From Aquabacterium sp. A3 (GTDB lineage Bacteria; Pseudomonadota; Gammaproteobacteria; Burkholderiales; Burkholderiaceae_C), in assembly GCF_038069945.1 (NCBI RefSeq), contig NZ_JBBPEV010000002.1:461369-525368 (forward strand): a stretch of 64,000 nucleotides of DNA, given 5' to 3'. The notes under the pieces are model-generated. The model was given only the letters and a program-made list of their open reading frames with translations. It did no database searches and was not told where the DNA came from. Below are positions 1-64,000 of this stretch, in pieces (position 1 is the stretch's first letter; every line of letters starts with the position of its first letter). The position numbers were made by a program, and so were the translations under genes.

Positions 1-483
1 CGCAAGATCGCCGACATCATCGCCGTCATCGACGGCATTGCCTTCCAGACCAACATCCTGGCCTTGAACGCCGCGGTGGAGGCCGCGCGCGCGGGCGAAC
101 AAGGGCGCGGTTTTGCCGTGGTGGCCGGCGAGGTGCGCACCCTGGCACAACGCAGCGCCGAGGCGGCCAAAGAGATCAAGGCCCTGATCACCGCGAGCGT
201 CGAGCGGGTGGAGGCGGGCACCGCCCTGGCCGACCGCGCGGGCAGCACCATGGACGACGTCGTGGGCGCCATCCGCCGCGTCACCGACATCATGGGCGAG
301 ATCGCCTCATCGAGCGCCGAGCAAAGCTCTGGCGTATCGCAGGTGGGCGATGCCGTCTCGCAGATGGACCAGGTCACCCAGCAAAACGCCGCCCTGGTGG
401 AAGAAAGCGCGGCGGCCGCGGCCAGCCTGCGCAATCAGGCCCAGGCCCTGGTGGGCGCCGTCAGCGTGTTCAAGACCACCTGA
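1..483 (+). CDS. Methyl-accepting chemotaxis protein, C-terminal part (5' end outside window)
   Basis: The reading frame is open from the first base, so this is the tail of a longer gene. The visible 160 residues are the cytoplasmic signalling domain of a chemoreceptor. The hairpin-tip sequence [20 protein letters not shown], followed by [19 protein letters not shown], is the part that contacts CheA and CheW in this family. The rest is the returning coiled-coil helix with many Ala and Gln residues. The sensor, membrane and HAMP parts are not visible, so the ligand cannot be inferred. The stop overlaps the convergent lrgB end by 14 bp. Confidence 0.95.
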
Positions 484-1186
484 GCAGCATCCAGGCCAGC
501 GCCGGTGCGAGCAGCACCAGCGCGATGCCTGAGAAGATCATCGTCAGGCTGGAGACGGCGCCTTCCTGGGCGCCGATCTGCCAGGCCTTGGCCGTGCCCA
601 CCCCATGGGTGGCCGCGCCAAAAGCCGAGCCCACGGCCACGCTGTGTCGCACCTTCAGCCACAGCAGCCAGCCCTGACCCACCAGCATCCCGAACACGCC
701 CGTCACCAGCACGCACATCACGGCCAGTTCGGGCTCGACGCCCAGCGTGGTGGCCACCGGCATGGCAAACGGTGAGGACACCGATCGAGGCAGGATGCTG
801 CGCATCACCTCGTCGGGCAGGCTCAGCACCCAGGCCAGCCCCCATGAGCTGCCCACCCCCAAGACCACGCCGGTCAGCACCCCCGCCGCCAGCGTGATGG
901 GGTAGCGCCTGATCAAGCCACGCTGCTGGTAGATCGGGAAGGCGAAAGCCACCGTGGCCGGCCCCAGCATCCACGTGAGCCACCGCGTGTGCAGCGCATA
1001 CACCTCATATGGTGTGGAGGTGAGCAGCAGCGCCGCAATCAGCACCGTGGGTGTCAGGATGATGGGCGACAGCCACAGGCGCGGAACGCGCTGATGCAGG
1101 CGGCGGGCGCCATAAAACAGCAACAGCGTCAGGGCCAGCCAGCCCAGCGCCTGGGCCTGCACCAGTGCCGACGTTTCCAGGCTCAT
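470..1186 (-). CDS. lrgB: LrgB family membrane protein
   Basis: A 238-residue, very hydrophobic protein with about seven membrane segments. It matches the LrgB/CidB family, including the conserved stretch around [18 protein letters not shown] and a later [16 protein letters not shown] segment. LrgB pairs with the holin-like LrgA. The pair has been linked to control of murein hydrolase export and, in some bacteria, to pyruvate or other small-acid transport. The ATG is at 1186 and overlaps the lrgA stop by 4 bp, so the two genes are translationally coupled. A longer in-frame extension upstream is an artefact of the high GC content. Confidence 0.9.
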
Positions 1187-1632
1187 GGGGTGGGCCTTTC
1201 GGTGCTGGCGGCACCTCGGGCCCGGTGAGGCAGGCCATCTTCCCAACGCGTCACGCGCTCCACCACCCAGCCCACGCCCCCCATCACGAACAGGGTGCCC
1301 AGGCCCACGGCCAGGGCCAGCTTCAGCCCCAGCCAGCCAAACAGCTCTTCGTGGCGAACCAGCGCCATCAGTGGCGGAATGAAAAACAGCAACATGTCGC
1401 CCAGCAACCAGCGCGCACCTCGCTCGATGTGGCGCGTGGGCAGCCAGCCCAGCAAGAGCACCGTGGTCAAGGCCAGCAGGCCCACCACACTGCTGGGCAC
1501 GGGCCAGCCAAAGCGCCGCACCAGCACATCGGCGGCCGCCCACAGCCCCACAAAACCCAGCACCTGCACCAGCCATTGGGCGCGTTGTGCCCAGCGTTGG
1601 CGGTCGGTCAGGGGTTCAGATACAGATGACAT
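1183..1632 (-). CDS. lrgA: CidA/LrgA family holin-like protein
   Basis: A 149-residue protein with four predicted membrane helices and a charged C-terminal tail, the size and shape of CidA/LrgA proteins. The segment GWPVPSSVVGLLALTTVLLL and the LLFFIPPLMALV segment are characteristic. It forms a two-gene operon with lrgB through a 4-bp start/stop overlap. What it transports, or whether it modulates autolysis, cannot be told from sequence. Confidence 0.88.
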   Translation of the reverse strand: MSSVSEPLTDRQRWAQRAQWLVQVLGFVGLWAAADVLVRRFGWPVPSSVVGLLALTTVLLLGWLPTRHIERGARWLLGDMLLFFIPPLMALVRHEELFGWLGLKLALAVGLGTLFVMGGVGWVVERVTRWEDGLPHRARGAASTERPTP

Positions 1633-1692
1633 CAGGCGGGCATGAACAAACTCAGGCCGACATCATGCCGCAAGCCGGCTCAGCCCCCGCAT

Positions 1693-2583
1693 TCAGGCGC
1701 TTTGCTGCAGCCCCGTGTCATCGGCAGGCTGCCCGAACCTGGTGATGCCCAGCGCCTGCTCGCTGTACTGCCACAGCTGGGCTGCCAGGGCACGGTTGCG
1801 ACTGGCCGGGCTGCTGTAGTCCAGCTTGCCACGCGCCCAATAGCCACCACTCTCGCGCAGGCCGGGCGCCGTGACCAACTGGATCTGCGTGCGGGCCCCC
1901 GCCGCCTCCGAGATCAGGCCAGGCCGGATCAGGGTGTTGAACAGGCTGGGCGTGTCGCGCCAGATCTCGGTGTTCACCGGGCCGGGGTGGAAGGCGTTGA
2001 CCTTCACCGAGGTGCCTCCCACTCGGCGCGCCAGTTCGCGCACGAACAGCAGGTTGGCCAGCTTGGAGCGCCCATAGGCCCTGAACGGCACCAGCATCAG
2101 CAGTGATCGCGTCGACGGGCTGCGCAGGCTGTCGAAGTCGAAGCCTCCGCCCATCCAGTGCGCCACCGAGCTCGTCACCACCACGCGGGCATCAGGCGCG
2201 GCCAGCACCAGCGGCAACAGGTGGTGCGTCAACAAGAAATGGCCCAGGTGCGTGGTGGCGAACATGAACTCGTAGCCCGCCGAATTGCAGCGCAACTGCG
2301 GCGTGAACAGGCCCGCGTTCAGCACCAGCGCGTCCAGTTGCGTCCAGCGCGCCTGCACGGCCTGAGCCAGGGCCACCACCTGCCCAAACTCAGACAGGTC
2401 GCAGGCGATGAAATCCACCTGGGCCCCCGGCGTGTCGCGCCGCAGCTGAGCGACCAGCGCCAGCCCCTTGCGCGCGTCACGCGCCGCGATCAGCACCTCA
2501 TAGCCTTGGGCCACCAGGGCCTTCACGGTTTCTTTGCCAATGCCGGCACTGCCGCCGGTGACCAAGGCTGTCTTGCGTTGCAT
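1693..2583 (-). CDS. SDR family NAD(P)-dependent oxidoreductase
   Basis: A 296-residue short-chain dehydrogenase of the retinol-dehydrogenase-like type. The Rossmann glycine motif TGGSAGIG lies at residues 9-16, the NAG motif near residue 92, a catalytic Ser in VTSSVAH, and the catalytic Tyr/Lys pair in YGRSKLAN. The start at 2583 was chosen because GGAG lies 8 bases upstream. The ATG eight codons earlier has no ribosome binding site. The substrate is unknown, and no metabolic neighbour indicates a pathway. Confidence 0.88.
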   Translation of the reverse strand: MQRKTALVTGGSAGIGKETVKALVAQGYEVLIAARDARKGLALVAQLRRDTPGAQVDFIACDLSEFGQVVALAQAVQARWTQLDALVLNAGLFTPQLRCNSAGYEFMFATTHLGHFLLTHHLLPLVLAAPDARVVVTSSVAHWMGGGFDFDSLRSPSTRSLLMLVPFRAYGRSKLANLLFVRELARRVGGTSVKVNAFHPGPVNTEIWRDTPSLFNTLIRPGLISEAAGARTQIQLVTAPGLRESGGYWARGKLDYSSPASRNRALAAQLWQYSEQALGITRFGQPADDTGLQQSA

Positions 2584-2700
2584 GCGGTGCTCCGTGATGA
2601 AGATCAAGCACTGTAAGGCTTGCGTGCCGGGGGTTCAATGGTTGAAAGCGCCAAGCCCTTCGGAGCATCACCAACATCTGCTGAGTCGGCAGCAAATGTC

Positions 2701-2740
2701 TGCAATCACATGCACAAAATCAATAGTGACTGTGATTGCA
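2701..2740. promoter_or_regulatory. Inverted repeat upstream of hipBA, candidate HipB operator
   Basis: TGCAATCACA at 2701-2710 and its exact reverse complement TGTGATTGCA at 2731-2740 face each other with 20 bp between them. The centre-to-centre distance is 30 bp, about three helical turns. The site lies about 80 bp before hipB, in a stretch much richer in A+T than its surroundings. HipB-type antitoxins are known to bind inverted repeats in their own promoter, so an autoregulatory operator is the natural reading. That assignment is inference. Confidence 0.55.
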
Positions 2741-2818
2741 TACTTGATGTGTGATGGGTTACACAATAAAATGTCTGTAATAGCGGTCCTTAAATTGTTT
2801 GAGACTGAGATTGCAGCC

Positions 2819-3160
2819 ATGAAGCGCAACGAACACCCCCTGATGACCCCAGAGCGCCTGAACGAGGCCCGCCAGCTCGGTGAGAAGCTGGCACGCCTGC
2901 GAATGGCCCGACGGATTCGGCAAGTGGACGCCGCCACCCGGGCGGGGCTTTCCCGCTCCACGGCCGTGTTGCTTGAAAAGGGAGACCTCGGCCGCACCCA
3001 GGCTCAAATCCTGAGGTACCTGGAGGCGATTGCGCCTGGCGTGAGCCTTTTGTCGCTGCTGAAGGAAGACGACCCGTCTCTGCAAGCCCTGTCTGTGCGT
3101 GAGGCTACCCAGCGTGTCCGCACCTTGACCAAGGCCGAACTGGACCGTCTGGACTTCTGA
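2819..3160 (+). CDS. HipB-like XRE family antitoxin/regulator
   Basis: A 113-residue protein with a helix-turn-helix of the Cro/C1 type (RMARRIRQVDAATRAGLSRS, followed by a recognition helix) and a C-terminal tail ending in a hydrophobic Trp-free motif. It precedes hipA and overlaps it at TGATG. HipB proteins repress the operon and hold HipA inactive. The frame continues open upstream, but the ATG at 2819 follows the A+T-rich promoter region and gives a protein of the usual antitoxin size. Confidence 0.82.
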   Translation: MKRNEHPLMTPERLNEARQLGEKLARLRMARRIRQVDAATRAGLSRSTAVLLEKGDLGRTQAQILRYLEAIAPGVSLLSLLKEDDPSLQALSVREATQRVRTLTKAELDRLDF

Positions 3161-4548
3161 TGGCGCGCAAGAAATCAGAGGTCTACGTTTTCAGCCACAT
3201 CGGTCAAGCCGACGGGCACCGGTTCGTGCCCTGCGGCATCCTGGGTCTGACGGAAACCGACGGTGCGAGCGTGCAAGACCGCGAGCTCGCCAGCGAGTTC
3301 GCCTACGGCACAGGCTACCTCGAGCGTCCGGAGTCCTTCGAGCTGGACCCGGTCAGCCTGGCTTTTGGAGACCGGCAGGGCATCAAAGGCAAGGTGCTTT
3401 TCCCGGTCAACGGATTGGGTGAATTCGGTGGCCTTCGCGACGCCGCCCCCGACGCCTGGGGACGCCGGGTCATCGAGGCGCGCCTGAAGGCGCCGGCCAA
3501 CAGCCTGCTGGAGGTGCAGTACCTGCTACACGCCGGGGGCGACCGGGTGGGGGCACTGGACGTGCGGGAGGCACGCACGAGCCTCGATTCGCCATCTGCC
3601 AGCGACATGCACTCGCTGCAGTACGTGCTGCAGGCCGCGGAGGCGGTTGACCACGGCGCGCCCGTGCCGGCCAGCCTTGAGAGCTTCCTGGGCGCTGGGC
3701 CATCGGCTGGCGGTGCACGGCCCAAAGCCGCTGTTCGTGACGACGACGGCGCGCTCTGGCTGGCCAAGTTTCCCGCCAGGGGCGACACCTTCGACGTCGC
3801 GCGGGCCGAGACCTGCACCTTGGAGCTGGCCCGCCGCTGTGGCCTGACCGTGCCCGAGGTGCGCTACCTCGATGTGGGCGGCCGACCGGTCATGCTCATC
3901 CGGCGGTTTGATCGCTACTGGGCCCACGCGGGCGAGTCCTTGCCCGAAGGTGCGCTTCACGACACGCGGCCCGGCGGCGGTCGGGTGGAGGGGCGCCTCC
4001 CTTTTGTCAGCGGTCTCACGCTGGTGGCTTGCAGCGAGCTCGAATCGCCTGACAAGGCCTACGCCGATCTGGGGCGAGCCATCCGTCGATACGTCCATCC
4101 CATGGCGGTGCGGGCCAACACCGAAGAGCTTTTCGCGCGCATGGTGCTCAACATCTTCGTCTCCAACGACGACGACCACCTGCGCAATCACGGCTTCGTG
4201 CGCGACCCGCAACGGGGTGGGTGGGTGCTCAGCCCCCTGTACGACGTGGTGCCGAGGCCCGTCTTGGCCGGCGAGCGTCGGCTCCACCTGGGCGTGGGGG
4301 AGCACGGCAAGCTTGCCACCTTGGACAACGCCTTGAGCCACCATGCCGCCTTCGTGCCGCAGCGCCCGACGGCCGTGGGCATCATGCGCCGTGTCTGGGG
4401 CGAGGTGCGGCAATGGAAGACGTGCTTCGAAGAGCTCGGGGCCGACGGCCGGCTCATCGACCAGCTCACCCATGCATTCCGGGACATCAGCGAGATGGCC
4501 TCACCCGCGCTCGAAGCTGAAATCCGTGGCCGACGGCAACCAGGCTGA
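3160..4548 (+). CDS. HipA family serine/threonine kinase toxin
   Basis: A 462-residue full-length HipA-like protein. The N-subdomain ends in the conserved DAAPDAWGRRVI segment. The ATP-site lysine is in LWLAKFP, a substrate-region Arg-Phe-Asp motif follows (LIRRFDR), the catalytic loop is N336-D-D-D-H-L-R-N343, and the metal-binding Asp is D362 in LSPLYDVVP. HipA kinases inactivate targets such as glutamyl-tRNA synthetase and induce dormancy. The target here is unknown. All catalytic residues are present, so it should be active. The stop at 4548 lies just before the direct repeat that bounds the integrated element. Confidence 0.9.
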   Translation: MARKKSEVYVFSHIGQADGHRFVPCGILGLTETDGASVQDRELASEFAYGTGYLERPESFELDPVSLAFGDRQGIKGKVLFPVNGLGEFGGLRDAAPDAWGRRVIEARLKAPANSLLEVQYLLHAGGDRVGALDVREARTSLDSPSASDMHSLQYVLQAAEAVDHGAPVPASLESFLGAGPSAGGARPKAAVRDDDGALWLAKFPARGDTFDVARAETCTLELARRCGLTVPEVRYLDVGGRPVMLIRRFDRYWAHAGESLPEGALHDTRPGGGRVEGRLPFVSGLTLVACSELESPDKAYADLGRAIRRYVHPMAVRANTEELFARMVLNIFVSNDDDHLRNHGFVRDPQRGGWVLSPLYDVVPRPVLAGERRLHLGVGEHGKLATLDNALSHHAAFVPQRPTAVGIMRRVWGEVRQWKTCFEELGADGRLIDQLTHAFRDISEMASPALEAEIRGRRQPG

Positions 4549-4593
4549 ACATCAAGACCGGCTGTTTTGTAGAACGAAGCCCGAATTGTAGAA

Positions 4594-4626
4594 AGGCCTC
4601 GCGCACTGAAACAGCGGGCGAGGCCT
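4594..4626 (-). terminator. Orphan copy of the tRNA-Met terminator
   Basis: A perfect 9-bp stem, AGGCCTCGC/GCGAGGCCT, with a T-rich stretch on the minus-strand side. It is the duplicate of the terminator at 11566-11599. In this left copy it follows only a tRNA fragment, so it no longer serves a complete gene. Confidence 0.75.
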
Positions 4627-4634
4627 ATGGATAC

Positions 4635-4681
<47 letters not shown>

Positions 4682-4849
4682 TTGTACTTTCCCCTTGTGA
4701 GTCAATGACTTAGCAGTGAATGGCGTCTCGCTTTGGGTGTGTCTCGTAACGTTCGTTCCCTAGCAGGAGTCGGGGAACACTGTCACTTTGTAGATTGGTT
4801 GCACATTCGGTGGCACGTGTATCCTTGGGCGCCAGAAAGGGTTAGGTAC

Positions 4850-5491
4850 ATGGCAACGCGGTCGAAGAAGGGTCAAGGCTCCAAGTCGAGCAAGGCATCC
4901 GAGAGGCTTGATGCTCTCGCGGAGGAAGCCATGTTCATGGATCGGCTGACGGAAGAAAGCCGCGCGGCTGAGCCTGTTCAACCAGGCCGGTTCAACGAAA
5001 AGCCAGAGGAAGAACTGGGCGCACGCATCCAGGCAGCGCGGGAGGATAAGCGATTGACCCAGGGGGAGCTTGCAGACCTGACAAAGGGGCTTGATCCCGA
5101 GAACAAAGGGATATCCAGGGCCGTTGTGTCTCTGTACGAGGCCGGGACGAATCGCCCCTCACCGAGGGAGCTTCGCCTGTTGTGCGAGGCGCTGCGCGTA
5201 ACACCTAACTTCCTGATCTACGGTGATGAGCAGCCATTTCACCCGTTGAATGATGAAAAGCGCACAGGGGGCCGTGCACGTAGCGACGCTGAAGGCTATG
5301 CGTGGATGGCCTATGTGTTCGGGACGCTTCACCACAACCACTTCGCATCTTTGATGGCGATTGCCCTAGATCTTCAGCGCGGCTGGAACAAAAAGTTTGA
5401 CCATGGTCTGCAAGATGAGGCAAACCAAAGGCTCTTGGATGTAGCCGATGAACTGAGGGAACGCCTCCAAAAGCGCAAATCGTCGAAGTAG
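4850..5491 (+). CDS. XRE family transcriptional regulator of the element
   Basis: A 213-residue protein. The first 60 residues are charged and probably flexible. An XRE helix-turn-helix follows at about residues 60-125 (IQAAREDKRLTQGELADL, then SRAVVSLYEAGTNRPS and LCEALRVTPNFLIYG). A C-terminal helical domain ends in a basic tail. It is the first gene inside the left end and is read in the same direction as the replication genes, where a phage-type repressor would be expected. The ATG at 4850 was chosen because AAAGGG lies about 11 bases upstream; an earlier in-frame start would add 39 poorly plausible residues. Confidence 0.8.
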   Translation: MATRSKKGQGSKSSKASERLDALAEEAMFMDRLTEESRAAEPVQPGRFNEKPEEELGARIQAAREDKRLTQGELADLTKGLDPENKGISRAVVSLYEAGTNRPSPRELRLLCEALRVTPNFLIYGDEQPFHPLNDEKRTGGRARSDAEGYAWMAYVFGTLHHNHFASLMAIALDLQRGWNKKFDHGLQDEANQRLLDVADELRERLQKRKSSK

Positions 5492-5504
5492 TCTTTGCAA
5501 TTTC

Positions 5505-5586
5505 TCGTTGCATGGCTTGCAACGAAGAATTTCAGGATGTACAGTTCGCCCTGTGGTGCAACGGATCGTTGCACCGACTGCAACGA
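5505..5586. promoter_or_regulatory. Cluster of TGCAACGA operator-like sites
   Basis: Two inverted repeats and a half site lie in the 106-bp gap between the two HTH genes. The first is TCGTTGCA (5505-5512) with TGCAACGA (5518-5525). The second is GGTGCAACG (5555-5563) with CGTTGCACC (5567-5575), a perfect 9-bp arm. A lone TGCAACGA lies at 5579-5586, just ahead of the next start codon. Repeated short palindromes between regulator genes are typical of phage-like control regions. Which of the two proteins binds here is unknown. Confidence 0.65.
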
Positions 5587-5597
5587 AAGGGCTGAAC

Positions 5598-6323
5598 ATG
5601 TCACGCATCAACTTTGACGATCTTCCGATCACATCGGACCAGGCGCGCGCTGCGCGCAACTATTTTGGTTGGCCCCAGGCCAAGGCCGCTGAAGAAAGCG
5701 GCTTGCCGCTTCACAAGATCAAGCGGTTTGAGGCCGGGAACTTCATCCCGGACACCGACTTCCTGAACGACCTGCGCGCTTTCTTCGAGCGCAGCGGGTA
5801 CAAGTTCGAAGACTCTCCCGAACCCGGTGCCAAGGCCAAGAAGGCGGGACTCGTGTTCCCTCAAGGGGTGGTTTCTGATCCTGATGAGGATCAGGCGGGT
5901 GTCGCTGGCAAACCGTCGAAAGCCACGGTGCATCACATGCGCATTTCGCTCCCTGAGCCTGAAATGGGCCATGTGCTGGACCTCATCGAGCTGAACGAAG
6001 AAAAGGCCTTGGACTTGCTCAATCAGCCGTTGAGCAAAGGGCTCTGGGAAGGCTTCAGCGACAAGAGCGAGGCTCAGCACGGCGAAGTGCTCAAGCTCTT
6101 GGCAGCCAACGGGTTGTTGTTTGCCAGGCTCTTCGGCCGAGATGTGGGCGGCAAGCCTGCCAAGGAAGTCGTCGATGGCAGCCAGAACCCGCGCACGCAG
6201 GCGGACTTGCTGCATCGTGGCCAGGCGGACGTGTACCTCGCTGCTGGTGGTGATTTGCAGGCCCGGGACCGCCTCAAGGCGCGCAAGCCTGCTCAGAGCC
6301 TCATGTCCGCCATCTTTGGCTGA
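5598..6323 (+). CDS. HTH domain protein, element regulator
   Basis: A 241-residue protein whose first 65 residues form an XRE-like helix-turn-helix (ITSDQARAARNYFGWPQAKA, then a helix ending KIKRFEAGNFIPDTDFLNDL). The remaining 170 residues have no motif I recognise, apart from an acidic middle and a conserved-looking segment SLPEPEMGHVLDLIELNEEK. The start at 5598 follows AAAGGG at suitable spacing and lies right after the operator cluster, which suggests autoregulation or control by the upstream regulator. Confidence 0.72.
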   Translation: MSRINFDDLPITSDQARAARNYFGWPQAKAAEESGLPLHKIKRFEAGNFIPDTDFLNDLRAFFERSGYKFEDSPEPGAKAKKAGLVFPQGVVSDPDEDQAGVAGKPSKATVHHMRISLPEPEMGHVLDLIELNEEKALDLLNQPLSKGLWEGFSDKSEAQHGEVLKLLAANGLLFARLFGRDVGGKPAKEVVDGSQNPRTQADLLHRGQADVYLAAGGDLQARDRLKARKPAQSLMSAIFG

Positions 6324-6433
6324 GTGCTTGCCAAAGCGCGCCTCGTGAGAGTGCGCGCACAGGCCATGTGCAAACAGATCGAAGCCAAAAGCCCGCTGCA
6401 ACCGGGCCGGCCTTCCATTGAAGGGAAACAACC

Positions 6434-6727
6434 ATGCCTTGCATCACAAGCAGCGCTGCCGCATGGGCCGCGCCATTGCTGGATCTCGTTGACGAAACCA
6501 GCGCCAAGAAAACCCACAAGCTCCCGCCTCAGGTCTGCGTCTTGTGGCTGCCAGATTACGGCGGGTATCTCAAGTCTGTTGACCTGAGCGCCGCCAAGTT
6601 CAAGTTGAGCCCATCGCCAGAGTGCGCCATGCGCTTGAACGATGAAATGGCCGAGGCCGTGGGCCAAGACCTCATCGACGTGACCGGCGTGCGTGTGCAC
6701 CTGCGTCCCTACCGTGAACTTCACTGA
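6434..6727 (+). CDS. Hypothetical protein, 97 residues
   Basis: A small gene with a GAAGGG ribosome binding site ahead of its ATG, 9 bp upstream of the replication endonuclease. I do not recognise the product. It is not membrane-bound, and its C-terminal half (DLIDVTGVRVHLRPYRELH) looks like a beta-strand segment. Its place directly before the replicase suggests a replication accessory or copy-control role, which is inference from position only. Confidence 0.65.
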   Translation: MPCITSSAAAWAAPLLDLVDETSAKKTHKLPPQVCVLWLPDYGGYLKSVDLSAAKFKLSPSPECAMRLNDEMAEAVGQDLIDVTGVRVHLRPYRELH

Positions 6728-6736
6728 GGGTGCGCC

Positions 6737-8410
6737 ATGTCGATCGATTCCATCAAGACCTTCTCCATGCAACCGGTCGCCCTGGCTCAAAGGGCTGCCG
6801 CGTATGACCTGGCAGACGATGAAGTGAGGGCCGCGGCCGAACGTGCAGCCGCTTCCGTCCGTCGCCTGGCGGCCTCATCCTGGCTTCAGATCGGCCCGCG
6901 CGATGAACTGGTGCTCAAGACCTTGCACCGCATGGCGCAGGGCTACGGCGTCCGCCATCCCAACAAGGCAGGGGCGCAGCAATGGTTCAACCGGATGACC
7001 GATCCTGCCTGGTGGCGCCGTGCGCTTCGGTCCCGATTCCGTGACGTTGAACTGCACCAGATCCGCAAAGGGGCTGTGCATCGCCAGGCGGGCCGGTATG
7101 TCTCAGACAAGGCCATGCGCCGCTTTGAGCGCAACAAGACTTACATGGCGGGCCTGCTGTCATCCCTTGATCTGGTCAACCAAACCACGGGCGAGGTTCT
7201 GCCGCTGCAAGACGTGGTGGACGCCAGCTTGGCCAACCCCAGCAACCGGCGCAAAGCGATGATGGCCCGCATCAAAGGCATTGAGGCCACCGCCAATACC
7301 CGTGGCCATGAGGCGCTGTTTCTGACCATCACTTGCCCCAGCCGCATGCATCCCCGTCACTTCAGCACGGGTGCAGCGAATGAGGCCTATGAAGGCACCA
7401 GTCCCAGGCAAGCCCAGGCCTACATGGGGCGCTTGTGGAACAAGGCCATGCGCGTACTGGCTCATCAGGGCATCACGCCTTACGGCTTGCGTGTGGTTGA
7501 GCCTCACCACGATGCATGCCCTCATTGGCACGTCCTGGCCTTCCTGCCTGCACAGCAGGTCGAAACCTTCACCAGCGTGATGCGTGCCTATGCCTTGGCC
7601 GACAGCCCCAATGAGCCAGGCGCACAAGAGCGCCGCTTCACAGTCGAACGCATCGACCCCGAGAAGGGCAGCGCCGTGGGTTATGTCGCCAAGTACGTGT
7701 CCAAGAGCATCGACGGCGAGGGCGTGGGCCAAGACGACGAAAGCGGCATGGCGGGCAAAGATGCCTCACGCCGCATCGTCGCGTGGGCGCGCACCTGGGG
7801 CGTTCGGCAGTTTCAGTTCTTCGGCGTCCCCTCCATCACCCCCACCCGTGAGCTCTATCGGCTGGATGCTGAGTGCTTGCCATCAGCAGGGCTGAAGGCA
7901 GCACATGAGGCCACCAAGGCCAATGACTACGCCGCGTGGCTGCAAGCCTGCCAGGTGCACGGCTTGCGCTTCCGCGTGGCCTACAGCGAGCGCCCCAGCG
8001 GCCGGTATGCCGATGAAATCACGCGCTCCATCACCGGCCTGAAGGTTCAAGGCGAAGACCTGGCGGGCGTGCTGGAGTTGGTGACCCGACAAGACGCCTG
8101 GCGCATCGCACCGCGCAAGCAAGAGCGCACGCATGGCGATGCTGCAGCGCCGGTCCTCTCCCACCCTTGGACTCGATTCAATAACTCCGCAAGCATTGAT
8201 TTCAAAGGGATTTTTACGGGCCCGGAGGATGGCCAACAGACACGGGCCGAGCGACTGGCCAAACCGGTGCACCACGACACCAAAACACGGGCCTGGATGG
8301 CCTCGGCGCAAGCCCTGGAGGCCGCTGGATACGGGGCTTCTGCTGCCGAGTTGAGGCAGCGCGCCTGGCTCCGCATGGATGCCTTGGCCATGAAGGGGAG
8401 GGCAGCATGA
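6737..8410 (+). CDS. Replication endonuclease, phage P2 gpA-like (HUH, rolling circle)
   Basis: A 557-residue protein with the three motifs of rolling-circle initiators in order: a hydrophobic FLTITCPSRMH segment (motif 1), HWHVLAF with metal ligands H263 and H265 (motif 2), and YVAKYVSK with the tyrosine pair Y316/Y320 (motif 3). The twin tyrosines four residues apart match the phage P2 gpA family, which nicks the origin and joins the strand. It is the largest gene of the element and is followed with a 4-bp overlap by the next gene. An active replicase implies that excised copies can multiply. Confidence 0.88.
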   Translation: MSIDSIKTFSMQPVALAQRAAAYDLADDEVRAAAERAAASVRRLAASSWLQIGPRDELVLKTLHRMAQGYGVRHPNKAGAQQWFNRMTDPAWWRRALRSRFRDVELHQIRKGAVHRQAGRYVSDKAMRRFERNKTYMAGLLSSLDLVNQTTGEVLPLQDVVDASLANPSNRRKAMMARIKGIEATANTRGHEALFLTITCPSRMHPRHFSTGAANEAYEGTSPRQAQAYMGRLWNKAMRVLAHQGITPYGLRVVEPHHDACPHWHVLAFLPAQQVETFTSVMRAYALADSPNEPGAQERRFTVERIDPEKGSAVGYVAKYVSKSIDGEGVGQDDESGMAGKDASRRIVAWARTWGVRQFQFFGVPSITPTRELYRLDAECLPSAGLKAAHEATKANDYAAWLQACQVHGLRFRVAYSERPSGRYADEITRSITGLKVQGEDLAGVLELVTRQDAWRIAPRKQERTHGDAAAPVLSHPWTRFNNSASIDFKGIFTGPEDGQQTRAERLAKPVHHDTKTRAWMASAQALEAAGYGASAAELRQRAWLRMDALAMKGRAA

Positions 8411-8943
8411 GCCTGTTGCATCGATTGCCCAAGAACATGCCGCCACTGGATGTGGTGCTGCATGACATCTTCAGCCCCAAGCCTGCCGCACTGGCTGCCG
8501 CCTTGGGGGTTGACGAACGCACCGTGCGCCGCTGGATTGCCGCCAATGAGGCGCCCCGGCCGGTGATGTTGGCCTTGTTCTGGCTGACCCGATGGGGCAT
8601 GCAGTGGACAGATGCAGACCTCTACAACGAGGCGCAACTGCACTTCGCCATGAACCGCTGCCAGGCGCAGACCATCCGGGAACTGAGGACGCAGCTCGCA
8701 CGCATGGGGCGAATCGGTAGCTTTGGCGCAGCCAATGACCCTGCCGAGGCCGTTGTCCTGCCGTTGCCTGCTGGCACTCATCCCGTGCGCATGTGCCTCA
8801 AGAAGCGCCAGACGGTGCCCGATGCGCATGGCCGCAACCGGCGTGCAGCCGGTTCGGGTGAGGTCGGTTTGATCCGCGAGCGGGTCTGCAAGCGGCCCAC
8901 CAGCTACCACCACTTTGTCCAACGCAAAAGGAGCGCAGCATGA
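8407..8943 (+). CDS. Putative HTH protein of unknown function
   Basis: A 178-residue protein translationally coupled to the replicase (ATGA overlap) and to the next small gene (another ATGA). Residues 25-60 (PAALAAALGVDERTVRRWIA, then NEAPRPVMLALFWLTRWG) fit a DNA-binding helix-turn-helix. The rest is unrecognised, and the C-terminus is strongly basic. It could assist replication initiation or regulate the operon. That role is inferred from the coupling only. Confidence 0.65.
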   Translation: MSLLHRLPKNMPPLDVVLHDIFSPKPAALAAALGVDERTVRRWIAANEAPRPVMLALFWLTRWGMQWTDADLYNEAQLHFAMNRCQAQTIRELRTQLARMGRIGSFGAANDPAEAVVLPLPAGTHPVRMCLKKRQTVPDAHGRNRRAAGSGEVGLIRERVCKRPTSYHHFVQRKRSAA

Positions 8944-9176
8944 AACGCGGAGCATGGAAGAAGGACACCACCAGGGTGCCCAAGTTGCAGACCTCGGGCG
9001 GCTTTCGCTTGATCAGTGTCTTCACCTCGAAACACAACGCGTTGCGCATTCAGGCCTACGCCAAGCGGCTGCAGCAGCAGGCCCGATGTCGGCCGGATAA
9101 CCGGCGCTTTCGCTTGCGCATGCGGGTGCTGGCCATCCACAAAAACAAAAGCCCCGCATCACCGGTTGCAACGTGA
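8940..9176 (+). CDS. Hypothetical small basic protein, 78 residues
   Basis: A very basic product rich in Arg and Lys (RLQQQARCRPDNRRFRLRMR) that overlaps the preceding gene by 4 bp. Its last codons and stop lie inside a strong hairpin. I do not recognise it. The charge suggests nucleic-acid binding. Confidence 0.5.
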   Translation: MKRGAWKKDTTRVPKLQTSGGFRLISVFTSKHNALRIQAYAKRLQQQARCRPDNRRFRLRMRVLAIHKNKSPASPVAT

Positions 9177-9183
9177 TGCGGGG
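9152..9183 (-). terminator. Perfect 11-bp hairpin inside the element
   Basis: CCCCGCATCAC (9152-9162) and GTGATGCGGGG (9173-9183) form a perfect stem with a 10-base loop, overlapping the end of the 78-residue gene. An A-rich tract on the left becomes a U-run when read on the minus strand, so it best fits a terminator for transcription from the right. No gene on that strand ends here, so it may instead end antisense transcription or serve as a replication-origin structure. Confidence 0.5.
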
Positions 9184-9302
9184 CGGGCGAAGGGAATCAC
9201 CAGGCGCAAGCATAGCGATTCCCCGGCGCCGTGCAAGAACAGGGGCCCGGTCCTTCAGGGGGGACTGGATCGGGCGGGCTCCACCAAGACGCGCAACAGA
9301 AC

Positions 9303-9554
9303 ATGTCTGATCTCTTTTTGACCGCCGAGGAACTGACCGAGCTGACCGGTTTCAAGACCTCGGCCGGCCACGCCAAGTGGCTGGAGAAAAACCGCTGGCG
9401 CTATGTGCTCACCCGAAGCATGCAACCACGGGTGAGCCGTGAGTATTTCCTTGATCGAATGGGGTTGCCCAGGGGGAAAACCGGTTCAACCGACCAGTTG
9501 CACCAGTTTGCCCAGGTGGTCGAACCGGATTTTTCAGCCCTTGACCGGATGTGA
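9303..9554 (+). CDS. DUF4224 domain protein, integrase partner
   Basis: An 83-residue protein beginning MSDLFLTAEELTELTGFKT, the usual form of the DUF4224 family. In phages and islands of Gammaproteobacteria and Betaproteobacteria this family is commonly encoded directly before a tyrosine integrase. The fold is a small winged-helix-like domain, and a role as excisionase or directionality factor is plausible but unproven. The stop overlaps the integrase start by 4 bp. Confidence 0.82.
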   Translation: MSDLFLTAEELTELTGFKTSAGHAKWLEKNRWRYVLTRSMQPRVSREYFLDRMGLPRGKTGSTDQLHQFAQVVEPDFSALDRM

Positions 9555-10534
9555 TCATGGGCCGCACACGAACCACCCACCGCGACTTGCCCAAGGGGAT
9601 GACCAAGAAGGGGCGGTACTACTACCACGTCACCACCACGACGCCACGCAAGTGGACCTCCCTGGGTGCTGACCGGGCCTTGGCGCTGTTGGCCTGGGCC
9701 AGGCTGGAGGGAGACAAGATCGACCCCACGGTGAAAACCTTTGAGGCGGTGGCCCTACGCTATGAGCGTGAGGTGATCCCCACCAAGGCGCCCCGCACCC
9801 AGAAGGACAACCTCAAGGAACTGGACCGGCTGCGCGCGGTGTTCAACCGGGTTCAGATCGACCACATCAAGCCGCACCACGTACGAACGTACATGGACAA
9901 GCGTGGGCAAGCCGCCAAAGCTCGGGCCAACCGAGAAAAGGCGCTGTTGAGCCACTTGTTCAACCGGGCGCGTGAGTGGGGTTACACCGATGCTCCAAAC
10001 CCCTGCATGGGCGTCAAGGCTTTCAGGGAGAACGGCCGGGACCGGTACGTGACGGATTCCGAATACAAGGCTGTGTGGGCCAAGGCCCACCCCACCTTGC
10101 AAGACGCGATGGATCTGGCCTTGCTGACTGGCCAGCGGCCCGCCGACGTGTTGAAGATCAAGCGGGCCGACATCCACGATGGGGCACTGTGGATCGTGCA
10201 GAACAAGACCGGCGCCAAGCGCGCGATTGAGGTGGTGGGGGAACTGGCCGAGTTGATCCAGCGGATCAACGCCCGTCCACGGGAGCGCTACAGCGCCTTC
10301 CTGATCCAAGACGATGACGGGCGCCCCTTGCGCGCCGATGGTCTGCGCTCGCGGTTCACCAAGGCCCGTGATGCGGCCGGGGTGTCATTCCAGTTCCGCG
10401 ACATCCGGGCCAAGGCTGCCACCGATGCGGGCGACTTGTCGCACTCCCAGGTGTTGCTGGGGCATAAGCGGCGGGAGATGACTGAGCACTACGTGAGGCA
10501 GCGGGTGGGAATGCGGGTCAGGCCGCTTCGCTGA
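9551..10534 (+). CDS. Tyrosine-type recombinase/integrase
   Basis: A 327-residue site-specific recombinase. An N-terminal arm-binding region (KGMTKKGRYYYHVTTTTPRK) is followed by a core-binding SAM-like domain (residues about 60-150) and the catalytic domain: R196 in TGQRPADVL, R286 in FRDIRAKAA, H305 in LLGHKRREM and nucleophile Y314 in TEHYVR. The first catalytic-box His is replaced by Arg (R283), as happens in some phage integrases. The start may be GTG at 9551 (coupled to DUF4224) or ATG at 9557. It presumably integrates the element at tRNA-Met. Confidence 0.93.
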   Translation: MIMGRTRTTHRDLPKGMTKKGRYYYHVTTTTPRKWTSLGADRALALLAWARLEGDKIDPTVKTFEAVALRYEREVIPTKAPRTQKDNLKELDRLRAVFNRVQIDHIKPHHVRTYMDKRGQAAKARANREKALLSHLFNRAREWGYTDAPNPCMGVKAFRENGRDRYVTDSEYKAVWAKAHPTLQDAMDLALLTGQRPADVLKIKRADIHDGALWIVQNKTGAKRAIEVVGELAELIQRINARPRERYSAFLIQDDDGRPLRADGLRSRFTKARDAAGVSFQFRDIRAKAATDAGDLSHSQVLLGHKRREMTEHYVRQRVGMRVRPLR

Positions 10535-10554
10535 TCATCTCGGGCCGACCTCTA

Positions 10555-11343
10555 TCAGTTGGGTGATTGATTGGCACTGGCCCGTTCTGCTTTACGAAGC
10601 TCGTAAGCGGCGCGGTCTTCAAACACGGTCATGACCATCGCCAAGCCTTCACCAAAGTGCACAAGGAATCCCGCGCAGTTTGGGGGCTCAACAACCGCAT
10701 ATCGGTAGTGAAACTGGTCAGAGAGGTCAACGCCCGATCTGCTTAGGGTGGGTTGATTGTCGAGAATCCGTGTGTGTTCTAAAGGGAAGTTTGGCGATTG
10801 CCATTCCGCGTTCGTAAATGCTTTTGCACTGACCGCACAGCCTGCCGGTACAGACCTGCCTGTTACCTTGTAGTACAGAGCGTGCGCTAGCTTCGCGGCA
10901 TACCTATTAGCTGCGTCTGCGAACTCGGCTGGCATTTCAACCGCATAGACTTCGCGGCCGTCTGGCGAAACTCTTGGAAGTCGTTGCTCGCTGAGTAGCT
11001 TGCGTGTTTGGTTGCGACTGAGGCCGCGCATTGCTTGAACCCACTCCGGGCGGCGGGCGTTCAGTTTTTTAAAGCACTCTTCCAGTTCTTTGCGGTCAGT
11101 ATCTGAGGCGGCGTGGTTGACTCTAATGCGCACGAGCATTCCCAGCACGAGCTCATCAAGCGCGGATGCTCTGTTGCAGTCATGGCATGCGGGGAACTCG
11201 TAACCTTCGGGCCACTGCCTGTTGCGAAAGAGGTGCCTGGCGGGTATGTGATCTATTTCAATGGCGGGTGTCGTCCCGCCACAAAAACAGCAGTAGGGAT
11301 GCTCGGCAAAGAACCGTTGCCGCCGTGCTCGTTGACTTCCCAT
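10555..11343 (-). CDS. HNH endonuclease-like protein, element cargo
   Basis: A 262-residue protein with a zinc-bound HNH core near the N-terminus: C18-x-x-C21, E29-I-D31-H32, and C53-H-D-C56-N57. The C-terminal 150 residues are a separate domain I cannot name, with conserved-looking aromatic segments (DQFHYRYAVVEPPNCAGFLV). The ATG at 11343 is preceded by GAGGA at 8 bases; a longer upstream frame lacks a site. It is convergent with the integrase and next to the right end, a common place for cargo. A DNA-cutting role in defence or in element biology is possible but not shown. Confidence 0.75.
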   Translation of the reverse strand: MGSQRARRQRFFAEHPYCCFCGGTTPAIEIDHIPARHLFRNRQWPEGYEFPACHDCNRASALDELVLGMLVRIRVNHAASDTDRKELEECFKKLNARRPEWVQAMRGLSRNQTRKLLSEQRLPRVSPDGREVYAVEMPAEFADAANRYAAKLAHALYYKVTGRSVPAGCAVSAKAFTNAEWQSPNFPLEHTRILDNQPTLSRSGVDLSDQFHYRYAVVEPPNCAGFLVHFGEGLAMVMTVFEDRAAYELRKAERASANQSPN

Positions 11344-11521
11344 GTTTCGCGTCCTCTTTGCCCTTGGGTTGCGGGATAGATGCTCAGCGTGGTGGGTGCG
11401 GCCCTGGCCGCGCCCGGATGTCGGCGGCCGTGGCCTCGATGTGTCAAACCCGGGGCGGTGGCGGTCCTGGCCAGCATGTTCGCGGCGGCTGCCTGGCGTG
11501 CCGCTACAACTCACCCCGCGC

Positions 11522-11684
<163 letters not shown>

Positions 11685-11696
11685 ATCAAGACCAAG

Positions 11697-11726
11697 ATCA
11701 TACAACGAATTTCCGGGCTTTGGCAA
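11697..11726 (-). promoter_or_regulatory. Promoter of tRNA-Met
   Basis: Read on the minus strand, TTGCCA (11726-11721) is followed after 18 bp by TATGAT (11702-11697), with 12 bp to the mature 5' end. Both hexamers are close to sigma-70 consensus. The promoter lies outside the element on the host side. Confidence 0.7.
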
Positions 11727-11833
11727 GCAGGGCGCCTGGGCTGTGGCGTGCATGCACGACCCTTGAAATCTTCTGGGCTGCCCCCAGATGGACTGCACCG
11801 TTTCTTCTTTGAACCGTCAACACAAGAACAGCC

Positions 11834-13732
11834 ATGGACAAGACCACCCATTCCTTCCAGGCCGAGGTCAAGCAGCTGCTGCACCTGGTCACCCACTCGC
11901 TGTACTCCAACAAAGAGATCTTCCTGCGCGAGCTGATCTCCAACGCCTCAGACGCCTGCGACAAGCTGCGCTTCGAGGCGCTGGACAACAGCGGCCTGTA
12001 CGAAGACGCGCCCAACCTCGAGGTGCGCATCCTCATCGACAAGGCCGCCCGCACGCTCACCATCCGCGACAACGGCATTGGCATGAGCGCGCAAGAGGCC
12101 ATCGACCACCTGGGCACCATCGCCAAGTCGGGCACCAAGGAATTCATGGGACGCCTGTCGGGCGATCAGGCCCGCGATGCCCAGCTGATCGGGCAGTTTG
12201 GTGTGGGCTTCTACAGCGGCTACATCGTGGCCGACAAGATCACGGTCGAATCCCGCCGTGCGGGCTTGGGCGCCGACGAAGGCGTGCGCTGGACCAGCGA
12301 AGGCACCGGCGACTTTGAGGTGGAGGCCATCAGCAAGCCCACCCGGGGCACCGACATCATCCTGCACCTGCGCGAAGGCGAAGACGATTTCCTGGCCCGC
12401 TGGAAGCTGCGCGGCATCATCGCCAAGTACTCCGACCACATCTCGCTGCCCATCCTCATGCAGAAGGAAGAATGGAGCCAGGAGAAGGGTGAGTACGAGC
12501 TCAAAGACGAGTGGGAAACCGTCAACCAGGCCGCCGCCCTGTGGACGCGCAGCAAGAGCGACATCACCGAAGAGCAGTACCACGAGTTCTACAAGCAGAT
12601 CAGCCACGACCACGAGGCGCCTCTGGCCCACACCCACAACCGGGTCGAAGGCCGCAGCGAGTACACCCAGCTGCTCTACATCCCCAAGAACGCGCCCTAC
12701 GACCTCTGGAACCGCGACAAGAAGGGCGGCCTGAAGTTGTATGTGAAGCGCGTCTTCATCATGGACGACGCCGAGGCCCTGCTGCCCAACTACCTGCGCT
12801 TCGTGAAGGGCGTGGTCGATTCGGCCGACTTGCCGCTGAACGTCAGCCGCGAGATCCTGCAGGAAAGCCGTGATGTGAAGGCCATCCGCGAGGGCTGCAC
12901 CAAGCGCGTGTTGTCCATGCTGGAAGACCTGGCCAACCACGAAGACCAGGTCAAGCGCGAACAGTACGCCGCCTTCTGGAAAGAGTTCGGTGCCGTGCTG
13001 AAAGAGGGCGTGGGCGAAGACTTTGCCAACCGCGAGCGCCTGAGCAAGCTGCTGCGCTTTGCGTCCACGCACGACGAATCCGGCGAGCCCAGCGTGTCGC
13101 TGGCCGATTACGTGGCCCGCATGAAGGAGGGCCAAGAGGCCATCTACGTGATCACGGCCGACAGCCTGGCCGCCGCCAAGAACAGCCCGCAGCTGGAGCT
13201 CTTCAAGAAGAAGGGCATCGAGGTGCTGCTGCTGACCGACCGCGTGGACGAATGGCTGCTCTCGCATCTGCACGACTTCGATGGCAAGCCGCTGCAAAAC
13301 GTCACCAAGGGCGCGGTCGATCTGGGCCAGCTGCAGGACGAAGAAGAAAAGAAGAAAGCCGAAGAAGCCGCGACCACCTTCAAGCCGGTGCTGGAGCGCC
13401 TGAAGACCGCGCTGGGCGAGCGCGCCAAGGACGTGCGTGTGACCACCCGTCTGGTGGATTCACCCGCCTGCCTGGTGACCGAGTCGGGCGACATGAGCGC
13501 CCACCTGGCGCGCCTGCTCAAGCAGGCCGGCCAGTCTGCGCCCGAGGTCCAGCCCATCCTGGAGGTCAACCCCGAGCATGCCCTGGTGAAGAAGCTGGAA
13601 GCCAGCGAGCACTTTGACGAACTGGCCCACATCCTGTTCGACCAGGCGCTGTTGGCCGAAGGCGGGCAGCTGGACGATCCGGCCGCTTATGTGCGTCGTG
13701 TCAATGCCTTGCTGACGACCGCCGCCGTGTGA
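11834..13732 (+). CDS. htpG: Molecular chaperone HtpG (Hsp90)
   Basis: A 632-residue full-length bacterial Hsp90. The N-terminal GHKL ATPase has the helix with [19 protein letters not shown], the DNGIGM motif and the lid/glycine segment [11 protein letters not shown]. The middle domain carries the conserved catalytic Arg region ([19 protein letters not shown]), and the C-terminal part is the dimerisation domain. It acts as a cytosolic ATP-driven chaperone. It stands alone, divergent from the tRNA gene. Confidence 0.97.
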
Positions 13733-13767
13733 CGTCTGTGATGTGGCCAGACCGGGGCACGGCGGGC

Positions 13768-14514
13768 TCAGGCCCGCTGTGGCTGTTGACGCGGATGACC
13801 GTATTCGTCCAGGTCGTTGAGGTCGGCCAGCGGGGTGGGGCCTGAGTCCCCACGCTGATCAAAGGCAAAGAAAGAGTCGGTGGCAAAGCCCGATTCGGCC
13901 CATCGCGCCGCGCGCTCGGCGCGACGCTCCTTGAGCTTGCGCGCCAGTTGGTCGCCAGCGTCGTGCAGTGGGTCGGGTGCCTGATGGGCAGGCGCGCCAG
14001 CGCCAGGCTGGATCGCACCGGTGGACTGCCCCAACGCCCAGGTGGCCAGCAAGGCCTGGTGCGGCCACTGACCAGCCCGGCAGCGCAGGTAGCGGATGCG
14101 ACAGGCGTCCAGCACCGCCTCTTTGAAACGCTGGCCGCTGTGAGGGCGCTGGCTGCCGCCTTGTTCAAAATCGATCGCCGAGATCACCGAGCCGTTCGGG
14201 TGGCACACCAGCAAGGACACGTGCAGCCCGGTCAGGCGCTCGTACCAGAGCTTGGCCTCTTCAGGCAGGTGGGGCTGACAAAACCGCAAGAGGCTGACCT
14301 TGGCCAGCACGATGTGCTGAGGCAGGGCCGCCTTGAGTTCGCGGTGCAGGGCGCGCTCTTGGGCATTGAACAGGGGGCGGGCGTGAAGGTTCCAGCGGGC
14401 AGGCCATTGCCGGCGGGCGCGCTGGTCCCGGCGGCCACGCCACCACCAGCCCCAAGCCACGCCCAGCAGCGCGGCGGCGGGCGGGAACACCCACCAAATG
14501 CCGTCCAGATCCAT
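13768..14514 (-). CDS. DUF2726 domain membrane protein
   Basis: A 248-residue protein with one N-terminal membrane helix (VFPPAAALLGVAWGWWW) and a basic patch, then a DUF2726 domain (LFNAQERALHRELKAALPQH, AKVSLLRF, LLVCHPNGSVISAIDFE). The domain is restriction-endonuclease-like in fold according to family knowledge, but most members have no known function. Ribosome binding sequence AGGGATGA lies upstream of the ATG. The C-terminal 60 residues are low-complexity and charged. Confidence 0.82.
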   Translation of the reverse strand: MDLDGIWWVFPPAAALLGVAWGWWWRGRRDQRARRQWPARWNLHARPLFNAQERALHRELKAALPQHIVLAKVSLLRFCQPHLPEEAKLWYERLTGLHVSLLVCHPNGSVISAIDFEQGGSQRPHSGQRFKEAVLDACRIRYLRCRAGQWPHQALLATWALGQSTGAIQPGAGAPAHQAPDPLHDAGDQLARKLKERRAERAARWAESGFATDSFFAFDQRGDSGPTPLADLNDLDEYGHPRQQPQRA

Positions 14515-14633
14515 GTGACTTCATCCCTGTTACAAGCGGGGATGTTACATAACTTCACGTGAAGAAGACAGCGCCGTCTTGCGCCATCCCCCGCATGGGT
14601 GTGCGCGCTGGGTGTGGACTGAAGGGGCTGGCC

Positions 14634-15329
14634 TCAGGCGGACGCCACGAGCAAGCGCACCCAGTCCGACACGTGCATCGCCCGGTACTTCACCCGGTAG
14701 ATCAGCTCGGCGGCGAGCGACTGCAGCGAGCTGTCCAGGTGGGTGCCCACCGTGTCGGGCGGCAGCTTCAGCCAGGCTTCGGCATCGGGGCCGTCGCGCT
14801 CTACCGTGGCACCCGCCTTGGTCGCGATGCGCAGCATCGGGGCGTTTTCGCTCAGGGCGTGGATCATCAGGTGGCTGGCGTGCTGGTTGCGCGCATGCAT
14901 GATCGCGTGCTTGAACAGCAGCATGCCCAGGCCCTTGCCGCGCGCCGAAGGCAGCACCGACACGCCAAACTCCATGGCGCGGCCGCGCGACGAATCACCG
15001 TGCGGGCCTTTGCCGGGCATGGCCGCCAGGTGGGCCATGGCCACCAGGTGCAGCTTGCGGTTGAACACGCCAAACACCTCGTCGCGCTTGAAGTCGATCG
15101 AGGCCACGTACTTGGCCATCTGTTCGTGGCTCACCTGCGAGCCAAAGCGCAGGTACCGGTCCCGTTCATCCAGTTGAAGCAGGTGGTCCAGTATGCGGCG
15201 CCGGTGCCGGGCGTGCAGATCGCGGATGGGCACCCAGGCGTGCTCGGCCGGGTGGGGCAAGGAGCCCTTTGGCGACTTCAGTCCAAAGCGGTCCAGTGCA
15301 GGAGGGGGTGGGGGCTTGACGGTGGTCAT
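14634..15329 (-). CDS. GNAT family N-acetyltransferase
   Basis: A 231-residue protein with an acetyl-CoA binding motif A (FGVSVLPSARGKGLGMLLFKHA) at about residues 125-145, preceded by the beta-strands typical of the fold. The substrate is unknown. The ATG at 15329 was preferred over an upstream in-frame start that would run into the intergenic region. It is divergent from the rplM-rpsI operon. Confidence 0.85.
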   Translation of the reverse strand: MTTVKPPPPPALDRFGLKSPKGSLPHPAEHAWVPIRDLHARHRRRILDHLLQLDERDRYLRFGSQVSHEQMAKYVASIDFKRDEVFGVFNRKLHLVAMAHLAAMPGKGPHGDSSRGRAMEFGVSVLPSARGKGLGMLLFKHAIMHARNQHASHLMIHALSENAPMLRIATKAGATVERDGPDAEAWLKLPPDTVGTHLDSSLQSLAAELIYRVKYRAMHVSDWVRLLVASA

Positions 15330-15492
15330 CGCAGATCCCGTTCGGTCGCGGTTGTGTCGCGAAAGAATCCTTGGGGTAAACACTAATGTACGAGATCGGG
15401 GCCAGGCCCGCAAGCGCCAAGGGCATCAGCCTTTGACCTGTGTCGGCCATCATGCGCAATGCTGCACACTTCGTGCTCGGTGCATGGCCTGC

Positions 15493-15521
15493 TTGTGGCT
15501 GTCCTGGTGATGTGCTAGAGT
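15493..15521 (+). promoter_or_regulatory. Candidate promoter of rplM-rpsI
   Basis: TTGTGG at 15493-15498 and TAGAGT at 15516-15521 are separated by 17 bp, and the -10 hexamer is preceded by TGC. The distance to rplM leaves a long untranslated leader. Prediction is by eye only. Confidence 0.5.
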
Positions 15522-15527
15522 GGCAGG

Positions 15528-15632
15528 CTTTCCCGAAATGGTTGCCGGGAAAGATGCATTCATGCAGTCGCGCCTTTTGCGAGGCCACCAGCGCGGCGGC
15601 TTGTCTTGTTCAACCATGTTGTTCAGACAAGC
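15528..15632 (+). promoter_or_regulatory. Structured 5' leader of rplM, two hairpins
   Basis: The first hairpin pairs CTTTCCCG (15528-15535) with CGGGAAAG (15546-15553). The second pairs GCTTGTCT (15599-15606) with AGACAAGC (15625-15632) and has an inner CAAC/GTTG pairing. L13 is known in E. coli to repress its own operon by binding the leader, so a similar autoregulatory element is plausible here. Confidence 0.45.
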
Positions 15633-15695
15633 GGCTGACGAATCAGAAGTGGTGCCAATGAGGGCAGTCAACCAGTTTCATTCTTAGGAAATCTC

Positions 15696-16124
15696 ATGAA
15701 GACCTTCAGCGCCAAGCCGGCCGAAGTGAAGCACGAGTGGTTTGTGATTGACGCCACCGACAAGGTGCTCGGACGTGTCGCCAGCGAAGTGGCACTCCGT
15801 CTGCGCGGCAAGCACAAGGCCATTTACACGCCTCACGTGGACACCGGTGATTTCATCATCATCGTCAACGCCGACAAGATCCGTGTCACGGGCACCAAGG
15901 CCAACGACAAGATCTACTATCGCCACTCTGGCTTTCCTGGCGGCATCTACGCGACCCGCTTCAAGGACATGCAGGCCAAGCACCCTGGCCGCGCCATCGA
16001 GAAGGCTGTCAAGGGCATGCTGCCCAAGGGCCCCCTGGGCTACGCCATGATCAAGAAGCTGAAGGTCTATGCAGGCGGTGAGCATCCGCACACTGCACAG
16101 CAGCCCAAGGCCCTGGAAATCTGA
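15696..16124 (+). CDS. rplM: 50S ribosomal protein L13
   Basis: A 142-residue protein of standard length. It begins [20 protein letters not shown] and contains the family segment [14 protein letters not shown] and the ending [16 protein letters not shown]. It is a component of the large ribosomal subunit. It is followed after 11 bp by rpsI, the usual bacterial pair. Confidence 0.98.
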
Positions 16125-16135
16125 GGAGCGGTCAC

Positions 16136-16528
16136 ATGATCGGTAACTGGAACTACGGCACCGGCCGTCGCAAGTCCTCCGTGGCCCGTGTCTTCATCAA
16201 GAAGGGCACTGGCCAGATCATCGTCAACGGCAAGCCCGTCGATCAGTATTTCGGTCGTCAGACCTCGATCATGATCGTCAAGCAGCCCCTGATGCTGACC
16301 AACAACGGTGAAGCCTTTGACATCAAGGTCAACGTGCACGGTGGTGGTGAATCTGGTCAAGCTGGTGCTGTGCGCCACGGCCTGACCCGCGCCCTGATCG
16401 ATTTCGACGCTGCCCTGAAGCCCGAACTGAGCCGCGCTGGTTACGTGACCCGCGACGCCCGCGAAGTCGAGCGTAAGAAGGTCGGTCTGCACGGCGCTCG
16501 TCGTCGTAAGCAGTTCAGCAAGCGCTGA
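16136..16528 (+). CDS. rpsI: 30S ribosomal protein S9
   Basis: A 130-residue protein with [13 protein letters not shown] near the start and the basic C-terminal tail [14 protein letters not shown], which reaches the decoding site in known ribosomes. It is cotranscribed with rplM and followed by a strong terminator. Confidence 0.98.
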
Positions 16529-16566
16529 TCGATGCGCCCCAGGTTGGCCCCATGGCCGGCCTGCCC

Positions 16567-16606
16567 AACCCGCCCCTGGCAACCGCCCCGGGCGGGTTTG
16601 TCTTTC
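16567..16606 (+). terminator. Terminator after rpsI
   Basis: AACCCGCCC (16567-16575) pairs with GGGCGGGTT (16590-16598), followed by TTGTCTTT. It separates rplM-rpsI from argC. Confidence 0.8.
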
Positions 16607-16607
16607 T

Positions 16608-16636
16608 GGCGCCATTTGTTTTCCTACAATGGCGCC
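16608..16636 (+). promoter_or_regulatory. Inverted repeat across the argC promoter
   Basis: GGCGCCATT (16608-16616) and AATGGCGCC (16628-16636) form perfect 9-bp arms around an 11-bp spacer. The -10-like hexamer TACAAT (16625-16630) overlaps the right arm. The arrangement suits a repressor site, but the protein is unknown and the sequence does not resemble an ArgR box. Confidence 0.45.
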
Positions 16637-16661
16637 TTCCGCAGATTGAAAGGACCGCTGG

Positions 16662-17699
16662 ATGATCAAGGTCGGCATCGTTGGTGGCACCGGTTACACC
16701 GGGGTGGAGTTGTTGCGCCTGTTGTCGCAACATCCTCAGGTGGAGCTCAAGGCCATCACCTCTCGCAAAGAGGCTGGTCTGCCCGTGGCCGACATGTACC
16801 CCAGCCTGCGTGGTCATGTGAACCTGGCCTTCGTCACGCCGGATGACGCCAGGCTGACCGAATGCGATGTGGTGTTCTTTGCCACCCCGCATGGTGTGGC
16901 CATGGCCCAGGCGCGCGAGTTGCTGGATGCCGGCGTGAAGGTGATCGACCTGGCCGCCGACTTCCGCCTGAAGGACACGGCCGAGTTCGAGCAGTGGTAC
17001 GGCATGGCCCACACCTGCCCGGACATCCTCGATGAGGCCGTCTACGGCCTGCCCGAGCTCAACCGCGATGCCATCCGGCGTGCCCGCGTCATCGGCAACC
17101 CGGGCTGCTACCCCACGTCGGTGCAGTTGGGTTATGCGCCTTTGCTGCGCCACAAGCTGATCGAGACCACCGGCCTGATCGCCAACTGCGCCTCGGGCAT
17201 TTCGGGTGCCGGCCGCAAGGCCGAGGTGCACACCCTGCATGCCGAGGCCTCTGACAACTTCAAGGCCTACGGCGTCAAGGGCCACCGCCATGGCCCCGAG
17301 ATCAACCAGCAGCTGCGCGCCATCGCCGGCGACGCCAGCGTGCACTGCCTGTTTGTGCCGCACCTGCTGCCCATCATCCGTGGCATCCACTCCACCTTGT
17401 ACGCGCGCCTGAACAGCGCCGGTCAGGCCGCCGACCTGCAAAAGGTGTTTGAAGACACCTACCGCGGCGAACGTTTTGTGGATGTGTTGCCAGCGGGCAG
17501 CGCGCCCGAAACGCGCAGCGTGCGCGCCTCCAACACGGTGCGCATCGCCGTGCACCGCCCGCTGCCCGACACCGTCATGGTGCTGGTGGTGGAAGACAAC
17601 CTCACCAAGGGCGCCTCAGGCCAGGCCGTGCAGTGCATGAACCTGATGTGTGGTCTTGACGAGCACCTCGGCCTGACCGGCGTGCCCGTGCTGCCCTGA
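16662..17699 (+). CDS. argC: N-acetyl-gamma-glutamyl-phosphate reductase
   Basis: A 345-residue enzyme for the third step of arginine synthesis, NADPH-dependent reduction of N-acetylglutamyl phosphate. The NADP-binding GGTGYTG motif is at residues 8-14, the catalytic cysteine is C149 in NPGCYPTS, and a conserved KGHRHGPEI segment lies in the C-terminal half. It ends in a TGATG overlap with the next gene. Confidence 0.97.
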
Positions 17700-18421
17700 T
17701 GCGTTGGCGCCTGTTGCGCCGGCGGCTGTCGATCAGCTCGCCGCGGATGGCCGTTCGCAGCCACCTGCCCTGGCCGGTGCGCTGGGCGCTGGTGGCCATC
17801 GTGCTGGGCTTTTCGGGGGCCTTGGCCTTGTGGGCGTTCGAGGTGGGCCGAGGGCTGGCCGGTCTGGATGGCGGTGCCCGGCAGTTGGGCGAGCAGCTCG
17901 CAGCCACCCAGGCCCAGCTGGAGGCCGCCCGCCGAGACCGTGATCGCGCGCAGTCGATCGCCAACACCGCCGACAGCCTGCTGAAGACCGAACGCGTCAC
18001 CCAGGCGCGGCTCATCGAGCAGGTCAAGGCCCTGGAGGCCGAAAACCAGGCGCTCAAGGACGATCTGGGATTTTTCGAGCGTTTGCTGCCATCGGCCTCG
18101 TCGGGCGTGGCCATCCGGGGCGTGCAATTCGAGCGGGTGGTGCCCGGGCAGTTGCGCTACCAGCTCTTGCTCATGCAGCCAGGCGGCCGGTCGGCGCCAG
18201 AGTTCAGCGGCGAGCTGCGCCTTCAGGCCACTGGCACACGCCAGGGGCAGCCATGGTCTGCCGAGGGGGCCGAGATGGTGTCTCAGCCGCTGCGCTTCAG
18301 GCAACATCGCCGGCTGGAGGGCGTCTTGTCCTATCCGGCAGACGTTCAGTTGCGCCAGGTGCAGGTGCGGGTGCTGGACGCCAGTGGCCATGCGCGGGCC
18401 ACGCAGGTGGTGCGGCCGTGA
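17699..18421 (+). CDS. DUF6776 family membrane protein with coiled coil
   Basis: A 240-residue protein. A basic N-terminus is followed by one membrane helix (about residues 28-47), a coiled coil at about 55-125 (LAATQAQLEAARRDRDRAQ and further heptads) and a C-terminal beta-rich domain that would lie in the periplasm. It matches proteins annotated DUF6776 in Burkholderiales. It is coupled to argC by overlap and is near the bactofilin gene, so an envelope role is plausible but not shown. Confidence 0.72.
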   Translation: MRWRLLRRRLSISSPRMAVRSHLPWPVRWALVAIVLGFSGALALWAFEVGRGLAGLDGGARQLGEQLAATQAQLEAARRDRDRAQSIANTADSLLKTERVTQARLIEQVKALEAENQALKDDLGFFERLLPSASSGVAIRGVQFERVVPGQLRYQLLLMQPGGRSAPEFSGELRLQATGTRQGQPWSAEGAEMVSQPLRFRQHRRLEGVLSYPADVQLRQVQVRVLDASGHARATQVVRP

Positions 18422-18529
18422 TCGACGGGATGAGTGTGGTTTCAGCCCCTTACATGCTGGTCCCCGAACGCCTCGCGTTTGGGCACAATCGAGGGTCTGC
18501 TGCGGCGTGATGCCGCCAAGGAGTGATGG

Positions 18530-18994
18530 ATGTTTGGCTGGAAAAAAAGTCCGCCGCTGCGAACCCTGATCGGTGAAGGCACGGTGCTCAGCGGTGAAGT
18601 GCGCTTCACCGATGGTTTGCGCATCGACGGTGAGGTGCAGGGCAATGTGACCGCGGTGGGCGATGGCCGCACGCTGCTGGTCATCAGCGAGAAAGCCCGT
18701 ATCCGTGGCAAGGTCAGGGCCGGTCATGTCATCATCAACGGCGCAGTGGAAGGTCCGGTGCGCGCTGAAGACCTGCTGGAGTTGCAGCCCAAGGCCCGCA
18801 TCGTGGGTGATGTGCACTACGAGTCCCTGGAAATGCACCAGGGTGCCACGATCGACGGCGAATTGCGCCCCCTGAAGGCCGACGACAAACCCGCGCTCAA
18901 GCTGGCGGCCACCTCGGTGCCGGGCTCGGGGCCGGGCACGGGCGGCGTCGCAGGCAGCGGCAACACCTCAGGCAATGAGCGCGCAGCGTCCTGA
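18530..18994 (+). CDS. Bactofilin (polymer-forming cytoskeletal protein)
   Basis: A 154-residue protein with the bactofilin beta-helix core between about residues 12 and 110 ([39 protein letters not shown]) and a disordered Gly/Ser-rich tail. Bactofilins polymerise without nucleotide and position envelope machinery. A M23 peptidase is encoded about 1.6 kb further on, a common partner of bactofilins, but it lies in a different operon here. Confidence 0.93.
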
Positions 18995-19028
18995 CCCACT
19001 GAATTCATTTGATCCCCCGGAGAGCACC

Positions 19029-19403
19029 ATGAGCGCCCTTGCTGAAGCCACCCCCTCGTTCAACGAGGACATCCCCGCCCCCATCGTCTTCACCGACGCC
19101 GCCGCCGCCAAGGTGGCCGAGCTGGTGGCCGAAGAAGGCAACCCCGACCTGAAGCTGCGTGTGTTCGTGCAAGGTGGGGGCTGCTCGGGGTTCCAGTACG
19201 GTTTCACCTTCGATGAAATCCAGAACGAAGACGACACCCCGATGAGCAAGAACGGTGTCACGCTGCTGATCGACGCCATGAGCCTGCAGTACCTGATCGG
19301 TGCCGAGATCGACTACAAGGACGATCTGGAAGGCGCGCAGTTCGTGATCCGCAATCCCAACGCCACCACCACCTGTGGTTGTGGCTCGAGCTTTTCGGTC
19401 TGA
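19029..19403 (+). CDS. erpA: Iron-sulfur cluster insertion protein ErpA
   Basis: A 124-residue A-type carrier. The three cluster-binding cysteines are seen as one in [11 protein letters not shown] and two in the C-terminal [11 protein letters not shown]. It delivers [Fe-S] clusters to apoproteins. The start at 19029 is supported by GGAG upstream; the frame extends further back into the bactofilin gene without a site. Confidence 0.95.
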
Positions 19404-19445
19404 TTGGTCTTGTCGGTCTGATCGAACCAGGGCGGCGCTGGGCCC

Positions 19446-20594
19446 TCAGGCCGGATACAGCGCCCCCAGCACACGCGCGCCGCGTGCGCCGGTGACCCCG
19501 GCCACGTTGCCTGCCTGGGCGCTGAGGTGGCACCATGCCAGCCAGGCGAAGGCGGCCGCCTCCACCTGCATCACGTCCAGTCCGTGGGCGTCCGAGCGCC
19601 CCACGCGCACGCCGGGCAGTTGCTCGCCCAGGCGCCGCAACAGGTCGCCATTGAGCGCGCCCCCACCACACACCACCACTTCGACCGCGTCGGGTGCATG
19701 GTCATGGATGGCCAGCGCCGCTGACCGGGCCGTCAACTCGCACAGCGTGGCCTGAACGTCGCGCGCCATTTGCCCATCGCTGACAGGGCCATCGGTCAGG
19801 CCGTGTGGTCCCAGCCACTGATTGAGCCAGTCGGCGTTGAACAAATCGCGGCCGGTGCTTTTGGGGGGCGGCAGTTTGAAATAGGGCTCGCTCAGGGCAT
19901 CGGCCAGCCAGTCTTCGCGCACATGGCCTGCCGCGCCCCACTCGCCATTGGCATCGAAGGCGTGGCCGGTTTGCCACTCGCACCACATGTCGAGCAGGCA
20001 GTTGCCGGGCCCGCAGTCAAAGCCCAGAGGGGGTAACCCGGGCCGCAGGATGCTCAGGTTGGCCATGCCCCCCACGTTCAGCACCACCACCGAGCGATCT
20101 TCACGCCCGAAGATGGCCTGGTGGAAGGCCGGCACCAGGGGGGCGCCCTGACCACCGGCGGCCACATCGCGGCTGCGGAAATCGGCCACCACGGCGATGC
20201 CTGTGTGTTCTGCCAGCGTGGCGGGGGCGTTGATCTGCCAGGTGTAGCCCAGGTCGGGCCGGTGTCGCACGGTCTGGCCGTGTGCGCCGATGGCACGGAC
20301 GTCTGATGGCGACACCTGCGCAGCAGCGAGCAGGGCGTGCACCACCTCGGCATAGACCTCGGCCAGGCCCTGGGCGGCCACGGCGCTGCGGTGCAGTTCG
20401 TTGTCGCCCGGGGTGTTCAGGGCCAGCAACTCCTGGCGCAACTCATGGGGAAATGGGCGGTGGGCGTGCCCCAAGGTCATCCACTGCGGCGAGGGGCCCC
20501 GCAGCAGCACGCCGTCCACGCCGTCCAGCGAGGTGCCTGACATGAGCCCGATGTACAGGCCGTCATCGGCCCCGGACGTCGCGGCCAGGCTCAT
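19446..20594 (-). CDS. anmK: Anhydro-N-acetylmuramic acid kinase
   Basis: A 382-residue kinase of the ASKHA fold that phosphorylates anhydroMurNAc during cell-wall recycling. Family motifs are GLMSGTSLDGVDGVLL at the N-terminus, GAHGQTVRHRP, GGMANLSIL with the phosphate loop, and CGGGALNGDLLRRL. Its ATG overlaps the stop of the upstream M23 peptidase gene, so wall cleavage and recycling genes share an operon. Confidence 0.95.
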   Translation of the reverse strand: MSLAATSGADDGLYIGLMSGTSLDGVDGVLLRGPSPQWMTLGHAHRPFPHELRQELLALNTPGDNELHRSAVAAQGLAEVYAEVVHALLAAAQVSPSDVRAIGAHGQTVRHRPDLGYTWQINAPATLAEHTGIAVVADFRSRDVAAGGQGAPLVPAFHQAIFGREDRSVVVLNVGGMANLSILRPGLPPLGFDCGPGNCLLDMWCEWQTGHAFDANGEWGAAGHVREDWLADALSEPYFKLPPPKSTGRDLFNADWLNQWLGPHGLTDGPVSDGQMARDVQATLCELTARSAALAIHDHAPDAVEVVVCGGGALNGDLLRRLGEQLPGVRVGRSDAHGLDVMQVEAAAFAWLAWCHLSAQAGNVAGVTGARGARVLGALYPA

Positions 20595-21994
20595 TCAAAA
20601 CGAGGGGCGGTGCGCAGCCCGGCGGTCTGGCGGTCGTTGGCCGAATCCAGTCGCTGAGCGGTCACCAGTGCCGTTTGCCGGAACGTGGCCAGCGCCTGGG
20701 GCGACAGCTGCAAGGTTTCGGCGGCACGGGCAATCTTCATCGGGTCCACGTGCTTGCCAGCCACCTTGAACTCGAAGTGCAGGTGAGGGCCGGTGGCCCA
20801 GCCGGTGGCACCCACGGCGCCAATGCGCGTGCCCTGGTCGATCTTTTGGCCCCGGCGCACGTCGATGCGGCTCAGGTGTGCGTACACGGTCATGCGGTTG
20901 CCAGAGTGCTGCACCTGCACCACGTTGCCGTAGCCGTTTTGCCAGCCCGCAAAACTCACCGATCCATCGCCCACCGAACGCACCGGCGTGCCCGTGGGCG
21001 CGCCGTAGTCCACCCCTAGGTGTGCACGCCAGGTTTTGTGGATCGGGTGGAAGCGCATGGCGAAACCGGAGGTCACACGCGAGAACGCCAGGGGGGACGC
21101 CAGGAACGCGCGGGTCTTGCTGGTGCCCGTCAGGTCGAAGTAGGCGCCCTTGCGGCCGGCCTCCTGGAACCACACGGCGTCATGCACCTTGCCCTGGTTG
21201 ATGAACCGAGCCGCCAGCACCCGCCCGGCGCTGCCCGACCAGGTCACCGGCTCGCCGTCGGCCAGGTAGGACTCATACAGCACGCTGAAGGCATCGCCCA
21301 CCCGCAGTTCGCGGCGGAAGTCGATGTCGGTGCCGAAGATTTCGGCCACCTGGTTGGTGACGCCATCGGGCACGCCCGCCGCATCGGCGGCGGCAAACAG
21401 CGACGACCGGATGGTGCCCGACGCCGTGCGCTCGATGGTTTGCAGCGGCACCAGTTCGCGTTGGGCTTCGTAGCGCACCCCTTGGGCGTCGTCGATGCGC
21501 TCCACCGTGATGCGCACGAAGTGGGTGTCGAAGTCGCTGGTGCTGTCCGCAGGGCCACGAACCACCAGGCGCTTGAGTTGGCCATCTTGCGCCTCGGCCG
21601 TCACCGACTTGCCGGTGCGGCCTTGGAGCAGGGTGCCGGCCACCGGGTCGTTGCGGATGAACTGCGCCGCCGTGGGGTCGTCAACGCCCAGGCGCTGCAA
21701 GACGGTGTCCACCGTGTCGCTGTGGCGTGTGACGTCGGTGCGGTGCAGCAGCAACCCGGTGTCGTCCAGGGCCTTGAGTTGATCGGGCAGCCAGGGCGAT
21801 TCGATCGGGGTGCTCAGGGCCGTGATGGGGGGCAGGGTGGGTGAAGACGCCAGGGGCGCCACACCGAAGGCGGTAACGGCGGATCCGCCCAACAACACAA
21901 GGACGGCGGCACTGAGGCGGTGAGGGTGGCGGTGGGTGGCTTGCTGCAGGGTCAGCAGCGCTCGGAACAACTTGGAATCGGTCAAAACATGCAC
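20591..21994 (-). CDS. M23 family murein endopeptidase
   Basis: A protein of about 467 residues with an N-terminal membrane anchor (AAVLVLLGGSAVTAFGVA), a large periplasmic region with an OapA/Csd3-type middle part, and a C-terminal LytM domain. The zinc ligands are visible in HLGVDYG and in HLHFEF, with PTGTPVRSVGDGSVSFAG between. It should cut peptidoglycan cross-links. The start is uncertain: the GTG at 21994 gives the usual short cytoplasmic lead, but an in-frame TTG at 22069 is possible. It is divergent from tyrS. Confidence 0.88.
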   Translation of the reverse strand: MHVLTDSKLFRALLTLQQATHRHPHRLSAAVLVLLGGSAVTAFGVAPLASSPTLPPITALSTPIESPWLPDQLKALDDTGLLLHRTDVTRHSDTVDTVLQRLGVDDPTAAQFIRNDPVAGTLLQGRTGKSVTAEAQDGQLKRLVVRGPADSTSDFDTHFVRITVERIDDAQGVRYEAQRELVPLQTIERTASGTIRSSLFAAADAAGVPDGVTNQVAEIFGTDIDFRRELRVGDAFSVLYESYLADGEPVTWSGSAGRVLAARFINQGKVHDAVWFQEAGRKGAYFDLTGTSKTRAFLASPLAFSRVTSGFAMRFHPIHKTWRAHLGVDYGAPTGTPVRSVGDGSVSFAGWQNGYGNVVQVQHSGNRMTVYAHLSRIDVRRGQKIDQGTRIGAVGATGWATGPHLHFEFKVAGKHVDPMKIARAAETLQLSPQALATFRQTALVTAQRLDSANDRQTAGLRTAPRFE

Positions 21995-22149
21995 CCCATC
22001 AACACCGGAGGCGGCGGTCTGTGCGCCAGCGCCCCTTAAAATCTGCAACCCACTCGCACGCAAAATCAATGCCTGCGCGAGCCCAATCGGTCAAGTATAT
22101 AGCGACCACCCCCTACTGGGGGTGATTGATTGTCACAGACGGGTCACCC

Positions 22150-23421
22150 ATGTTGCCATCCGAAAAAGCCCCTGAAGTCCAGCCTCAACACCCCATCACC
22201 GACCGGGTCCAGGAGGCCCTGGCCATCACCCGGCGCGGCGTGGAAGAGTTGCTGCCCGAGGCCGAGTGGGTGCGCAAGCTGGCCCGATCTGAAGCCACCG
22301 GCACGCCGCTGCGCATCAAGCTGGGCCTGGACCCCACCGCCCCCGACATCCACCTGGGGCACACCGTGGTGCTCAACAAGCTGCGCCACCTCCAGGATAT
22401 CGGCCACCAGGTCATCTTCTTGATCGGCGACTTCACCTCGCTGATCGGTGACCCGTCAGGCCGCAACACCACCCGCCCACCGCTGACGCCCGAGCAGGTC
22501 AAGGCCAATGCCGAGACCTACTACAAGCAGGCCAGCCTGGTGCTCAACCCCGACAAAACCGAGATCCGCTACAACAGCGAGTGGTGTGACGCCTTGGGCG
22601 CGCGCGGCATGATCCAACTGGCCAGCCGCTACACCGTGGCCCGGATGATGGAGCGCAACGACTTTCATGATCGTTTTCATGCGGGCACGTCCATCAGCGT
22701 GCACGAGTTTTTGTATCCGCTGATGCAGGGCTATGACTCGGTGGCGCTCAAGTCTGACCTGGAGCTGGGCGGCACCGACCAGAAGTTCAACCTGCTGATG
22801 GGGCGCCACCTGCAGGCCGAGTACGGGCAGGAGCCGCAATGCATCCTGACCATGCCGCTGCTGGTGGGCCTGGACGGCGTGGACAAGATGAGCAAGTCCA
22901 AGAACAACTACGTGGGCATCAGTGAAGCGCCCAACCAGATGTTCGGCAAGCTCATGAGCATCAGTGACGACCTGATGTGGCAGTACTTCACCCTGCTGAG
23001 CTTCAAGGCCATGGCCGAGATCGAGGCGCTGAAGGCTGAGTGCACCTCGGGGCGTAACCCGCGCGATGCCAAGGTGATGCTGGCGCAAGAGATCGTGGCG
23101 CGTTTCCACGGGGCGGGTGCAGCCGTGTCGGCGCTGGATGATTTCAACAACCGGGCCCGGGGCGGCGTGCCAGACGACATCCCCGAGGTGGCCCTGAGCC
23201 TGCCGGCCGACGGCGCCGGGCTGGGCGTGGCCGCGCTGCTGCGTCAGGCCGGGCTGGCGCCTTCGGCCAGCGAGGCCAACCGCCTGATCGAGCAGGGTGG
23301 CGTGAAGATCGCGGGCGACGCGGTCAGCGACAAGTCGCTGAAACTGGGCGCCGGGGTGTATGTGGTGCAGGTGGGCAAGCGCAAGTTTGCGAAGGTGACG
23401 CTGTCAGGGGCGCAGGGCTGA
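22150..23421 (+). CDS. tyrS: Tyrosyl-tRNA synthetase
   Basis: A class I aminoacyl-tRNA synthetase of 423 residues. The HIGH-type motif is in [14 protein letters not shown] and the KMSKS motif in [15 protein letters not shown]-terminal S4 RNA-binding domain follows ([20 protein letters not shown]). The ATG at 22150 gives the usual length; an in-frame TTG at 22126 has its G-rich site too close. No T-box or other leader element is evident. Confidence 0.96.
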
Positions 23422-23506
23422 ACAGCCTGCGGGTGATCCCGGATGCGGGGTGCTTGTGCTTTCACTTAACGTCCCACCATTCAATCAACCAGTGGAGTAC
23501 TGCACC

Positions 23507-24283
23507 ATGAAACATTTCACCGCTACTGTGGTCGCCGCTGCCGCCTTGGTGGCCGCCGGTTCGGCCAGCGCCGCGCTGGTCACGATCAATGCCAATGATG
23601 GCTTGATCGACGGCGCTGGCACGCTCACCTTCAGCGAAAATCTGCGCAACGCCCTGAACGTGGGTGCCGTCACGGCAGAGGCCTTTGGTGACGCCACCTC
23701 GGCCATCACCGGCGCGCCGGGCGCTTACACCAACATCGCCGTGTCGGCACCTGTCACCTCGCTGGTGTACGACGACACCACCAACCAGGTGACCAAGGTC
23801 TTCACGTCGGGGGGCGCACGACAGGTGGCTGGCAATGTGCCTGGCGTGTCGGGTGGCGGCTGGGTGGAAGTCGGCAACCTGGAAGTTGATCTGCTCACCA
23901 GTGAAATTTTCGGCACCATCGTGGGTCAAAGCGATGCTGGTGCGTCCGTGAACTACTACGGCAAGCTGTTCACCATCGGATCGGTCACAGGCGACACGAC
24001 CCTGCCATCGCCAGCCAGCACTGGTTTCACGACACTGAGCACGCTGGCGCTGGACTCGGCGGCTTTCACCCAGATCTCCAACGCTTTGGCCTTGCAATTC
24101 CTGGGCAGCGTGTCCTTGCAGGCGGCATCCAGTGATTTCGGTACCATCGAGTCGGCCATCTCCAATCTGATACTCACCCCCCCCCCCCCGGTGCCATCGA
24201 TCCCTGAGCCCTCCACCTACGCGCTGATGGGGCTTGGGCTGGTGGGGTTGGCTGCGGCGAGGCGTCGGCAAGTCAAGGCCTGA
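23507..24283 (+). CDS. PEP-CTERM secreted protein, paralogue 1 (with poly-C tract)
   Basis: A 258-residue protein with a signal peptide (AALVAAGSASA, cleavage before ALVTIN), a domain of about 200 residues shared with the next genes, and a C-terminal PEP-CTERM signal: IPEPSTYALMGLGLVGLAAA, then Arg-Arg-Arg. Such signals are recognised by exosortases, which are not in this window. It differs from paralogues 2 and 3 by TPPPPVPSI just before the signal, coded by 13 consecutive C. One inserted or lost C would end translation before the anchor. The biological role is unknown. Confidence 0.88.
   Translation: MKHFTATVVAAAALVAAGSASAALVTINANDGLIDGAGTLTFSENLRNALNVGAVTAEAFGDATSAITGAPGAYTNIAVSAPVTSLVYDDTTNQVTKVFTSGGARQVAGNVPGVSGGGWVEVGNLEVDLLTSEIFGTIVGQSDAGASVNYYGKLFTIGSVTGDTTLPSPASTGFTTLSTLALDSAAFTQISNALALQFLGSVSLQAASSDFGTIESAISNLILTPPPPVPSIPEPSTYALMGLGLVGLAAARRRQVKA
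24177..24189 (+). repeat. Homopolymer of 13 C in the first PEP-CTERM gene
   Basis: Thirteen C in a row encode the four prolines directly before the sorting signal. Reading one base longer gives a TGA after Gly-Ala-Ile-Asp-Pro. Reading one base shorter gives a TGA 12 codons after the tract. Either way the PEP motif, membrane helix and Arg cluster are lost. Paralogues 2 and 3 have no such tract. Confidence 0.85.
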
Positions 24284-24300
24284 TAACAGCCTAAGGTATG

Positions 24301-24334
24301 AATAAAAATGGCGGGTTTACCCGCCATTTTTATT
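24301..24334 (+). terminator. Terminator after PEP-CTERM paralogue 1
   Basis: A perfect 15-bp stem whose arms each hold AAAAATGGCGGG or its complement, with a TTTA loop and a T-run in the right arm. The symmetrical A and T tracts would make it work in both directions. Confidence 0.88.
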
Positions 24335-24522
24335 GGCGCTCTGAATTCACCCCAATGGGTTTCGATATTCCGCTTGCGCCGCATGAGGAAACTGTTTGTG
24401 AAATAGCGCACAAATGCTGCCCATGCGTTGCACTTCAGGCCATCGAGAAACGAACGCTTGCGCGTGTTACGCCTGTTGCAAAAGAGATTCCTGAAGTTGG
24501 GGGTTAATACCGGATTCGAGCC

Positions 24523-24539
24523 TGCAACCCCGGGTTGCA
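24523..24539. promoter_or_regulatory. 17-bp palindrome upstream of paralogue 2
   Basis: TGCAACCCCGGGTTGCA is a perfect inverted repeat around a central C, about 90 bp before the start codon. It is a candidate operator for an unidentified dimeric regulator. Confidence 0.4.
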
Positions 24540-24628
24540 ATGGGCTCGTGCGGGGTGGACAGGAAGATGCGGGCGCCTGATTCACCTCCCCCTACAAAAG
24601 ACCCGCTGTCAATCGAGTGGAGAAAGAC

Positions 24629-25381
24629 ATGCAATTTGCAATCAAGAGCCTGGTCGCTGCCGCGGCCTTCGTGGCGGCCGGCGCGGCCAGCGCTGCCCTG
24701 GTGACCATCAACGCCAACGACCCCAGCTCCGGCTACATCATGGAGGGCTCTGGCGCCCTGACCTTCAGCGAAAACCTGCGCAACGCCCTGAACGTGGGCA
24801 GCGTGACCGCTGATGCCTTTGGCGCGGCAACCTCGGCCATCACTGGTGCGCCGGGTGCTTACACCAACATCGAAATCGGCGCGCCCGTGACGTCGCTGGT
24901 GTACGACGACGCCACCAACGAGGTGGTGAAGGTGTTCACCTCGGGTGGTGCCCGTCAGGTGGCTTCCAACGTGCCCGGCGTTTCTGGCGGCGGCTGGGTG
25001 GAAGTGGGCAACCTCGAGGTTGATCTGGTCACCAAGGAGATCTTCGGTACCATCGTGGGCCAAAGCACCGCTGGCGCTGCCGTGAACTACTCGGGCAAGA
25101 TCTTTTCGATCGGTGCCGTCACGGGCGACACCGCCTTCCAGGTGGGCACCGCCAACACGGCACTGACCACCCTGGCGCTGGATGGCGTGGCCTTCACGCA
25201 GATTCAAACCGCCTTGGCGCTGCAGTTCCTAGGTACGGTGTCTCTGCAAGCGGCCTCGGCCGATTTCGGCAACATCGCCTCCACGATCACCGTGACGGCC
25301 GTGCCTGAGCCCTCCACCTACGCCCTGGTGGGCGCCGGCCTGCTGGCCGTGGCTGTGGCGCGTCGCCGCGCAGCCAAGTGA
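24629..25381 (+). CDS. PEP-CTERM secreted protein, paralogue 2
   Basis: A 250-residue protein: signal peptide (AAAAFVAAGAASA), the shared domain with SGALTFSENLRNALNVGSVT and GGGWVEVGNLEVDLVT, and the ending VPEPSTYALVGAGLLAVAVA followed by Arg-Arg-Arg. The ATG at 24629 follows GGAG at 8 bases. It is close in DNA sequence to paralogue 3, including a 59-bp exact match. The function is unknown; the sorting signal suggests surface or matrix localisation. Confidence 0.9.
   Translation: MQFAIKSLVAAAAFVAAGAASAALVTINANDPSSGYIMEGSGALTFSENLRNALNVGSVTADAFGAATSAITGAPGAYTNIEIGAPVTSLVYDDATNEVVKVFTSGGARQVASNVPGVSGGGWVEVGNLEVDLVTKEIFGTIVGQSTAGAAVNYSGKIFSIGAVTGDTAFQVGTANTALTTLALDGVAFTQIQTALALQFLGTVSLQAASADFGNIASTITVTAVPEPSTYALVGAGLLAVAVARRRAAK
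24755..24813 (+). repeat. 59-bp exact repeat, copy 1 (paralogue 2)
   Basis: Identical to 25928-25986 in paralogue 3, in the same orientation, 1,173 bp apart. Such identity inside otherwise diverging genes suggests recent duplication or gene conversion. Confidence 0.85.
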
Positions 25382-25801
25382 TTTTTCACGCTGCGGCGTG
25401 ATGTTCACGAGCGGGGCTTGCCCCGCTTTTTCTTTTGGTGCTGTACTTGCCTGGATGTGCGCCAGCAAGGTGCAACAGAGTGTGACAAATCCTTCAGGGT
25501 GTCCGTGTCTTGCCCCTTCGTTTTTTGGCGGTCTGGCGACGGTTGGCGGGTGCGTTCCCAGGGGACGCGCGCTGAGCCCAGGGGGTAACCCCCACACCTG
25601 AACGAGGGGGGTATCGCCCGAAATTGGTGCTTTCCTGATGCAGAACGCACATGCCTAGGGGGAACGAGAGGTTGTGTTTAATGCGATGCGGGCCCTATGC
25701 TTACGACAACAGGTGCCAAGGTGCATCTGGGTTGGAACAGGAGTACGCGGATGCCTGTTACAGCAACAGATTCAAAGGGCCGCTTTCAAGTGGAGATAGA
25801 A
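25382..25801 (+). other. Intergenic region with terminator and G-rich boxes of paralogue 3
   Basis: This 420-bp gap contains the terminator of paralogue 2 and no plausible gene. Its second half carries CCCAGGGGGT (25577-25586), GGGGGGT and CCTAGGGGG (25654-25662). The last 100 bp lead to a GTGGAG ribosome binding site. Confidence 0.6.
25410..25435 (+). terminator. Terminator after PEP-CTERM paralogue 2
   Basis: AGCGGGGC (25410-25417) pairs with GCCCCGCT (25420-25427) across a two-base loop and is followed by a T-rich tail. Confidence 0.85.
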
Positions 25802-26554
25802 ATGAAATTTGCGATCAAGAGCATCGTCGCTGCTGCCGCTTTCGTGGCCGCTGGTGCCGCCAGCGCCGCCCTGGTGACCATCGACGCCAACGACCCCAGC
25901 TCCGGTTTCATCATGGAGGGCTCTGGTGCCCTGACCTTCAGCGAAAACCTGCGCAACGCCCTGAACGTGGGCAGCGTGACCGCTGAAGCCTTCGGTGGCG
26001 CCACTTCCAGCATCACCGGCGGTCCTGGCGCGTACACCAACATCACCGTTGGCGCACCCATCACCTCGCTGGAATACGACGACGCCACCAACCAAGTGAC
26101 CAAGGTGTTCACCGCTGGCGGCGCCCGTCAAGTGGCTGGCAACGTGCCTGGCGTGTCCGGTGGCGGCTGGGTTGAAGTCGGTAACCTGGAAGTGAACCTG
26201 GTCACCAACGAAATCTTCGGCACCATCGTGGGCCAAAGCACCGCTGGCGCTTCCGTGAACTACTACGGCAAGCTGTTCACCATCGGCGCTGTCACTGGCG
26301 ACACCACCTTCCAAGAAGGCACCGCCCTGACTTCGCTGAGCACCCTGGCTCTGGACTCGGCTGCATTCACCCAGATCTCCAACGCTCTGGCCCTGCAGTT
26401 CCTGGGTTCGGTGTCCCTGCAAGCCGCTTCGGCTGACTTCGGTAGCATCGCTTCGTCGATCACCGTGACCGCCGTTCCTGAGCCCTCCACCTACGCCCTG
26501 ATGGGTCTGGGTCTGGTGGGTCTGGCCCTGGCTCGTCGCCGCGCCGCCAAGTGA
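25802..26554 (+). CDS. PEP-CTERM secreted protein, paralogue 3
   Basis: A 250-residue protein with a signal peptide, the shared domain (TSLEYDDATNQVTKVFTAGG, ALALQFLGSVSLQAASADFG) and the ending VPEPSTYALMGLGLVGLALA followed by Arg-Arg-Arg. Its codons include more T-ending forms (GCT, GGT) than paralogue 2, which may mean high expression. It has GGAG 7 bases before the ATG, its own G-rich upstream region and a strong terminator, so it is probably transcribed alone. Confidence 0.9.
   Translation: MKFAIKSIVAAAAFVAAGAASAALVTIDANDPSSGFIMEGSGALTFSENLRNALNVGSVTAEAFGGATSSITGGPGAYTNITVGAPITSLEYDDATNQVTKVFTAGGARQVAGNVPGVSGGGWVEVGNLEVNLVTNEIFGTIVGQSTAGASVNYYGKLFTIGAVTGDTTFQEGTALTSLSTLALDSAAFTQISNALALQFLGSVSLQAASADFGSIASSITVTAVPEPSTYALMGLGLVGLALARRRAAK
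25928..25986 (+). repeat. 59-bp exact repeat, copy 2 (paralogue 3)
   Basis: Partner of 24755-24813. Crossover between the copies would delete the region between them and fuse paralogues 2 and 3 in frame. Confidence 0.85.
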
Positions 26555-26615
26555 GCTTTCACGCCTGAGGCGTGATCGAGACAGAGCGGGGTTTGCCCCA
26601 CTCTGTTTCAACACG

Positions 26616-26648
26616 ACCGCTCAGTATCATGCTGAGCGGTTTTTTTTT
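26616..26648 (+). terminator. Terminator after PEP-CTERM paralogue 3
   Basis: ACCGCTCAG (26616-26624) pairs with CTGAGCGGT (26632-26640), followed by eight T. A weaker hairpin lies just upstream at about 26582-26606. Confidence 0.92.
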
Positions 26649-26736
26649 ACCGAATGATGCCAGTGTGATCCATTGCACAGAAACTGGCGCTGTGCCAACC
26701 CGTCGCCATCCCACCGGGCCTTCCATAGGAGACAGC

Positions 26737-27951
26737 ATGAAGAACATCAACTGGTCGGGCGCCATGCGCAGCCTGGCCCTCGTCGCGGCGGCGGCATGCG
26801 CCGTGCCCTCTGCGGTCGCGTCTGATCGCCTGGACGGGCTTTTCTCGAAGATCGAGCCCTCGTTGCGCGAGCGGGCGTTCATGCGGTTGAACTATGTGCA
26901 TGCCAATGTCAAGACGACTTCAGGCGATGCTTACGACGTGACGGGTCCCGTGGTTGGGGCCAACGACATTCTGAACTATCTGAGCTCGAATGCGACCACC
27001 CCATACACGTCGATGTTCAACACTGGTGTTGGGCCTGTTGGCGCTCGCACTGACAGTGGTGTGACGGTGCCGGCCACGTTTTACAACTTTGCCAGTGGCG
27101 CACTCACCGGGGATTTTGGTTTTTTCCAGTCGCCTGACAACGCTCTTGCGCTGGACGCAGAGTCTCAAAATTGCCCCCAGTTGCTTAATGGCCTGGGCAC
27201 GCCGTGTGGTGTCAAGGCCCGTTCAGATGCTTCCATTGGCACGCCGGCCATCAGCGTAGGCTATTTTCTCGATGCTCAGAAGGCTTGGGTCCTTGAAGCA
27301 TTTTTGTTGGCCGCACCCTTGAAAGCATCGGTGTATGGCGAAGGCAGGGGCTCCTTGAATGGCAAGGAGATCATCAATCTGAAGTTGCTGCCGCCCACTG
27401 TGATGTTGGGCCACTATTTTGGGAACGAGAAGTCGCGCATCAGGCCGTTCGTTGGGTTGGGTGCTTCTTACGCCATTTTCTTTGACGTCCGGGCGACACC
27501 CACCTTGAACTCGTATCAGGGTGGAGACACCACCGTGTCCATCAAGAACTCGTTTGGCGTTGGCCCATTTTTTGGTGTGATGGGGCAACTCGATGAGGAC
27601 TGGCACATCAGCCTGAATGTGGGCAAGCTGCGGTATAAAACTGAAGCCACCTTGATTACCAGGGAAACCCGCATTACCTCTGAATCTGCTGTGACCAGCG
27701 ACTACGGCCCCGCGATTGACATTGCGATCGACTCCCTTAACTCGCTGGGTAGCAGGCCTGAGTTCGCCGGCGCGAACCCACCGGATGGTTACGTGCCTGG
27801 ACAGCCAGTCCAGCCGCTCACCGCCTTGATGTGCGATTTGGCAAAAGCCAAGTATGGCAACAACAACTGTAGCCATGGTACTTTTGTGCGCAAACAGAGC
27901 ACGAGACTGGATAACACGCTTTTCATGCTGAGCGTGGGACGTCGATTCTGA
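26737..27951 (+). CDS. OmpW family outer-membrane protein
   Basis: A 404-residue protein with a signal peptide (LALVAAAACAVPSAVAS) and OmpW features: amphipathic strands, the segment IRPFVGLGASYAIFFDVRAT, and a C-terminal Phe (SVGRRF) for outer-membrane insertion. It is about twice the length of E. coli OmpW because of long loop insertions rich in Asn, Thr and Ser, including three Cys-containing stretches. A TAGGAGAC ribosome site precedes the ATG. GC content and codon use are lower than in flanking genes. It may export or bind small hydrophobic molecules; this is inferred from the family. Confidence 0.82.
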   Translation: MKNINWSGAMRSLALVAAAACAVPSAVASDRLDGLFSKIEPSLRERAFMRLNYVHANVKTTSGDAYDVTGPVVGANDILNYLSSNATTPYTSMFNTGVGPVGARTDSGVTVPATFYNFASGALTGDFGFFQSPDNALALDAESQNCPQLLNGLGTPCGVKARSDASIGTPAISVGYFLDAQKAWVLEAFLLAAPLKASVYGEGRGSLNGKEIINLKLLPPTVMLGHYFGNEKSRIRPFVGLGASYAIFFDVRATPTLNSYQGGDTTVSIKNSFGVGPFFGVMGQLDEDWHISLNVGKLRYKTEATLITRETRITSESAVTSDYGPAIDIAIDSLNSLGSRPEFAGANPPDGYVPGQPVQPLTALMCDLAKAKYGNNNCSHGTFVRKQSTRLDNTLFMLSVGRRF

Positions 27952-27977
27952 TTTGAGTCTTCTGACAGGACATTTCT

Positions 27978-28607
27978 ATGACTAACAAGTTATTCGGCCT
28001 TGCACTCCTCAGCGTTTTGTCACCTGCCGCTTTTGCCCAGGGGTATGTCGGCGCGGTGGCCGCTCTCACCCGTGTTGATGTTTCTTGCCTGCCTGGCGTC
28101 AGTTGCGATAACAATGGTTTTGGTTTCAAGCTTTTTGCGGGGACCAAACTCGAAAAGCCGTTGCTGAAACTGGGTGGTGGCGGTGTCGATGTTGTTGAAG
28201 TGGCGGCCATGCGCTTCGCAAAAGGGCGCTACAACGGTAGAACCGAGATCACGGTAAATGGCGGATCTGGTCCGGTGGTGGCCAATGTACCTGCGTCGGT
28301 GACCTTGGGTGTCAATGGACTGGTTGCATCGTTGGGGGCCTCGTTCCCTCTCGGTCAAAGGTTGACGCTCACGCCCAAATTAGGGGTGGCTTACATGACG
28401 GCGACAGGTGAATACGTGGTCGACGGCGCGCGCATGGGCAGCGTAACCAAGTCCAGCGTACAACCCTATCTGGGCATGTCGGCTGACTACTTGCTGGGGC
28501 AGGGGATCAAGCTGACAGCCGGTTTGGATTGGACGCGCTTTCGACTGGACGGCACTGAGAATGAGGACGCCATGCTGCTCGGCCTCGGCGCCGCCGTGTC
28601 GTTCTGA
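27978..28607 (+). CDS. Outer-membrane beta-barrel protein, small
   Basis: A 209-residue protein with a clear signal peptide (LALLSVLSPAAFA) and alternating strands ending in LLGLGAAVSF, with the terminal Phe typical of barrels. It resembles the eight-stranded OmpA/OmpX-type fold. One disulfide is possible between the Cys residues in DVSCLPGVSCDN. It is 26 bp after the OmpW-like gene and ends at a terminator, so the two probably form an operon. Confidence 0.78.
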   Translation: MTNKLFGLALLSVLSPAAFAQGYVGAVAALTRVDVSCLPGVSCDNNGFGFKLFAGTKLEKPLLKLGGGGVDVVEVAAMRFAKGRYNGRTEITVNGGSGPVVANVPASVTLGVNGLVASLGASFPLGQRLTLTPKLGVAYMTATGEYVVDGARMGSVTKSSVQPYLGMSADYLLGQGIKLTAGLDWTRFRLDGTENEDAMLLGLGAAVSF

Positions 28608-28632
28608 CACCAGTCGCACCGTATCCACGATC

Positions 28633-28658
28633 AAGGGCCTTCGGGCCCTTTTTCTTTT
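28633..28658 (+). terminator. Terminator after the beta-barrel operon
   Basis: AAGGGCC pairs with GGCCCTT around a TTCG tetraloop, followed by TTTCTTTT. Confidence 0.9.
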
Positions 28659-28690
28659 GCCACGCTCGGCGTTAAACGTCAAAAATATCG

Positions 28691-28759
28691 CTAACCCTGA
28701 GAACTTTGCCCCACTAAGGGCTGGCGCAAACCCTAGGAATTTCGGGTTACCCTGGGGGC
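28691..28759 (+). promoter_or_regulatory. Upstream boxes of secreted paralogue 4
   Basis: CTAACCC (28691-28697), GGGTTACC (28744-28751) and CCCTGGGGG (28750-28758) lie 120-190 bp before the next start codon. Related boxes occur upstream of paralogues 3 and 5. A G7 run follows at about 28772. Confidence 0.4.
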
Positions 28760-28878
28760 TCTCCCCACATTCGCGGGGGGGTGGGTAAGAGGGCCATCGA
28801 GCACGATACATCCATGGGCTCGCATCAAACGGGTTCCGTAACGCAAGCAACTTTCCCAGGAATCAACAGGAGTTCCAC

Positions 28879-29550
28879 ATGACCTTCGCTGCCACCATCC
28901 GCGCCGTTTCTCTGGCCACCGCCGCCGTGTTCGCCGCTTCGTCGGCCCAGGCACTGACCATCGCCACCAACTATCTGCAGGCCGACACGGTTCAGACGTT
29001 CTCTGATGACGCCATCAACGCCCTGAACCTGTTCCAGGTCGTGATCACCCCGCTGGGCAACGCCTACGTCAACCCCAACGCTGCCAACTCGTTCATCCTG
29101 CCCATCACCTCGATCACGGTGGCTTCGAACCTGGAGATCACCGGTGGCGCTGCCTCCGGTTCGGCTCTGGAACTGAGCCGCATGGTCAACGGCGAGAAGA
29201 AGGCCTTGACCCTGGCCAACTTCCAGATCGACTTCACCGCTTCGCAGGTGCTGGCCGACACCACCCCCAAGGGTGGCGTGACCACGCCCAAGATGCCCCT
29301 GTTCAACTTCACCAAGCTGTCTGAACTGGCCATCAAGTACAAGTTCCCTCTGACGATCACGGCCCAAGAAACCCTGGGCACCCTGAAGCTGACAGAAGAA
29401 GCCCTGGTGGCCCAGATCCAGGCCCTGGAAGTCAATGAGTTCCTGGCCCGTGCCGTCGTGCCCGAGATCGACTTCGGCACCCTGTACGAAGACATCAAGA
29501 TCAAGTTCCGCAAGGCCGTCTCGACCAAGCCTTACGTTCCGGCTCCCTGA
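28879..29550 (+). CDS. Secreted protein, anchorless member of the tandem family (4)
   Basis: A 223-residue protein with a signal peptide (TAAVFAASSAQA, then LTIATN) and no C-terminal membrane helix; it ends STKPYVPAP. Several patterns match paralogues 1-3: FSDDAINALNL versus FSENLRNALNV, PITSI versus PITSL, and ALEVNEFLARAVVPEIDFG versus ALALQFLGSVSLQAASADFG. This suggests remote homology with loss or absence of the PEP-CTERM tail. The function is unknown. It has its own terminator. Confidence 0.82.
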   Translation: MTFAATIRAVSLATAAVFAASSAQALTIATNYLQADTVQTFSDDAINALNLFQVVITPLGNAYVNPNAANSFILPITSITVASNLEITGGAASGSALELSRMVNGEKKALTLANFQIDFTASQVLADTTPKGGVTTPKMPLFNFTKLSELAIKYKFPLTITAQETLGTLKLTEEALVAQIQALEVNEFLARAVVPEIDFGTLYEDIKIKFRKAVSTKPYVPAP

Positions 29551-29593
29551 GTTCTGAACGACGATCAGAGTGCCTTCAGCGCTCTGATTTCAG

Positions 29594-29617
29594 AAGCCCG
29601 CCTCGGCGGGCTTTTTT
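29594..29617 (+). terminator. Terminator after secreted paralogue 4
   Basis: AAGCCCGCC (29594-29602) pairs with GGCGGGCTT (29605-29613), followed by a T-run. A second imperfect hairpin lies just upstream. Confidence 0.9.
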
Positions 29618-29643
29618 CATGGTGGAAATACAAGGCAAATCGA

Positions 29644-29744
29644 GGGTTAGTACCAGGGGGTGGGGGAATATTTCCACTGCGACTAACCCTTATGGGTGGG
29701 GTCCCAGGGGGTCCCATCCCCCTCAGGCAAGGGGGGAGGGGGGG
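29644..29744 (+). promoter_or_regulatory. G-rich upstream boxes of secreted paralogue 5
   Basis: This holds GGGTTAGTACC (29644-29654), CCAGGGGGT (29653-29661), the inverse box CTAACCC (29683-29689), CCCAGGGGGT (29703-29712) and a G6-A-G7 run near 29731-29744. GGGTTAGTACC differs by one base from GGGTTAATACC upstream of paralogue 2, and CCCAGGGGGT is identical to a box upstream of paralogue 3. Confidence 0.45.
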
Positions 29745-29819
29745 GATCGTGTTTTGACACCATAAGCACATGGGCAACGCAAGTTCGCCAGCCCAACCCC
29801 AACGTCATAGGAGTCTCAC

Positions 29820-30491
29820 ATGACCATCGCCACCATTCGCCGCACCTCTCTGGCCGCACTGGCCCTGTTCGCCGCCACTTCGGCCCAGGCCCTGACCCTG
29901 CCCACGAACGCCCTGGTGGCCGATTCGGTGCAGGTGTTCTCTGACGACGCGATGAACGCCTTCGCGCTGTTCGGCATCAAGGTCACTGCGCTGGGCAACG
30001 CCACGCCGGTGGCCGGCACGACCAATTCGTTCGCCCTGCCCATCACCAGCGTGACGGCCGGCTGGGACCTGAAGATCAAGAGCGGCGACGCCAAGGGCTC
30101 GGCCCTGGAGTTCTCTCGTGAGGTGGCCGGCGTGAAGAAGGCCCTGACCCTGGCCAACTTCACCATCAACTACGAAAAGGGTCAGGTTCTGGCCGATGCC
30201 ACCGCCAAGGGCGGCGTGACCAGCAAGCAGGCGGTGGTCTACAACTACACCGTGGAACAGCCCCTGAAGCTGAAGTACCGCTTCCCGCTGTCCATCACGC
30301 TGGACGAAACCCTCAGCAACCTGAAGCTCGACAGCGAAATGCTCAAGAAGTTCAATGCCGCGCTGGAAGTCAATGAGTTCCTGTCCAACGCCGTGATTCC
30401 CCAGATCAGCTTCGGTGCCCTGGAGCAAGACATTGCGGTGAAGTTCCGCAAGAAGGCTGTGTCCACCAAGCTGTACGTGCCCGCTCCCTGA
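29820..30491 (+). CDS. Secreted protein, anchorless member of the tandem family (5)
   Basis: A 223-residue protein closely related to the preceding paralogue: signal peptide (LALFAATSAQA), SDDAMNAFALFGIKVTALGN, KKALTLANFTINYEKGQVLA, and the shared ending STKLYVPAP. It has no membrane anchor or sorting signal. The conserved YVPAP ending in both anchorless members may itself be functional. It is followed by a strong terminator and thus a single transcription unit. Confidence 0.82.
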   Translation: MTIATIRRTSLAALALFAATSAQALTLPTNALVADSVQVFSDDAMNAFALFGIKVTALGNATPVAGTTNSFALPITSVTAGWDLKIKSGDAKGSALEFSREVAGVKKALTLANFTINYEKGQVLADATAKGGVTSKQAVVYNYTVEQPLKLKYRFPLSITLDETLSNLKLDSEMLKKFNAALEVNEFLSNAVIPQISFGALEQDIAVKFRKKAVSTKLYVPAP

Positions 30492-30539
30492 GCGGCGTGT
30501 CGGCTCCGGTGCTGGTCACCGGTGGCGTGAGATCTTCAA

Positions 30540-30563
30540 GGAGCCCCTCGGGGCTCCTTTTTT
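30540..30563 (+). terminator. Terminator after secreted paralogue 5
   Basis: GGAGCCCC (30540-30547) pairs with GGGGCTCC (30550-30557) and is followed by six T. Confidence 0.92.
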
Positions 30564-31108
30564 CATGGGTGTCGTTGTTGGGCGCAGGCCAGCGGCGCTT
30601 CGCTCTGGATGTCAACGTGGGGATATCGGGCCAGCAGGCGATCGAGGTCGCGCAGGTGTTTCAAGCGGATGAGTTCTGAGTAAAACTCGGCGCCCAGGCC
30701 CAGCGGGTGGCCGCGTCGGCCACCATGGCTGGGGGCGGCCATGGGATGAGACCGCAAGGCCTCTGCGACGGCTTTCACCGTGGCCGCCCGGGGCAGAGCC
30801 CCCTGCATGGGCAGCAGCAGCCAGCCTGCGCTCTGGGCGGTGGCTTCCACCGCCTGCGCAATGCCTGCACCGCTGAGGCTGGAACCATCCACGGGGGCGC
30901 TCATCAGCATGCACGAGGGGGGCAGATCGATGGGCGGGGGCGCGCCGAGCCCCGGCGGCAGCAGGCACAGCGTGGGCAGCCCCACCTGTGTGCCCAGCCC
31001 CACCAGGTCTTGCAGGTGGTGCCAGTCGTAGGCAGACATCGCCTGGGTGGCAGGCGAGCTGGCCCACAGCGGGCTGGCAATCACGATGAGGGTGGGTTGG
31101 GCAAACAT
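30563..31108 (-). CDS. Nucleotidyltransferase-like protein (MobA/CTP-transferase type), tentative
   Basis: A 181-residue protein with a weak resemblance to MobA-like NTP transferases: a hydrophobic first strand (LIVIASPLW), a middle Met/Ser-rich part, and the C-terminal segment GRRGHPLGLGAEFYSELIRL that resembles their GHP motif. The usual N-terminal GGxSxRMG nucleotide loop is absent, so activity is doubtful. The ATG at 31108 was chosen over an upstream frame extension. It is divergent from pdxH. Confidence 0.55.
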   Translation of the reverse strand: MFAQPTLIVIASPLWASSPATQAMSAYDWHHLQDLVGLGTQVGLPTLCLLPPGLGAPPPIDLPPSCMLMSAPVDGSSLSGAGIAQAVEATAQSAGWLLLPMQGALPRAATVKAVAEALRSHPMAAPSHGGRRGHPLGLGAEFYSELIRLKHLRDLDRLLARYPHVDIQSEAPLACAQQRHP

Positions 31109-31243
31109 GGTGCACACAAGCTGAACTTCAGTCTGCGCGCGCCTGGCCCATGGCACCATGGCACCATCACTTACGGGCTAACCCCCGTTACGGCTTGATC
31201 CCGCTCATTTCAGGTGGCAATCGATCTGGCCGATACTTTCATC

Positions 31244-31894
31244 ATGGACAAGACATCACATGATCTGGCGCAGATGCGCCGACAGTACGAGTTGGCGGCG
31301 CTGGATGAGACCCACGTGGCGCCTGACCCGCTGCAACAGTTTCAGCAGTGGTTTGACGAGGCGGTGCGCGCCAAGGCGCTGGAGCCCAATGCGATGACGC
31401 TGGCGACGGTGTCCGCGCAAGGGCGGCCATCCACCCGCGTGGTGCTGCTCAAGGGGCTGGATGCCCGCGGCCTGGTCTGGTACACCAACTATGAAAGCCG
31501 CAAAGGGCAGGAACTGGAGGCCAACCCGTGTGCCGCCCTGCAGTTTTTCTGGCCTGAGCTGGAGCGGGTGGTGCGTGTGGAGGGCTCGGTGGCCAAGCTC
31601 GATCCGGCCGAGTCGGACGCCTATTACCGCACCCGCCCATTGGGGTCGCGAATTGGTGCGTGGGCGTCGCCGCAAAGCCAGGTCATTGCCTCTCGGGCGG
31701 AGCTGGAGGCGACTTGGGCACAAGAGCAGGCGCGTCAGGGGGAAGATCCTGTGCGGCCCGCGCAATGGGGTGGTTACCGTCTGGCCCCAGCGTATTGGGA
31801 GTTCTGGCAAGGTCGCGCCTCGCGTCTGCATGATCGCCTGGTGTTTGAGGCGAGCGCCGAGGGAGCATGGCAACTCAGGCGCCTGGCCCCTTGA
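31244..31894 (+). CDS. pdxH: Pyridoxamine 5'-phosphate oxidase
   Basis: A 216-residue FMN flavoprotein making pyridoxal 5'-phosphate. Family motifs include [27 protein letters not shown] and [10 protein letters not shown], and the C-terminus with [16 protein letters not shown] and RRLAP. The ATG at 31244 gives the usual length; a GTG 10 codons earlier is possible. The 3' end overlaps the convergent msrA end by 20 bp. Confidence 0.95.
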
Positions 31895-32447
31895 CGAGGT
31901 GGGCGAAGGCATGCCGGAAAGCCTCTACCTTGGGGGCCACCACCATGGCGCAGTAGCCCTGATAGGGGTGACGCTCGAAATAGCGGTGGTGCTCGGCTTC
32001 GGCCGTGTGGTAGTTGCTCACGGGTGCCACGTCCGTGACGATGGGGCGGTCGTAGGCCCCTGAGCGCGTGAGCGCTTCGATCACGGCGCGGGCCTCACGC
32101 GCCTGTTCTTCGCTGTGTGTGTAGATGCCCGACCTGTACTGGGTGCCCACATCGTGTCCCTGGCGGTTCGGTGTGGTGGGGTCGTGTATTTTGAAAAACA
32201 CCGCCAGCAGTTCGGTGTAGCTGAGCTCGCTCGGGTCAAAACTCAGGCGAACCACTTCGGCGTGCCCGGTGTCTCCGCCGCACACCCGTTCGTAGGTGGG
32301 CAGGGGGTGCTGGCCGTTGCTGTAGCCGGGCTCCACGGCGCGCACGCCTTTGAGGCCCAGAAACACCGCTTCAAGGCACCAGAAACAACCGCCGGCCAAG
32401 GTGGCGTTTTGCAAAGGCAGGGCAGGGGTGGGGGTGTGCGCGCTCAT
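31875..32447 (-). CDS. msrA: Peptide-methionine (S)-S-oxide reductase MsrA
   Basis: A 190-residue enzyme that repairs methionine sulfoxide. The nucleophile is C21 in GGCFWC, followed by the usual segments [20 protein letters not shown] and [14 protein letters not shown]. No signal peptide is seen, so it is cytoplasmic. A strong terminator-like hairpin lies just upstream. Confidence 0.96.
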
Positions 32448-32464
32448 GCCTGCATGCTAGGCCC

Positions 32465-32594
32465 AAACAAAAACCCCCGGGCGAAGCCGGGGGTTGGGCG
32501 GGCGGTGCCGCCCCAGGAAGCAGCAGAGAGGATGGTCTGCCAGCTTCCCGGCCGCAGCGACTGCGGCCAGTTGGTGTACCTGCATCCAGCAGGT
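32465..32594 (-). ncRNA. Candidate small RNA between ubiD and msrA
   Basis: Read on the minus strand, TTGCGT (32629-32624) and TAATCT (32606-32601) are 17 bp apart. A transcript starting near 32594 would begin with the hairpin ACCTGC/GCAGGT (32594-32578). It would continue with the strong stem CTGCGGCC type (32568-32550) and end at the terminator 32495-32472. No open frame with a ribosome site is visible in it. It could also be part of the ubiD 3' untranslated region. Confidence 0.4.
32472..32495 (-). terminator. Terminator upstream of msrA
   Basis: AACCCCCGG (32472-32480) and CCGGGGGTT (32487-32495) form a perfect 9-bp stem. On the minus strand it is followed by TTTTTGTTTG. It ends either ubiD transcription or the candidate small RNA. 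Confidence 0.88.
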
Positions 32595-32656
32595 GTATCA
32601 AGATTAAGTCGATTCCGGGGGCCACGCAAGCGCTAATTTGTAAGCAAGGCCCTGAC

Positions 32657-34252
32657 TCAGCGCGTGCCGCCAGAGGGTGCCCCCGGCGACGCCATGATCG
32701 AGGCCACCAACGAGTCCACCCTGTCGTTGACCGACTGGGGCATGGTGATGGTGCGTCCCCATTCGCGGCTGGTTTCTCCGGGCCACTTGTTGGTGGCGTC
32801 CAGCCCCATCTTGCCGCCCAGCCCGCTCACGGGCGAGGCAAAGTCCAGGTAGTCGATGGGCGTGTTGTCCACCAGGGTGGTGTCGCGCACCGGGTCCATG
32901 CGGGTGGTGATGGCCCAGATCACTTCCTGCCAATCGCGGATGTTCACGTCGTCGTCCACGACCACGATGAACTTGGTGTACATGAACTGGCGCAAGAAGC
33001 TCCACAGCCCGAACATCAGCCGCTTGCTGTGCCCTGGGTAGGCCTTCTTCATGCTGATGATGGCCATGCGGTAGCTGCAACCCTCGGGTGGCAGGTAGAA
33101 GTCGACGATCTCCGGAAACTGCTTTTGCAGGATGGGCACGAAGACTTCATTGAGTGCCACGCCCAGCACGGCGGGCTCATCAGGTGGTTTGCCGGTGTAG
33201 GTGGAGTGGTAGATCGGGTTGTTTCGGTGGGTGATGCGGTTCACCTCGAACACCGGGAACCAGTCCTGCTCGTTGTAATAGCCGGTGTGGTCGCCAAAGG
33301 GACCCTCCAGCGCGTGCAGGTAACCACCACGCTCCATCAGGGGCACGCCGTGCTCGCTTTCGCCTTGGTAGCCAGCAGGGGCGGTGGGGATGTGCCCTTC
33401 CAGCACGAACTCGGCGCTGGCCGGCACCTGCAGGCGGGCGTCGCCTTCGCCCACACCCGTGTCCACCACCTCGGTGCGGCTGCCGCGCAGCAGGCCGGCA
33501 AACTGGTATTCACTCAACGAGTCTGGCACGGGTGTGACGGCGCCCAGGATGGTGGCCGGGTCAGCACCCAGGGCCACGGCAATGGGAAAAGGCTGGCCCG
33601 GGTTGGCCAGCGCAAACTCACGGAAATCCAGCGCGCCGCCCCGGTGGGCCAGCCACCGCATGATGAGCTGCTTCTTGCCGATCAGTTGTTGCCGGTAGAT
33701 GCCCAGGTTCTGGCGGCGTCGCGGGTGGGGCACGCCTTGCGGTCCCCGGGTGACGACCAAGCCCCAGGTCAGCAAGGGGGCGGCGTCGTCCGGCCAGCAG
33801 TGCTGGATGGGCAGTTGGGTCAGGTCCACCTCGCTGCCCTGCAGTTTGACCTGCTGGCAGGCGGTGCTGCGGCTGGTGCTGGGCTTCATGTCCCACAGGG
33901 CCTTGGCCATCTGCAGCAGCTTGCCGGCATCTTTCAGGCCACGCGGGGGCTCGGGTTCTTTGAGGCTGGCCAGCACACGGCCGATGTCACGCAGTTCGCT
34001 GACGTCATCGGCCCCCATGCCCAGCGCCACCCGACGCGGGGTGCCGAACAGGTTGGCCAGCACGGGCGTGGTGTGCACGGCACCGTGTTTATTCACGGGT
34101 TTTTCAAACCAGATCGCTGGCCCACCGGCCCGCAAGACGCGATCGCACAGGGCCGTCATCTCCAGGCGGGTTGATACATTTTGTGACAATCGCCGCAATT
34201 CGCCCTGGCGTTCCAGGCCTTGTACGAAGTCGCGCAGGTCTTTGTATTGCAT
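32657..34252 (-). CDS. ubiD: UbiD family decarboxylase (3-octaprenyl-4-hydroxybenzoate)
   Basis: A 531-residue enzyme, somewhat longer than E. coli UbiD, for decarboxylation in ubiquinone synthesis using prenylated FMN. Family segments are [15 protein letters not shown] near the start, [29 protein letters not shown] and [20 protein letters not shown]. The partner UbiX is not in the window. Confidence 0.95.
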
Positions 34253-34282
34253 TTATGTGTATAAAGAGTTGATTCTTTATGC

Positions 34283-34312
34283 TTGACTGGTTATTACCAG
34301 GGTGCCTAGAAT
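34283..34312 (+). promoter_or_regulatory. Candidate promoter of the transglycosylase gene
   Basis: TTGACT (34283-34288) and TAGAAT (34307-34312) with an 18-bp spacer, 190 bp before the start codon, leaving a long leader. Confidence 0.55.
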
Positions 34313-34324
34313 CCGCCCCGATCC

Positions 34325-34374
34325 GACCTGGGCCGTGTTAACCCCAGGTCATTCGGGTTCCGAAGTCGGGAACC
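34325..34374 (+). promoter_or_regulatory. Two hairpins in the transglycosylase leader
   Basis: GACCTGGG (34325-34332) pairs with CCCAGGTC (34343-34350), and GGTTCC (34356-34361) pairs with GGAACC (34369-34374). They lie at the 5' end of the predicted transcript. I cannot match them to a known riboswitch class. Confidence 0.35.
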
Positions 34375-34503
34375 AGGCGTGCCTCTTGGGGGCGCGCGTA
34401 CGGGCCTCCACCCCATCCGGGGCGGCCCATTATCACCGCGAGGTGGTGTCCACGGTGGCGTCATGCCCGGGTCTGGATGCGCGCGGTGAACGAAAGGAGC
34501 AAC

Positions 34504-35469
34504 ATGGCAGAGCATGGACGACAAGGCGCTTCGCGCCTGGCGACGGCGCTGAGCGATGTGGTGGAAGGTGTGCGTGTGGTGAGTCACAACTCGCTGGCGC
34601 TGTTGGGCCTGTGTGGTGCCGTGGTGATCGCGTTGCTGGTGGGCAGCCCACAGTGGCGTCATCAGGCCGAAGACCGCGCGCTGACCTGGTTGATGGACCG
34701 TGCCAACGCCCGCGTGGCGGCGGCCGAGGTCGAGCCCGAAGCGGTGCTCATGGCCATGGCCGAGCCCGAGGCCATCCAGCGTGCCACGGCCGCACCGGTG
34801 TCTGAACTCAGTGCACAGCAGGCCAAGCTGACGCTGTGGATCGCACGGCGCTACAGCGTGGCGCCAGAGCCGGTGGCCCGCCTGGTGCAGGAGGCGTGGC
34901 ACGTGGGGCAGCGCATGGGCGTAGAGCCCACCCTGGTGCTGGCCGTCATGTCCATCGAGTCGGGATTCAACCCCTTCGCTCAAAGTCAGGTGGGGGCGCA
35001 GGGCCTGATGCAGGTGATGACCCGCGTGCACCATGACAAGTACGAGGCTTTTGGCGGCATGCACGCCGCTTTCGATCCCTTGACGAACCTGCGAGTGGGT
35101 GTTCAGGTCTTGAAAGACTGCATCCGCCGCGCCGGCAGCGTGGAGGGTGGGCTGAAGTACTACGTGGGGGCCGCCAACCTGCCCCATGACCGTGGTTATG
35201 TGGCCAAGGTGCTGGCCGAGCAGGCCTACCTGCGCCAGGTGGCTTCTGGCACCAAGGTGGCGCTGAATGCCCCCTTGCCCCGTGGCGTGCTGATGTACAC
35301 CCCGGCGCCCACCACCACGGCCAGCCCCGAAGCGGATGTGGCGGGACCGGATGTGCTGGTGCCCGCATCGGCCACGTCCGCCCCCATGCCTGCCGAGGCA
35401 CCCCAGGCCGCGCCAGCCTCGCCGCTGCCGGCGTCTCCTGCCCGCCCCGAGCGCGTGGCCGCCGCCTGA
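34504..35469 (+). CDS. Lytic transglycosylase with SLT domain
   Basis: A 321-residue protein. An N-terminal membrane anchor (LALLGLCGAVVIALLVG) is followed by an SLT domain at about residues 130-245, with the catalytic Glu in AVMSIESGFNPFAQS and the GAQGLMQVMT motif. The C-terminal 70 residues are Pro/Ala-rich and probably disordered. It should cleave murein to anhydro-muropeptides. AAAGGAG precedes the ATG at ideal spacing. Confidence 0.92.
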   Translation: MAEHGRQGASRLATALSDVVEGVRVVSHNSLALLGLCGAVVIALLVGSPQWRHQAEDRALTWLMDRANARVAAAEVEPEAVLMAMAEPEAIQRATAAPVSELSAQQAKLTLWIARRYSVAPEPVARLVQEAWHVGQRMGVEPTLVLAVMSIESGFNPFAQSQVGAQGLMQVMTRVHHDKYEAFGGMHAAFDPLTNLRVGVQVLKDCIRRAGSVEGGLKYYVGAANLPHDRGYVAKVLAEQAYLRQVASGTKVALNAPLPRGVLMYTPAPTTTASPEADVAGPDVLVPASATSAPMPAEAPQAAPASPLPASPARPERVAAA

Positions 35470-35494
35470 CACGGGCGCCGCAAACCGCTACAAT
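35466..35494 (+). promoter_or_regulatory. Promoter of the glyA riboswitch transcript
   Basis: CTGACA (35466-35471) and TACAAT (35489-35494) are exactly 17 bp apart, and the riboswitch core starts about 9 bp later. The -35 box overlaps the stop codon of the preceding gene. Confidence 0.7.
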
Positions 35495-35502
35495 CCGCCC
35501 CG

Positions 35503-35630
35503 TCACGCGACTGGCGATACCGGGTCTGTGGGCGCAAGCCTCAGACCCTCAGGTGGTGCACCACTGGGGAGCGTGACCAGCCACGGCGGTTGTACCGTCG
35601 TTGGCTGTTCCGCCGTTCGCCTGGGCAGCC
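35503..35630 (+). promoter_or_regulatory. ZTP/ZMP riboswitch (pfl motif) upstream of glyA
   Basis: The conserved pieces of the pfl motif are visible in order: a 5' block with GCGACTGGCG, the CCACTGGGGAGCG block at about 35561-35573 after a variable stem, and the 3' block CGCCTGGGCA near 35618-35627, which forms the pseudoknot. This class senses ZTP/ZMP, a signal of low folate one-carbon units, and is known upstream of glyA in Betaproteobacteria. GlyA generates methylene-THF, which fits. Confidence 0.85.
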
Positions 35631-35652
35631 CTCATGCCGGTTGTTCACACCC

Positions 35653-35705
35653 GAGGTGTGGCAGCAGGTTGGGTATCAACTTCTCTTGAAGAGGACTGCC
35701 ACCTC
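35653..35705 (+). promoter_or_regulatory. Probable expression platform hairpin of the glyA riboswitch
   Basis: GAGG..TGGCAG (35653-35664) can pair with CTGCCACCTC (35696-35705), which ends directly at the glyA ATG, leaving a two-base bulge. The ribosome site GAGGA (35691-35695) sits at the loop edge. There is no U-run after the hairpin, so translational control is more likely than termination. Confidence 0.5.
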
Positions 35706-36968
35706 ATGTTTGACCGCGCCACGCACACCCTTGCCAACGTCGATCCCGAGCTGTTCGCCGCCGTTCAGGCCGAGAACCAGCGCCAGGAAGAGCACATCGA
35801 GCTGATCGCCTCCGAGAACTACACCTCGCCGGCCGTCATGGAAGCCCAGGGCTCCCAGCTGACCAACAAGTACGCCGAGGGCTATCCTGGCAAGCGCTAC
35901 TACGGTGGTTGCGAACACGTCGACGTGGTCGAGCAACTGGCCATTGACCGCTTGAAGCAGCTGTTCGGCGCCAACTTCGCCAACGTGCAGGCCAACTCGG
36001 GCTCGCAAGCCAACCAGTCGGTGTTCTTCGCGCTGCTGCAGCCCGGCGACACCATCATGGGCATGAGCCTGGCCGAAGGCGGCCACCTGACCCACGGCAT
36101 GCAACTGAACATGTCGGGCAAGTGGTTCAAGGTGGTGTCTTACGGCTTGAACGAGCAGGAAGACATCGACTACGACAAGATGGAAGCCCTGGCGCGTGAG
36201 CACAAGCCGAAGCTGATCATCGCCGGCGCCTCGGCGTTTGCTCTGCGCATCGACTTCGAGCGCTTTGCCAAGATCGCCAAAGAGGTGGGCGCCTACTTCA
36301 TGGTGGACATGGCCCACTACGCGGGCCTGATCGCCGCAGGCGTCTACCCCAACCCCGTGCCGCACGCTGATGTGGTCACCAGCACCACCCACAAGAGCCT
36401 GCGTGGCCCCCGTGGCGGCATCGTGCTGAGCAACAACGAAGACATCGCCAAGAAGATCAACTCGGCCATCTTCCCGGGCATCCAGGGTGGCCCGCTGATG
36501 CACGTGATCGCCGGCAAGGCCGTGGCTTTCAAGGAAGCGCTGAGCCCCGAGTTCAAGGCCTACCAGCAACAGGTGGTGAAGAACGCCGCGGCCTTGGCCG
36601 AGACGCTCACCAAGCGTGGCCTGCGCATCGTGTCCGGCCGCACCGAGAGCCACGTGATGCTGGTGGACCTGCGTCCCAAGAACCTGACCGGCAAGGAAGC
36701 CGAGGCCATCCTGGGCGCGGCGCACATCACCTGCAACAAGAACGGCATCCCCAACGACCCGCAAAAGCCGATGGTGACCAGCGGCATCCGCCTGGGCTCG
36801 CCCGCCATGACCACCCGAGGCTTCAAGGAAGAGCAGGCCGTGGCCGTGGGCAACCTGATCGCCGACGTGCTGGACAACCCGCATGACGAGGCCACCATCG
36901 CCCGCGTGCGCGAGCAGGTGTCGGCCCTGACGCGTCAGTTCCCGGTGTACTCCGGCAAGGCAGGCTGA
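35706..36968 (+). CDS. glyA: Serine hydroxymethyltransferase
   Basis: A 420-residue PLP enzyme that converts serine and THF to glycine and methylene-THF. The PLP lysine is K230 in [13 protein letters not shown]. Other family segments are [20 protein letters not shown] and [15 protein letters not shown]. The ATG at 35706 directly follows the switch hairpin; an upstream frame extension covers the riboswitch and is not coding. It is followed by nrdR after 7 bp. Confidence 0.97.
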
Positions 36969-36975
36969 TCGCTCA

Positions 36976-37443
36976 ATGCGCTGCCCGTTTTGCGCCCACC
37001 CCGATACCCAGGTCATTGAAACCCGGGATTCGGACGAGGGAGACAGTGTCCGTCGCCGGCGCAAATGCGGCAGCTGCGACAAGCGCTTCACCACCTATGA
37101 GCGCGCGGAAATCGAACTGCCGGCCATCGTCAAGCGCGATGGCCGGCGCACCGATTACGAGCGCAGCAAGCTCAAATCGTCGCTGATGCTGGCCTTGCGT
37201 AAGCGCCCTGTGCCGGCAGAGTCGCTGGAGCAGGCCATCGAGGCCATCGAGGCGCGCCTGCGCCAGTCAGGTGACAAGGAAGTGCCATCCACCCAACTGG
37301 GTGAGTGGGTCATGAAAGAGCTGCGCAAGCTCGACAAGGTGGCCTATGTGCGCTTTGCCTCGGTGTACCGCAGCTTCGATGACGTCAGCGAGTTCGTGGC
37401 CGCCATCAAGGAAAGTGGCAAGAAGGCGCGTGACGGCGAGTAA
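36976..37443 (+). CDS. nrdR: Transcriptional repressor NrdR
   Basis: A 155-residue regulator of ribonucleotide reductase genes. The zinc ribbon has its cysteines in MRCPFC and [10 protein letters not shown], and an ATP-cone domain follows at about residues 48-138. The glyA-nrdR order is common in Betaproteobacteria. Confidence 0.97.
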
Positions 37444-37461
37444 GCGCCGGGCAAGCACCCA

Positions 37462-37923
37462 TCAGCGCCAGCATTCAACCGCCGTGGCCTGTGTGCCCGT
37501 GATGCCTTGAGCGCCCGTGTGGGTGAGCGTGAGGCTGCCGCAGGCATCCCCGGTCTGCGGGCCGGTTGGCGTGGCCACCAGGGTGTAGGCGCCGGCGGCC
37601 AGCGCGTCGGCGTCCAGTGCGATGTCGTAGCTGGTGGTGCCTGAAGCAGGCACCCGTTGCAAGCCGTCTGGCAGCGCCACGGCGGTGCTGCCGTCCAGCT
37701 CGATGTCATAGCGGTTGTGCGCCGCATAAAAGCGCTGCATGAACTGCGCGGCCTGCAGCAGTGCGCTGTGCGCCTCGGCCCGGCGTGAACGCTGCACGTG
37801 CTGGCTGTAAGACGGGTAGGCCACCGCCGCCAGGATGGCCACAATGACCACCACGATCATCAGCTCGACGAGGGTGAAGCCCTGGGCGTGAGACGCGGAT
37901 CTCATGGGGGGTGTGGATGTCAT
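37462..37923 (-). CDS. pilE: Type IV pilin-like protein PilE
   Basis: A 153-residue prepilin with a short leader ending in Gly, the cleavage/methylation site G-FTLVELMIVVVIVAILAAVA, and a soluble domain with two Cys for a C-terminal disulfide (GDACGSL, VECWR). It is the last gene of the minor pilin operon. It resembles the PilE minor pilin more than a major pilin because of its place after pilY1. Confidence 0.85.
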   Translation of the reverse strand: MTSTPPMRSASHAQGFTLVELMIVVVIVAILAAVAYPSYSQHVQRSRRAEAHSALLQAAQFMQRFYAAHNRYDIELDGSTAVALPDGLQRVPASGTTSYDIALDADALAAGAYTLVATPTGPQTGDACGSLTLTHTGAQGITGTQATAVECWR

Positions 37924-37933
37924 GGCGTGGGCG

Positions 37934-40900
37934 TCAGTCGGTGGGGGGCGGTGTGCGGTCGGGCGGGGGCTGGATGCGCTGCCAGACCCGGTCAAGGATG
38001 ACCGAGGCGTCCCGCAGCCGCCAGTCGGCCGCGCCCAGGCCGCCCTGGCCATGCTGGATGGACAATTTGCGCCGGCCAGAGCCGCTGTCGCGCTCACCCG
38101 TGAGGATGGCGCGCCGGCCTGGCGCCCTGGTCACCACACCCGCTGCATTCCTGTCGCCGACGTCGGTGACCTCGCCGTCGCCGCTGGTGTCGAACACGGG
38201 TTTGTCGTACTGCGCGCCGGTCAGGGCGGGCAGCAGGAAGTCGTAGGCGCGGCCCTCGGCCAGTTCGCACTCCAGGGCATCCGGCGAGGGGGAGATGGCT
38301 GTGATCAGCACAAAATCACCGGTCAGGACGGGCTCGTAGATCACCCTGGGGGTGTCGACCTGGTCGTTGCCGGCCACGGGGGGGATGATCAACTCCAGTG
38401 CCCACCCCTGGCTGTCGGCGGTTTGCGGATGGTTGCTGACGGACAAGAAGGTGTAGGGCGACGTGGAGGTGGCGCTGTTGGTGAACGACGAGATGGTTTG
38501 CGTCACCAAGGCGCTGCGGGGCACCACGGCGTCGCCGGGCGGCACCAGGTCTGCGCTGGGCTGCTCTGCGGGCACGGTGTCCAGCACGCCGTAAAAGGCT
38601 TGTACCTGGGTGGTTTGTCGGTCGGCCTCGGTGAGCAGCCGGCCGGTGCCGAACAACACCATCTGATGCGCATCGTGGCGCGTGACCACCGGGGCGGCCG
38701 TGATCGGCTGCACCTGGTCCAGGGTGCCCGCCTTGAACAGCGGGCGTCCACCGTGACCGACCTTCAGCGACTCATCGTCGGCGCTGTACTCGAAGCGCCA
38801 CAGATGGCCCTGCAGGTCACCGCCATACAGGGCCACGATGTCGCGGTTGGCGTTGCGCACCACGGCAACCCCGGTCAGCCCGTTGTCTGCGCTGGGTCCG
38901 ACCGGGATGGCGCTGACCGCGCCGCTGGCCACGTCGATCACGAGCAAGGCCGCCCGATCGATGCTGCTGTTGATGCCGTTGCCCACCACGACCACCCATT
39001 GCCCGTTGGGCAGCCGGCCAGCCTCGGCGCGCGACAGGATGTGGCCGATGTAGGCCGAGGCCGGTATCGATGCCGATGCCGATACCGACGTTGGCGATGC
39101 GCCGGTGTCGCCGTCGCCGCCGGTGAGGTCCCACAGCAGGCTGGGCTCTGCCCCTTCCAGTGGCAGCCGCAAGGCGAACAGGCCCTTGCCGCCGGCGCCC
39201 AGGCTGCCGATCAGCAGGTGCTGCCATGCGTCGTCGATCTGTACGTCTGCCTCGGTCAGCGGGCCGTCCACAAAGTAGCGGTGTGCCGCGGCATTTTTGG
39301 CGTAGCCCGGCTCGGCCAGGCGGTAGAGGTGCGGCAAGACCCCGCGCGGCACGAAGGCGAAGCGCTCAACGCCGGTCGCGGCGCTGAAGGCATGCAACAT
39401 GCCGCCGTTGCCACCCACGAACAGCAGCGGATCATCGCGCCCGGCTTTGTCGGACCGGAACTGATCGTAACCATCGGTGGTGCCGTAACCCATGTCCAGC
39501 TTGTCGTGGGCCAGCACCGGGGTGCTGTTGACGATGTCGGCGAGCACGGAGGTGCGTTTGCGAAACTGTCCGTCTTCGCTGCCTTCCTGGCTTTGGTCGC
39601 CCCGCAGGTAGTTCACCAGCGCTGGCGAGGCCGGTTGAATCGATCCCATGGCCGCGGCGAAAGACGGCGAGGGTGACTCGGTGCCACTGTTGGGGTCGGG
39701 GGCGTCCCACCGAAACGGGATCAGGCTGTGGCCATCGTCCGCTGTGGTCAGCACCTGACGGAGTGCAGCGGCCGGCAGGAGCTCGGCTGCGCTCCACAGC
39801 GCGCGGGCCTCGTCGGTCATGGTGTCATCGTCTGGCGACACCAGTTGCCCTGAGGCATTGAGCCGGTAGGCGTGCAGGTTGCCCGTCCACAGGCCGCTGT
39901 CGTACTCGGGCACGAATTTGAGGTTGTCGCTCTGCAAGGCGGTGGCGGCGGTGGTCACGCCCGCCTCGCGCAGGCTCTGCCCTGTGGCATCGTTGACCAT
40001 GGTCCTCACCGCCCGCTCCAGATCGGCGGCGGTGCGCACGTTGTAGTAGGCGCCCCTGGAGTTGATGGCGGCATGCCACAGGTCGTCGATTTTTTGGGCG
40101 TTGCCCTTGTCCGGGTCGGGCCACGCCAGGGTGCCGTTGGCGAGCCTGGCCAGCGTGTCCTTGTCGGCCTGCAGGGTGCCTGACACCCCCAGGCCCACGG
40201 TGTACTGGCTGAGGTGCTGCCATGTGGCCGGGTCATGCCCCTTGGGCCGCACGCCGTCGCTGAGGGTGGAGAGATCGGTGGCCCAGTACTTCAGCGCAAA
40301 GTCGGCCAGGGTGTTGGCGTAGCCCGGGCCGGAGGCTCTGTCCTGGTAGGGGTGGGTGCGGGTGTAGTTCTCGAAGGCCGGCTGGTCGCTGTCGACGTCG
40401 CCCGGCCACGCCACATCCTTGAATTCGTCGATCAGGTCGTTGTAGTAGCCATCGGTGGTCAGCATGTTGTACGACCGGCGGCAGATCGATCCCTGGCCGC
40501 TGGCCGGCTCGGTGGAGGTCAGCGGCGCGGGGGTGTTCTCCCAGGGGCTGAAGGCCTGCGCGCTGGAGAAGTACTGTCCGACCTGCTCCATGGCCACGCG
40601 CAACTCGGTGGTGTTGGCGCTGACGAAGTGCCCCGAATCGTTGGTGTTCTGGATGGTGTCGACGAGGTGGCGGCGATGCTCGGGCGTCAGGTCCTTGACG
40701 CCTTCAATGATGGGTATTTTGTTTTGGGTCCAGCGGTTGTATTTGGCGTGGCGCAGGGTGGTCCACCCCACCCGCAAAAGGTCGTCCATGTTGTGAAAGG
40801 CCTCGGACAAAGCCGCTTGGGTGGTCAGCATCCGGGTTCGGTAATACACAAACCAGTTGGCGTAGTTTTGCTGCTCCTGCGCGCTGGTGCAGTGATCCAG

Positions 40901-41680
40901 GGCGCACTCTGTGCGTTCCGGGTAGGTCGATCGCCCCGGAAAGTGCGGGCCGTTCTGGGTGGCGCTCGCCGAAAAAATGTCATAGCGCTTGAAGTGGCCG
41001 ATCTGAGTCGGATCGGCCGAGGCGGGCTCCAGCATGTAGACGATCGCCGGGTGTTGAAGCCGGGTTGTTTTTTGATCGTGGCATGGGGCGTCAAAAGGGC
41101 ACAGCGGGTTCATCTCGTAGCTGACCGCGGCCGACAAATCGACCGCCGTGTCGGTTGCGCCTTGTTTCAGAGGGTCGATGTACGCTTTGGTGAACACCGC
41201 ACTGGCGTACCGAAGCGTTTGTCCCGTGTCGGACACGCCAGCCGCCCAGGGCCGGTAACGAACGCGGGGGTCGTAGTAGATGGTGTTGACGAAAGGTGAG
41301 CGGGCATAGACCTGCTCGCGCAGCACCTCGGGGTTCAGGTACTCGCTGCCGATGTAGGCGGGCATGGCCGATGCGGGCGAGCCGGGCTTGCCTTCGCCCG
41401 GGTGCACGTGGTTCACGCCACCGGGGTACACCGTCAGTGTCTTGCCGTTCACGTTCGCCACCCATTCAGGCATGTGGCGGTAAGCCATCGAGGCCGAGGT
41501 GTCGACCGTCAGCATCAGGTTGGGCTTGGGCATGCTGCCCGCCGCACCCAACAAGGGCTGTTGGGCCAGCGCGAGTGTGGCCCCGGCCAAGCCCGGCAGG
41601 CCGCTCAGCAGTGCGACCATGACCCGCAGCCACGGACTCGTGTGGTTGGCGCGGTCCATGACGACCAGGGTGTGTGGCAT
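37934..41680 (-). CDS. pilY1: Type IV pilus tip/assembly protein PilY1
   Basis: A 1248-residue protein with a signal sequence (GLPGLAGATLALAQ), a von Willebrand A-like start (LMLTVDTSASMAYR) and a C-terminal beta-propeller with the segment IVALYGGDLQGHLWRFEYS. In other species PilY1 sits at the pilus tip with minor pilins and acts in adhesion and surface sensing, with calcium binding in the propeller. It lies between pilX and pilE. Confidence 0.93.
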   Translation of the reverse strand: MPHTLVVMDRANHTSPWLRVMVALLSGLPGLAGATLALAQQPLLGAAGSMPKPNLMLTVDTSASMAYRHMPEWVANVNGKTLTVYPGGVNHVHPGEGKPGSPASAMPAYIGSEYLNPEVLREQVYARSPFVNTIYYDPRVRYRPWAAGVSDTGQTLRYASAVFTKAYIDPLKQGATDTAVDLSAAVSYEMNPLCPFDAPCHDQKTTRLQHPAIVYMLEPASADPTQIGHFKRYDIFSASATQNGPHFPGRSTYPERTECALDHCTSAQEQQNYANWFVYYRTRMLTTQAALSEAFHNMDDLLRVGWTTLRHAKYNRWTQNKIPIIEGVKDLTPEHRRHLVDTIQNTNDSGHFVSANTTELRVAMEQVGQYFSSAQAFSPWENTPAPLTSTEPASGQGSICRRSYNMLTTDGYYNDLIDEFKDVAWPGDVDSDQPAFENYTRTHPYQDRASGPGYANTLADFALKYWATDLSTLSDGVRPKGHDPATWQHLSQYTVGLGVSGTLQADKDTLARLANGTLAWPDPDKGNAQKIDDLWHAAINSRGAYYNVRTAADLERAVRTMVNDATGQSLREAGVTTAATALQSDNLKFVPEYDSGLWTGNLHAYRLNASGQLVSPDDDTMTDEARALWSAAELLPAAALRQVLTTADDGHSLIPFRWDAPDPNSGTESPSPSFAAAMGSIQPASPALVNYLRGDQSQEGSEDGQFRKRTSVLADIVNSTPVLAHDKLDMGYGTTDGYDQFRSDKAGRDDPLLFVGGNGGMLHAFSAATGVERFAFVPRGVLPHLYRLAEPGYAKNAAAHRYFVDGPLTEADVQIDDAWQHLLIGSLGAGGKGLFALRLPLEGAEPSLLWDLTGGDGDTGASPTSVSASASIPASAYIGHILSRAEAGRLPNGQWVVVVGNGINSSIDRAALLVIDVASGAVSAIPVGPSADNGLTGVAVVRNANRDIVALYGGDLQGHLWRFEYSADDESLKVGHGGRPLFKAGTLDQVQPITAAPVVTRHDAHQMVLFGTGRLLTEADRQTTQVQAFYGVLDTVPAEQPSADLVPPGDAVVPRSALVTQTISSFTNSATSTSPYTFLSVSNHPQTADSQGWALELIIPPVAGNDQVDTPRVIYEPVLTGDFVLITAISPSPDALECELAEGRAYDFLLPALTGAQYDKPVFDTSGDGEVTDVGDRNAAGVVTRAPGRRAILTGERDSGSGRRKLSIQHGQGGLGAADWRLRDASVILDRVWQRIQPPPDRTPPPTD

Positions 41681-41723
41681 GGGGCTCTCCTGTGTGGGCT
41701 GTGCTGCGCCTGGCGGCGCAGCG

Positions 41724-42230
41724 TCATTTCAGACGGATGGTGGACTGAAGCCAGACCACGGCGCCACGCAGGGTGTGGCCCGTGCTGGCATCGACCTCGT
41801 AGTCGGGGCTGAAGCCACGCGATGTGACCAGAACCACCTGGCTGCTCAGGCTGGAGGTTTCGGCCATGCACTGGGGCATGACCGAGGGCGTGAACGAGGC
41901 GTGTTCCAGCGCGATGTCGTCCTTGCTCAGCGTGACGGGCGCGCTGGTGCCGGACGGCAGCGCCCAGTGGGCCAGGTTGTTCCAGTGGCCCGGACCGCTG
42001 TGGGCCTTGATCAGGGTGGCGTCCTTCACGGCTTGCTGTTCGCAGTACGCCAGCGCAATCTGTGCGGCCTCCTGCGCCAACGCTTCGGCGCGCACGTTCT
42101 GGCTGAGCACATCGCTGTTGAGGGCCTGTTTCATGGTGAACGCGCTGGCCAGCCCGATGACCGCCAGCATGATCAGCACCACGACCAGCACAATGCCCCG
42201 TGGCCGGTCTGGAGAAACCACAGGTTTCAT
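41724..42230 (-). CDS. pilX: Minor pilin assembly protein PilX
   Basis: A 168-residue protein with the PilX start (RPRGIVLVVVLIMLAVIGLA), a prepilin-type helix and a C-terminal globular part. The Glu usually at position 5 of the mature pilin is absent, as is common in PilX/GspK-like proteins. Its position between pilW and pilY1 supports the name. Confidence 0.88.
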   Translation of the reverse strand: MKPVVSPDRPRGIVLVVVLIMLAVIGLASAFTMKQALNSDVLSQNVRAEALAQEAAQIALAYCEQQAVKDATLIKAHSGPGHWNNLAHWALPSGTSAPVTLSKDDIALEHASFTPSVMPQCMAETSSLSSQVVLVTSRGFSPDYEVDASTGHTLRGAVVWLQSTIRLK

Positions 42231-42233
42231 GGC

Positions 42234-43178
42234 TCAACCTCCCAGGCGGTTGGGGATGTGGATGGTGGTGGTGAACGCCCGGTAGTAGCGGCGATCAGGG
42301 GCGGTGACGGGCGATGGTGCCTCGGCGGTTTGTGCGTCGCAGTCGAAGTAGTCCATCTTCGAATCGAGCACCTCTTGCGCGCTGGCCAGCAGCAGGCACA
42401 CCCGCACGGACGTGACCTGGTGCCACCCCGACTGCTCGACCCCGCCGATGTCCTGCGCCTGCGTGTAGGTGCTGACTTGCTGGTTGGGCTTGCCATCGCT
42501 GCCCGTGCCGCTCAGGCCGTACCAGATGCGCATGTCGACCACGTTGTCGAACAGGGTTTCGGCCGTGCTGATGTGGCCGGTCGGCGCAGCCGACGAGCTG
42601 GCGCTGCCACCGCCGTTGCCGGCCATCATGAACTGGCCCGTGGCGCTGATCATGAAGCGCGCCTCCGCCAGGTAGTCCGGGGTGGTGGGCGAGCCTTTGT
42701 AAAGGTACTGCCCCAGCGCGTCTCGAGGCTCGGATGTGCCGCTGTTCTGGCGTGTGCCCATCAGGGCGTTGCTGCTGGTGGCCTGATAGGTCACCGAGAT
42801 GGCATCAGGCCGGCTGCCTGCTTGGGTGCTGCAGCTCAGCTGGTCGATGCCACGCACCACATTGCTGGCAAAGGAGGTGCTGCAGCCAAACACCGCCTTG
42901 CCGGTGTACGCGCGTGTCAAGCCGGTCTCGCTGACGCCCGTCACTTCGCTGTAGCCCGCCAGACTGATGTAGCGGCGCATGAGGTTGAAGCCCAGGTTGG
43001 CGTTCTCGGTGAGCTCGGCGAGGGCGGCGCTCGTGCGTTGTGCCTGACGCGAACCAAGGTAGTTGGACAGCACCACGCCAGAGACCACCAGCCCCAGGGC
43101 CATGGCCACCATGAGCTCGACGATGCTCAGGCCACGGTGACGCGCGACGCGCAGGCTGCCATGCAGGTGCGTGGTCAT
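42234..43178 (-). CDS. pilW: Minor pilin PilW
   Basis: A 314-residue prepilin with the cleavage region RHRG-LSIVELMVAMALGLVVSG and a long soluble domain, the typical PilW size. The ATG at 43178 puts a 19-residue leader ahead of the helix; the frame upstream of it belongs to the pilV region. Three bases separate its stop from the pilX start. Confidence 0.9.
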   Translation of the reverse strand: MTTHLHGSLRVARHRGLSIVELMVAMALGLVVSGVVLSNYLGSRQAQRTSAALAELTENANLGFNLMRRYISLAGYSEVTGVSETGLTRAYTGKAVFGCSTSFASNVVRGIDQLSCSTQAGSRPDAISVTYQATSSNALMGTRQNSGTSEPRDALGQYLYKGSPTTPDYLAEARFMISATGQFMMAGNGGGSASSSAAPTGHISTAETLFDNVVDMRIWYGLSGTGSDGKPNQQVSTYTQAQDIGGVEQSGWHQVTSVRVCLLLASAQEVLDSKMDYFDCDAQTAEAPSPVTAPDRRYYRAFTTTIHIPNRLGG

Positions 43179-43188
43179 GATGAGGTGC

Positions 43189-43803
43189 TCACAAGGCGAT
43201 GTTGAAGTAGGCACACCGTGGCATCGAGGCACCTGGCTGTGATGGGTCATCGGCGTCTGGCTGCAGGGCCGAGGCGCATTCTTTGGTGTTGTGATCGGTG
43301 TCGCCGACCACGTCATGCCCGCCCCCTGGGGCGTCCCATGCCACCCAGATGTTGGCGGTGGCCTGGACGTCCTTGGCCTCGTCGCGGATGACCTCGACGT
43401 GAGCCCGCCCGCCAGGCAGGTTCATGAACAGCAGGCGTTGCCACTCACTGGTGTCTTGCAAAGCCAGGGTGGCGGACGTGCAAGAGACGGCGGGCTGCTC
43501 TTCGGTGGCGGCGCTGAAGCATGGCACCCGCTCGGGCATGGCGTCGGGGGCCGAAGGACTGCCAGCCAGGTCGTAGGCGCCGCCGAGCGCCTGCTCTCGG
43601 TTGGCACGCATGCGCTCGGCCAGGTCCATGGCCAGCATGGTGGCCAGGCTGCGGTACTCGGTGGTCTTGTTGTACTGGATGGCGTTGTTCTGCAGGGCCA
43701 GCAAGGCCAGCATGCCAAAGGAGATGATCAGGAACGCCACCAGCACCTCGATCAGCGTGGCGCCTGCGTGTTGTCGGGGCGGTCTGGAGCGCAGTTCAGG
43801 CAT
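43189..43803 (-). CDS. pilV: Minor pilin PilV
   Basis: A 204-residue prepilin with the helix TLIEVLVAFLIISFGMLALL, typical of PilV, and several Cys in the soluble domain. It overlaps the fimT end slightly and precedes pilW. Confidence 0.88.
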   Translation of the reverse strand: MPELRSRPPRQHAGATLIEVLVAFLIISFGMLALLALQNNAIQYNKTTEYRSLATMLAMDLAERMRANREQALGGAYDLAGSPSAPDAMPERVPCFSAATEEQPAVSCTSATLALQDTSEWQRLLFMNLPGGRAHVEVIRDEAKDVQATANIWVAWDAPGGGHDVVGDTDHNTKECASALQPDADDPSQPGASMPRCAYFNIAL

Positions 43804-44404
43804 TGCAAGCGGTCTTTCCGATGTCCGTGACGCGCGCCCGGCCGGCAAAGTTCACGCAGATCAGGCGCTGATGCGCCTGGCCGCTGGGCGGCAACACGGT
43901 GACATGGCCTGAGGCCCCCACCATGACCCCGGTGTTCTGCAGGGTGTAGGCCAGGGCGCTGCCGCTGCGCCGCATGCTGGCCACCCGTGCGCTCGCGGCG
44001 GGCTGGTCACGCAGGATCACGTCGCGGTCGGCGCTGGTGAGGCGCCCGTCTCCGTTGAAGTCCGAGAAGACCAGCCATCCGGCGGCGAAGCCGCGTGTGC
44101 CGGCCTGGGTCGCACAGCTGGGCGTGCCCGTCGGGTCGTTGGATGGGGCGCGGATGCACATCGACACGGGCAGCCCTCGTTTCATGGCTTCGGTGCGGGC
44201 CATGCGCACATCGCTGGCAAACTGCTCGGCCAGCGAACCGACGGCCTGACGCTCCAGAAAGGCCGTCATCGACGGCGCGCCCATCGCCAGCAGGATGGCC
44301 AGGATGCTCACGGTGACCATCAATTCAATGAGGGTCACGCCCCGCGATTTGCAGGGGGTCAGGAGGGGGCCGGCGCCAGGCGTGTTGGGTGGGTGGATGG
44401 GCAT
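43796..44404 (-). CDS. fimT: GspH/FimT family pseudopilin
   Basis: A pseudopilin of about 202 residues with cleavage site G-VTLIELMVTVSILAILLAMG and a C-terminal GspH-type domain (FNGDGRLTSADRDVILRD). It is the first gene of the minor pilin operon. The start is uncertain: ATG at 44404 or GTG at 44428, neither with a good ribosome site. It is divergent from ribD. Confidence 0.85.
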   Translation of the reverse strand: MPIHPPNTPGAGPLLTPCKSRGVTLIELMVTVSILAILLAMGAPSMTAFLERQAVGSLAEQFASDVRMARTEAMKRGLPVSMCIRAPSNDPTGTPSCATQAGTRGFAAGWLVFSDFNGDGRLTSADRDVILRDQPAASARVASMRRSGSALAYTLQNTGVMVGASGHVTVLPPSGQAHQRLICVNFAGRARVTDIGKTACNA

Positions 44405-44512
44405 CGGCGCATTGTGATCAGCCACCACGTAACAAGGTGTGCACCAAAGGACGGGCGGTAGCGGTGGCCTGATGAGCGGCCGTTTGTCCCCTAATGGAGG
44501 GACAATCCGGGC

Positions 44513-45667
44513 ATGATCGAGTCACCCCAAGATGCGGCATGGCTGCAACAGGCGCTGGCCCTGGCCCACCAGGCCATCGGCCTGTCCGAGCCCAACCCCC
44601 GTGTGGGCTGCGTGCTGGTGGGCGGCCACGGCGCGTTGCAGGGGCAGGTGCTGGGCCAGGGCCATACCCAGCAGGCCGGCGGGCCGCATGCCGAAGTCAT
44701 GGCCCTGCGTGAGGCCGAGGCCCGCGGCCACAGTACCCAGGGCGCCACGGCCTACGTCACGCTCGAGCCCTGTTCGCACCACGGCCGGACGCCGCCTTGC
44801 GCCGATGCCCTGGTGCGCGCCGGGGTGGCCCGGGTGTGCATCGCGCTGCTGGACCCCAACCCCCTGGTGGGCGGCCAGGGCGTGGCCCGCTTGCAGGCCG
44901 CCGGCATCGAGGTGTCGGTGTTGCCGCCCGATCACCCGGTGGCCGTGGGCGCGAGAGAGCTCAACATCGGCTTTCTGTCCCGCATGGTGCGCCAGCGCCC
45001 GTGGGTGCGCCTGAAGGTGGCGGGCTCGCTGGATGGGCGCACGGCCCTGAGCAATGGCGTGAGTCAGTGGATCACGGGCGAGGCCGCACGCGCCGACGGG
45101 CAGCAGTGGCGTGCCCGCGCAGGCGCGGTGCTCACCGGCATCGGTACCGTGCTGGACGACAACCCCCGGCTGGACGTGCGCAGCGTGGCGGTGGCCCGCC
45201 AGCCCGTGCGCGTGGTGCTGGACGCCCGCTGGCAGACGCCGCCCGATGCCCGCTTGCTGGACGCCCCGGGCGAGGCCTGGATCATGGGCCTGCCGCCTGC
45301 TGATGAGCGGGCTGCCCAGGCCCGTCTGGCGCTGTCGGCCCGCGCGCAGGTGCTGGACACGCCAGCCGACCCCACAGGCCAGCGCATCGACCTGGGCGCG
45401 GCCTTGACCGAGCTGGCGCGCCGGGGTGTCAATGAAGTGCATCTGGAAGCCGGCGCCCGCCTGAACGCCAGCGCCTTGGCCGGCGGCTGGGTGGACGAGG
45501 TTCTGGTGTATCTTGCCCCTTGCCTGATCGGGCCGGGCCGAGGCCTGGCCGATCTGCCTGAGCTGAGCACCTTGTCGGGCGTGCAGCGCTGGCGTTTTCA
45601 CGAGGTCACCCCCGTGGGCGACGACCTGCGCCTGCGTTTGCGCCCGCTGAGCCCGCCAGGCTTTTGA
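44513..45667 (+). CDS. ribD: Bifunctional riboflavin deaminase/reductase RibD
   Basis: A 384-residue protein. The N-terminal deaminase has the zinc motif HAEVMALREA and PCSHHGRTPPC; the C-terminal reductase starts near residue 160 (RPWVRLKVAGSLDGRTAL). It carries out two steps after GTP cyclohydrolase in flavin synthesis. It begins the ribD-ribE-ribBA-ribH-nusB run. Confidence 0.96.
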   Translation: MIESPQDAAWLQQALALAHQAIGLSEPNPRVGCVLVGGHGALQGQVLGQGHTQQAGGPHAEVMALREAEARGHSTQGATAYVTLEPCSHHGRTPPCADALVRAGVARVCIALLDPNPLVGGQGVARLQAAGIEVSVLPPDHPVAVGARELNIGFLSRMVRQRPWVRLKVAGSLDGRTALSNGVSQWITGEAARADGQQWRARAGAVLTGIGTVLDDNPRLDVRSVAVARQPVRVVLDARWQTPPDARLLDAPGEAWIMGLPPADERAAQARLALSARAQVLDTPADPTGQRIDLGAALTELARRGVNEVHLEAGARLNASALAGGWVDEVLVYLAPCLIGPGRGLADLPELSTLSGVQRWRFHEVTPVGDDLRLRLRPLSPPGF

Positions 45668-45737
45668 TTCCTGGGGCGGCCATGGTCGCCCAACCCTTCC
45701 GCTCCACCACCTTGTTCCTTTTGACGGACCACCGAGC

Positions 45738-46364
45738 ATGTTCACCGGCATCATCACTGGCCTGGGCCAGATCACCGATTCGCAATCCCTGGGCGACGCC
45801 CCCCAGCATGGCCGCCGCCTGACCGTTCAGGTGGGCCCCGAGTACCTGGCCGACGTGGGCCTGGGCGACAGCATCGCCATCAACGGCGCCTGCATGACCG
45901 TGACCACATTGGACAAGGCCGCAGGCCGCTTCACCTTTGACGTGTCTGCCGAAAGCCTGGCGCGCACCGTGGGGCTGGACAGCCTGGGTCGGGTCAACCT
46001 GGAAAAGGCCCTGGCGGCGCACGACCGCCTGGGTGGCCACATCGTCACTGGCCACGTCGATGGCGTGGGTGACGTGACCGTGTTCGAGCCCGTGGGCGAG
46101 TCCTGGTTGCTGCGCATCCGCGCCCCCCAGGCCCTGGCGCGATTCCTGGCCTACAAGGGCTCCATCACCGTCAATGGCGTCAGCCTGACCGTCAACCAGG
46201 TGGACGATGCGCAGGATGGCAGCACCCAGTTCAGCATCAACCTCATCCCTCACACCCTGGAGCACACCACCCTGGGCGACCTGAAAGCCGGCGCCCGCGT
46301 GAATTTGGAGGTGGACCTGATTGCCCGTTACGTGGAGAGGATGCTGGGCGGCAGCCTACAATGA
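45738..46364 (+). CDS. ribE: Riboflavin synthase alpha chain
   Basis: A 208-residue trimeric enzyme with two homologous lumazine-binding halves. The N-terminal [12 protein letters not shown] is diagnostic, with NGACMTV in the first half and NGVSLTVN in the second. It converts two 6,7-dimethyl-8-ribityllumazine molecules to riboflavin. No FMN riboswitch is seen ahead of it. Confidence 0.96.
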
Positions 46365-46368
46365 TGGG

Positions 46369-47484
46369 ATGCCCATCTCTCCCATTCCTGAGCTGATTGC
46401 CGAACTGGCCGCTGGTCGCATGGTCATCCTGGTGGATGAAGAAGACCGCGAAAACGAAGGCGATCTCGTCCTGGCCTCTGACCACGTCACGCCCGAGGCC
46501 ATCAATTTCATGGCCCGCTTTGGCCGTGGCCTGATTTGCCTGACGCTGACGCGCGAGCGTTGCGAGCAACTGCAACTGCCACCCATGGCGGTGCGCAACG
46601 GCACCAAGCATGGCACGGCCTTCACCGTGTCCATCGAGGCCGCTGAAGGCGTGACCACCGGCATCTCGGCGGCCGACCGTGCCCGCACCGTGCAAGCGGC
46701 CGTGGCCCGCAACGCCCGCCCCGCCGACCTGGTTCAGCCCGGCCACATCTTCCCGCTGCAGGCGCAAGACGGCGGCGTGCTCATGCGCGCCGGCCACACC
46801 GAAGCCGGTTGTGACCTGGCCGCGATGGCGGGGCTCACGCCCTCGTCCGTGATCTGCGAGATCATGAAAGACGATGGCACCATGGCCCGTCTGCCTGACC
46901 TGGAGGTGTTTGCCCAAGAGCACGGGCTGAAGATCGGCACCATCGCCGACCTGATCCAGTACCGCAGCCGCAACGAATCCTTGATCGAGCGCCAGGGCCG
47001 ACGCACCATGCTGACGCCCGAAGGCGAGTTCGACGCCACCGTCTTCAAGGACCGCACCGGGGCCCTGCACCTGGCCCTGAGCCTGGGACAGTGGGATCGG
47101 GAAGACGAGGTGCTGGTGCGCGTGCACGAGCCCTTCTCGGTGCTGGACTGGCTGGACGCCGGCAGCCGCAGCCACTCGTGGCCACTGCCCAAGGCCCTGG
47201 CCGCCGTGCGCGAGGCCGGTCGTGGCGTCATCGTGCTGTTGAACGTGGGCGACGACCCCGAGCGCCTGGGCGACCGCCTGCTGCCTTCGGGCCAGGCCGT
47301 GCCGCCCAAGCCACCGGCCGATTTGCGCACCTACGGGGTGGGTGCCCAGATCCTGCGCTCGCTGGCCGTGCAACGCATGCGCCTGATGGGCAACCAGCAG
47401 CGCCTGCCCTCGATGGTGGGCTTCGGGCTGGAAGTCACCGGCTTCCTGACCGCCGACGGTCAGTCGCTGGCCCCGTCACCCTGA
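46369..47484 (+). CDS. ribB: 3,4-dihydroxy-2-butanone 4-phosphate synthase with degenerate GTP cyclohydrolase II domain
   Basis: A 371-residue two-domain protein. The N-terminal RibB domain is intact ([40 protein letters not shown]). The C-terminal half aligns with RibA but lacks the three zinc-binding Cys and the RCDCG motif; at that place it reads [20 protein letters not shown]. It probably makes only dihydroxybutanone phosphate. A separate RibA should exist elsewhere. The start at 46369 lies 4 bp after the ribE stop. Confidence 0.92.
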
Positions 47485-47575
47485 GTTGAGGCGCCACCAC
47501 CACAGGTTGATGGTTGCGAATTGCATTGATCTGCTCTTTTTTGTTTTCTTCTTCGCTCTTTTAGGATGATTGCTC

Positions 47576-48040
47576 ATGCAAGGCGCTGACAAAGGACAAG
47601 CCGCTCGACTCGACGGCAAAGACCTGCACATCGGGATCGTGCAGGCCCGTTTCAACGACGAGATCACCGGCAAGCTGGCCGAACACTGCATCGACGAGTT
47701 GCAGAAGATGGGCGTGTCGCCCAAACACATCCAGCACGTGACCGTGCCGGGTGCGCTGGAGGTCTCCGTGGCCTTGCAGGCCATGGCCGTCACCGATCGT
47801 TACGACGCGCTGATCGCCTTGGGGTGCATCATCCGGGGTGAGACCTACCACTTCGAACTGGTGGCCAATGAGAGCGGCGCTGGCGTGACCCGCGTCAGCC
47901 TGGACCACGAGGTGCCGGTGGCCAACGCCATCCTCACCGTCGAGACCGAGGCGCAGGCCTGGGCCCGTGTCGATGAAAAAGGACGTGACGCAGCCCGCGT
48001 GGCGGTGGAGATGGCCAACCTGCTGGAAGACCTGCTGTGA
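47576..48040 (+). CDS. ribH: 6,7-dimethyl-8-ribityllumazine synthase
   Basis: A 154-residue lumazine synthase with [16 protein letters not shown] near the start, [12 protein letters not shown], and [20 protein letters not shown]. Residues for phosphate and substrate binding are present. The ATG at 47576 is preceded by AGGA at 9 bases. It is coupled to nusB by a GTGA overlap. Confidence 0.96.
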
Positions 48041-48555
48041 GCGACACCATCAAGCCCAGTGCCCCACAAGGGCGTGCTGCCCGCAAGCCGGCCCCCGGTG
48101 GGCGTGACCGTGCCAAGTCCTCGCGCCGGCGTGCGCGCGAGTTCGCCCTCCAGGGCCTGTACCAGTGGCAACTGAACCCGGGTGACGTCGGAGCGGTGGA
48201 CGCCCACGTCCGCGAAGACGAGGATTTTGCCCGGTGCGACCGCGCGCACTACGATGCGCTCTTGCACGGCTGCATCGATCAGGCGGCCGAACTGGACGCG
48301 GCCCTCATCACCTTCCTGGACCGGCCGGTGGACGAACTCTCGCCCGTCGAGCACGCGGTGCTGTGGATCGGTGCTTACGAGCTCAAGCACTGCCTGGACG
48401 TGCCTTACAAGGTGGCCATCAACGAGGCGGTCGAGCTGGCCAAGTCCTTTGGTGGCACGGACGGGCACAAGTACGTCAACGGGGTGCTGGACCACCTGGC
48501 GCCGGGTTTGAGACCCCAGGAAGTGGCCGCTGCGGGCCGCTCCGTTCGACGCTGA
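48037..48555 (+). CDS. nusB: Transcription antitermination factor NusB
   Basis: A 172-residue all-helical RNA-binding protein with the usual segments [33 protein letters not shown] and [17 protein letters not shown]. The start is GTG at 48037. The N-terminal 28 residues are a basic extension. Confidence 0.95.
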
Positions 48556-48582
48556 TCGGTCAGCGAGGGCTGGTGTGAGCGG

Positions 48583-50091
48583 ATGACGAGCACAAAGCCA
48601 TCGACCGTGGAGGCCTCGGCCATGAGCGAGGGCGCTGCCGACGAGGCCGACCACAGCCTCGACACCCGCCCGCTGCCACCACCCACGCCACTGATCAGCG
48701 ACCACCAGGCTCCTCAAGCCTTGCCCACCATCGGGCAGATCGGGCGCTATGACCTGAAGTTCCTGATCGGGGAGGGTGGTCTGGGCACGGTGTACGCCGC
48801 CTACGATCCGGTCTTGTCGCGCCTGATCGCGGTCAAGACCCTGCACGTGGACCTGCCGCAAGACGACCTGCCGGCGTTCAACGCCATGTTTCTTCACGAG
48901 GCGCGGGCCGTGGCGAGCCTGAGCCACCCGCACATCGTCACCGTGCACGACGCCGGGGTGAGCGAGCATGGCGCCTACATCGCCATGGCCTTGCTCAAGG
49001 GCAAGGACCTTCGACAATTGTTGGCCATGGGGTGGCGCCCGACGCCCGCCCAGGCCGCCCTCATTGTTCGCCGCCTGGCCGATGCGCTGGCCTATGCCCA
49101 CCAACGAGGCGTGGAGCACCGGGACATCAAGCCGGCCAATGTGTTCATGACGGGGCGCACCCAGCCGTGCATCCTTGACTTCGGCATCGCGCGCATCCGC
49201 CAAACCGAGCGCCTGGGCCCCAAAGACGACCCCGAAAGCCGCCTGCAGGAGATGGTGGGCGGATCGCCCTATTACATGGCGCCCGAGCAGGTTCGCCGCG
49301 AGGCCCTGGATGCGCGGGTGGACGTCTACGCCTTGGGCGTGCTGCTGCACGAGTTGCTGACCGGGCGTCGCGTTTTTGGTGGCGACAGCCTGGAGGCCAT
49401 TGCCGAGGCCGTCCTCCACGCCGAGGTGCCCTCTCCGGATCAGCTCAACCCGGCGGTGCCGGCGTCCTTGTCCGACATCGTCATGCGGGCCATGCACCGA
49501 GACCCCGGTCAGCGCATCCGCTCGGCCCGGCGGCTGGCACAAGAGCTGCGCGCATGGCTGGTGGTGCAAGATGAAGCGCGCCGCGTGTCGCGAGCCCAGC
49601 CGCCGGTCGCCGCCGACGGGGGGCGCGCCCGCAGGGGCCTGGGCTGGCTGGCAGGGGCAGGCTGGGCCATGGCCCTGCTGGGCCTGGGCTGGGGATGGTG
49701 GCAGCACCACACCGACCAGAGCAGCCTGGCCGAGGCGCAGCCACTGACACAGGCGCAGACGCAGACACCGGCGCAGACTCAGGGGCAAACGCAGGAACCT
49801 GTCCCGCCGCCATCGGCCCCCACCAGCCTGGCGCCTGACGAGGAGCCACAAACCACGCCGCCGCCCGCTGTGGAGGCACCGGTGACGACCGGACGTGTGC
49901 GCCTGGCCGTCAGTCCCTGGGGTGAGATCTGGGTGAATGGCGTGTTCCAGGGGGTGACACCGCCGCTCAACCAACTGGAGCTGCCGGCGGGCGAGCATGA
50001 AATTCTGGTGCGCAATGGCGCCTCACCCGACCGACGCGTTCGCATCACCGTGGAAGCGGGGCAAACCGTGCGCATCCAGCATCAGTTCTGA
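48583..50091 (+). CDS. Membrane Ser/Thr protein kinase with PEGA domain
   Basis: A 502-residue Hanks-type kinase. The glycine loop is IGEGGLGTVYAAY, the catalytic H179-R-D181-I-K-P-A-N motif and D199-F-G201 are intact, and the APE motif is in YYMAPEQVRRE. One membrane helix lies at about residues 348-370, then a Gln/Thr-rich linker, then a PEGA-type domain (LAVSPWGEIWVNGVFQGVTP) facing the periplasm. The next gene is a TssQ-like lipoprotein, which suggests a link to type VI secretion control, though no T6SS genes are visible here. Confidence 0.9.
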   Translation: MTSTKPSTVEASAMSEGAADEADHSLDTRPLPPPTPLISDHQAPQALPTIGQIGRYDLKFLIGEGGLGTVYAAYDPVLSRLIAVKTLHVDLPQDDLPAFNAMFLHEARAVASLSHPHIVTVHDAGVSEHGAYIAMALLKGKDLRQLLAMGWRPTPAQAALIVRRLADALAYAHQRGVEHRDIKPANVFMTGRTQPCILDFGIARIRQTERLGPKDDPESRLQEMVGGSPYYMAPEQVRREALDARVDVYALGVLLHELLTGRRVFGGDSLEAIAEAVLHAEVPSPDQLNPAVPASLSDIVMRAMHRDPGQRIRSARRLAQELRAWLVVQDEARRVSRAQPPVAADGGRARRGLGWLAGAGWAMALLGLGWGWWQHHTDQSSLAEAQPLTQAQTQTPAQTQGQTQEPVPPPSAPTSLAPDEEPQTTPPPAVEAPVTTGRVRLAVSPWGEIWVNGVFQGVTPPLNQLELPAGEHEILVRNGASPDRRVRITVEAGQTVRIQHQF

Positions 50092-50117
50092 ACCCCCACA
50101 GAAAGGAAACCCAGTCC

Positions 50118-50618
50118 ATGACCGTGACGCCGACCTGGATTCCCGCCCTGCGCCTGGGTGTGGCCGCCGCCGTGGTGTGCAGCCTGTCTGCGTGTGGCGT
50201 GCTCTCCGAGCGCCCATCGACCACGGGGCGCCCTGCGGCGCCTGTGGTCACGGCACCCACCCAAGGGTCTTCAGGCGCGCCTGCCTCGCCCACCGAGTTG
50301 CCCGTGGCACCGCCAGATTCGGCAGATCGGGCCCAGGCGGCCTTGCAGCAGGGCCTGCAGGCTTATCGCGATGGCAAGTACACGCTGTCAGAGGCCCAGT
50401 TGCGCATCGCCGTCAAAGAGGGGCTGGACGATGGCGCCGACCTGGCCAATGCCCACAAGCACCTGGCGTTCATCTACTGCACCACCCAGCGCCAGGCCTT
50501 GTGCTCTGAATCGTTTCGCTCGGCCAGGCGCGCCGACCCCAGCTTCAAGCTGACGCGGGCAGAGGCCGGGCACCCGATGTGGGGCAAGGTCTACCGGCGT
50601 GCCTTGCGCATCAAGTGA
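50118..50618 (+). CDS. TssQ-like lipoprotein (T6SS-associated family)
   Basis: A 166-residue lipoprotein with the lipobox LSAC near residue 26, a Pro/Thr-rich linker and a C-terminal TPR-like repeat (AALQQGLQAYRDGKYTLSEA, ANAHKHLAFIYCTTQ, FRSARRADPSFKLTRAEAGH). This matches proteins annotated as T6SS-associated TssQ in Burkholderiales. The recognition is from memory and not certain. It follows the kinase gene by 26 bp and is probably cotranscribed. Confidence 0.72.
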   Translation: MTVTPTWIPALRLGVAAAVVCSLSACGVLSERPSTTGRPAAPVVTAPTQGSSGAPASPTELPVAPPDSADRAQAALQQGLQAYRDGKYTLSEAQLRIAVKEGLDDGADLANAHKHLAFIYCTTQRQALCSESFRSARRADPSFKLTRAEAGHPMWGKVYRRALRIK

Positions 50619-50625
50619 GGCGGGT

Positions 50626-52185
50626 TCAGCCCAGCACCACGTCGATCCGCCGCTGAGCTTGGGCCTGCCAGCGCCGGCAGTCTTCGTGCAGCAGGTGCAG
50701 CGTTCGGGGATGGTCTTGCGCCCAGCGCTCTGACAGCAGCAACTGCGTGCGTCCGCGACTGGTGCGCAGCTCGGCCACCCGGCCGGGCAGGTCGATGCGT
50801 GCGTGGTGCAGGATGATGGCCACGCGCAGGCACAGCACCTGGGTCATCAACACGTGGTCGTGCAGGTGCTCGGCCAGTTTGATCAGCTCACCACGTTGCC
50901 CCAGCGCCAGCACCGCCAGCCGGCGCAGTTGCGATTGCGAGAACCCGGGCGCGTCCACATGGCCCAGCAGGTAGGCGCTGTGTCGATGGTGGTCGTGGTG
51001 CGACACCATCATGCCGATTTCGTGCAGCAAGGCGGCCCAGCCCAGTTCTCGCCATTCTTCGCCGTCAGCGCGTCCCACGTGAGAGGCCACGCCTCGCCAC
51101 AGCGACAGCGCCCGCGTTCGCACCCGGTCTGCGTGGGTGGTGTCCACGCGAAAGCGCTGCTGCAGTTCGCGCACCGACAGGTCGCGCGGGTCGGGCAGGC
51201 GGTGGTTGCGTGCGGCTTCCAGGCGCTCTTCCAGGTCGAAGATGACCCCCTGACGCAGCGCACCTTTGGCCGGGCGCAGCACCTCGATGCCGAAGTGCAG
51301 CAACAGGGTGTAGAGGATGGACAGCCCGCCACCCAGCACCGCCTTGCGGTCGGCTTTCAGCCCCGGCAGTTGCAGGTCGTCGATCGAGCCGGCATCGATG
51401 CAGCGCTCAATGCACCAGCGCAGCGCTGCCGGCGTGATGCACCCATCGGTGATGCCCGAGGCCGCCAGGATCTGGGAGACCGCGCCCACCGTGCCCGATG
51501 AGCCCAGGGCCTCGCGCCACTGCTCACGGTTGAACGCCGTCAGGGCCTCTTCGAACTCGGCGCCCGCAGCGATCTGCGCGGCGCGAAAGCCCGCAGCGGT
51601 GTAACGTCCCCCCGGGAAATGTTGCAGTGACAGGCTGACCGAGCCCACCCCAAACGATTCGACCTGCCGGGCTTGCCGGCCTTGGCCCAGGATCATCTCG
51701 GTGGAGCGCCCACCAATGTCGATGACCAGGCGTGGCAGTTCGCTGGGCTGCAGCCGCGACACGCCCTGGTAGATGAGGCGGGCCTCTTCCCGGCCGGCAA
51801 TCACTTCGATGGGGTGGCCCAGCACCAGGTTGGCACGCATCAGGAAGGCGTCCCGGTTGCGGGCCTCGCGCAGGGTTTGGGTGGCCACGGCCCGCACCTG
51901 CCACGGCGCAAAGCCACGCAGCCGCTGGGCGAAACGCGCCAGGCAGGCCAGCCCTCGCTGGGTGGCCTCTTCGGTCAGTTGCCCATGGGCATCCAAGCCG
52001 CCACCCAGGCGCACGGTTTCCTTGAGGTAGTCCACCCGCTTGTAGCGGCCTTTGTGAACTTCGGCGATTTCCAGGCGAAAGCTGTTGGAGCCGATGTCGA
52101 TGGCGGCCAGCATCGAGGGGAAGCGACTGGCCGGCGTGAGCCCGGCCTGGGCCTTGCTAGCAGTGACTGAGAGCTGTTTGTCCAT
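50626..52185 (-). CDS. ppx: Ppx/GppA family exopolyphosphatase
   Basis: A 519-residue protein with an ASKHA fold: AAIDIGSNSFRLEIAEV (phosphate 1), VIAGREEARLIYQGV, VIDIGGRSTEMILGQG (phosphate 2) and SVSLSLQHFPGG. A C-terminal HD-like helical domain follows (LGWAALLHEIGMMVSHHDHH). It degrades polyphosphate or hydrolyses pppGpp. GGAGGGA precedes the start by 10 bases. Confidence 0.93.
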   Translation of the reverse strand: MDKQLSVTASKAQAGLTPASRFPSMLAAIDIGSNSFRLEIAEVHKGRYKRVDYLKETVRLGGGLDAHGQLTEEATQRGLACLARFAQRLRGFAPWQVRAVATQTLREARNRDAFLMRANLVLGHPIEVIAGREEARLIYQGVSRLQPSELPRLVIDIGGRSTEMILGQGRQARQVESFGVGSVSLSLQHFPGGRYTAAGFRAAQIAAGAEFEEALTAFNREQWREALGSSGTVGAVSQILAASGITDGCITPAALRWCIERCIDAGSIDDLQLPGLKADRKAVLGGGLSILYTLLLHFGIEVLRPAKGALRQGVIFDLEERLEAARNHRLPDPRDLSVRELQQRFRVDTTHADRVRTRALSLWRGVASHVGRADGEEWRELGWAALLHEIGMMVSHHDHHRHSAYLLGHVDAPGFSQSQLRRLAVLALGQRGELIKLAEHLHDHVLMTQVLCLRVAIILHHARIDLPGRVAELRTSRGRTQLLLSERWAQDHPRTLHLLHEDCRRWQAQAQRRIDVVLG

Positions 52186-52298
52186 GGGGCTATTGTCCCT
52201 CCATCCCGAGTGGCTTCCGTGACAGTGGTGGCCTTGGCGGTGGTGGGCGGGCGACAGCGCTGCGAGCCTGTGTTGACAGCATTGATAAGATCGATCGC

Positions 52299-53162
52299 AT
52301 GACCCTGACCTATATCCTGATCGCCACCCTGGTGGGTGGCGTGGTGTCCGTGCTGCTGGCCGCAGCCCTCACTGCACCGATGCTGGCCGTGCTCGTGCGC
52401 CATCTGGTCAGCCTGTCTACCGGGGTCTTGCTGGGCACGGCCCTGCTGCACGTGCTGCCCGAGGCGTTCGAGTCGCACGCCTCGCCGCACGCCTTGTTCC
52501 TGACCCTGCTGGGCGGGCTGCTGTTTTTCTTTTTGCTGGAGAAGGCCGAGCTGTACCGGCATGGCCACCACCACGAACACGACGATCACCACCACCACCA
52601 TGGTTTCGACAAGGAGCAAGCCGGACGGGGTGGCTGGAGCGTGCTGGTGGGCGACAGCATCCACAACTTCTGCGATGGGGTGCTGATCGCCGGGGCCTTT
52701 CTGGTCGATCCCGGGGTGGGGCTGTTCACGGCGCTGGCCATCATCGCCCACGAGATCCCGCAGGAGGTGGGCGACTACATCGTGCTCATCAACGCGGGGT
52801 TTTCCAAAGGCAAGGCCCTGTTGTTCAATGCCTTGTCGGGCCTGGCCGCAGTGGCGGGGGGCGTACTGGGCTACTTTTTGCTGGGCCCGTGGCAAGAATT
52901 GCTGCCTTACCTGATGGTGGTGGCCGCCAGCAGCTTTGTGTACGTGGCGGTGGCCGACCTCATCCCGCAATTGCAAAAGCGCCTGAACCTGAAGGACACG
53001 GTGCTGCAGGTGGTGTGGCTGGGTGTGGGGCTGGGTGTGATTGCCTTGCTGGTGGGCGGGCATGACCACGCATCGCACGACCACGCCGGTGACCATGGGC
53101 ACGACCACGGCGAGGAGCACGCCTTACCCGATAGCGCAGCCTCAGGCGCGGGCACGCCCTGA
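52299..53162 (+). CDS. ZIP family metal transporter
   Basis: A 287-residue membrane protein with about eight helices. The metal-binding helix motifs are HNFCDGVLIAGAF and HEIPQEVGDYIVLINAGF. A long His/Asp-rich loop lies after helix three (HGHHHEHDDHHHHHG), and the C-terminal tail is also His-rich. Zinc is the usual substrate. Its end overlaps the convergent transporter gene by 21 bp. Confidence 0.92.
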   Translation: MTLTYILIATLVGGVVSVLLAAALTAPMLAVLVRHLVSLSTGVLLGTALLHVLPEAFESHASPHALFLTLLGGLLFFFLLEKAELYRHGHHHEHDDHHHHHGFDKEQAGRGGWSVLVGDSIHNFCDGVLIAGAFLVDPGVGLFTALAIIAHEIPQEVGDYIVLINAGFSKGKALLFNALSGLAAVAGGVLGYFLLGPWQELLPYLMVVAASSFVYVAVADLIPQLQKRLNLKDTVLQVVWLGVGLGVIALLVGGHDHASHDHAGDHGHDHGEEHALPDSAASGAGTP

Positions 53163-54020
53163 GCGCAAGCGGGTGGCCGTCACGCCGGCCGCCACGATGA
53201 GGCCCGTGCCGACCACCGCCAGGGCGTCCACCGGGTCGTCAAACAGCAGCACGCCCAGCACAAAGGCGTGTGCGATGCCGAGGTACTGCAGGCTGGCCAT
53301 GGCCAGCGCCTCGCCGCGTGCATAAGCGCGTGTCATGAGCAACTGCGCCAGGGTGGCAAACACGCCCAGGCCGATCAGCCACACCCAGGTCAGCCCCTGG
53401 GGCAGGCGCCAGGCGTGCAGCCCCGACTGGCTCATGACCAGGCTGATGAGCAAGCCGGCCACCGTGCCGAACACCGAAAAGTAAAACACCACGCGGTACT
53501 CTGGCTCGCCTGCGCGGCCCAACTGCATCACCTGCAGGTAAGCCCAGGCCGCCAGCATGCCTGAGGCCAGGCCCATGAGGCCTTCCAGCCATTGGTCGGC
53601 CGCCAGGGTGGGGCGCAGCACCAGGGCCACGCCCATGAAGCCGATGGCGATGGCCAGCAACAGGGGGCGAGGCACGGGGGTGGGGGATTGCCCCCGCCAT
53701 CGCAGCCAGGCGGTTTGCAGCACGAAGAACACCGCCATCCACACCGACGAGGTGTAGTTGAAGGTGACGGCCGTGCCCAGCGGCAGCTTGGCGATGGCGT
53801 AGAACCACAGGCTCAAGGCCACCACGCCGGCAAACCCTCGCCAGAAGTGCATGGCCGGTACGCGGGTCCGCAAGGGCAGGCCCCGCCCCCAGGCCAGCGC
53901 CCCGATGAACAGCACCCCCACCAGCCCCCGAAAGAACACCACCTCGGCGGTGGAGACCTGGGCAGAAGCCAGCTTGACGCACACCCCCATCGCTGCGAAC
54001 AGCAAGGTGGCCAGCACCAT
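53142..54020 (-). CDS. DMT family (EamA) transporter
   Basis: A 292-residue protein with ten membrane helices in two EamA repeats. The first repeat begins MVLATLLFAAMGVCVKLA and the second has LEGLMGLASGMLAAWAYLQV. The substrate is unknown. It starts 29 bp after the oxygenase stop, so both may be one operon; an uptake role for the oxygenase substrate is speculative. Confidence 0.85.
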   Translation of the reverse strand: MVLATLLFAAMGVCVKLASAQVSTAEVVFFRGLVGVLFIGALAWGRGLPLRTRVPAMHFWRGFAGVVALSLWFYAIAKLPLGTAVTFNYTSSVWMAVFFVLQTAWLRWRGQSPTPVPRPLLLAIAIGFMGVALVLRPTLAADQWLEGLMGLASGMLAAWAYLQVMQLGRAGEPEYRVVFYFSVFGTVAGLLISLVMSQSGLHAWRLPQGLTWVWLIGLGVFATLAQLLMTRAYARGEALAMASLQYLGIAHAFVLGVLLFDDPVDALAVVGTGLIVAAGVTATRLRSGRARA

Positions 54021-54048
54021 CAGCAGGGCGGGGGAGGTGCGCAGACGC

Positions 54049-55173
54049 TCAGTCCTTGAAGGTCATCACGCGGCGGTACCACTCGTGGAAGTGCTGCATG
54101 CCGTCTTCCATGGGGCTTTGGTAGGGACCGACCTCGTTGTCGCCACGGGCCATCAGGGCGCGACGACCGGCGTCCATGCGCTCGGCGATCTCGTCGTCCT
54201 CGATGCAGGTCTCCATGTAGGCCGCACGCTGGGCTTCGACGAACTCGCGCTCGAAGGCCGCGATCTCTTCGGGGTAGTAGAACTCCACCACGTTGAGGGT
54301 TTTTTGCGGGCCCTGCGGGTACATGTTCGAGACCACCAGCACGTGCGGATACCACTCCACCATCATCGTGGGGTAGTAGGTCAGCCACACCGCGCCTTGC
54401 GAGGGCTTCTCGCCACCGCGGTAGTTCATCAGCACTTCGCGCCACTTCTTGTAGACGTCAGAGCCCGGCTTGTCAAAGCCCTTGGCCACGCCCACCGTCT
54501 GCACGGAGTACTCGTCGGCCATGTCCCAGCGCAGGTCGTCACAGGTCACGAAGTTGCCCAGCCCGGGGTGGAAGGGGCCGACGTGGTAGTCCTCCAGGTA
54601 GACCTCGATGAAGGTCTTCCAGTTGTACTCGCACGTGTGCAACTCGACGTGGTCCAGCACGTAGCCGCTGAAATCCAGGTCGCCGCCGGGCTTGAAGCGC
54701 GCGTCGATGCCGGCCAGGTCGCGGGCGATGTCTCGGCCGTTGTCCTCGAACAGCAGACCGTTCCAGTCGCGAACCTTGTAGTTGTTCAGGTTCAGGCAGG
54801 GGTCGTGGTCGAAGTGCGGCGCGCCGATCAGCTCGCCTTGGTGCGAGTACGTCCAGCGGTGCAGTGGGCACACGATGTTGTGCCGGGAGTTGCCGCGACC
54901 CTTGAGCATGATGGCCTGCCGGTGACGGCAGACGTTGGAGATCAGCTCGATGCCTTGGGGCGTGCGCACCAGCACACGGCCTTCCTGTTCCTGGGGCAGG
55001 GCATAGTAGTCACCCACCTCGGGCACGCTCAGCGCGTGGCCGAGGTAGCGAGGTCCGGACTGAAAGATGCGTTTTTGCTCCTCCTTGTACAGTTGTTCGT
55101 CAAAGTAGACATGTACGGGCAGCTGTGTGGTGCTGCGGCGAAGAGCATTGAGCGCAGGACTCAGGTCGGACAT
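54049..55173 (-). CDS. Rieske-type aromatic ring-hydroxylating oxygenase, alpha subunit
   Basis: A 374-residue protein. The Rieske [2Fe-2S] ligands are C82 and H84 in VCRHR and C102 and H105 in CPLHRW. The mononuclear iron ligands are H197 and H202 in EDYHVGPFHPG. No beta subunit, ferredoxin or reductase is adjacent, so it must use partners encoded elsewhere. The ATG at 55173 has TGGGGA upstream. The substrate is unknown; it may act on an endogenous compound, since similar stand-alone genes sit in non-catabolic contexts. Confidence 0.88.
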   Translation of the reverse strand: MSDLSPALNALRRSTTQLPVHVYFDEQLYKEEQKRIFQSGPRYLGHALSVPEVGDYYALPQEQEGRVLVRTPQGIELISNVCRHRQAIMLKGRGNSRHNIVCPLHRWTYSHQGELIGAPHFDHDPCLNLNNYKVRDWNGLLFEDNGRDIARDLAGIDARFKPGGDLDFSGYVLDHVELHTCEYNWKTFIEVYLEDYHVGPFHPGLGNFVTCDDLRWDMADEYSVQTVGVAKGFDKPGSDVYKKWREVLMNYRGGEKPSQGAVWLTYYPTMMVEWYPHVLVVSNMYPQGPQKTLNVVEFYYPEEIAAFEREFVEAQRAAYMETCIEDDEIAERMDAGRRALMARGDNEVGPYQSPMEDGMQHFHEWYRRVMTFKD

Positions 55174-55531
55174 GATCCCCAGGTTCTCCAAAAACCAATG
55201 TCAACCCCCTTGCGGCCGGCCTGGCGTGAGGATGGGCTCGGTGCGCAAGGACTGGGATCCCCGGGCCACGCAGGCGCGGGGGGCGGCAACCCGGTCGTGA
55301 CCACATCGCCAGCCGCCCTGAGCCTGGGGCAGAGCTGGTGTACGCGGGCACCACGGGAGGGGGCGATTGTACCCTTGGGGGGCTCGCCGGGGGGAAACCC
55401 GACCCGGCTTTGCTGGATTGCGGCCCCCGGAAGGGGTGGGGCCTTCTCGTGGGCCCGCAGCGTGGCGCCAATAGAATACGCGTTTGCGCGCAACGCCGGC
55501 TGGCCGGCCTCGTCATCCTCTCTTGTCGCAC
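55174..55531. other. Divergent intergenic region before xseB
   Basis: A 358-bp, very G+C-rich gap between divergent genes. I see no plausible gene. A TAGAAT hexamer at 55472-55477 may be the -10 box of xseB-ispA-dxs, but no good -35 box matches it. Confidence 0.5.
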
Positions 55532-55804
55532 ATGCCCCGTTCTCCCTCTGCCCGTTCACCTGCCAGCACCAGCCCGTCGCCCGCCCCGGAGCCGGACTTG
55601 CCAGCGTCCTACGAAGCGGCGCTGGCCGAGCTCGAGCAGATCGTCGCGCAGATGGAATCTGGCGCCCTGCCGCTGGACGACCTGCTGGGCCGCTACCAGC
55701 GTGGGGCCGTGCTGCTGAATTTCTGCCGTGGCCGGCTGCAGGCCGTGGAAGAGCAAGTGCGCTTGCTCGAAGAAGGCGAACTGCGCCCCTGGAACCAGGC
55801 ATGA
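55532..55804 (+). CDS. xseB: Exodeoxyribonuclease VII small subunit
   Basis: A 90-residue protein with the family helices [37 protein letters not shown] and a C-terminal third helix. It has a Pro/Ser-rich N-terminal tail of about 27 residues. It forms exonuclease VII with XseA, encoded elsewhere. It overlaps ispA by 4 bp, the usual xseB-ispA arrangement. Confidence 0.93.
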
Positions 55805-56730
55805 ATCAAGACCAAGATCAACGCTGGACCACCGAGGTGCTGGCGCGCGTGGAAGAGGCGCTGTCCGACTGGGTGCCCGGCGAAGCACCAGCCGGTCTGG
55901 GCGCGGCCATGCGTTATGGCGTGCTGGATGGTGGCAAGCGGCTGCGTGCCTTATTGGTGATGGGCGCGGCCCAGGCCGCGGGCGCAGACCTCCACCCCTC
56001 TGGCCGAGAGGCCGCGCTGCGGGCGGCCTGCGCGGTGGAGCTGATCCACGCCTATTCCCTGATCCACGACGACATGCCCTGCATGGACAACGACGTGCTG
56101 CGCCGGGGCAAACCCACCGTGCACGTGGCGTTTGGTGAAGCGCAGGCCATGTTGGCTGGCGACGCCATGCAGGCCCTGGCCTTCGAGGTGTTGACCCCCG
56201 ACGATGAAGATGGGCGCAGCGCCGTGCCGCCAGACCTGCAGGCCCGCCTGTGCCGTTTGCTGGCGCACGCGGCAGGGCAGTCGGGCATGGCCGGTGGTCA
56301 GGCCATTGACCTGGCGAGCGTGGGTCATGCCCTGGACGAGGCCACGCTGCGCGACATGCATGAGCGCAAGACGGGGGCCCTGCTGCGCGCCAGCGTGCAG
56401 ATGGGGGCCGCCTGTGGCGGCTTGCGACCAGGCTTGCCCGCCTGGTCGGCCCTGACGGCGTACGGCCATGCCATGGGCCTGGCCTTTCAGATCGTGGATG
56501 ATGTGCTGGACGCCACCCAGGATTCGGCCCAACTGGGCAAGACCGCCGGCAAAGATGCCGACGCCAACAAGCCCACCTACGTGAGCCTGCTGGGCCTGGA
56601 CGGCGCGCAGGCGGAAGCCGAGCGCTTGCTGGACCGTGCACTGCAGGCCCTGGAGGCCATGGACGCCACGCCGGCCAGCCTGGCGCCGCTTCGCGGCATC
56701 GCCGAGCGCATCGTGCGCCGTGACCATTGA
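55801..56730 (+). CDS. ispA: Farnesyl diphosphate synthase / polyprenyl synthetase
   Basis: A 309-residue prenyltransferase. The first Asp-rich motif is [10 protein letters not shown] and the second DDVLDATQD, with GGKRLRALL at the start. Its product, farnesyl diphosphate, feeds quinone and murein-carrier synthesis. It is coupled to xseB upstream and dxs downstream, so precursor supply genes are clustered. Confidence 0.95.
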
Positions 56731-56771
56731 ACACCGCCCAGACGGTGCCCGACAAAACAAGGATGTCCCCC

Positions 56772-58670
56772 ATGAGCCACCCCCTGCTGTCACGCATCGA
56801 CAAGCCGGCCGATTTGCGGCATCTGTCGCGCGCCGAACTCAAGCAACTCGCCGTTGAGCTGCGTGATTACCTGCTTCAAAGCGTGTCCCGCACGGGCGGT
56901 CACCTGTCGTCCAACCTGGGCACGGTGGAGCTGACCATCGCCTTGCACCACGTGTTTCACACCCCGGAAGACCGGCTGGTGTGGGATGTGGGTCACCAGA
57001 CCTACCCGCACAAGATCCTGACCGGCCGCCGGGACCGCATGGGCAGCCTGCGTCAGTACGGCGGCATGAGCGGTTTTCCCCGGCGCGATGAAAGCGAGTA
57101 CGACACCTTCGGCACGGCCCATTCGTCCACCTCCATCTCGGCCGCACTGGGCATGGCCATTGGCGCGCAGTTGCGCGGCGAGGCCCGCAAGGCGGTGGCC
57201 ATCATCGGCGATGGCGCCATGACGGCGGGCATGGCCTTTGAGGCGCTGAACAACGCCGGCGTGCCGCATGCCGGCAAGATGCCCGAGCTGCTGGTGGTGC
57301 TCAACGACAACGACATGTCGATTTCGCCGCCCGTGGGCGCGCTGAACCGTTACCTGGCGCGTTTGATGTCAGGCCGCTTCTACATGAGCGCCCGCGAAAG
57401 CGCCAAGCAGATGCTGAGCAATGTGCCGCCCTTGTTCGAGCTGGCCAAGAAGCTGGAAGAACACGCCAAGGGCATGGTCGTGCCCGGCACCATCTTTGAA
57501 GAGTTTGGCTTCAACTATGTGGGCCCGATCGATGGGCATGACCTGGACAGCCTGATCCCCACGCTGGAGAACCTCAAGCAGGCCAGCGGCCCGCAGTTTC
57601 TGCACGTGGTCACCAAAAAGGGCTATGGCTACAAGCTGGCCGAGGCCGACCCCATCGCCTACCACGGGCCGGGTAAGTTCGACCCGGCCGTGGGCCTGCA
57701 AAAGCCCGCCCCCACCGACACCCCGCCCAAGCCCACCTTCACGCAGGTGTTTGGCCGATGGTTGTGCGACATGGCGGCGGCCGACCCGCGCCTGGTGGCC
57801 ATCACGCCCGCCATGCGTGAGGGCTCGGGCATGGTCGAGTTTCATCAGAAATTTCCGGGCCGTTACTTCGATGTGGGGATTGCCGAGCAGCACGCGGTGA
57901 CCTTCGCCGCTGGCCTGGCCTGCGAGGGCCTCAAGCCCGTGGTGGCCATCTATTCCACCTTCTTGCAGCGGGGCTACGATCAGCTCATCCACGACGTGGC
58001 CATCCAGAACCTGCCCGTGGTGTTTGCGCTGGACCGCGCCGGCATCGTGGGGGCCGATGGCGCCACGCACATGGGCGCGTTCGACATCGCCTACTGCCGC
58101 TGCATCCCCAATGTCAGCATGCTGACCCCCGCCGATGAGGCCGAGACCCGTCAGGCCTTGAGCGCCGCCTATGCGCAAAACCACCCGGTGGCGGTGCGCT
58201 ATCCGCGCGGCACGGGTGCCGGGGTGCCGGTGCCCACCGACCTGAACCCCATGCCCTGGGGCCAGGGCGAGGTGCGTCGGCAGGCGGCTGCGGCGAAACC
58301 AGCGGGCCAGCGTGTGGCCATCCTGGCGTTCGGTACCTTGCTGTATCCGGCCTTGCAGGCCGCCGAGGCGCTGGATGCGACCGTGGCCAACATGCGCTTC
58401 GTCAAGCCCCTGGATGTGGAACTGGTCAAGCAACTGGCCGCCTCCAACGACCTGCTGGTGACGGTGGAAGAGGGCTGCGTGCAAGGCGGTGCAGGTTCGG
58501 CGGTGGCCGAGGCGCTGGCCGCTGCGGGCCTGGCCGTGCCCATGCTGATGCTGGGCCTGCCCGATGAGTTCGTGGAGCACGGCGATCCGGCCAAGCTCTT
58601 GGGCTTGTGCGGGCTGGACGCGGCCGGCATCGAGCGGACCATCCGGGACCGGCTGGCGGCGACCGCCTGA
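56772..58670 (+). CDS. dxs: 1-deoxy-D-xylulose-5-phosphate synthase
   Basis: A 632-residue thiamine diphosphate enzyme, first step of the MEP pathway. Seen are [20 protein letters not shown], the TPP motif [18 protein letters not shown], and the transketolase central and C-terminal domains ([17 protein letters not shown]). The ATG at 56772 is preceded by AAGGATG; starts at 56727 (TTG) and 56763 are possible but less well placed. Confidence 0.96.
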
Positions 58671-58735
58671 ACCGATGCGGGGTGGATGGTCCGGTCCGAT
58701 GGCCGCGCCGCGCCTCCCTAACGCAGTAATCGCAG

Positions 58736-58759
58736 GCCGCCGTCAGGCGGCTTGTTTTT
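58736..58759 (+). terminator. Terminator after dxs
   Basis: GCCGCC (58736-58741) pairs with GGCGGC (58746-58751) around a four-base loop, followed by TTGTTTTTG. It overlaps the 3' end of the convergent hemerythrin gene. Confidence 0.75.
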
Positions 58760-59270
58760 GCTCGTCGCCGCAGGCGCCTCCGCAGCCATGGATGGCCTGC
58801 GCTGGCAGCGCCTCGGGCTGGCTGAGCGCGCCGGTCACGGGGTCGTAGCCCACGCTCTTGAGGTGCAGGGCCAAGCCCGCATCCATGGTCTGGGCGTGGT
58901 GCGGAAACCAGAGCGTCAACTCGTGCGCCATCTGGCGAATCGGTGGCAACTGGCCCTGCTGGCCCAGCGTCAAGCCTTCTTTCAACACCTTGAGCACCAC
59001 GGCGTGCTGCGTCAGGTGGCAACTGCCCGGTGCGAAGCCGGTGGCCAGCATCCAGCGGTCTTCCTGGGCAAAGTGGGCCTCGGTGTGGTCCACCAGGGCT
59101 TGCCAGTGCGCCACCAGATCGTCATCCGACGCTTGCTGGACGGTGGCCAGCAACTCGACGAACTCCACATGGGTCTGATCCATGACGGGCATGGACAGGC
59201 TCAATGCATCCGACCACACCAAGCCGGGTGTCACAGGGGTGTTGTGTACAGAGGGGGCTGATTCAGACAT
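58743..59270 (-). CDS. Bacteriohemerythrin
   Basis: A 175-residue protein with the di-iron ligands of hemerythrin in order: His in QTHVEF, His and Glu in HTEAHFAQED, His in CHLTQH, and His/Asp in PHHAQTMD. It binds oxygen reversibly. An unusual C-terminal tail has GCGGACGDEQ with two Cys. The ATG at 59270 is used rather than an upstream extension. Confidence 0.9.
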   Translation of the reverse strand: MSESAPSVHNTPVTPGLVWSDALSLSMPVMDQTHVEFVELLATVQQASDDDLVAHWQALVDHTEAHFAQEDRWMLATGFAPGSCHLTQHAVVLKVLKEGLTLGQQGQLPPIRQMAHELTLWFPHHAQTMDAGLALHLKSVGYDPVTGALSQPEALPAQAIHGCGGACGDEQKQAA

Positions 59271-59470
59271 GGACGCAGGGTAGCGGGGACGTCTCTGCCG
59301 CGCCTTGCGTTGCCTCAAGGTCTGGCCGCGCGACGCTCAGCCCGAGCGGCCTGGGCGGCCCGGGGCGGTGGCGCACGATGCGCCCTGTTCGGTCGCCGGC
59401 GTAGGTAATCACCGATGCTCGCATGGGCTCGGGGGCCTAGATTCGGTGCGTCTGGTTGTTCGCTTCCCCC

Positions 59471-60388
59471 ATGAGGTACCCCGTGCGTCACGTCACCCTG
59501 TTCAATCTCCGTCGCACCCTGGTCGTCGCCCTGATGTTGTGGGTGGCCGGCGCGGCCCATGGCGCCAGCACCGACGCCCGAACGCGCCACCCCATCGTGC
59601 TGGTGCACGGATTGATGGGCTGGGACAACATCCTAGGTTTGGACTACTGGTACAACATTCCGGCGGCCTTGCGACGCTCGGGTGCCACCGTGCTGGTGGC
59701 CAAGGTGTCGGCGGTGAACGACAACCAAGTGCGTGGCGAGCAATTGCTCAAGCAATTGCGCGAGTGGCAAGCGGCCAAGGGCTACACCCAGTTCAACTTG
59801 GTGGGACACAGCCAGGGTGGTCCCACCGCCCGTTATGTCGCCGGTGTGGCGCCAACGTTGGTGGCCAGTGTCACGTCGGTGCAGTCACCCCATGTGATTG
59901 ACGCCGCCGAGCCAGATTCCATCCTGTCGGTGCTGTCGTCCCAGCCCGGCCTGTTCGCCACCTTGGGCAAATTGATCGACTGGCTATCGGGCAGTGGGTC
60001 GCTGCCGCAGGATCCGGCGGCGCTGCAGGCCTGGGCCACCGACACGGCCGCTTTCAATGCCCGGTGGCCGGCCGGGATGCCGAGCACCCCGTGCGGCCAG
60101 GGCACCGAGCTGGCTTTCAATGGGGTGCGGTACTACGCTGTGGCTGGCAACGTGGCCAAAACCAATGCCTGGGACCCGTCTGACCTGATCTTCAAGGAGG
60201 GCGCGACGCCCAGCGATGGTTTGGTGCCGGTGTGCTCGGCGCACTGGGGCAAGGTGCTGCGCGACGACTACCCCTGGAATCACTTCGATGGCGTCAATCA
60301 GTTCTTTGGGCTGATTGGCAAGTCCGCACCAGACCCAGTGGCCTTCTATGTGCAGCAGGCCAGCAGGCTCAAGGGCCTGGGCCTTTGA
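59471..60388 (+). CDS. Secreted triacylglycerol lipase (family I type)
   Basis: A 305-residue lipase with an N-terminal signal peptide (LVVALMLWVAGAAHGAS). The catalytic triad is S114 in GHSQGG, D249 in PSDGLVP and H271 in WNHFDG; the oxyanion segment is VLVHGLMGWDN. Two Cys (STPCGQ, VPVCSA) could form the disulfide known in families I.1 and I.2. Those lipases normally need a foldase encoded next to them, and none is here. The start is chosen by signal peptide fit. Confidence 0.88.
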   Translation: MRYPVRHVTLFNLRRTLVVALMLWVAGAAHGASTDARTRHPIVLVHGLMGWDNILGLDYWYNIPAALRRSGATVLVAKVSAVNDNQVRGEQLLKQLREWQAAKGYTQFNLVGHSQGGPTARYVAGVAPTLVASVTSVQSPHVIDAAEPDSILSVLSSQPGLFATLGKLIDWLSGSGSLPQDPAALQAWATDTAAFNARWPAGMPSTPCGQGTELAFNGVRYYAVAGNVAKTNAWDPSDLIFKEGATPSDGLVPVCSAHWGKVLRDDYPWNHFDGVNQFFGLIGKSAPDPVAFYVQQASRLKGLGL

Positions 60389-60400
60389 GCCTTGGCTCGA

Positions 60401-61816
60401 TCAGGGCTGGGTGGCGCTGCCGCCCAGGCGCTGGCGGTGACGGGCCACCTGCGCCCGCACTTGCTCGGGCGCGGTGCCGCCCAGCAGGTTGCGGGCGTTG
60501 AGCGAGCCGCGCAGGCTCAGCACCTCGTACACATCCTTTTCGATGGCGGGGTTGTAGGCCTTGAGCTGGTCCAGCGACAGCTCCGACAGGTCCACGCCCG
60601 CAGCGATGGCGTCTTTCACGGCGTGGGCCACCACCTCGTGTGCATCGCGGAAGGGCAGGCCCTTTTTCACCAGGTAATCGGCCAGGTCGGTGGCGGTGGC
60701 GTAGCCCTTCTTGGCGGCGCGCTCCATGGCTTCGGGCTTGACGGTGATGCCGGCGGCCATCTCGGCGAAGATGCGCAGGGTGTCCTTCAAGGTGTCGACC
60801 GTGTCGAACAAGGGTTCCTTGTCTTCCTGGTTGTCCTTGTTGTAGGCCAGGGGCTGGCCCTTCATCAGGGTGATCAGGCCCATCAGGTGGCCCACCACGC
60901 GGCCGGTCTTGCCGCGCGCCAGCTCGGGCACGTCGGGGTTCTTCTTCTGCGGCATGATCGACGAGCCGGTGCAGAAGCGGTCGGCCAGGTCGATGAAGCC
61001 GAAGCTCTGGCTCATCCACAGGATGAGCTCTTCGCTCAGGCGCGACACATGCACCATCAAGAGCGACGCGGCCGAGGTGAACTCGATGGCGAAGTCGCGG
61101 TCGCTCACCGCATCCAGGCTGTTCTGGCTGACGCCCTCGAAGCCCAGCGTGCGGGCCACGCGCTCGCGGTCCAGCGGGTAGCTGGTGCCGGCCAGCGCGG
61201 CCGAGCCCAGGGGCAGGCGGTTGATGCGGCGGCGCAGGTCGACCATGCGTTCCGCATCGCGGGCGAACATTTCCACATAGGCCAGCAGGTGGTGACCGAA
61301 GGCCACGGGCTGGGCCACCTGCAGGTGGGTGAAGCCAGGCAGGATCACGTCGGCATTCTGCTCGGCCACATCGACCAGGGCTTTTTGCAGCTCGGTCAGC
61401 AGCACGCCGATTTCATCGACCTCGCCGCGCAGCCACAGGCGCACGTCGGTGGCCACCTGATCATTGCGCGAGCGGCCGGTGTGCAGGCGCTTGCCCGCGT
61501 CGCCCACCAGCTGGGTCAGTCGGGCTTCGATGTTCAGGTGCACGTCCTCCAGGTCGAGCTTCCACTCGAACTGGCCGGATTCGATCTCTTGCGTGATCTG
61601 CGCCATGCCCTTTTGGATGGCGGCCAGGTCGTCGGCCGAGATCAGGCCCTGGGCGCAGAGCATGTCGGCGTGGGCCAGCGAGCCCTGGATGTCGGCCTGC
61701 CACAGGCGTTTGTCAAAAAACACGCTGGAGGTGTAGCGCTTGACCAGCTCGCTCATGGGCTCGGAAAACAGGGCCGACCAGGCCTGGGACTTTTTGTCGA
61801 GTTGGTTGGTGCTCAT
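60401..61816 (-). CDS. argH: Argininosuccinate lyase
   Basis: A 471-residue enzyme for the last step of arginine synthesis. The signature [20 protein letters not shown] is intact, with [15 protein letters not shown] and [20 protein letters not shown]. The ATG at 61816 is the usual start; an upstream extension runs into the divergent sensor gene region. Confidence 0.97.
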
Positions 61817-61859
61817 GGGACGATCCGGTGGCGCGTGCATCACGCAAAATGTGCAAACC

Positions 61860-63044
61860 ATGGATTCTAAAGAGACTGACCGCCCAGATCGGCCGGCGCC
61901 GCCAGATGCCGTGTCTGATCATGCTGCCTGGGGCGCCACCACGCAGTTTGGCGTGGCCGGCACGGAGCTGCCCTCGGGAAGCGCTGCGCCGCGCCAGCCC
62001 TCGGCGTTTGACGTGTGCCACGTTGGTGTGGTGCTGCGGGCGGTGCTGGGTGTTCAGCTGATCACCGGGCTGGGCAGTTTGTACCTGGCTGCGGCGCCAT
62101 CGGCCTGGCTGGCCCAATGGGCCCAGGCGTCTCTGGTGTCTCTGCCCGCCTGTTTGATGTGGCTGCTGCTGGCCTGCAGCCTGCGCCCCTGGCTGGACCG
62201 GCAGCCCGCGATGGTTCAGTGGCTGATGGCCACAGCCCTGGGGGCGCTGTGTGGCGGGCTGGCGCGCTGGCAACTGCAATGGCTGCTGGCCCCCCTGGTG
62301 GACGACGCCGCGGCCCTGTGGCCCCTGGTGGCCCCCACGCTCACGGGCGCGGCCCTGGGGGCGGTGGGTTTGTACTGGCTGCGGGCCCGGGCCCACAGCG
62401 AGTTGCCGGCCCATGTGGCGGCGCGCCTGGACGAGCTGCAGGCCCGCATCCGCCCACACTTTCTGTTCAACACCCTGAACACGGCCATGGCCCTGGTTCA
62501 GGTGGACCCACAACGCGCCGAGGCGGTGCTGGAGGACCTGGCCGAGCTGTTCCGTCAGGCGCTGGTCTCGCCCGCCGCCCGCACCACCCTGGGGGCCGAG
62601 GTCGATCTGGCCCGTCGTTACCTGGGCATCGAACAGTTGCGCTTCGGAGACCGCCTGACCGTGCGCTGGGAGCTGGAGCCGGGCACGCAAGAGGCGCTGG
62701 TGCCGTCGTTGCTGCTGCAGCCCTTGGTGGAGAACGCTGTTCGCCACGGCGTGGAGCCCGACCCCCAGGGGGGCTGGATCGTCATCCGCGCGCGCGTTCA
62801 GGGGGACAAGGTCGAGTTGAGCATCCGCAACTCCCTGCCGCCGGCAGGGCAGGCGCAGGCGCAGGTGCGGCAAGGGCACGGCATGGCCCTGCGCAACGTG
62901 CGGCAGCGCCTGATGCTGATGCATGATGTGGAGTCCACGTTCGACGCCGGGGTGCAGCATGACACGGCCGATCGGCAGCCACCGGTGTACGTGGTGAAGT
63001 TGGCCTTTCCTTTGCGACATGGAGACCATGGATGGACCCGTTGA
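61860..63044 (+). CDS. LytS/AlgZ-type sensor histidine kinase
   Basis: A 394-residue protein with four or five membrane helices at about residues 55-175 and a His_kinase domain of the LytS/YehU class. The phosphoacceptor is H200 in [11 protein letters not shown], and an ATPase region contains [17 protein letters not shown]. It overlaps the response regulator by 13 bp. In related bacteria the argH-adjacent pair is AlgZ/FimS with AlgR, involved in pili and exopolysaccharide control. Confidence 0.9.
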
Positions 63045-63829
63045 TCGACGAGGCCTTGCGTGTGGTGCTGATCGATGACGAGCCGCTGGCGCGACTGCGG
63101 CTGCGTGGGCTGCTGGCCCACAGCAGCGTGCCCAATGGCGTGCTGGCCGAGTTTGGCGAGCCGGTCACGGCGCTGGACGCCCTGCGCGAGCAAGACCTGG
63201 CGCGGGATGCCGCCGACGTGGTGCTGCTCGACATCCAGATGCCGGGTCTGGACGGCATGGTGCTGGCGGCCCGCTTGCGCGAGATGCGCCGCCCACCGGC
63301 GGTGGTGTTTGTCACGGCCCATGCGGTTCACGCCCTGAGGGCGTTTGACCTGGCGGCGGTGGACTACCTGACCAAGCCGGTTCGACTGGAGCGCCTGGAT
63401 GCCGCGCTGGCCAAGGCCCGCACCTGGGTGCACGCGCGTCGCCTGAGTCAAGCGGCCGACGTGACCGACGACGATGAGGTGTTGGTGGTGCGCACGCGCG
63501 AGCGCCTTGAGCGCATCCCCTTGGGGGCGGTCCTGTATTTCCGGGCGGAGCAAAAGATCGTCAGCCTGAGAACGGCGGACCGCACCCTGGTGATCGACGA
63601 GTCACTGACCGAGCTGGAGTCCCGCGTGGGGTCGCGATTCGTGCGGGTGCACCGCAATGCGCTGGTGGCGCGCAAGGCCATGCGGGCGCTGGAGCGTCGC
63701 CACGATGATGATGAGGGGGGTGACGGTGCCGAGGGCTGGGCCGTGCAGGTCACACCCACCCAGGAGTGGCTGCAGGTGTCGCGACGGCAAGTGACCGCCG
63801 TGCGCGACGCCATGGCCGTGTCGATCTGA
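63032..63829 (+). CDS. LytTR family response regulator (AlgR-like)
   Basis: A 265-residue regulator. The receiver domain has the acidic pair in VVLIDDEPLA, the phosphorylated D67 in VLLDIQMPG, and K115 in LTKPV. A LytTR DNA-binding domain follows from about residue 150 (VLYFRAEQKIVSLRT, RFVRVHRNALV). It is the partner of the upstream sensor. Confidence 0.93.
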   Translation: MDPLIDEALRVVLIDDEPLARLRLRGLLAHSSVPNGVLAEFGEPVTALDALREQDLARDAADVVLLDIQMPGLDGMVLAARLREMRRPPAVVFVTAHAVHALRAFDLAAVDYLTKPVRLERLDAALAKARTWVHARRLSQAADVTDDDEVLVVRTRERLERIPLGAVLYFRAEQKIVSLRTADRTLVIDESLTELESRVGSRFVRVHRNALVARKAMRALERRHDDDEGGDGAEGWAVQVTPTQEWLQVSRRQVTAVRDAMAVSI

Positions 63830-64000
63830 TCAGAAGCCCAGGCTGGCCAGCAGATCGTCCACTTCGCTCTGGTTGGCCACCACGTCGGTGCGGCCCTCGG
63901 CGTCCACCACGGGGCCTTCCAGTTTGGGCTCTTTGCTGTCTGTGGCAGGGTGGTGGTGGGCGGTCAGTGCGGCTTCCACCTTCTGGGCCTGCTCCGGTGG
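63830..64000 (-). CDS. cheZ: Protein phosphatase CheZ, C-terminal fragment (continues outside window)
   Basis: The minus-strand frame is open at the window edge and ends SEVDDLLASLGF, the conserved CheY-P-binding tail of CheZ. The preceding segment is an Ala/His/Pro-rich linker, as in CheZ. The catalytic helix bundle lies outside. It is convergent with the response regulator; the stops are adjacent. Confidence 0.85.
   Translation of the reverse strand, partial: PPEQAQKVEAALTAHHHPATDSKEPKLEGPVVDAEGRTDVVANQSEVDDLLASLGF

What the first reader, a model, noticed from the sequence alone, without database searches (positions are those of the whole stretch)
24177..24189. Poly-C tract placed to switch a surface-protein anchor on and off
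Seen in sequence: 13 consecutive C lie between the family domain and the PEP-CTERM signal of the first paralogue. Insertion of one C gives a stop 6 codons later, and loss of one C gives a stop 12 codons later. Both remove the PEP motif, membrane helix and Arg cluster, leaving the secreted domain nearly whole. Long homopolymers are known hot spots for slipped-strand mispairing. The position suggests phase variation between anchored and released protein, and the neighbouring paralogues lack the tract. I know of no described case of this kind for PEP-CTERM proteins.
Basis: partly seen in the sequence, partly recalled or inferred. Interest (0 to 1): 0.8.

Follow-up and report, generated by a model that had tools for sequence, protein, structure and literature searches.

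The report
Slippery C-run before a sorting signal
A run of 13 cytosines just ahead of the sorting tag of one bacterial surface protein is real and probably mutation-prone, so single-base slips would cut the tag off, but nothing available shows that the bacterium uses it as a switch.

Summary
C13 (24177-24189) lies in frame in gene 23507-24283, between a complete folded domain and a PEP-CTERM signal. Adding or losing one C stops translation before PEP. It is the longest C/G run in this Aquabacterium-group genome and the only run over 5 in the 90 nt before its 57 PEP-CTERM matches. Three exosortases are encoded.

G/C runs of 9-11 in Bordetella vary within one culture, so instability is likely. 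But no length variant was seen. All 113 homologous clusters keep PEP-CTERM, and the closest have one proline fewer, which keeps the frame. In-frame C12 runs also occur in ordinary genes of relatives, so a neutral origin is a serious rival. "Released" also goes too far: without the signal the protein may be stranded in the periplasm.

The principle is not new: repeat-driven loss of C-terminal wall-attachment motifs is reported for Streptococcus agalactiae, and C-terminal phase variation for Helicobacter canadensis and Neisseria gonorrhoeae. I found no slippage case for PEP-CTERM. Best reading: a candidate new variant of C-terminal phase variation, unproven and quickly testable from raw reads. 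An unexpected extra: the domain has the fold of corynebacterial haem-binding HtaA domains.

The parts
23507..24283 (+). Gene of the tract-bearing PEP-CTERM protein, 258 aa (first paralogue)
   Evidence: ORF, frame and translation, PF07589
23570..24166 (+). Folded domain, residues 22-220, complete before the tract; HtaA-like fold
24177..24189 (+). C13 run, codons 224-228 (TPPPP), in the linker
24205..24207 (+). Stop reached if one C is added (233-aa product)
24225..24227 (+). Stop reached if one C is lost (239-aa product)
24197..24268 (+). PEP-CTERM signal (PF07589, residues 231-254)
24629..25381 (+). Second paralogue, 250 aa, no tract (76% identical)
25802..26554 (+). Third paralogue, 250 aa, no tract (81% identical)

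Best explanation
The C13 run codes for a proline stretch in the flexible linker between a folded domain and an exosortase signal. As a long G/C homopolymer it very probably gains and loses single bases at high frequency during replication. In frame (10, 13, 16 ... C) the protein carries its PEP-CTERM signal and can be processed by an exosortase. Out of frame it is made nearly whole and exported, but without the signal, so it is either left in the periplasm or let out. In effect this is a reversible sorting-on/sorting-off mutation. Shown here: the tract, the frames, the domain ending before the tract in a model, the signal and the exosortase genes. Inferred: the instability (by analogy), the fate of the truncated protein, and any adaptive value; I put adaptive switching at about 0.3.
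For: Tract and frames. Longest C/G run of the genome and the only run over 5 before its 57 PEP-CTERM matches. Domain ends at residue 220, before the tract. Three exosortases, one XrtA and two XrtB. In Bordetella pertussis, a member of the same order, G/C runs of 8-11 gave mixed lengths within single cultures; 93 of 93 colonies of one strain were mixed at bapC (PMC1891110, section 9; that Bordetella shares the order is recalled). Two genes of relatives appear out of frame at a G12 run.
Against: No length variant seen. All 113 homologous clusters keep PEP-CTERM, and P0002 and P0003 differ by a whole codon. No other PEP-CTERM gene of the own genome has such a run. Among 150 listed of 1,489 PEP-CTERM matches in the genus none was cut off except at contig ends. 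In-frame 12-base runs occur in unrelated genes of relatives.
Confidence: 0.55

Rival explanations
1. Neutral proline linker: the run arose by chance choice of CCC codons and whole-codon slippage in a linker that tolerates length change. Selection keeps the frame, frameshifted cells are simply mutants, and nothing is switched.
For: Linker length varies from 7 to 26 residues among 65 aligned homologues. The nearest homologues have PPP for PPPP. Given the peptide, codon choice alone makes a run of 13 or more in 4% of draws, and 0.47 are expected per genome. In-frame 12-base runs occur in an SRP54-type GTPase, a histidine kinase and a third gene, in two relatives.
Against: Long runs are depleted in this genome: about 51 of 9 or more expected in coding sequence against 12 in the whole genome, so long runs seem to be selected against. 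No other of 57 PEP-CTERM matches has one.
Confidence: 0.35
2. Ribosomal frameshifting on the CCC run makes a fixed minor share of tag-less protein without any change in DNA.
For: CCC-C motifs shift in E. coli, up to 1% when placed at the second codon (PMC4519876, passages).
Against: The same passages say that the m1G37 tRNA modification and EF-P suppress the shift and that the second codon is the most shift-prone place; the tract here is at codons 224-228.
Confidence: 0.05
3. The run length is an assembly or sequencing error.
For: The genome is a draft in 28 contigs, and no reads could be seen.
Against: The length gives an intact PEP-CTERM in frame, and independent homologues P0002 and P0003 have the same linker with one proline fewer.
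Confidence: 0.04
4. Transcriptional slippage on the run gives mixed mRNAs and mixed proteins.
For: A long homopolymer lies inside the gene.
Against: In E. coli and Buchnera all insertions in homopolymers were in A or T runs; G and C runs were not prone (PMC5574713, passages).
Confidence: 0.01

Closest known systems
[quoted passage not shown] 2010; not read, known only as cited in PMC5320596)
   Same: A simple repeat near the 3' end decides whether a surface protein keeps its C-terminal attachment signal.
   Different: Gram-positive wall attachment, not exosortase. Here no length variation has been seen.
C-terminal phase variation in Helicobacter canadensis and Neisseria gonorrhoeae (PMC2823697, PMC5320596; passages and one section)
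   Same: A late homopolymer of similar length (for example G11-G14 in H. canadensis) changes only the C-terminus.
   Different: Read-level or strain-level variation is shown there and not here. The word 'anchor' does not occur in the H. canadensis text.
Bordetella pertussis tcfA and bapC G-runs (PMC1891110; passages and section 9)
   Same: G/C homopolymers in genes of surface or secreted proteins in a related bacterium.
   Different: The tcfA run is at codon 130 and turns the protein off; variation is measured there.
PepA, PEP-CTERM floc protein of Aquincola (PMC9850573; passages)
   Same: PEP-CTERM protein of a related group; weak full-length similarity to the floc_PepA model (28 bits, cut-off 80).
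   Different: Below the family cut-off; no phase variation in the passages seen.
HtaA, HtaB and ChtA haem-binding domains of Corynebacterium
   Different: 10-13% identity; no sequence-profile match; no His in the mature part of this protein.

Membership tests
C-terminal phase variation by simple repeats | Long repeat near the 3' end of a coding sequence | tested here: met
   C13 at codons 224-228 of 258
C-terminal phase variation by simple repeats | Other frames give a different C-terminus with the body kept | tested here: met
   233 and 239 aa products; modelled domain ends at residue 220
C-terminal phase variation by simple repeats | Length varies between strains or within a population, out-of-frame lengths included | tested here: inconclusive
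   Only one-proline-shorter, in-frame homologues seen. No reads and no sister genome; 90% clusters may hide truncated copies
C-terminal phase variation by simple repeats | Reversible change of phenotype | not testable with these tools
   Needs cultures
PEP-CTERM/exosortase substrate | C-terminal PEP, helix and basic cluster | tested here: met
   PF07589 E 7e-8, 32.6 bits over cut-off 20.7
PEP-CTERM/exosortase substrate | Exosortase in the same genome | tested here: met
   Three matches: one XrtA, two XrtB over cut-off
PEP-CTERM/exosortase substrate | N-terminal signal peptide | not tested
   Looks like one by eye (hydrophobic start, ASA at residues 20-22); no predictor was run
PEP-CTERM/exosortase substrate | Cleavage and surface delivery | not testable with these tools
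   Needs fractionation
HtaA-type haem-binding domain | Fold | tested here: met
   [not shown]
HtaA-type haem-binding domain | Match to a sequence family | tested here: not met
   No Pfam family other than C-terminal motifs matches more than one of 65 members; no PDB sequence match at E below 0.1
HtaA-type haem-binding domain | Haem-pocket His (role recalled; H434A variants are listed) | tested here: not met
   43 of 65 members have no His between signal peptide and PEP-CTERM, this one included. Y74 is conserved in 58 of 65. No residue-level superposition was made

The most novel reading that the evidence does not exclude
The first simple-repeat contingency locus on an exosortase signal: a free-living Gram-negative uses replication slippage to decide, cell by cell, whether one member of a tandem surface-protein family is sorted to the surface or matrix, while its tract-less paralogues stay constantly sorted.
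Probability: 0.28. Interest if true: 0.65.

Novelty: new variant of a known kind. Interest (0 to 1): 0.42.

Why it matters
If the tract varies, it gives a natural on/off allele pair for one PEP-CTERM protein. That would let one ask directly what the exosortase signal does for delivery to the surface or matrix, a step whose route across the outer membrane is called unclear in PMC12188702 (passages). It would also carry C-terminal phase variation from host-associated bacteria to a free-living group (lifestyle inferred from the groundwater and reactor origins in record titles). If it does not vary, it is a caution against reading every long homopolymer in a proline linker as a switch.

Tried and rejected
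Close DNA relatives: none found. The best full-length match outside the own genome among 60 relatives is 49% identical. At E 1e-45 or better only the own genome matched among 299 genomes sampled from the family, with at most 8 candidates scored per genome. P0002 and P0003 exist here only as proteins, so their run lengths are inferred from one proline fewer, not read.

Phase-off PEP-CTERM signals elsewhere: 42 genomes of the genus have 1,489 matches (summed) and one search lists the best 150. Three of those lie in open frames of 60 aa or less. Two were fetched and are contig ends; the third starts at base 99 of its contig. So no example, but nine in ten matches were not seen.

Long runs before other PEP-CTERM ends: 146 candidate ends found by a motif script in the loci held by then, some plainly false, gave no run over 6 except the tract itself.

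Context of other long runs: 24 runs of 12 or more lie in other genomes of the genus (my count, some at contig ends or beside N). 20 of the 24 were scored for coding flanks: two with the same frame coding on both sides (L098, L112), one read as in frame though only its downstream flank scored (L096), two with different frames on the two sides (L086, L091), 15 unresolved or non-coding.

Codon-usage expectation: the first version included the tract gene itself, which inflated the genome-scale figure; redone without it.

Domain function: fold only. A weak Pfam hit to 3-dmu-9_3-mt is below its cut-off and was dropped. The profile search of solved structures gave only DNA ligase at E 0.25-0.31, taken as chance.

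Papers: none holds both Aquabacterium and phase variation. Four hold both PEP-CTERM and phase variation. I saw passages of two: one lists a PEP-CTERM protein near an invertible-DNA group (PMC11892184), so DNA inversion near PEP-CTERM genes is reported; the other treats the two topics apart (PMC3048395). The other two were seen only in the listing. Further searches. PMC2831843 and PMC1574311 were seen as outline and abstract only; PMC2846917 in passages, not relevant.

Full report
WHAT IS THERE. The window lies on a 529-kb contig of a 3.83-Mb draft genome in 28 contigs. Gene 23507-24283 codes for 258 aa with a signal-peptide-like start (by eye), a domain and a PEP-CTERM signal (PF07589, E 7e-8). 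Codons 224-228 read ACC CCC CCC CCC CCG, which makes a run of 13 C at 24177-24189. One more C gives 233 aa, one fewer gives 239 aa; both lack the signal. Two tandem paralogues follow without the run.

IS IT UNUSUAL. Twelve distinct C/G runs of 9 or more exist in the genome: seven of 9, two of 10, two of 11 and this one of 13. Models disagree on the number expected at 13 or more: 0.85, 0.09 or 0.01 by Markov order 1, 2 or 5 fitted to the window without the run, and 0.47 in coding sequence from codon usage of 42 other window genes. Across the genus 18 of 42 genomes carry a run of 12 or more; these are 25 runs by my count, some at contig ends or beside gaps. A single long run is therefore ordinary. 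What stands out is the place: of 57 PEP-CTERM matches in the genome, 56 have no C/G run over 5 in the preceding 90 nt. A random run would fall there with probability about 57 x 90 / 3,830,283 = 0.13%. This is a post-hoc figure, and a proline-rich linker raises it: given the actual peptide, synonymous codons alone make a run of 13 or more in 4% of draws.

IS THE SORTING SYSTEM PRESENT. Three exosortases are encoded, one XrtA and two XrtB by NCBIfam cut-offs, with 57 PEP-CTERM matches. In the model of PMC12188702 (passages) the C-terminal signal holds the protein in the inner membrane until an exosortase removes it, and the route over the outer membrane is unclear. PepA of Aquincola helps to keep exopolysaccharide bound to cells (PMC9850573, passages). 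Without the signal the protein may therefore stay in the periplasm rather than be released. 'Sorted or not sorted' is safer than 'anchored or released'.

DOES IT SWITCH. For: G/C runs in Bordetella pertussis gave mixed alleles within cultures and in colonies about 23 generations old (bapC: all 93 colonies tested of one strain; PMC1891110, section 9). C13 is longer, so instability is likely even with a MutS gene present. Two genes in relatives look out of frame at a G12 run: an alpha/beta-hydrolase (L086) and an Acyl_transf_3 protein (L091). These may be phase-off alleles or sequencing errors. Against: all 113 homologous clusters keep PEP-CTERM. P0001 alone has PPPP near its end; the close relatives P0002 and P0003 have PPP, a whole-codon difference. 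In two relatives an in-frame 12-base run lies in three genes: an SRP54-type GTPase that I take for FtsY, a histidine kinase and a third protein; FtsY, essential as far as I recall, is not a plausible switch. No phase-off PEP-CTERM was seen among the 150 of 1,489 matches listed, contig ends aside. Clusters at 90% identity could hide truncated copies, and no reads or sister genomes were available, so the absence of variants is weak evidence.

OTHER ROUTES TO A TRUNCATED FORM. Transcriptional slippage is unlikely on C runs (PMC5574713, passages). Ribosomal +1 shifting on CCC-C motifs is real in E. coli but mostly suppressed (PMC4519876, passages); it could add a small constant share.

WHAT IS KNOWN. 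C-terminal phase variation by late homopolymers is described in H. canadensis (eight genes, with read-level variation; PMC2823697, passages and section 7) and in N. gonorrhoeae. [quoted passage not shown] the original was not read). For PEP-CTERM I found no slippage case in searches, only a PEP-CTERM protein listed near an invertible-DNA group (PMC11892184, passage). The finding is thus a candidate new variant of a known kind.

VERDICT. Observation confirmed; interpretation partly supported. I give 0.55 to a length-unstable run that toggles the sorting signal as a physical consequence, about 0.3 to adaptive use of it, and 0.35 to a neutral proline linker kept in frame by selection.

Noticed in passing
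[not shown]
   Followed up: partly
L091 1501-1512: An Acyl_transf_3 (PF01757) gene of a same-genus genome is split between two frames at a G12 run: a possible phase-off allele of a surface-modifying enzyme, or a sequencing error.
   Followed up: partly
L086 1501-1512: A secreted-looking alpha/beta-hydrolase gene of another same-genus genome changes frame at a G12 run. That genome shares a contig length with Aquabacterium parvum B6; sequencing method unknown.
   Followed up: partly
L096 1501-1512: An in-frame C12 run codes for prolines in the N-terminal region of an SRP54-type GTPase taken for FtsY: a useful control against reading every poly-C run as a switch.
   Followed up: yes
proteins P0003 and P0004 against window 23507-26554: Two metagenomic proteins look like reciprocal recombinants of the first and third paralogues, so the tandem array may exchange C-terminal ends by recombination, or these are assembly chimaeras.
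   Followed up: no
L067 1501-1511 (own genome): A C11 run lies a few codons upstream of the likely start of a methyl-accepting chemotaxis protein gene.
   Followed up: no
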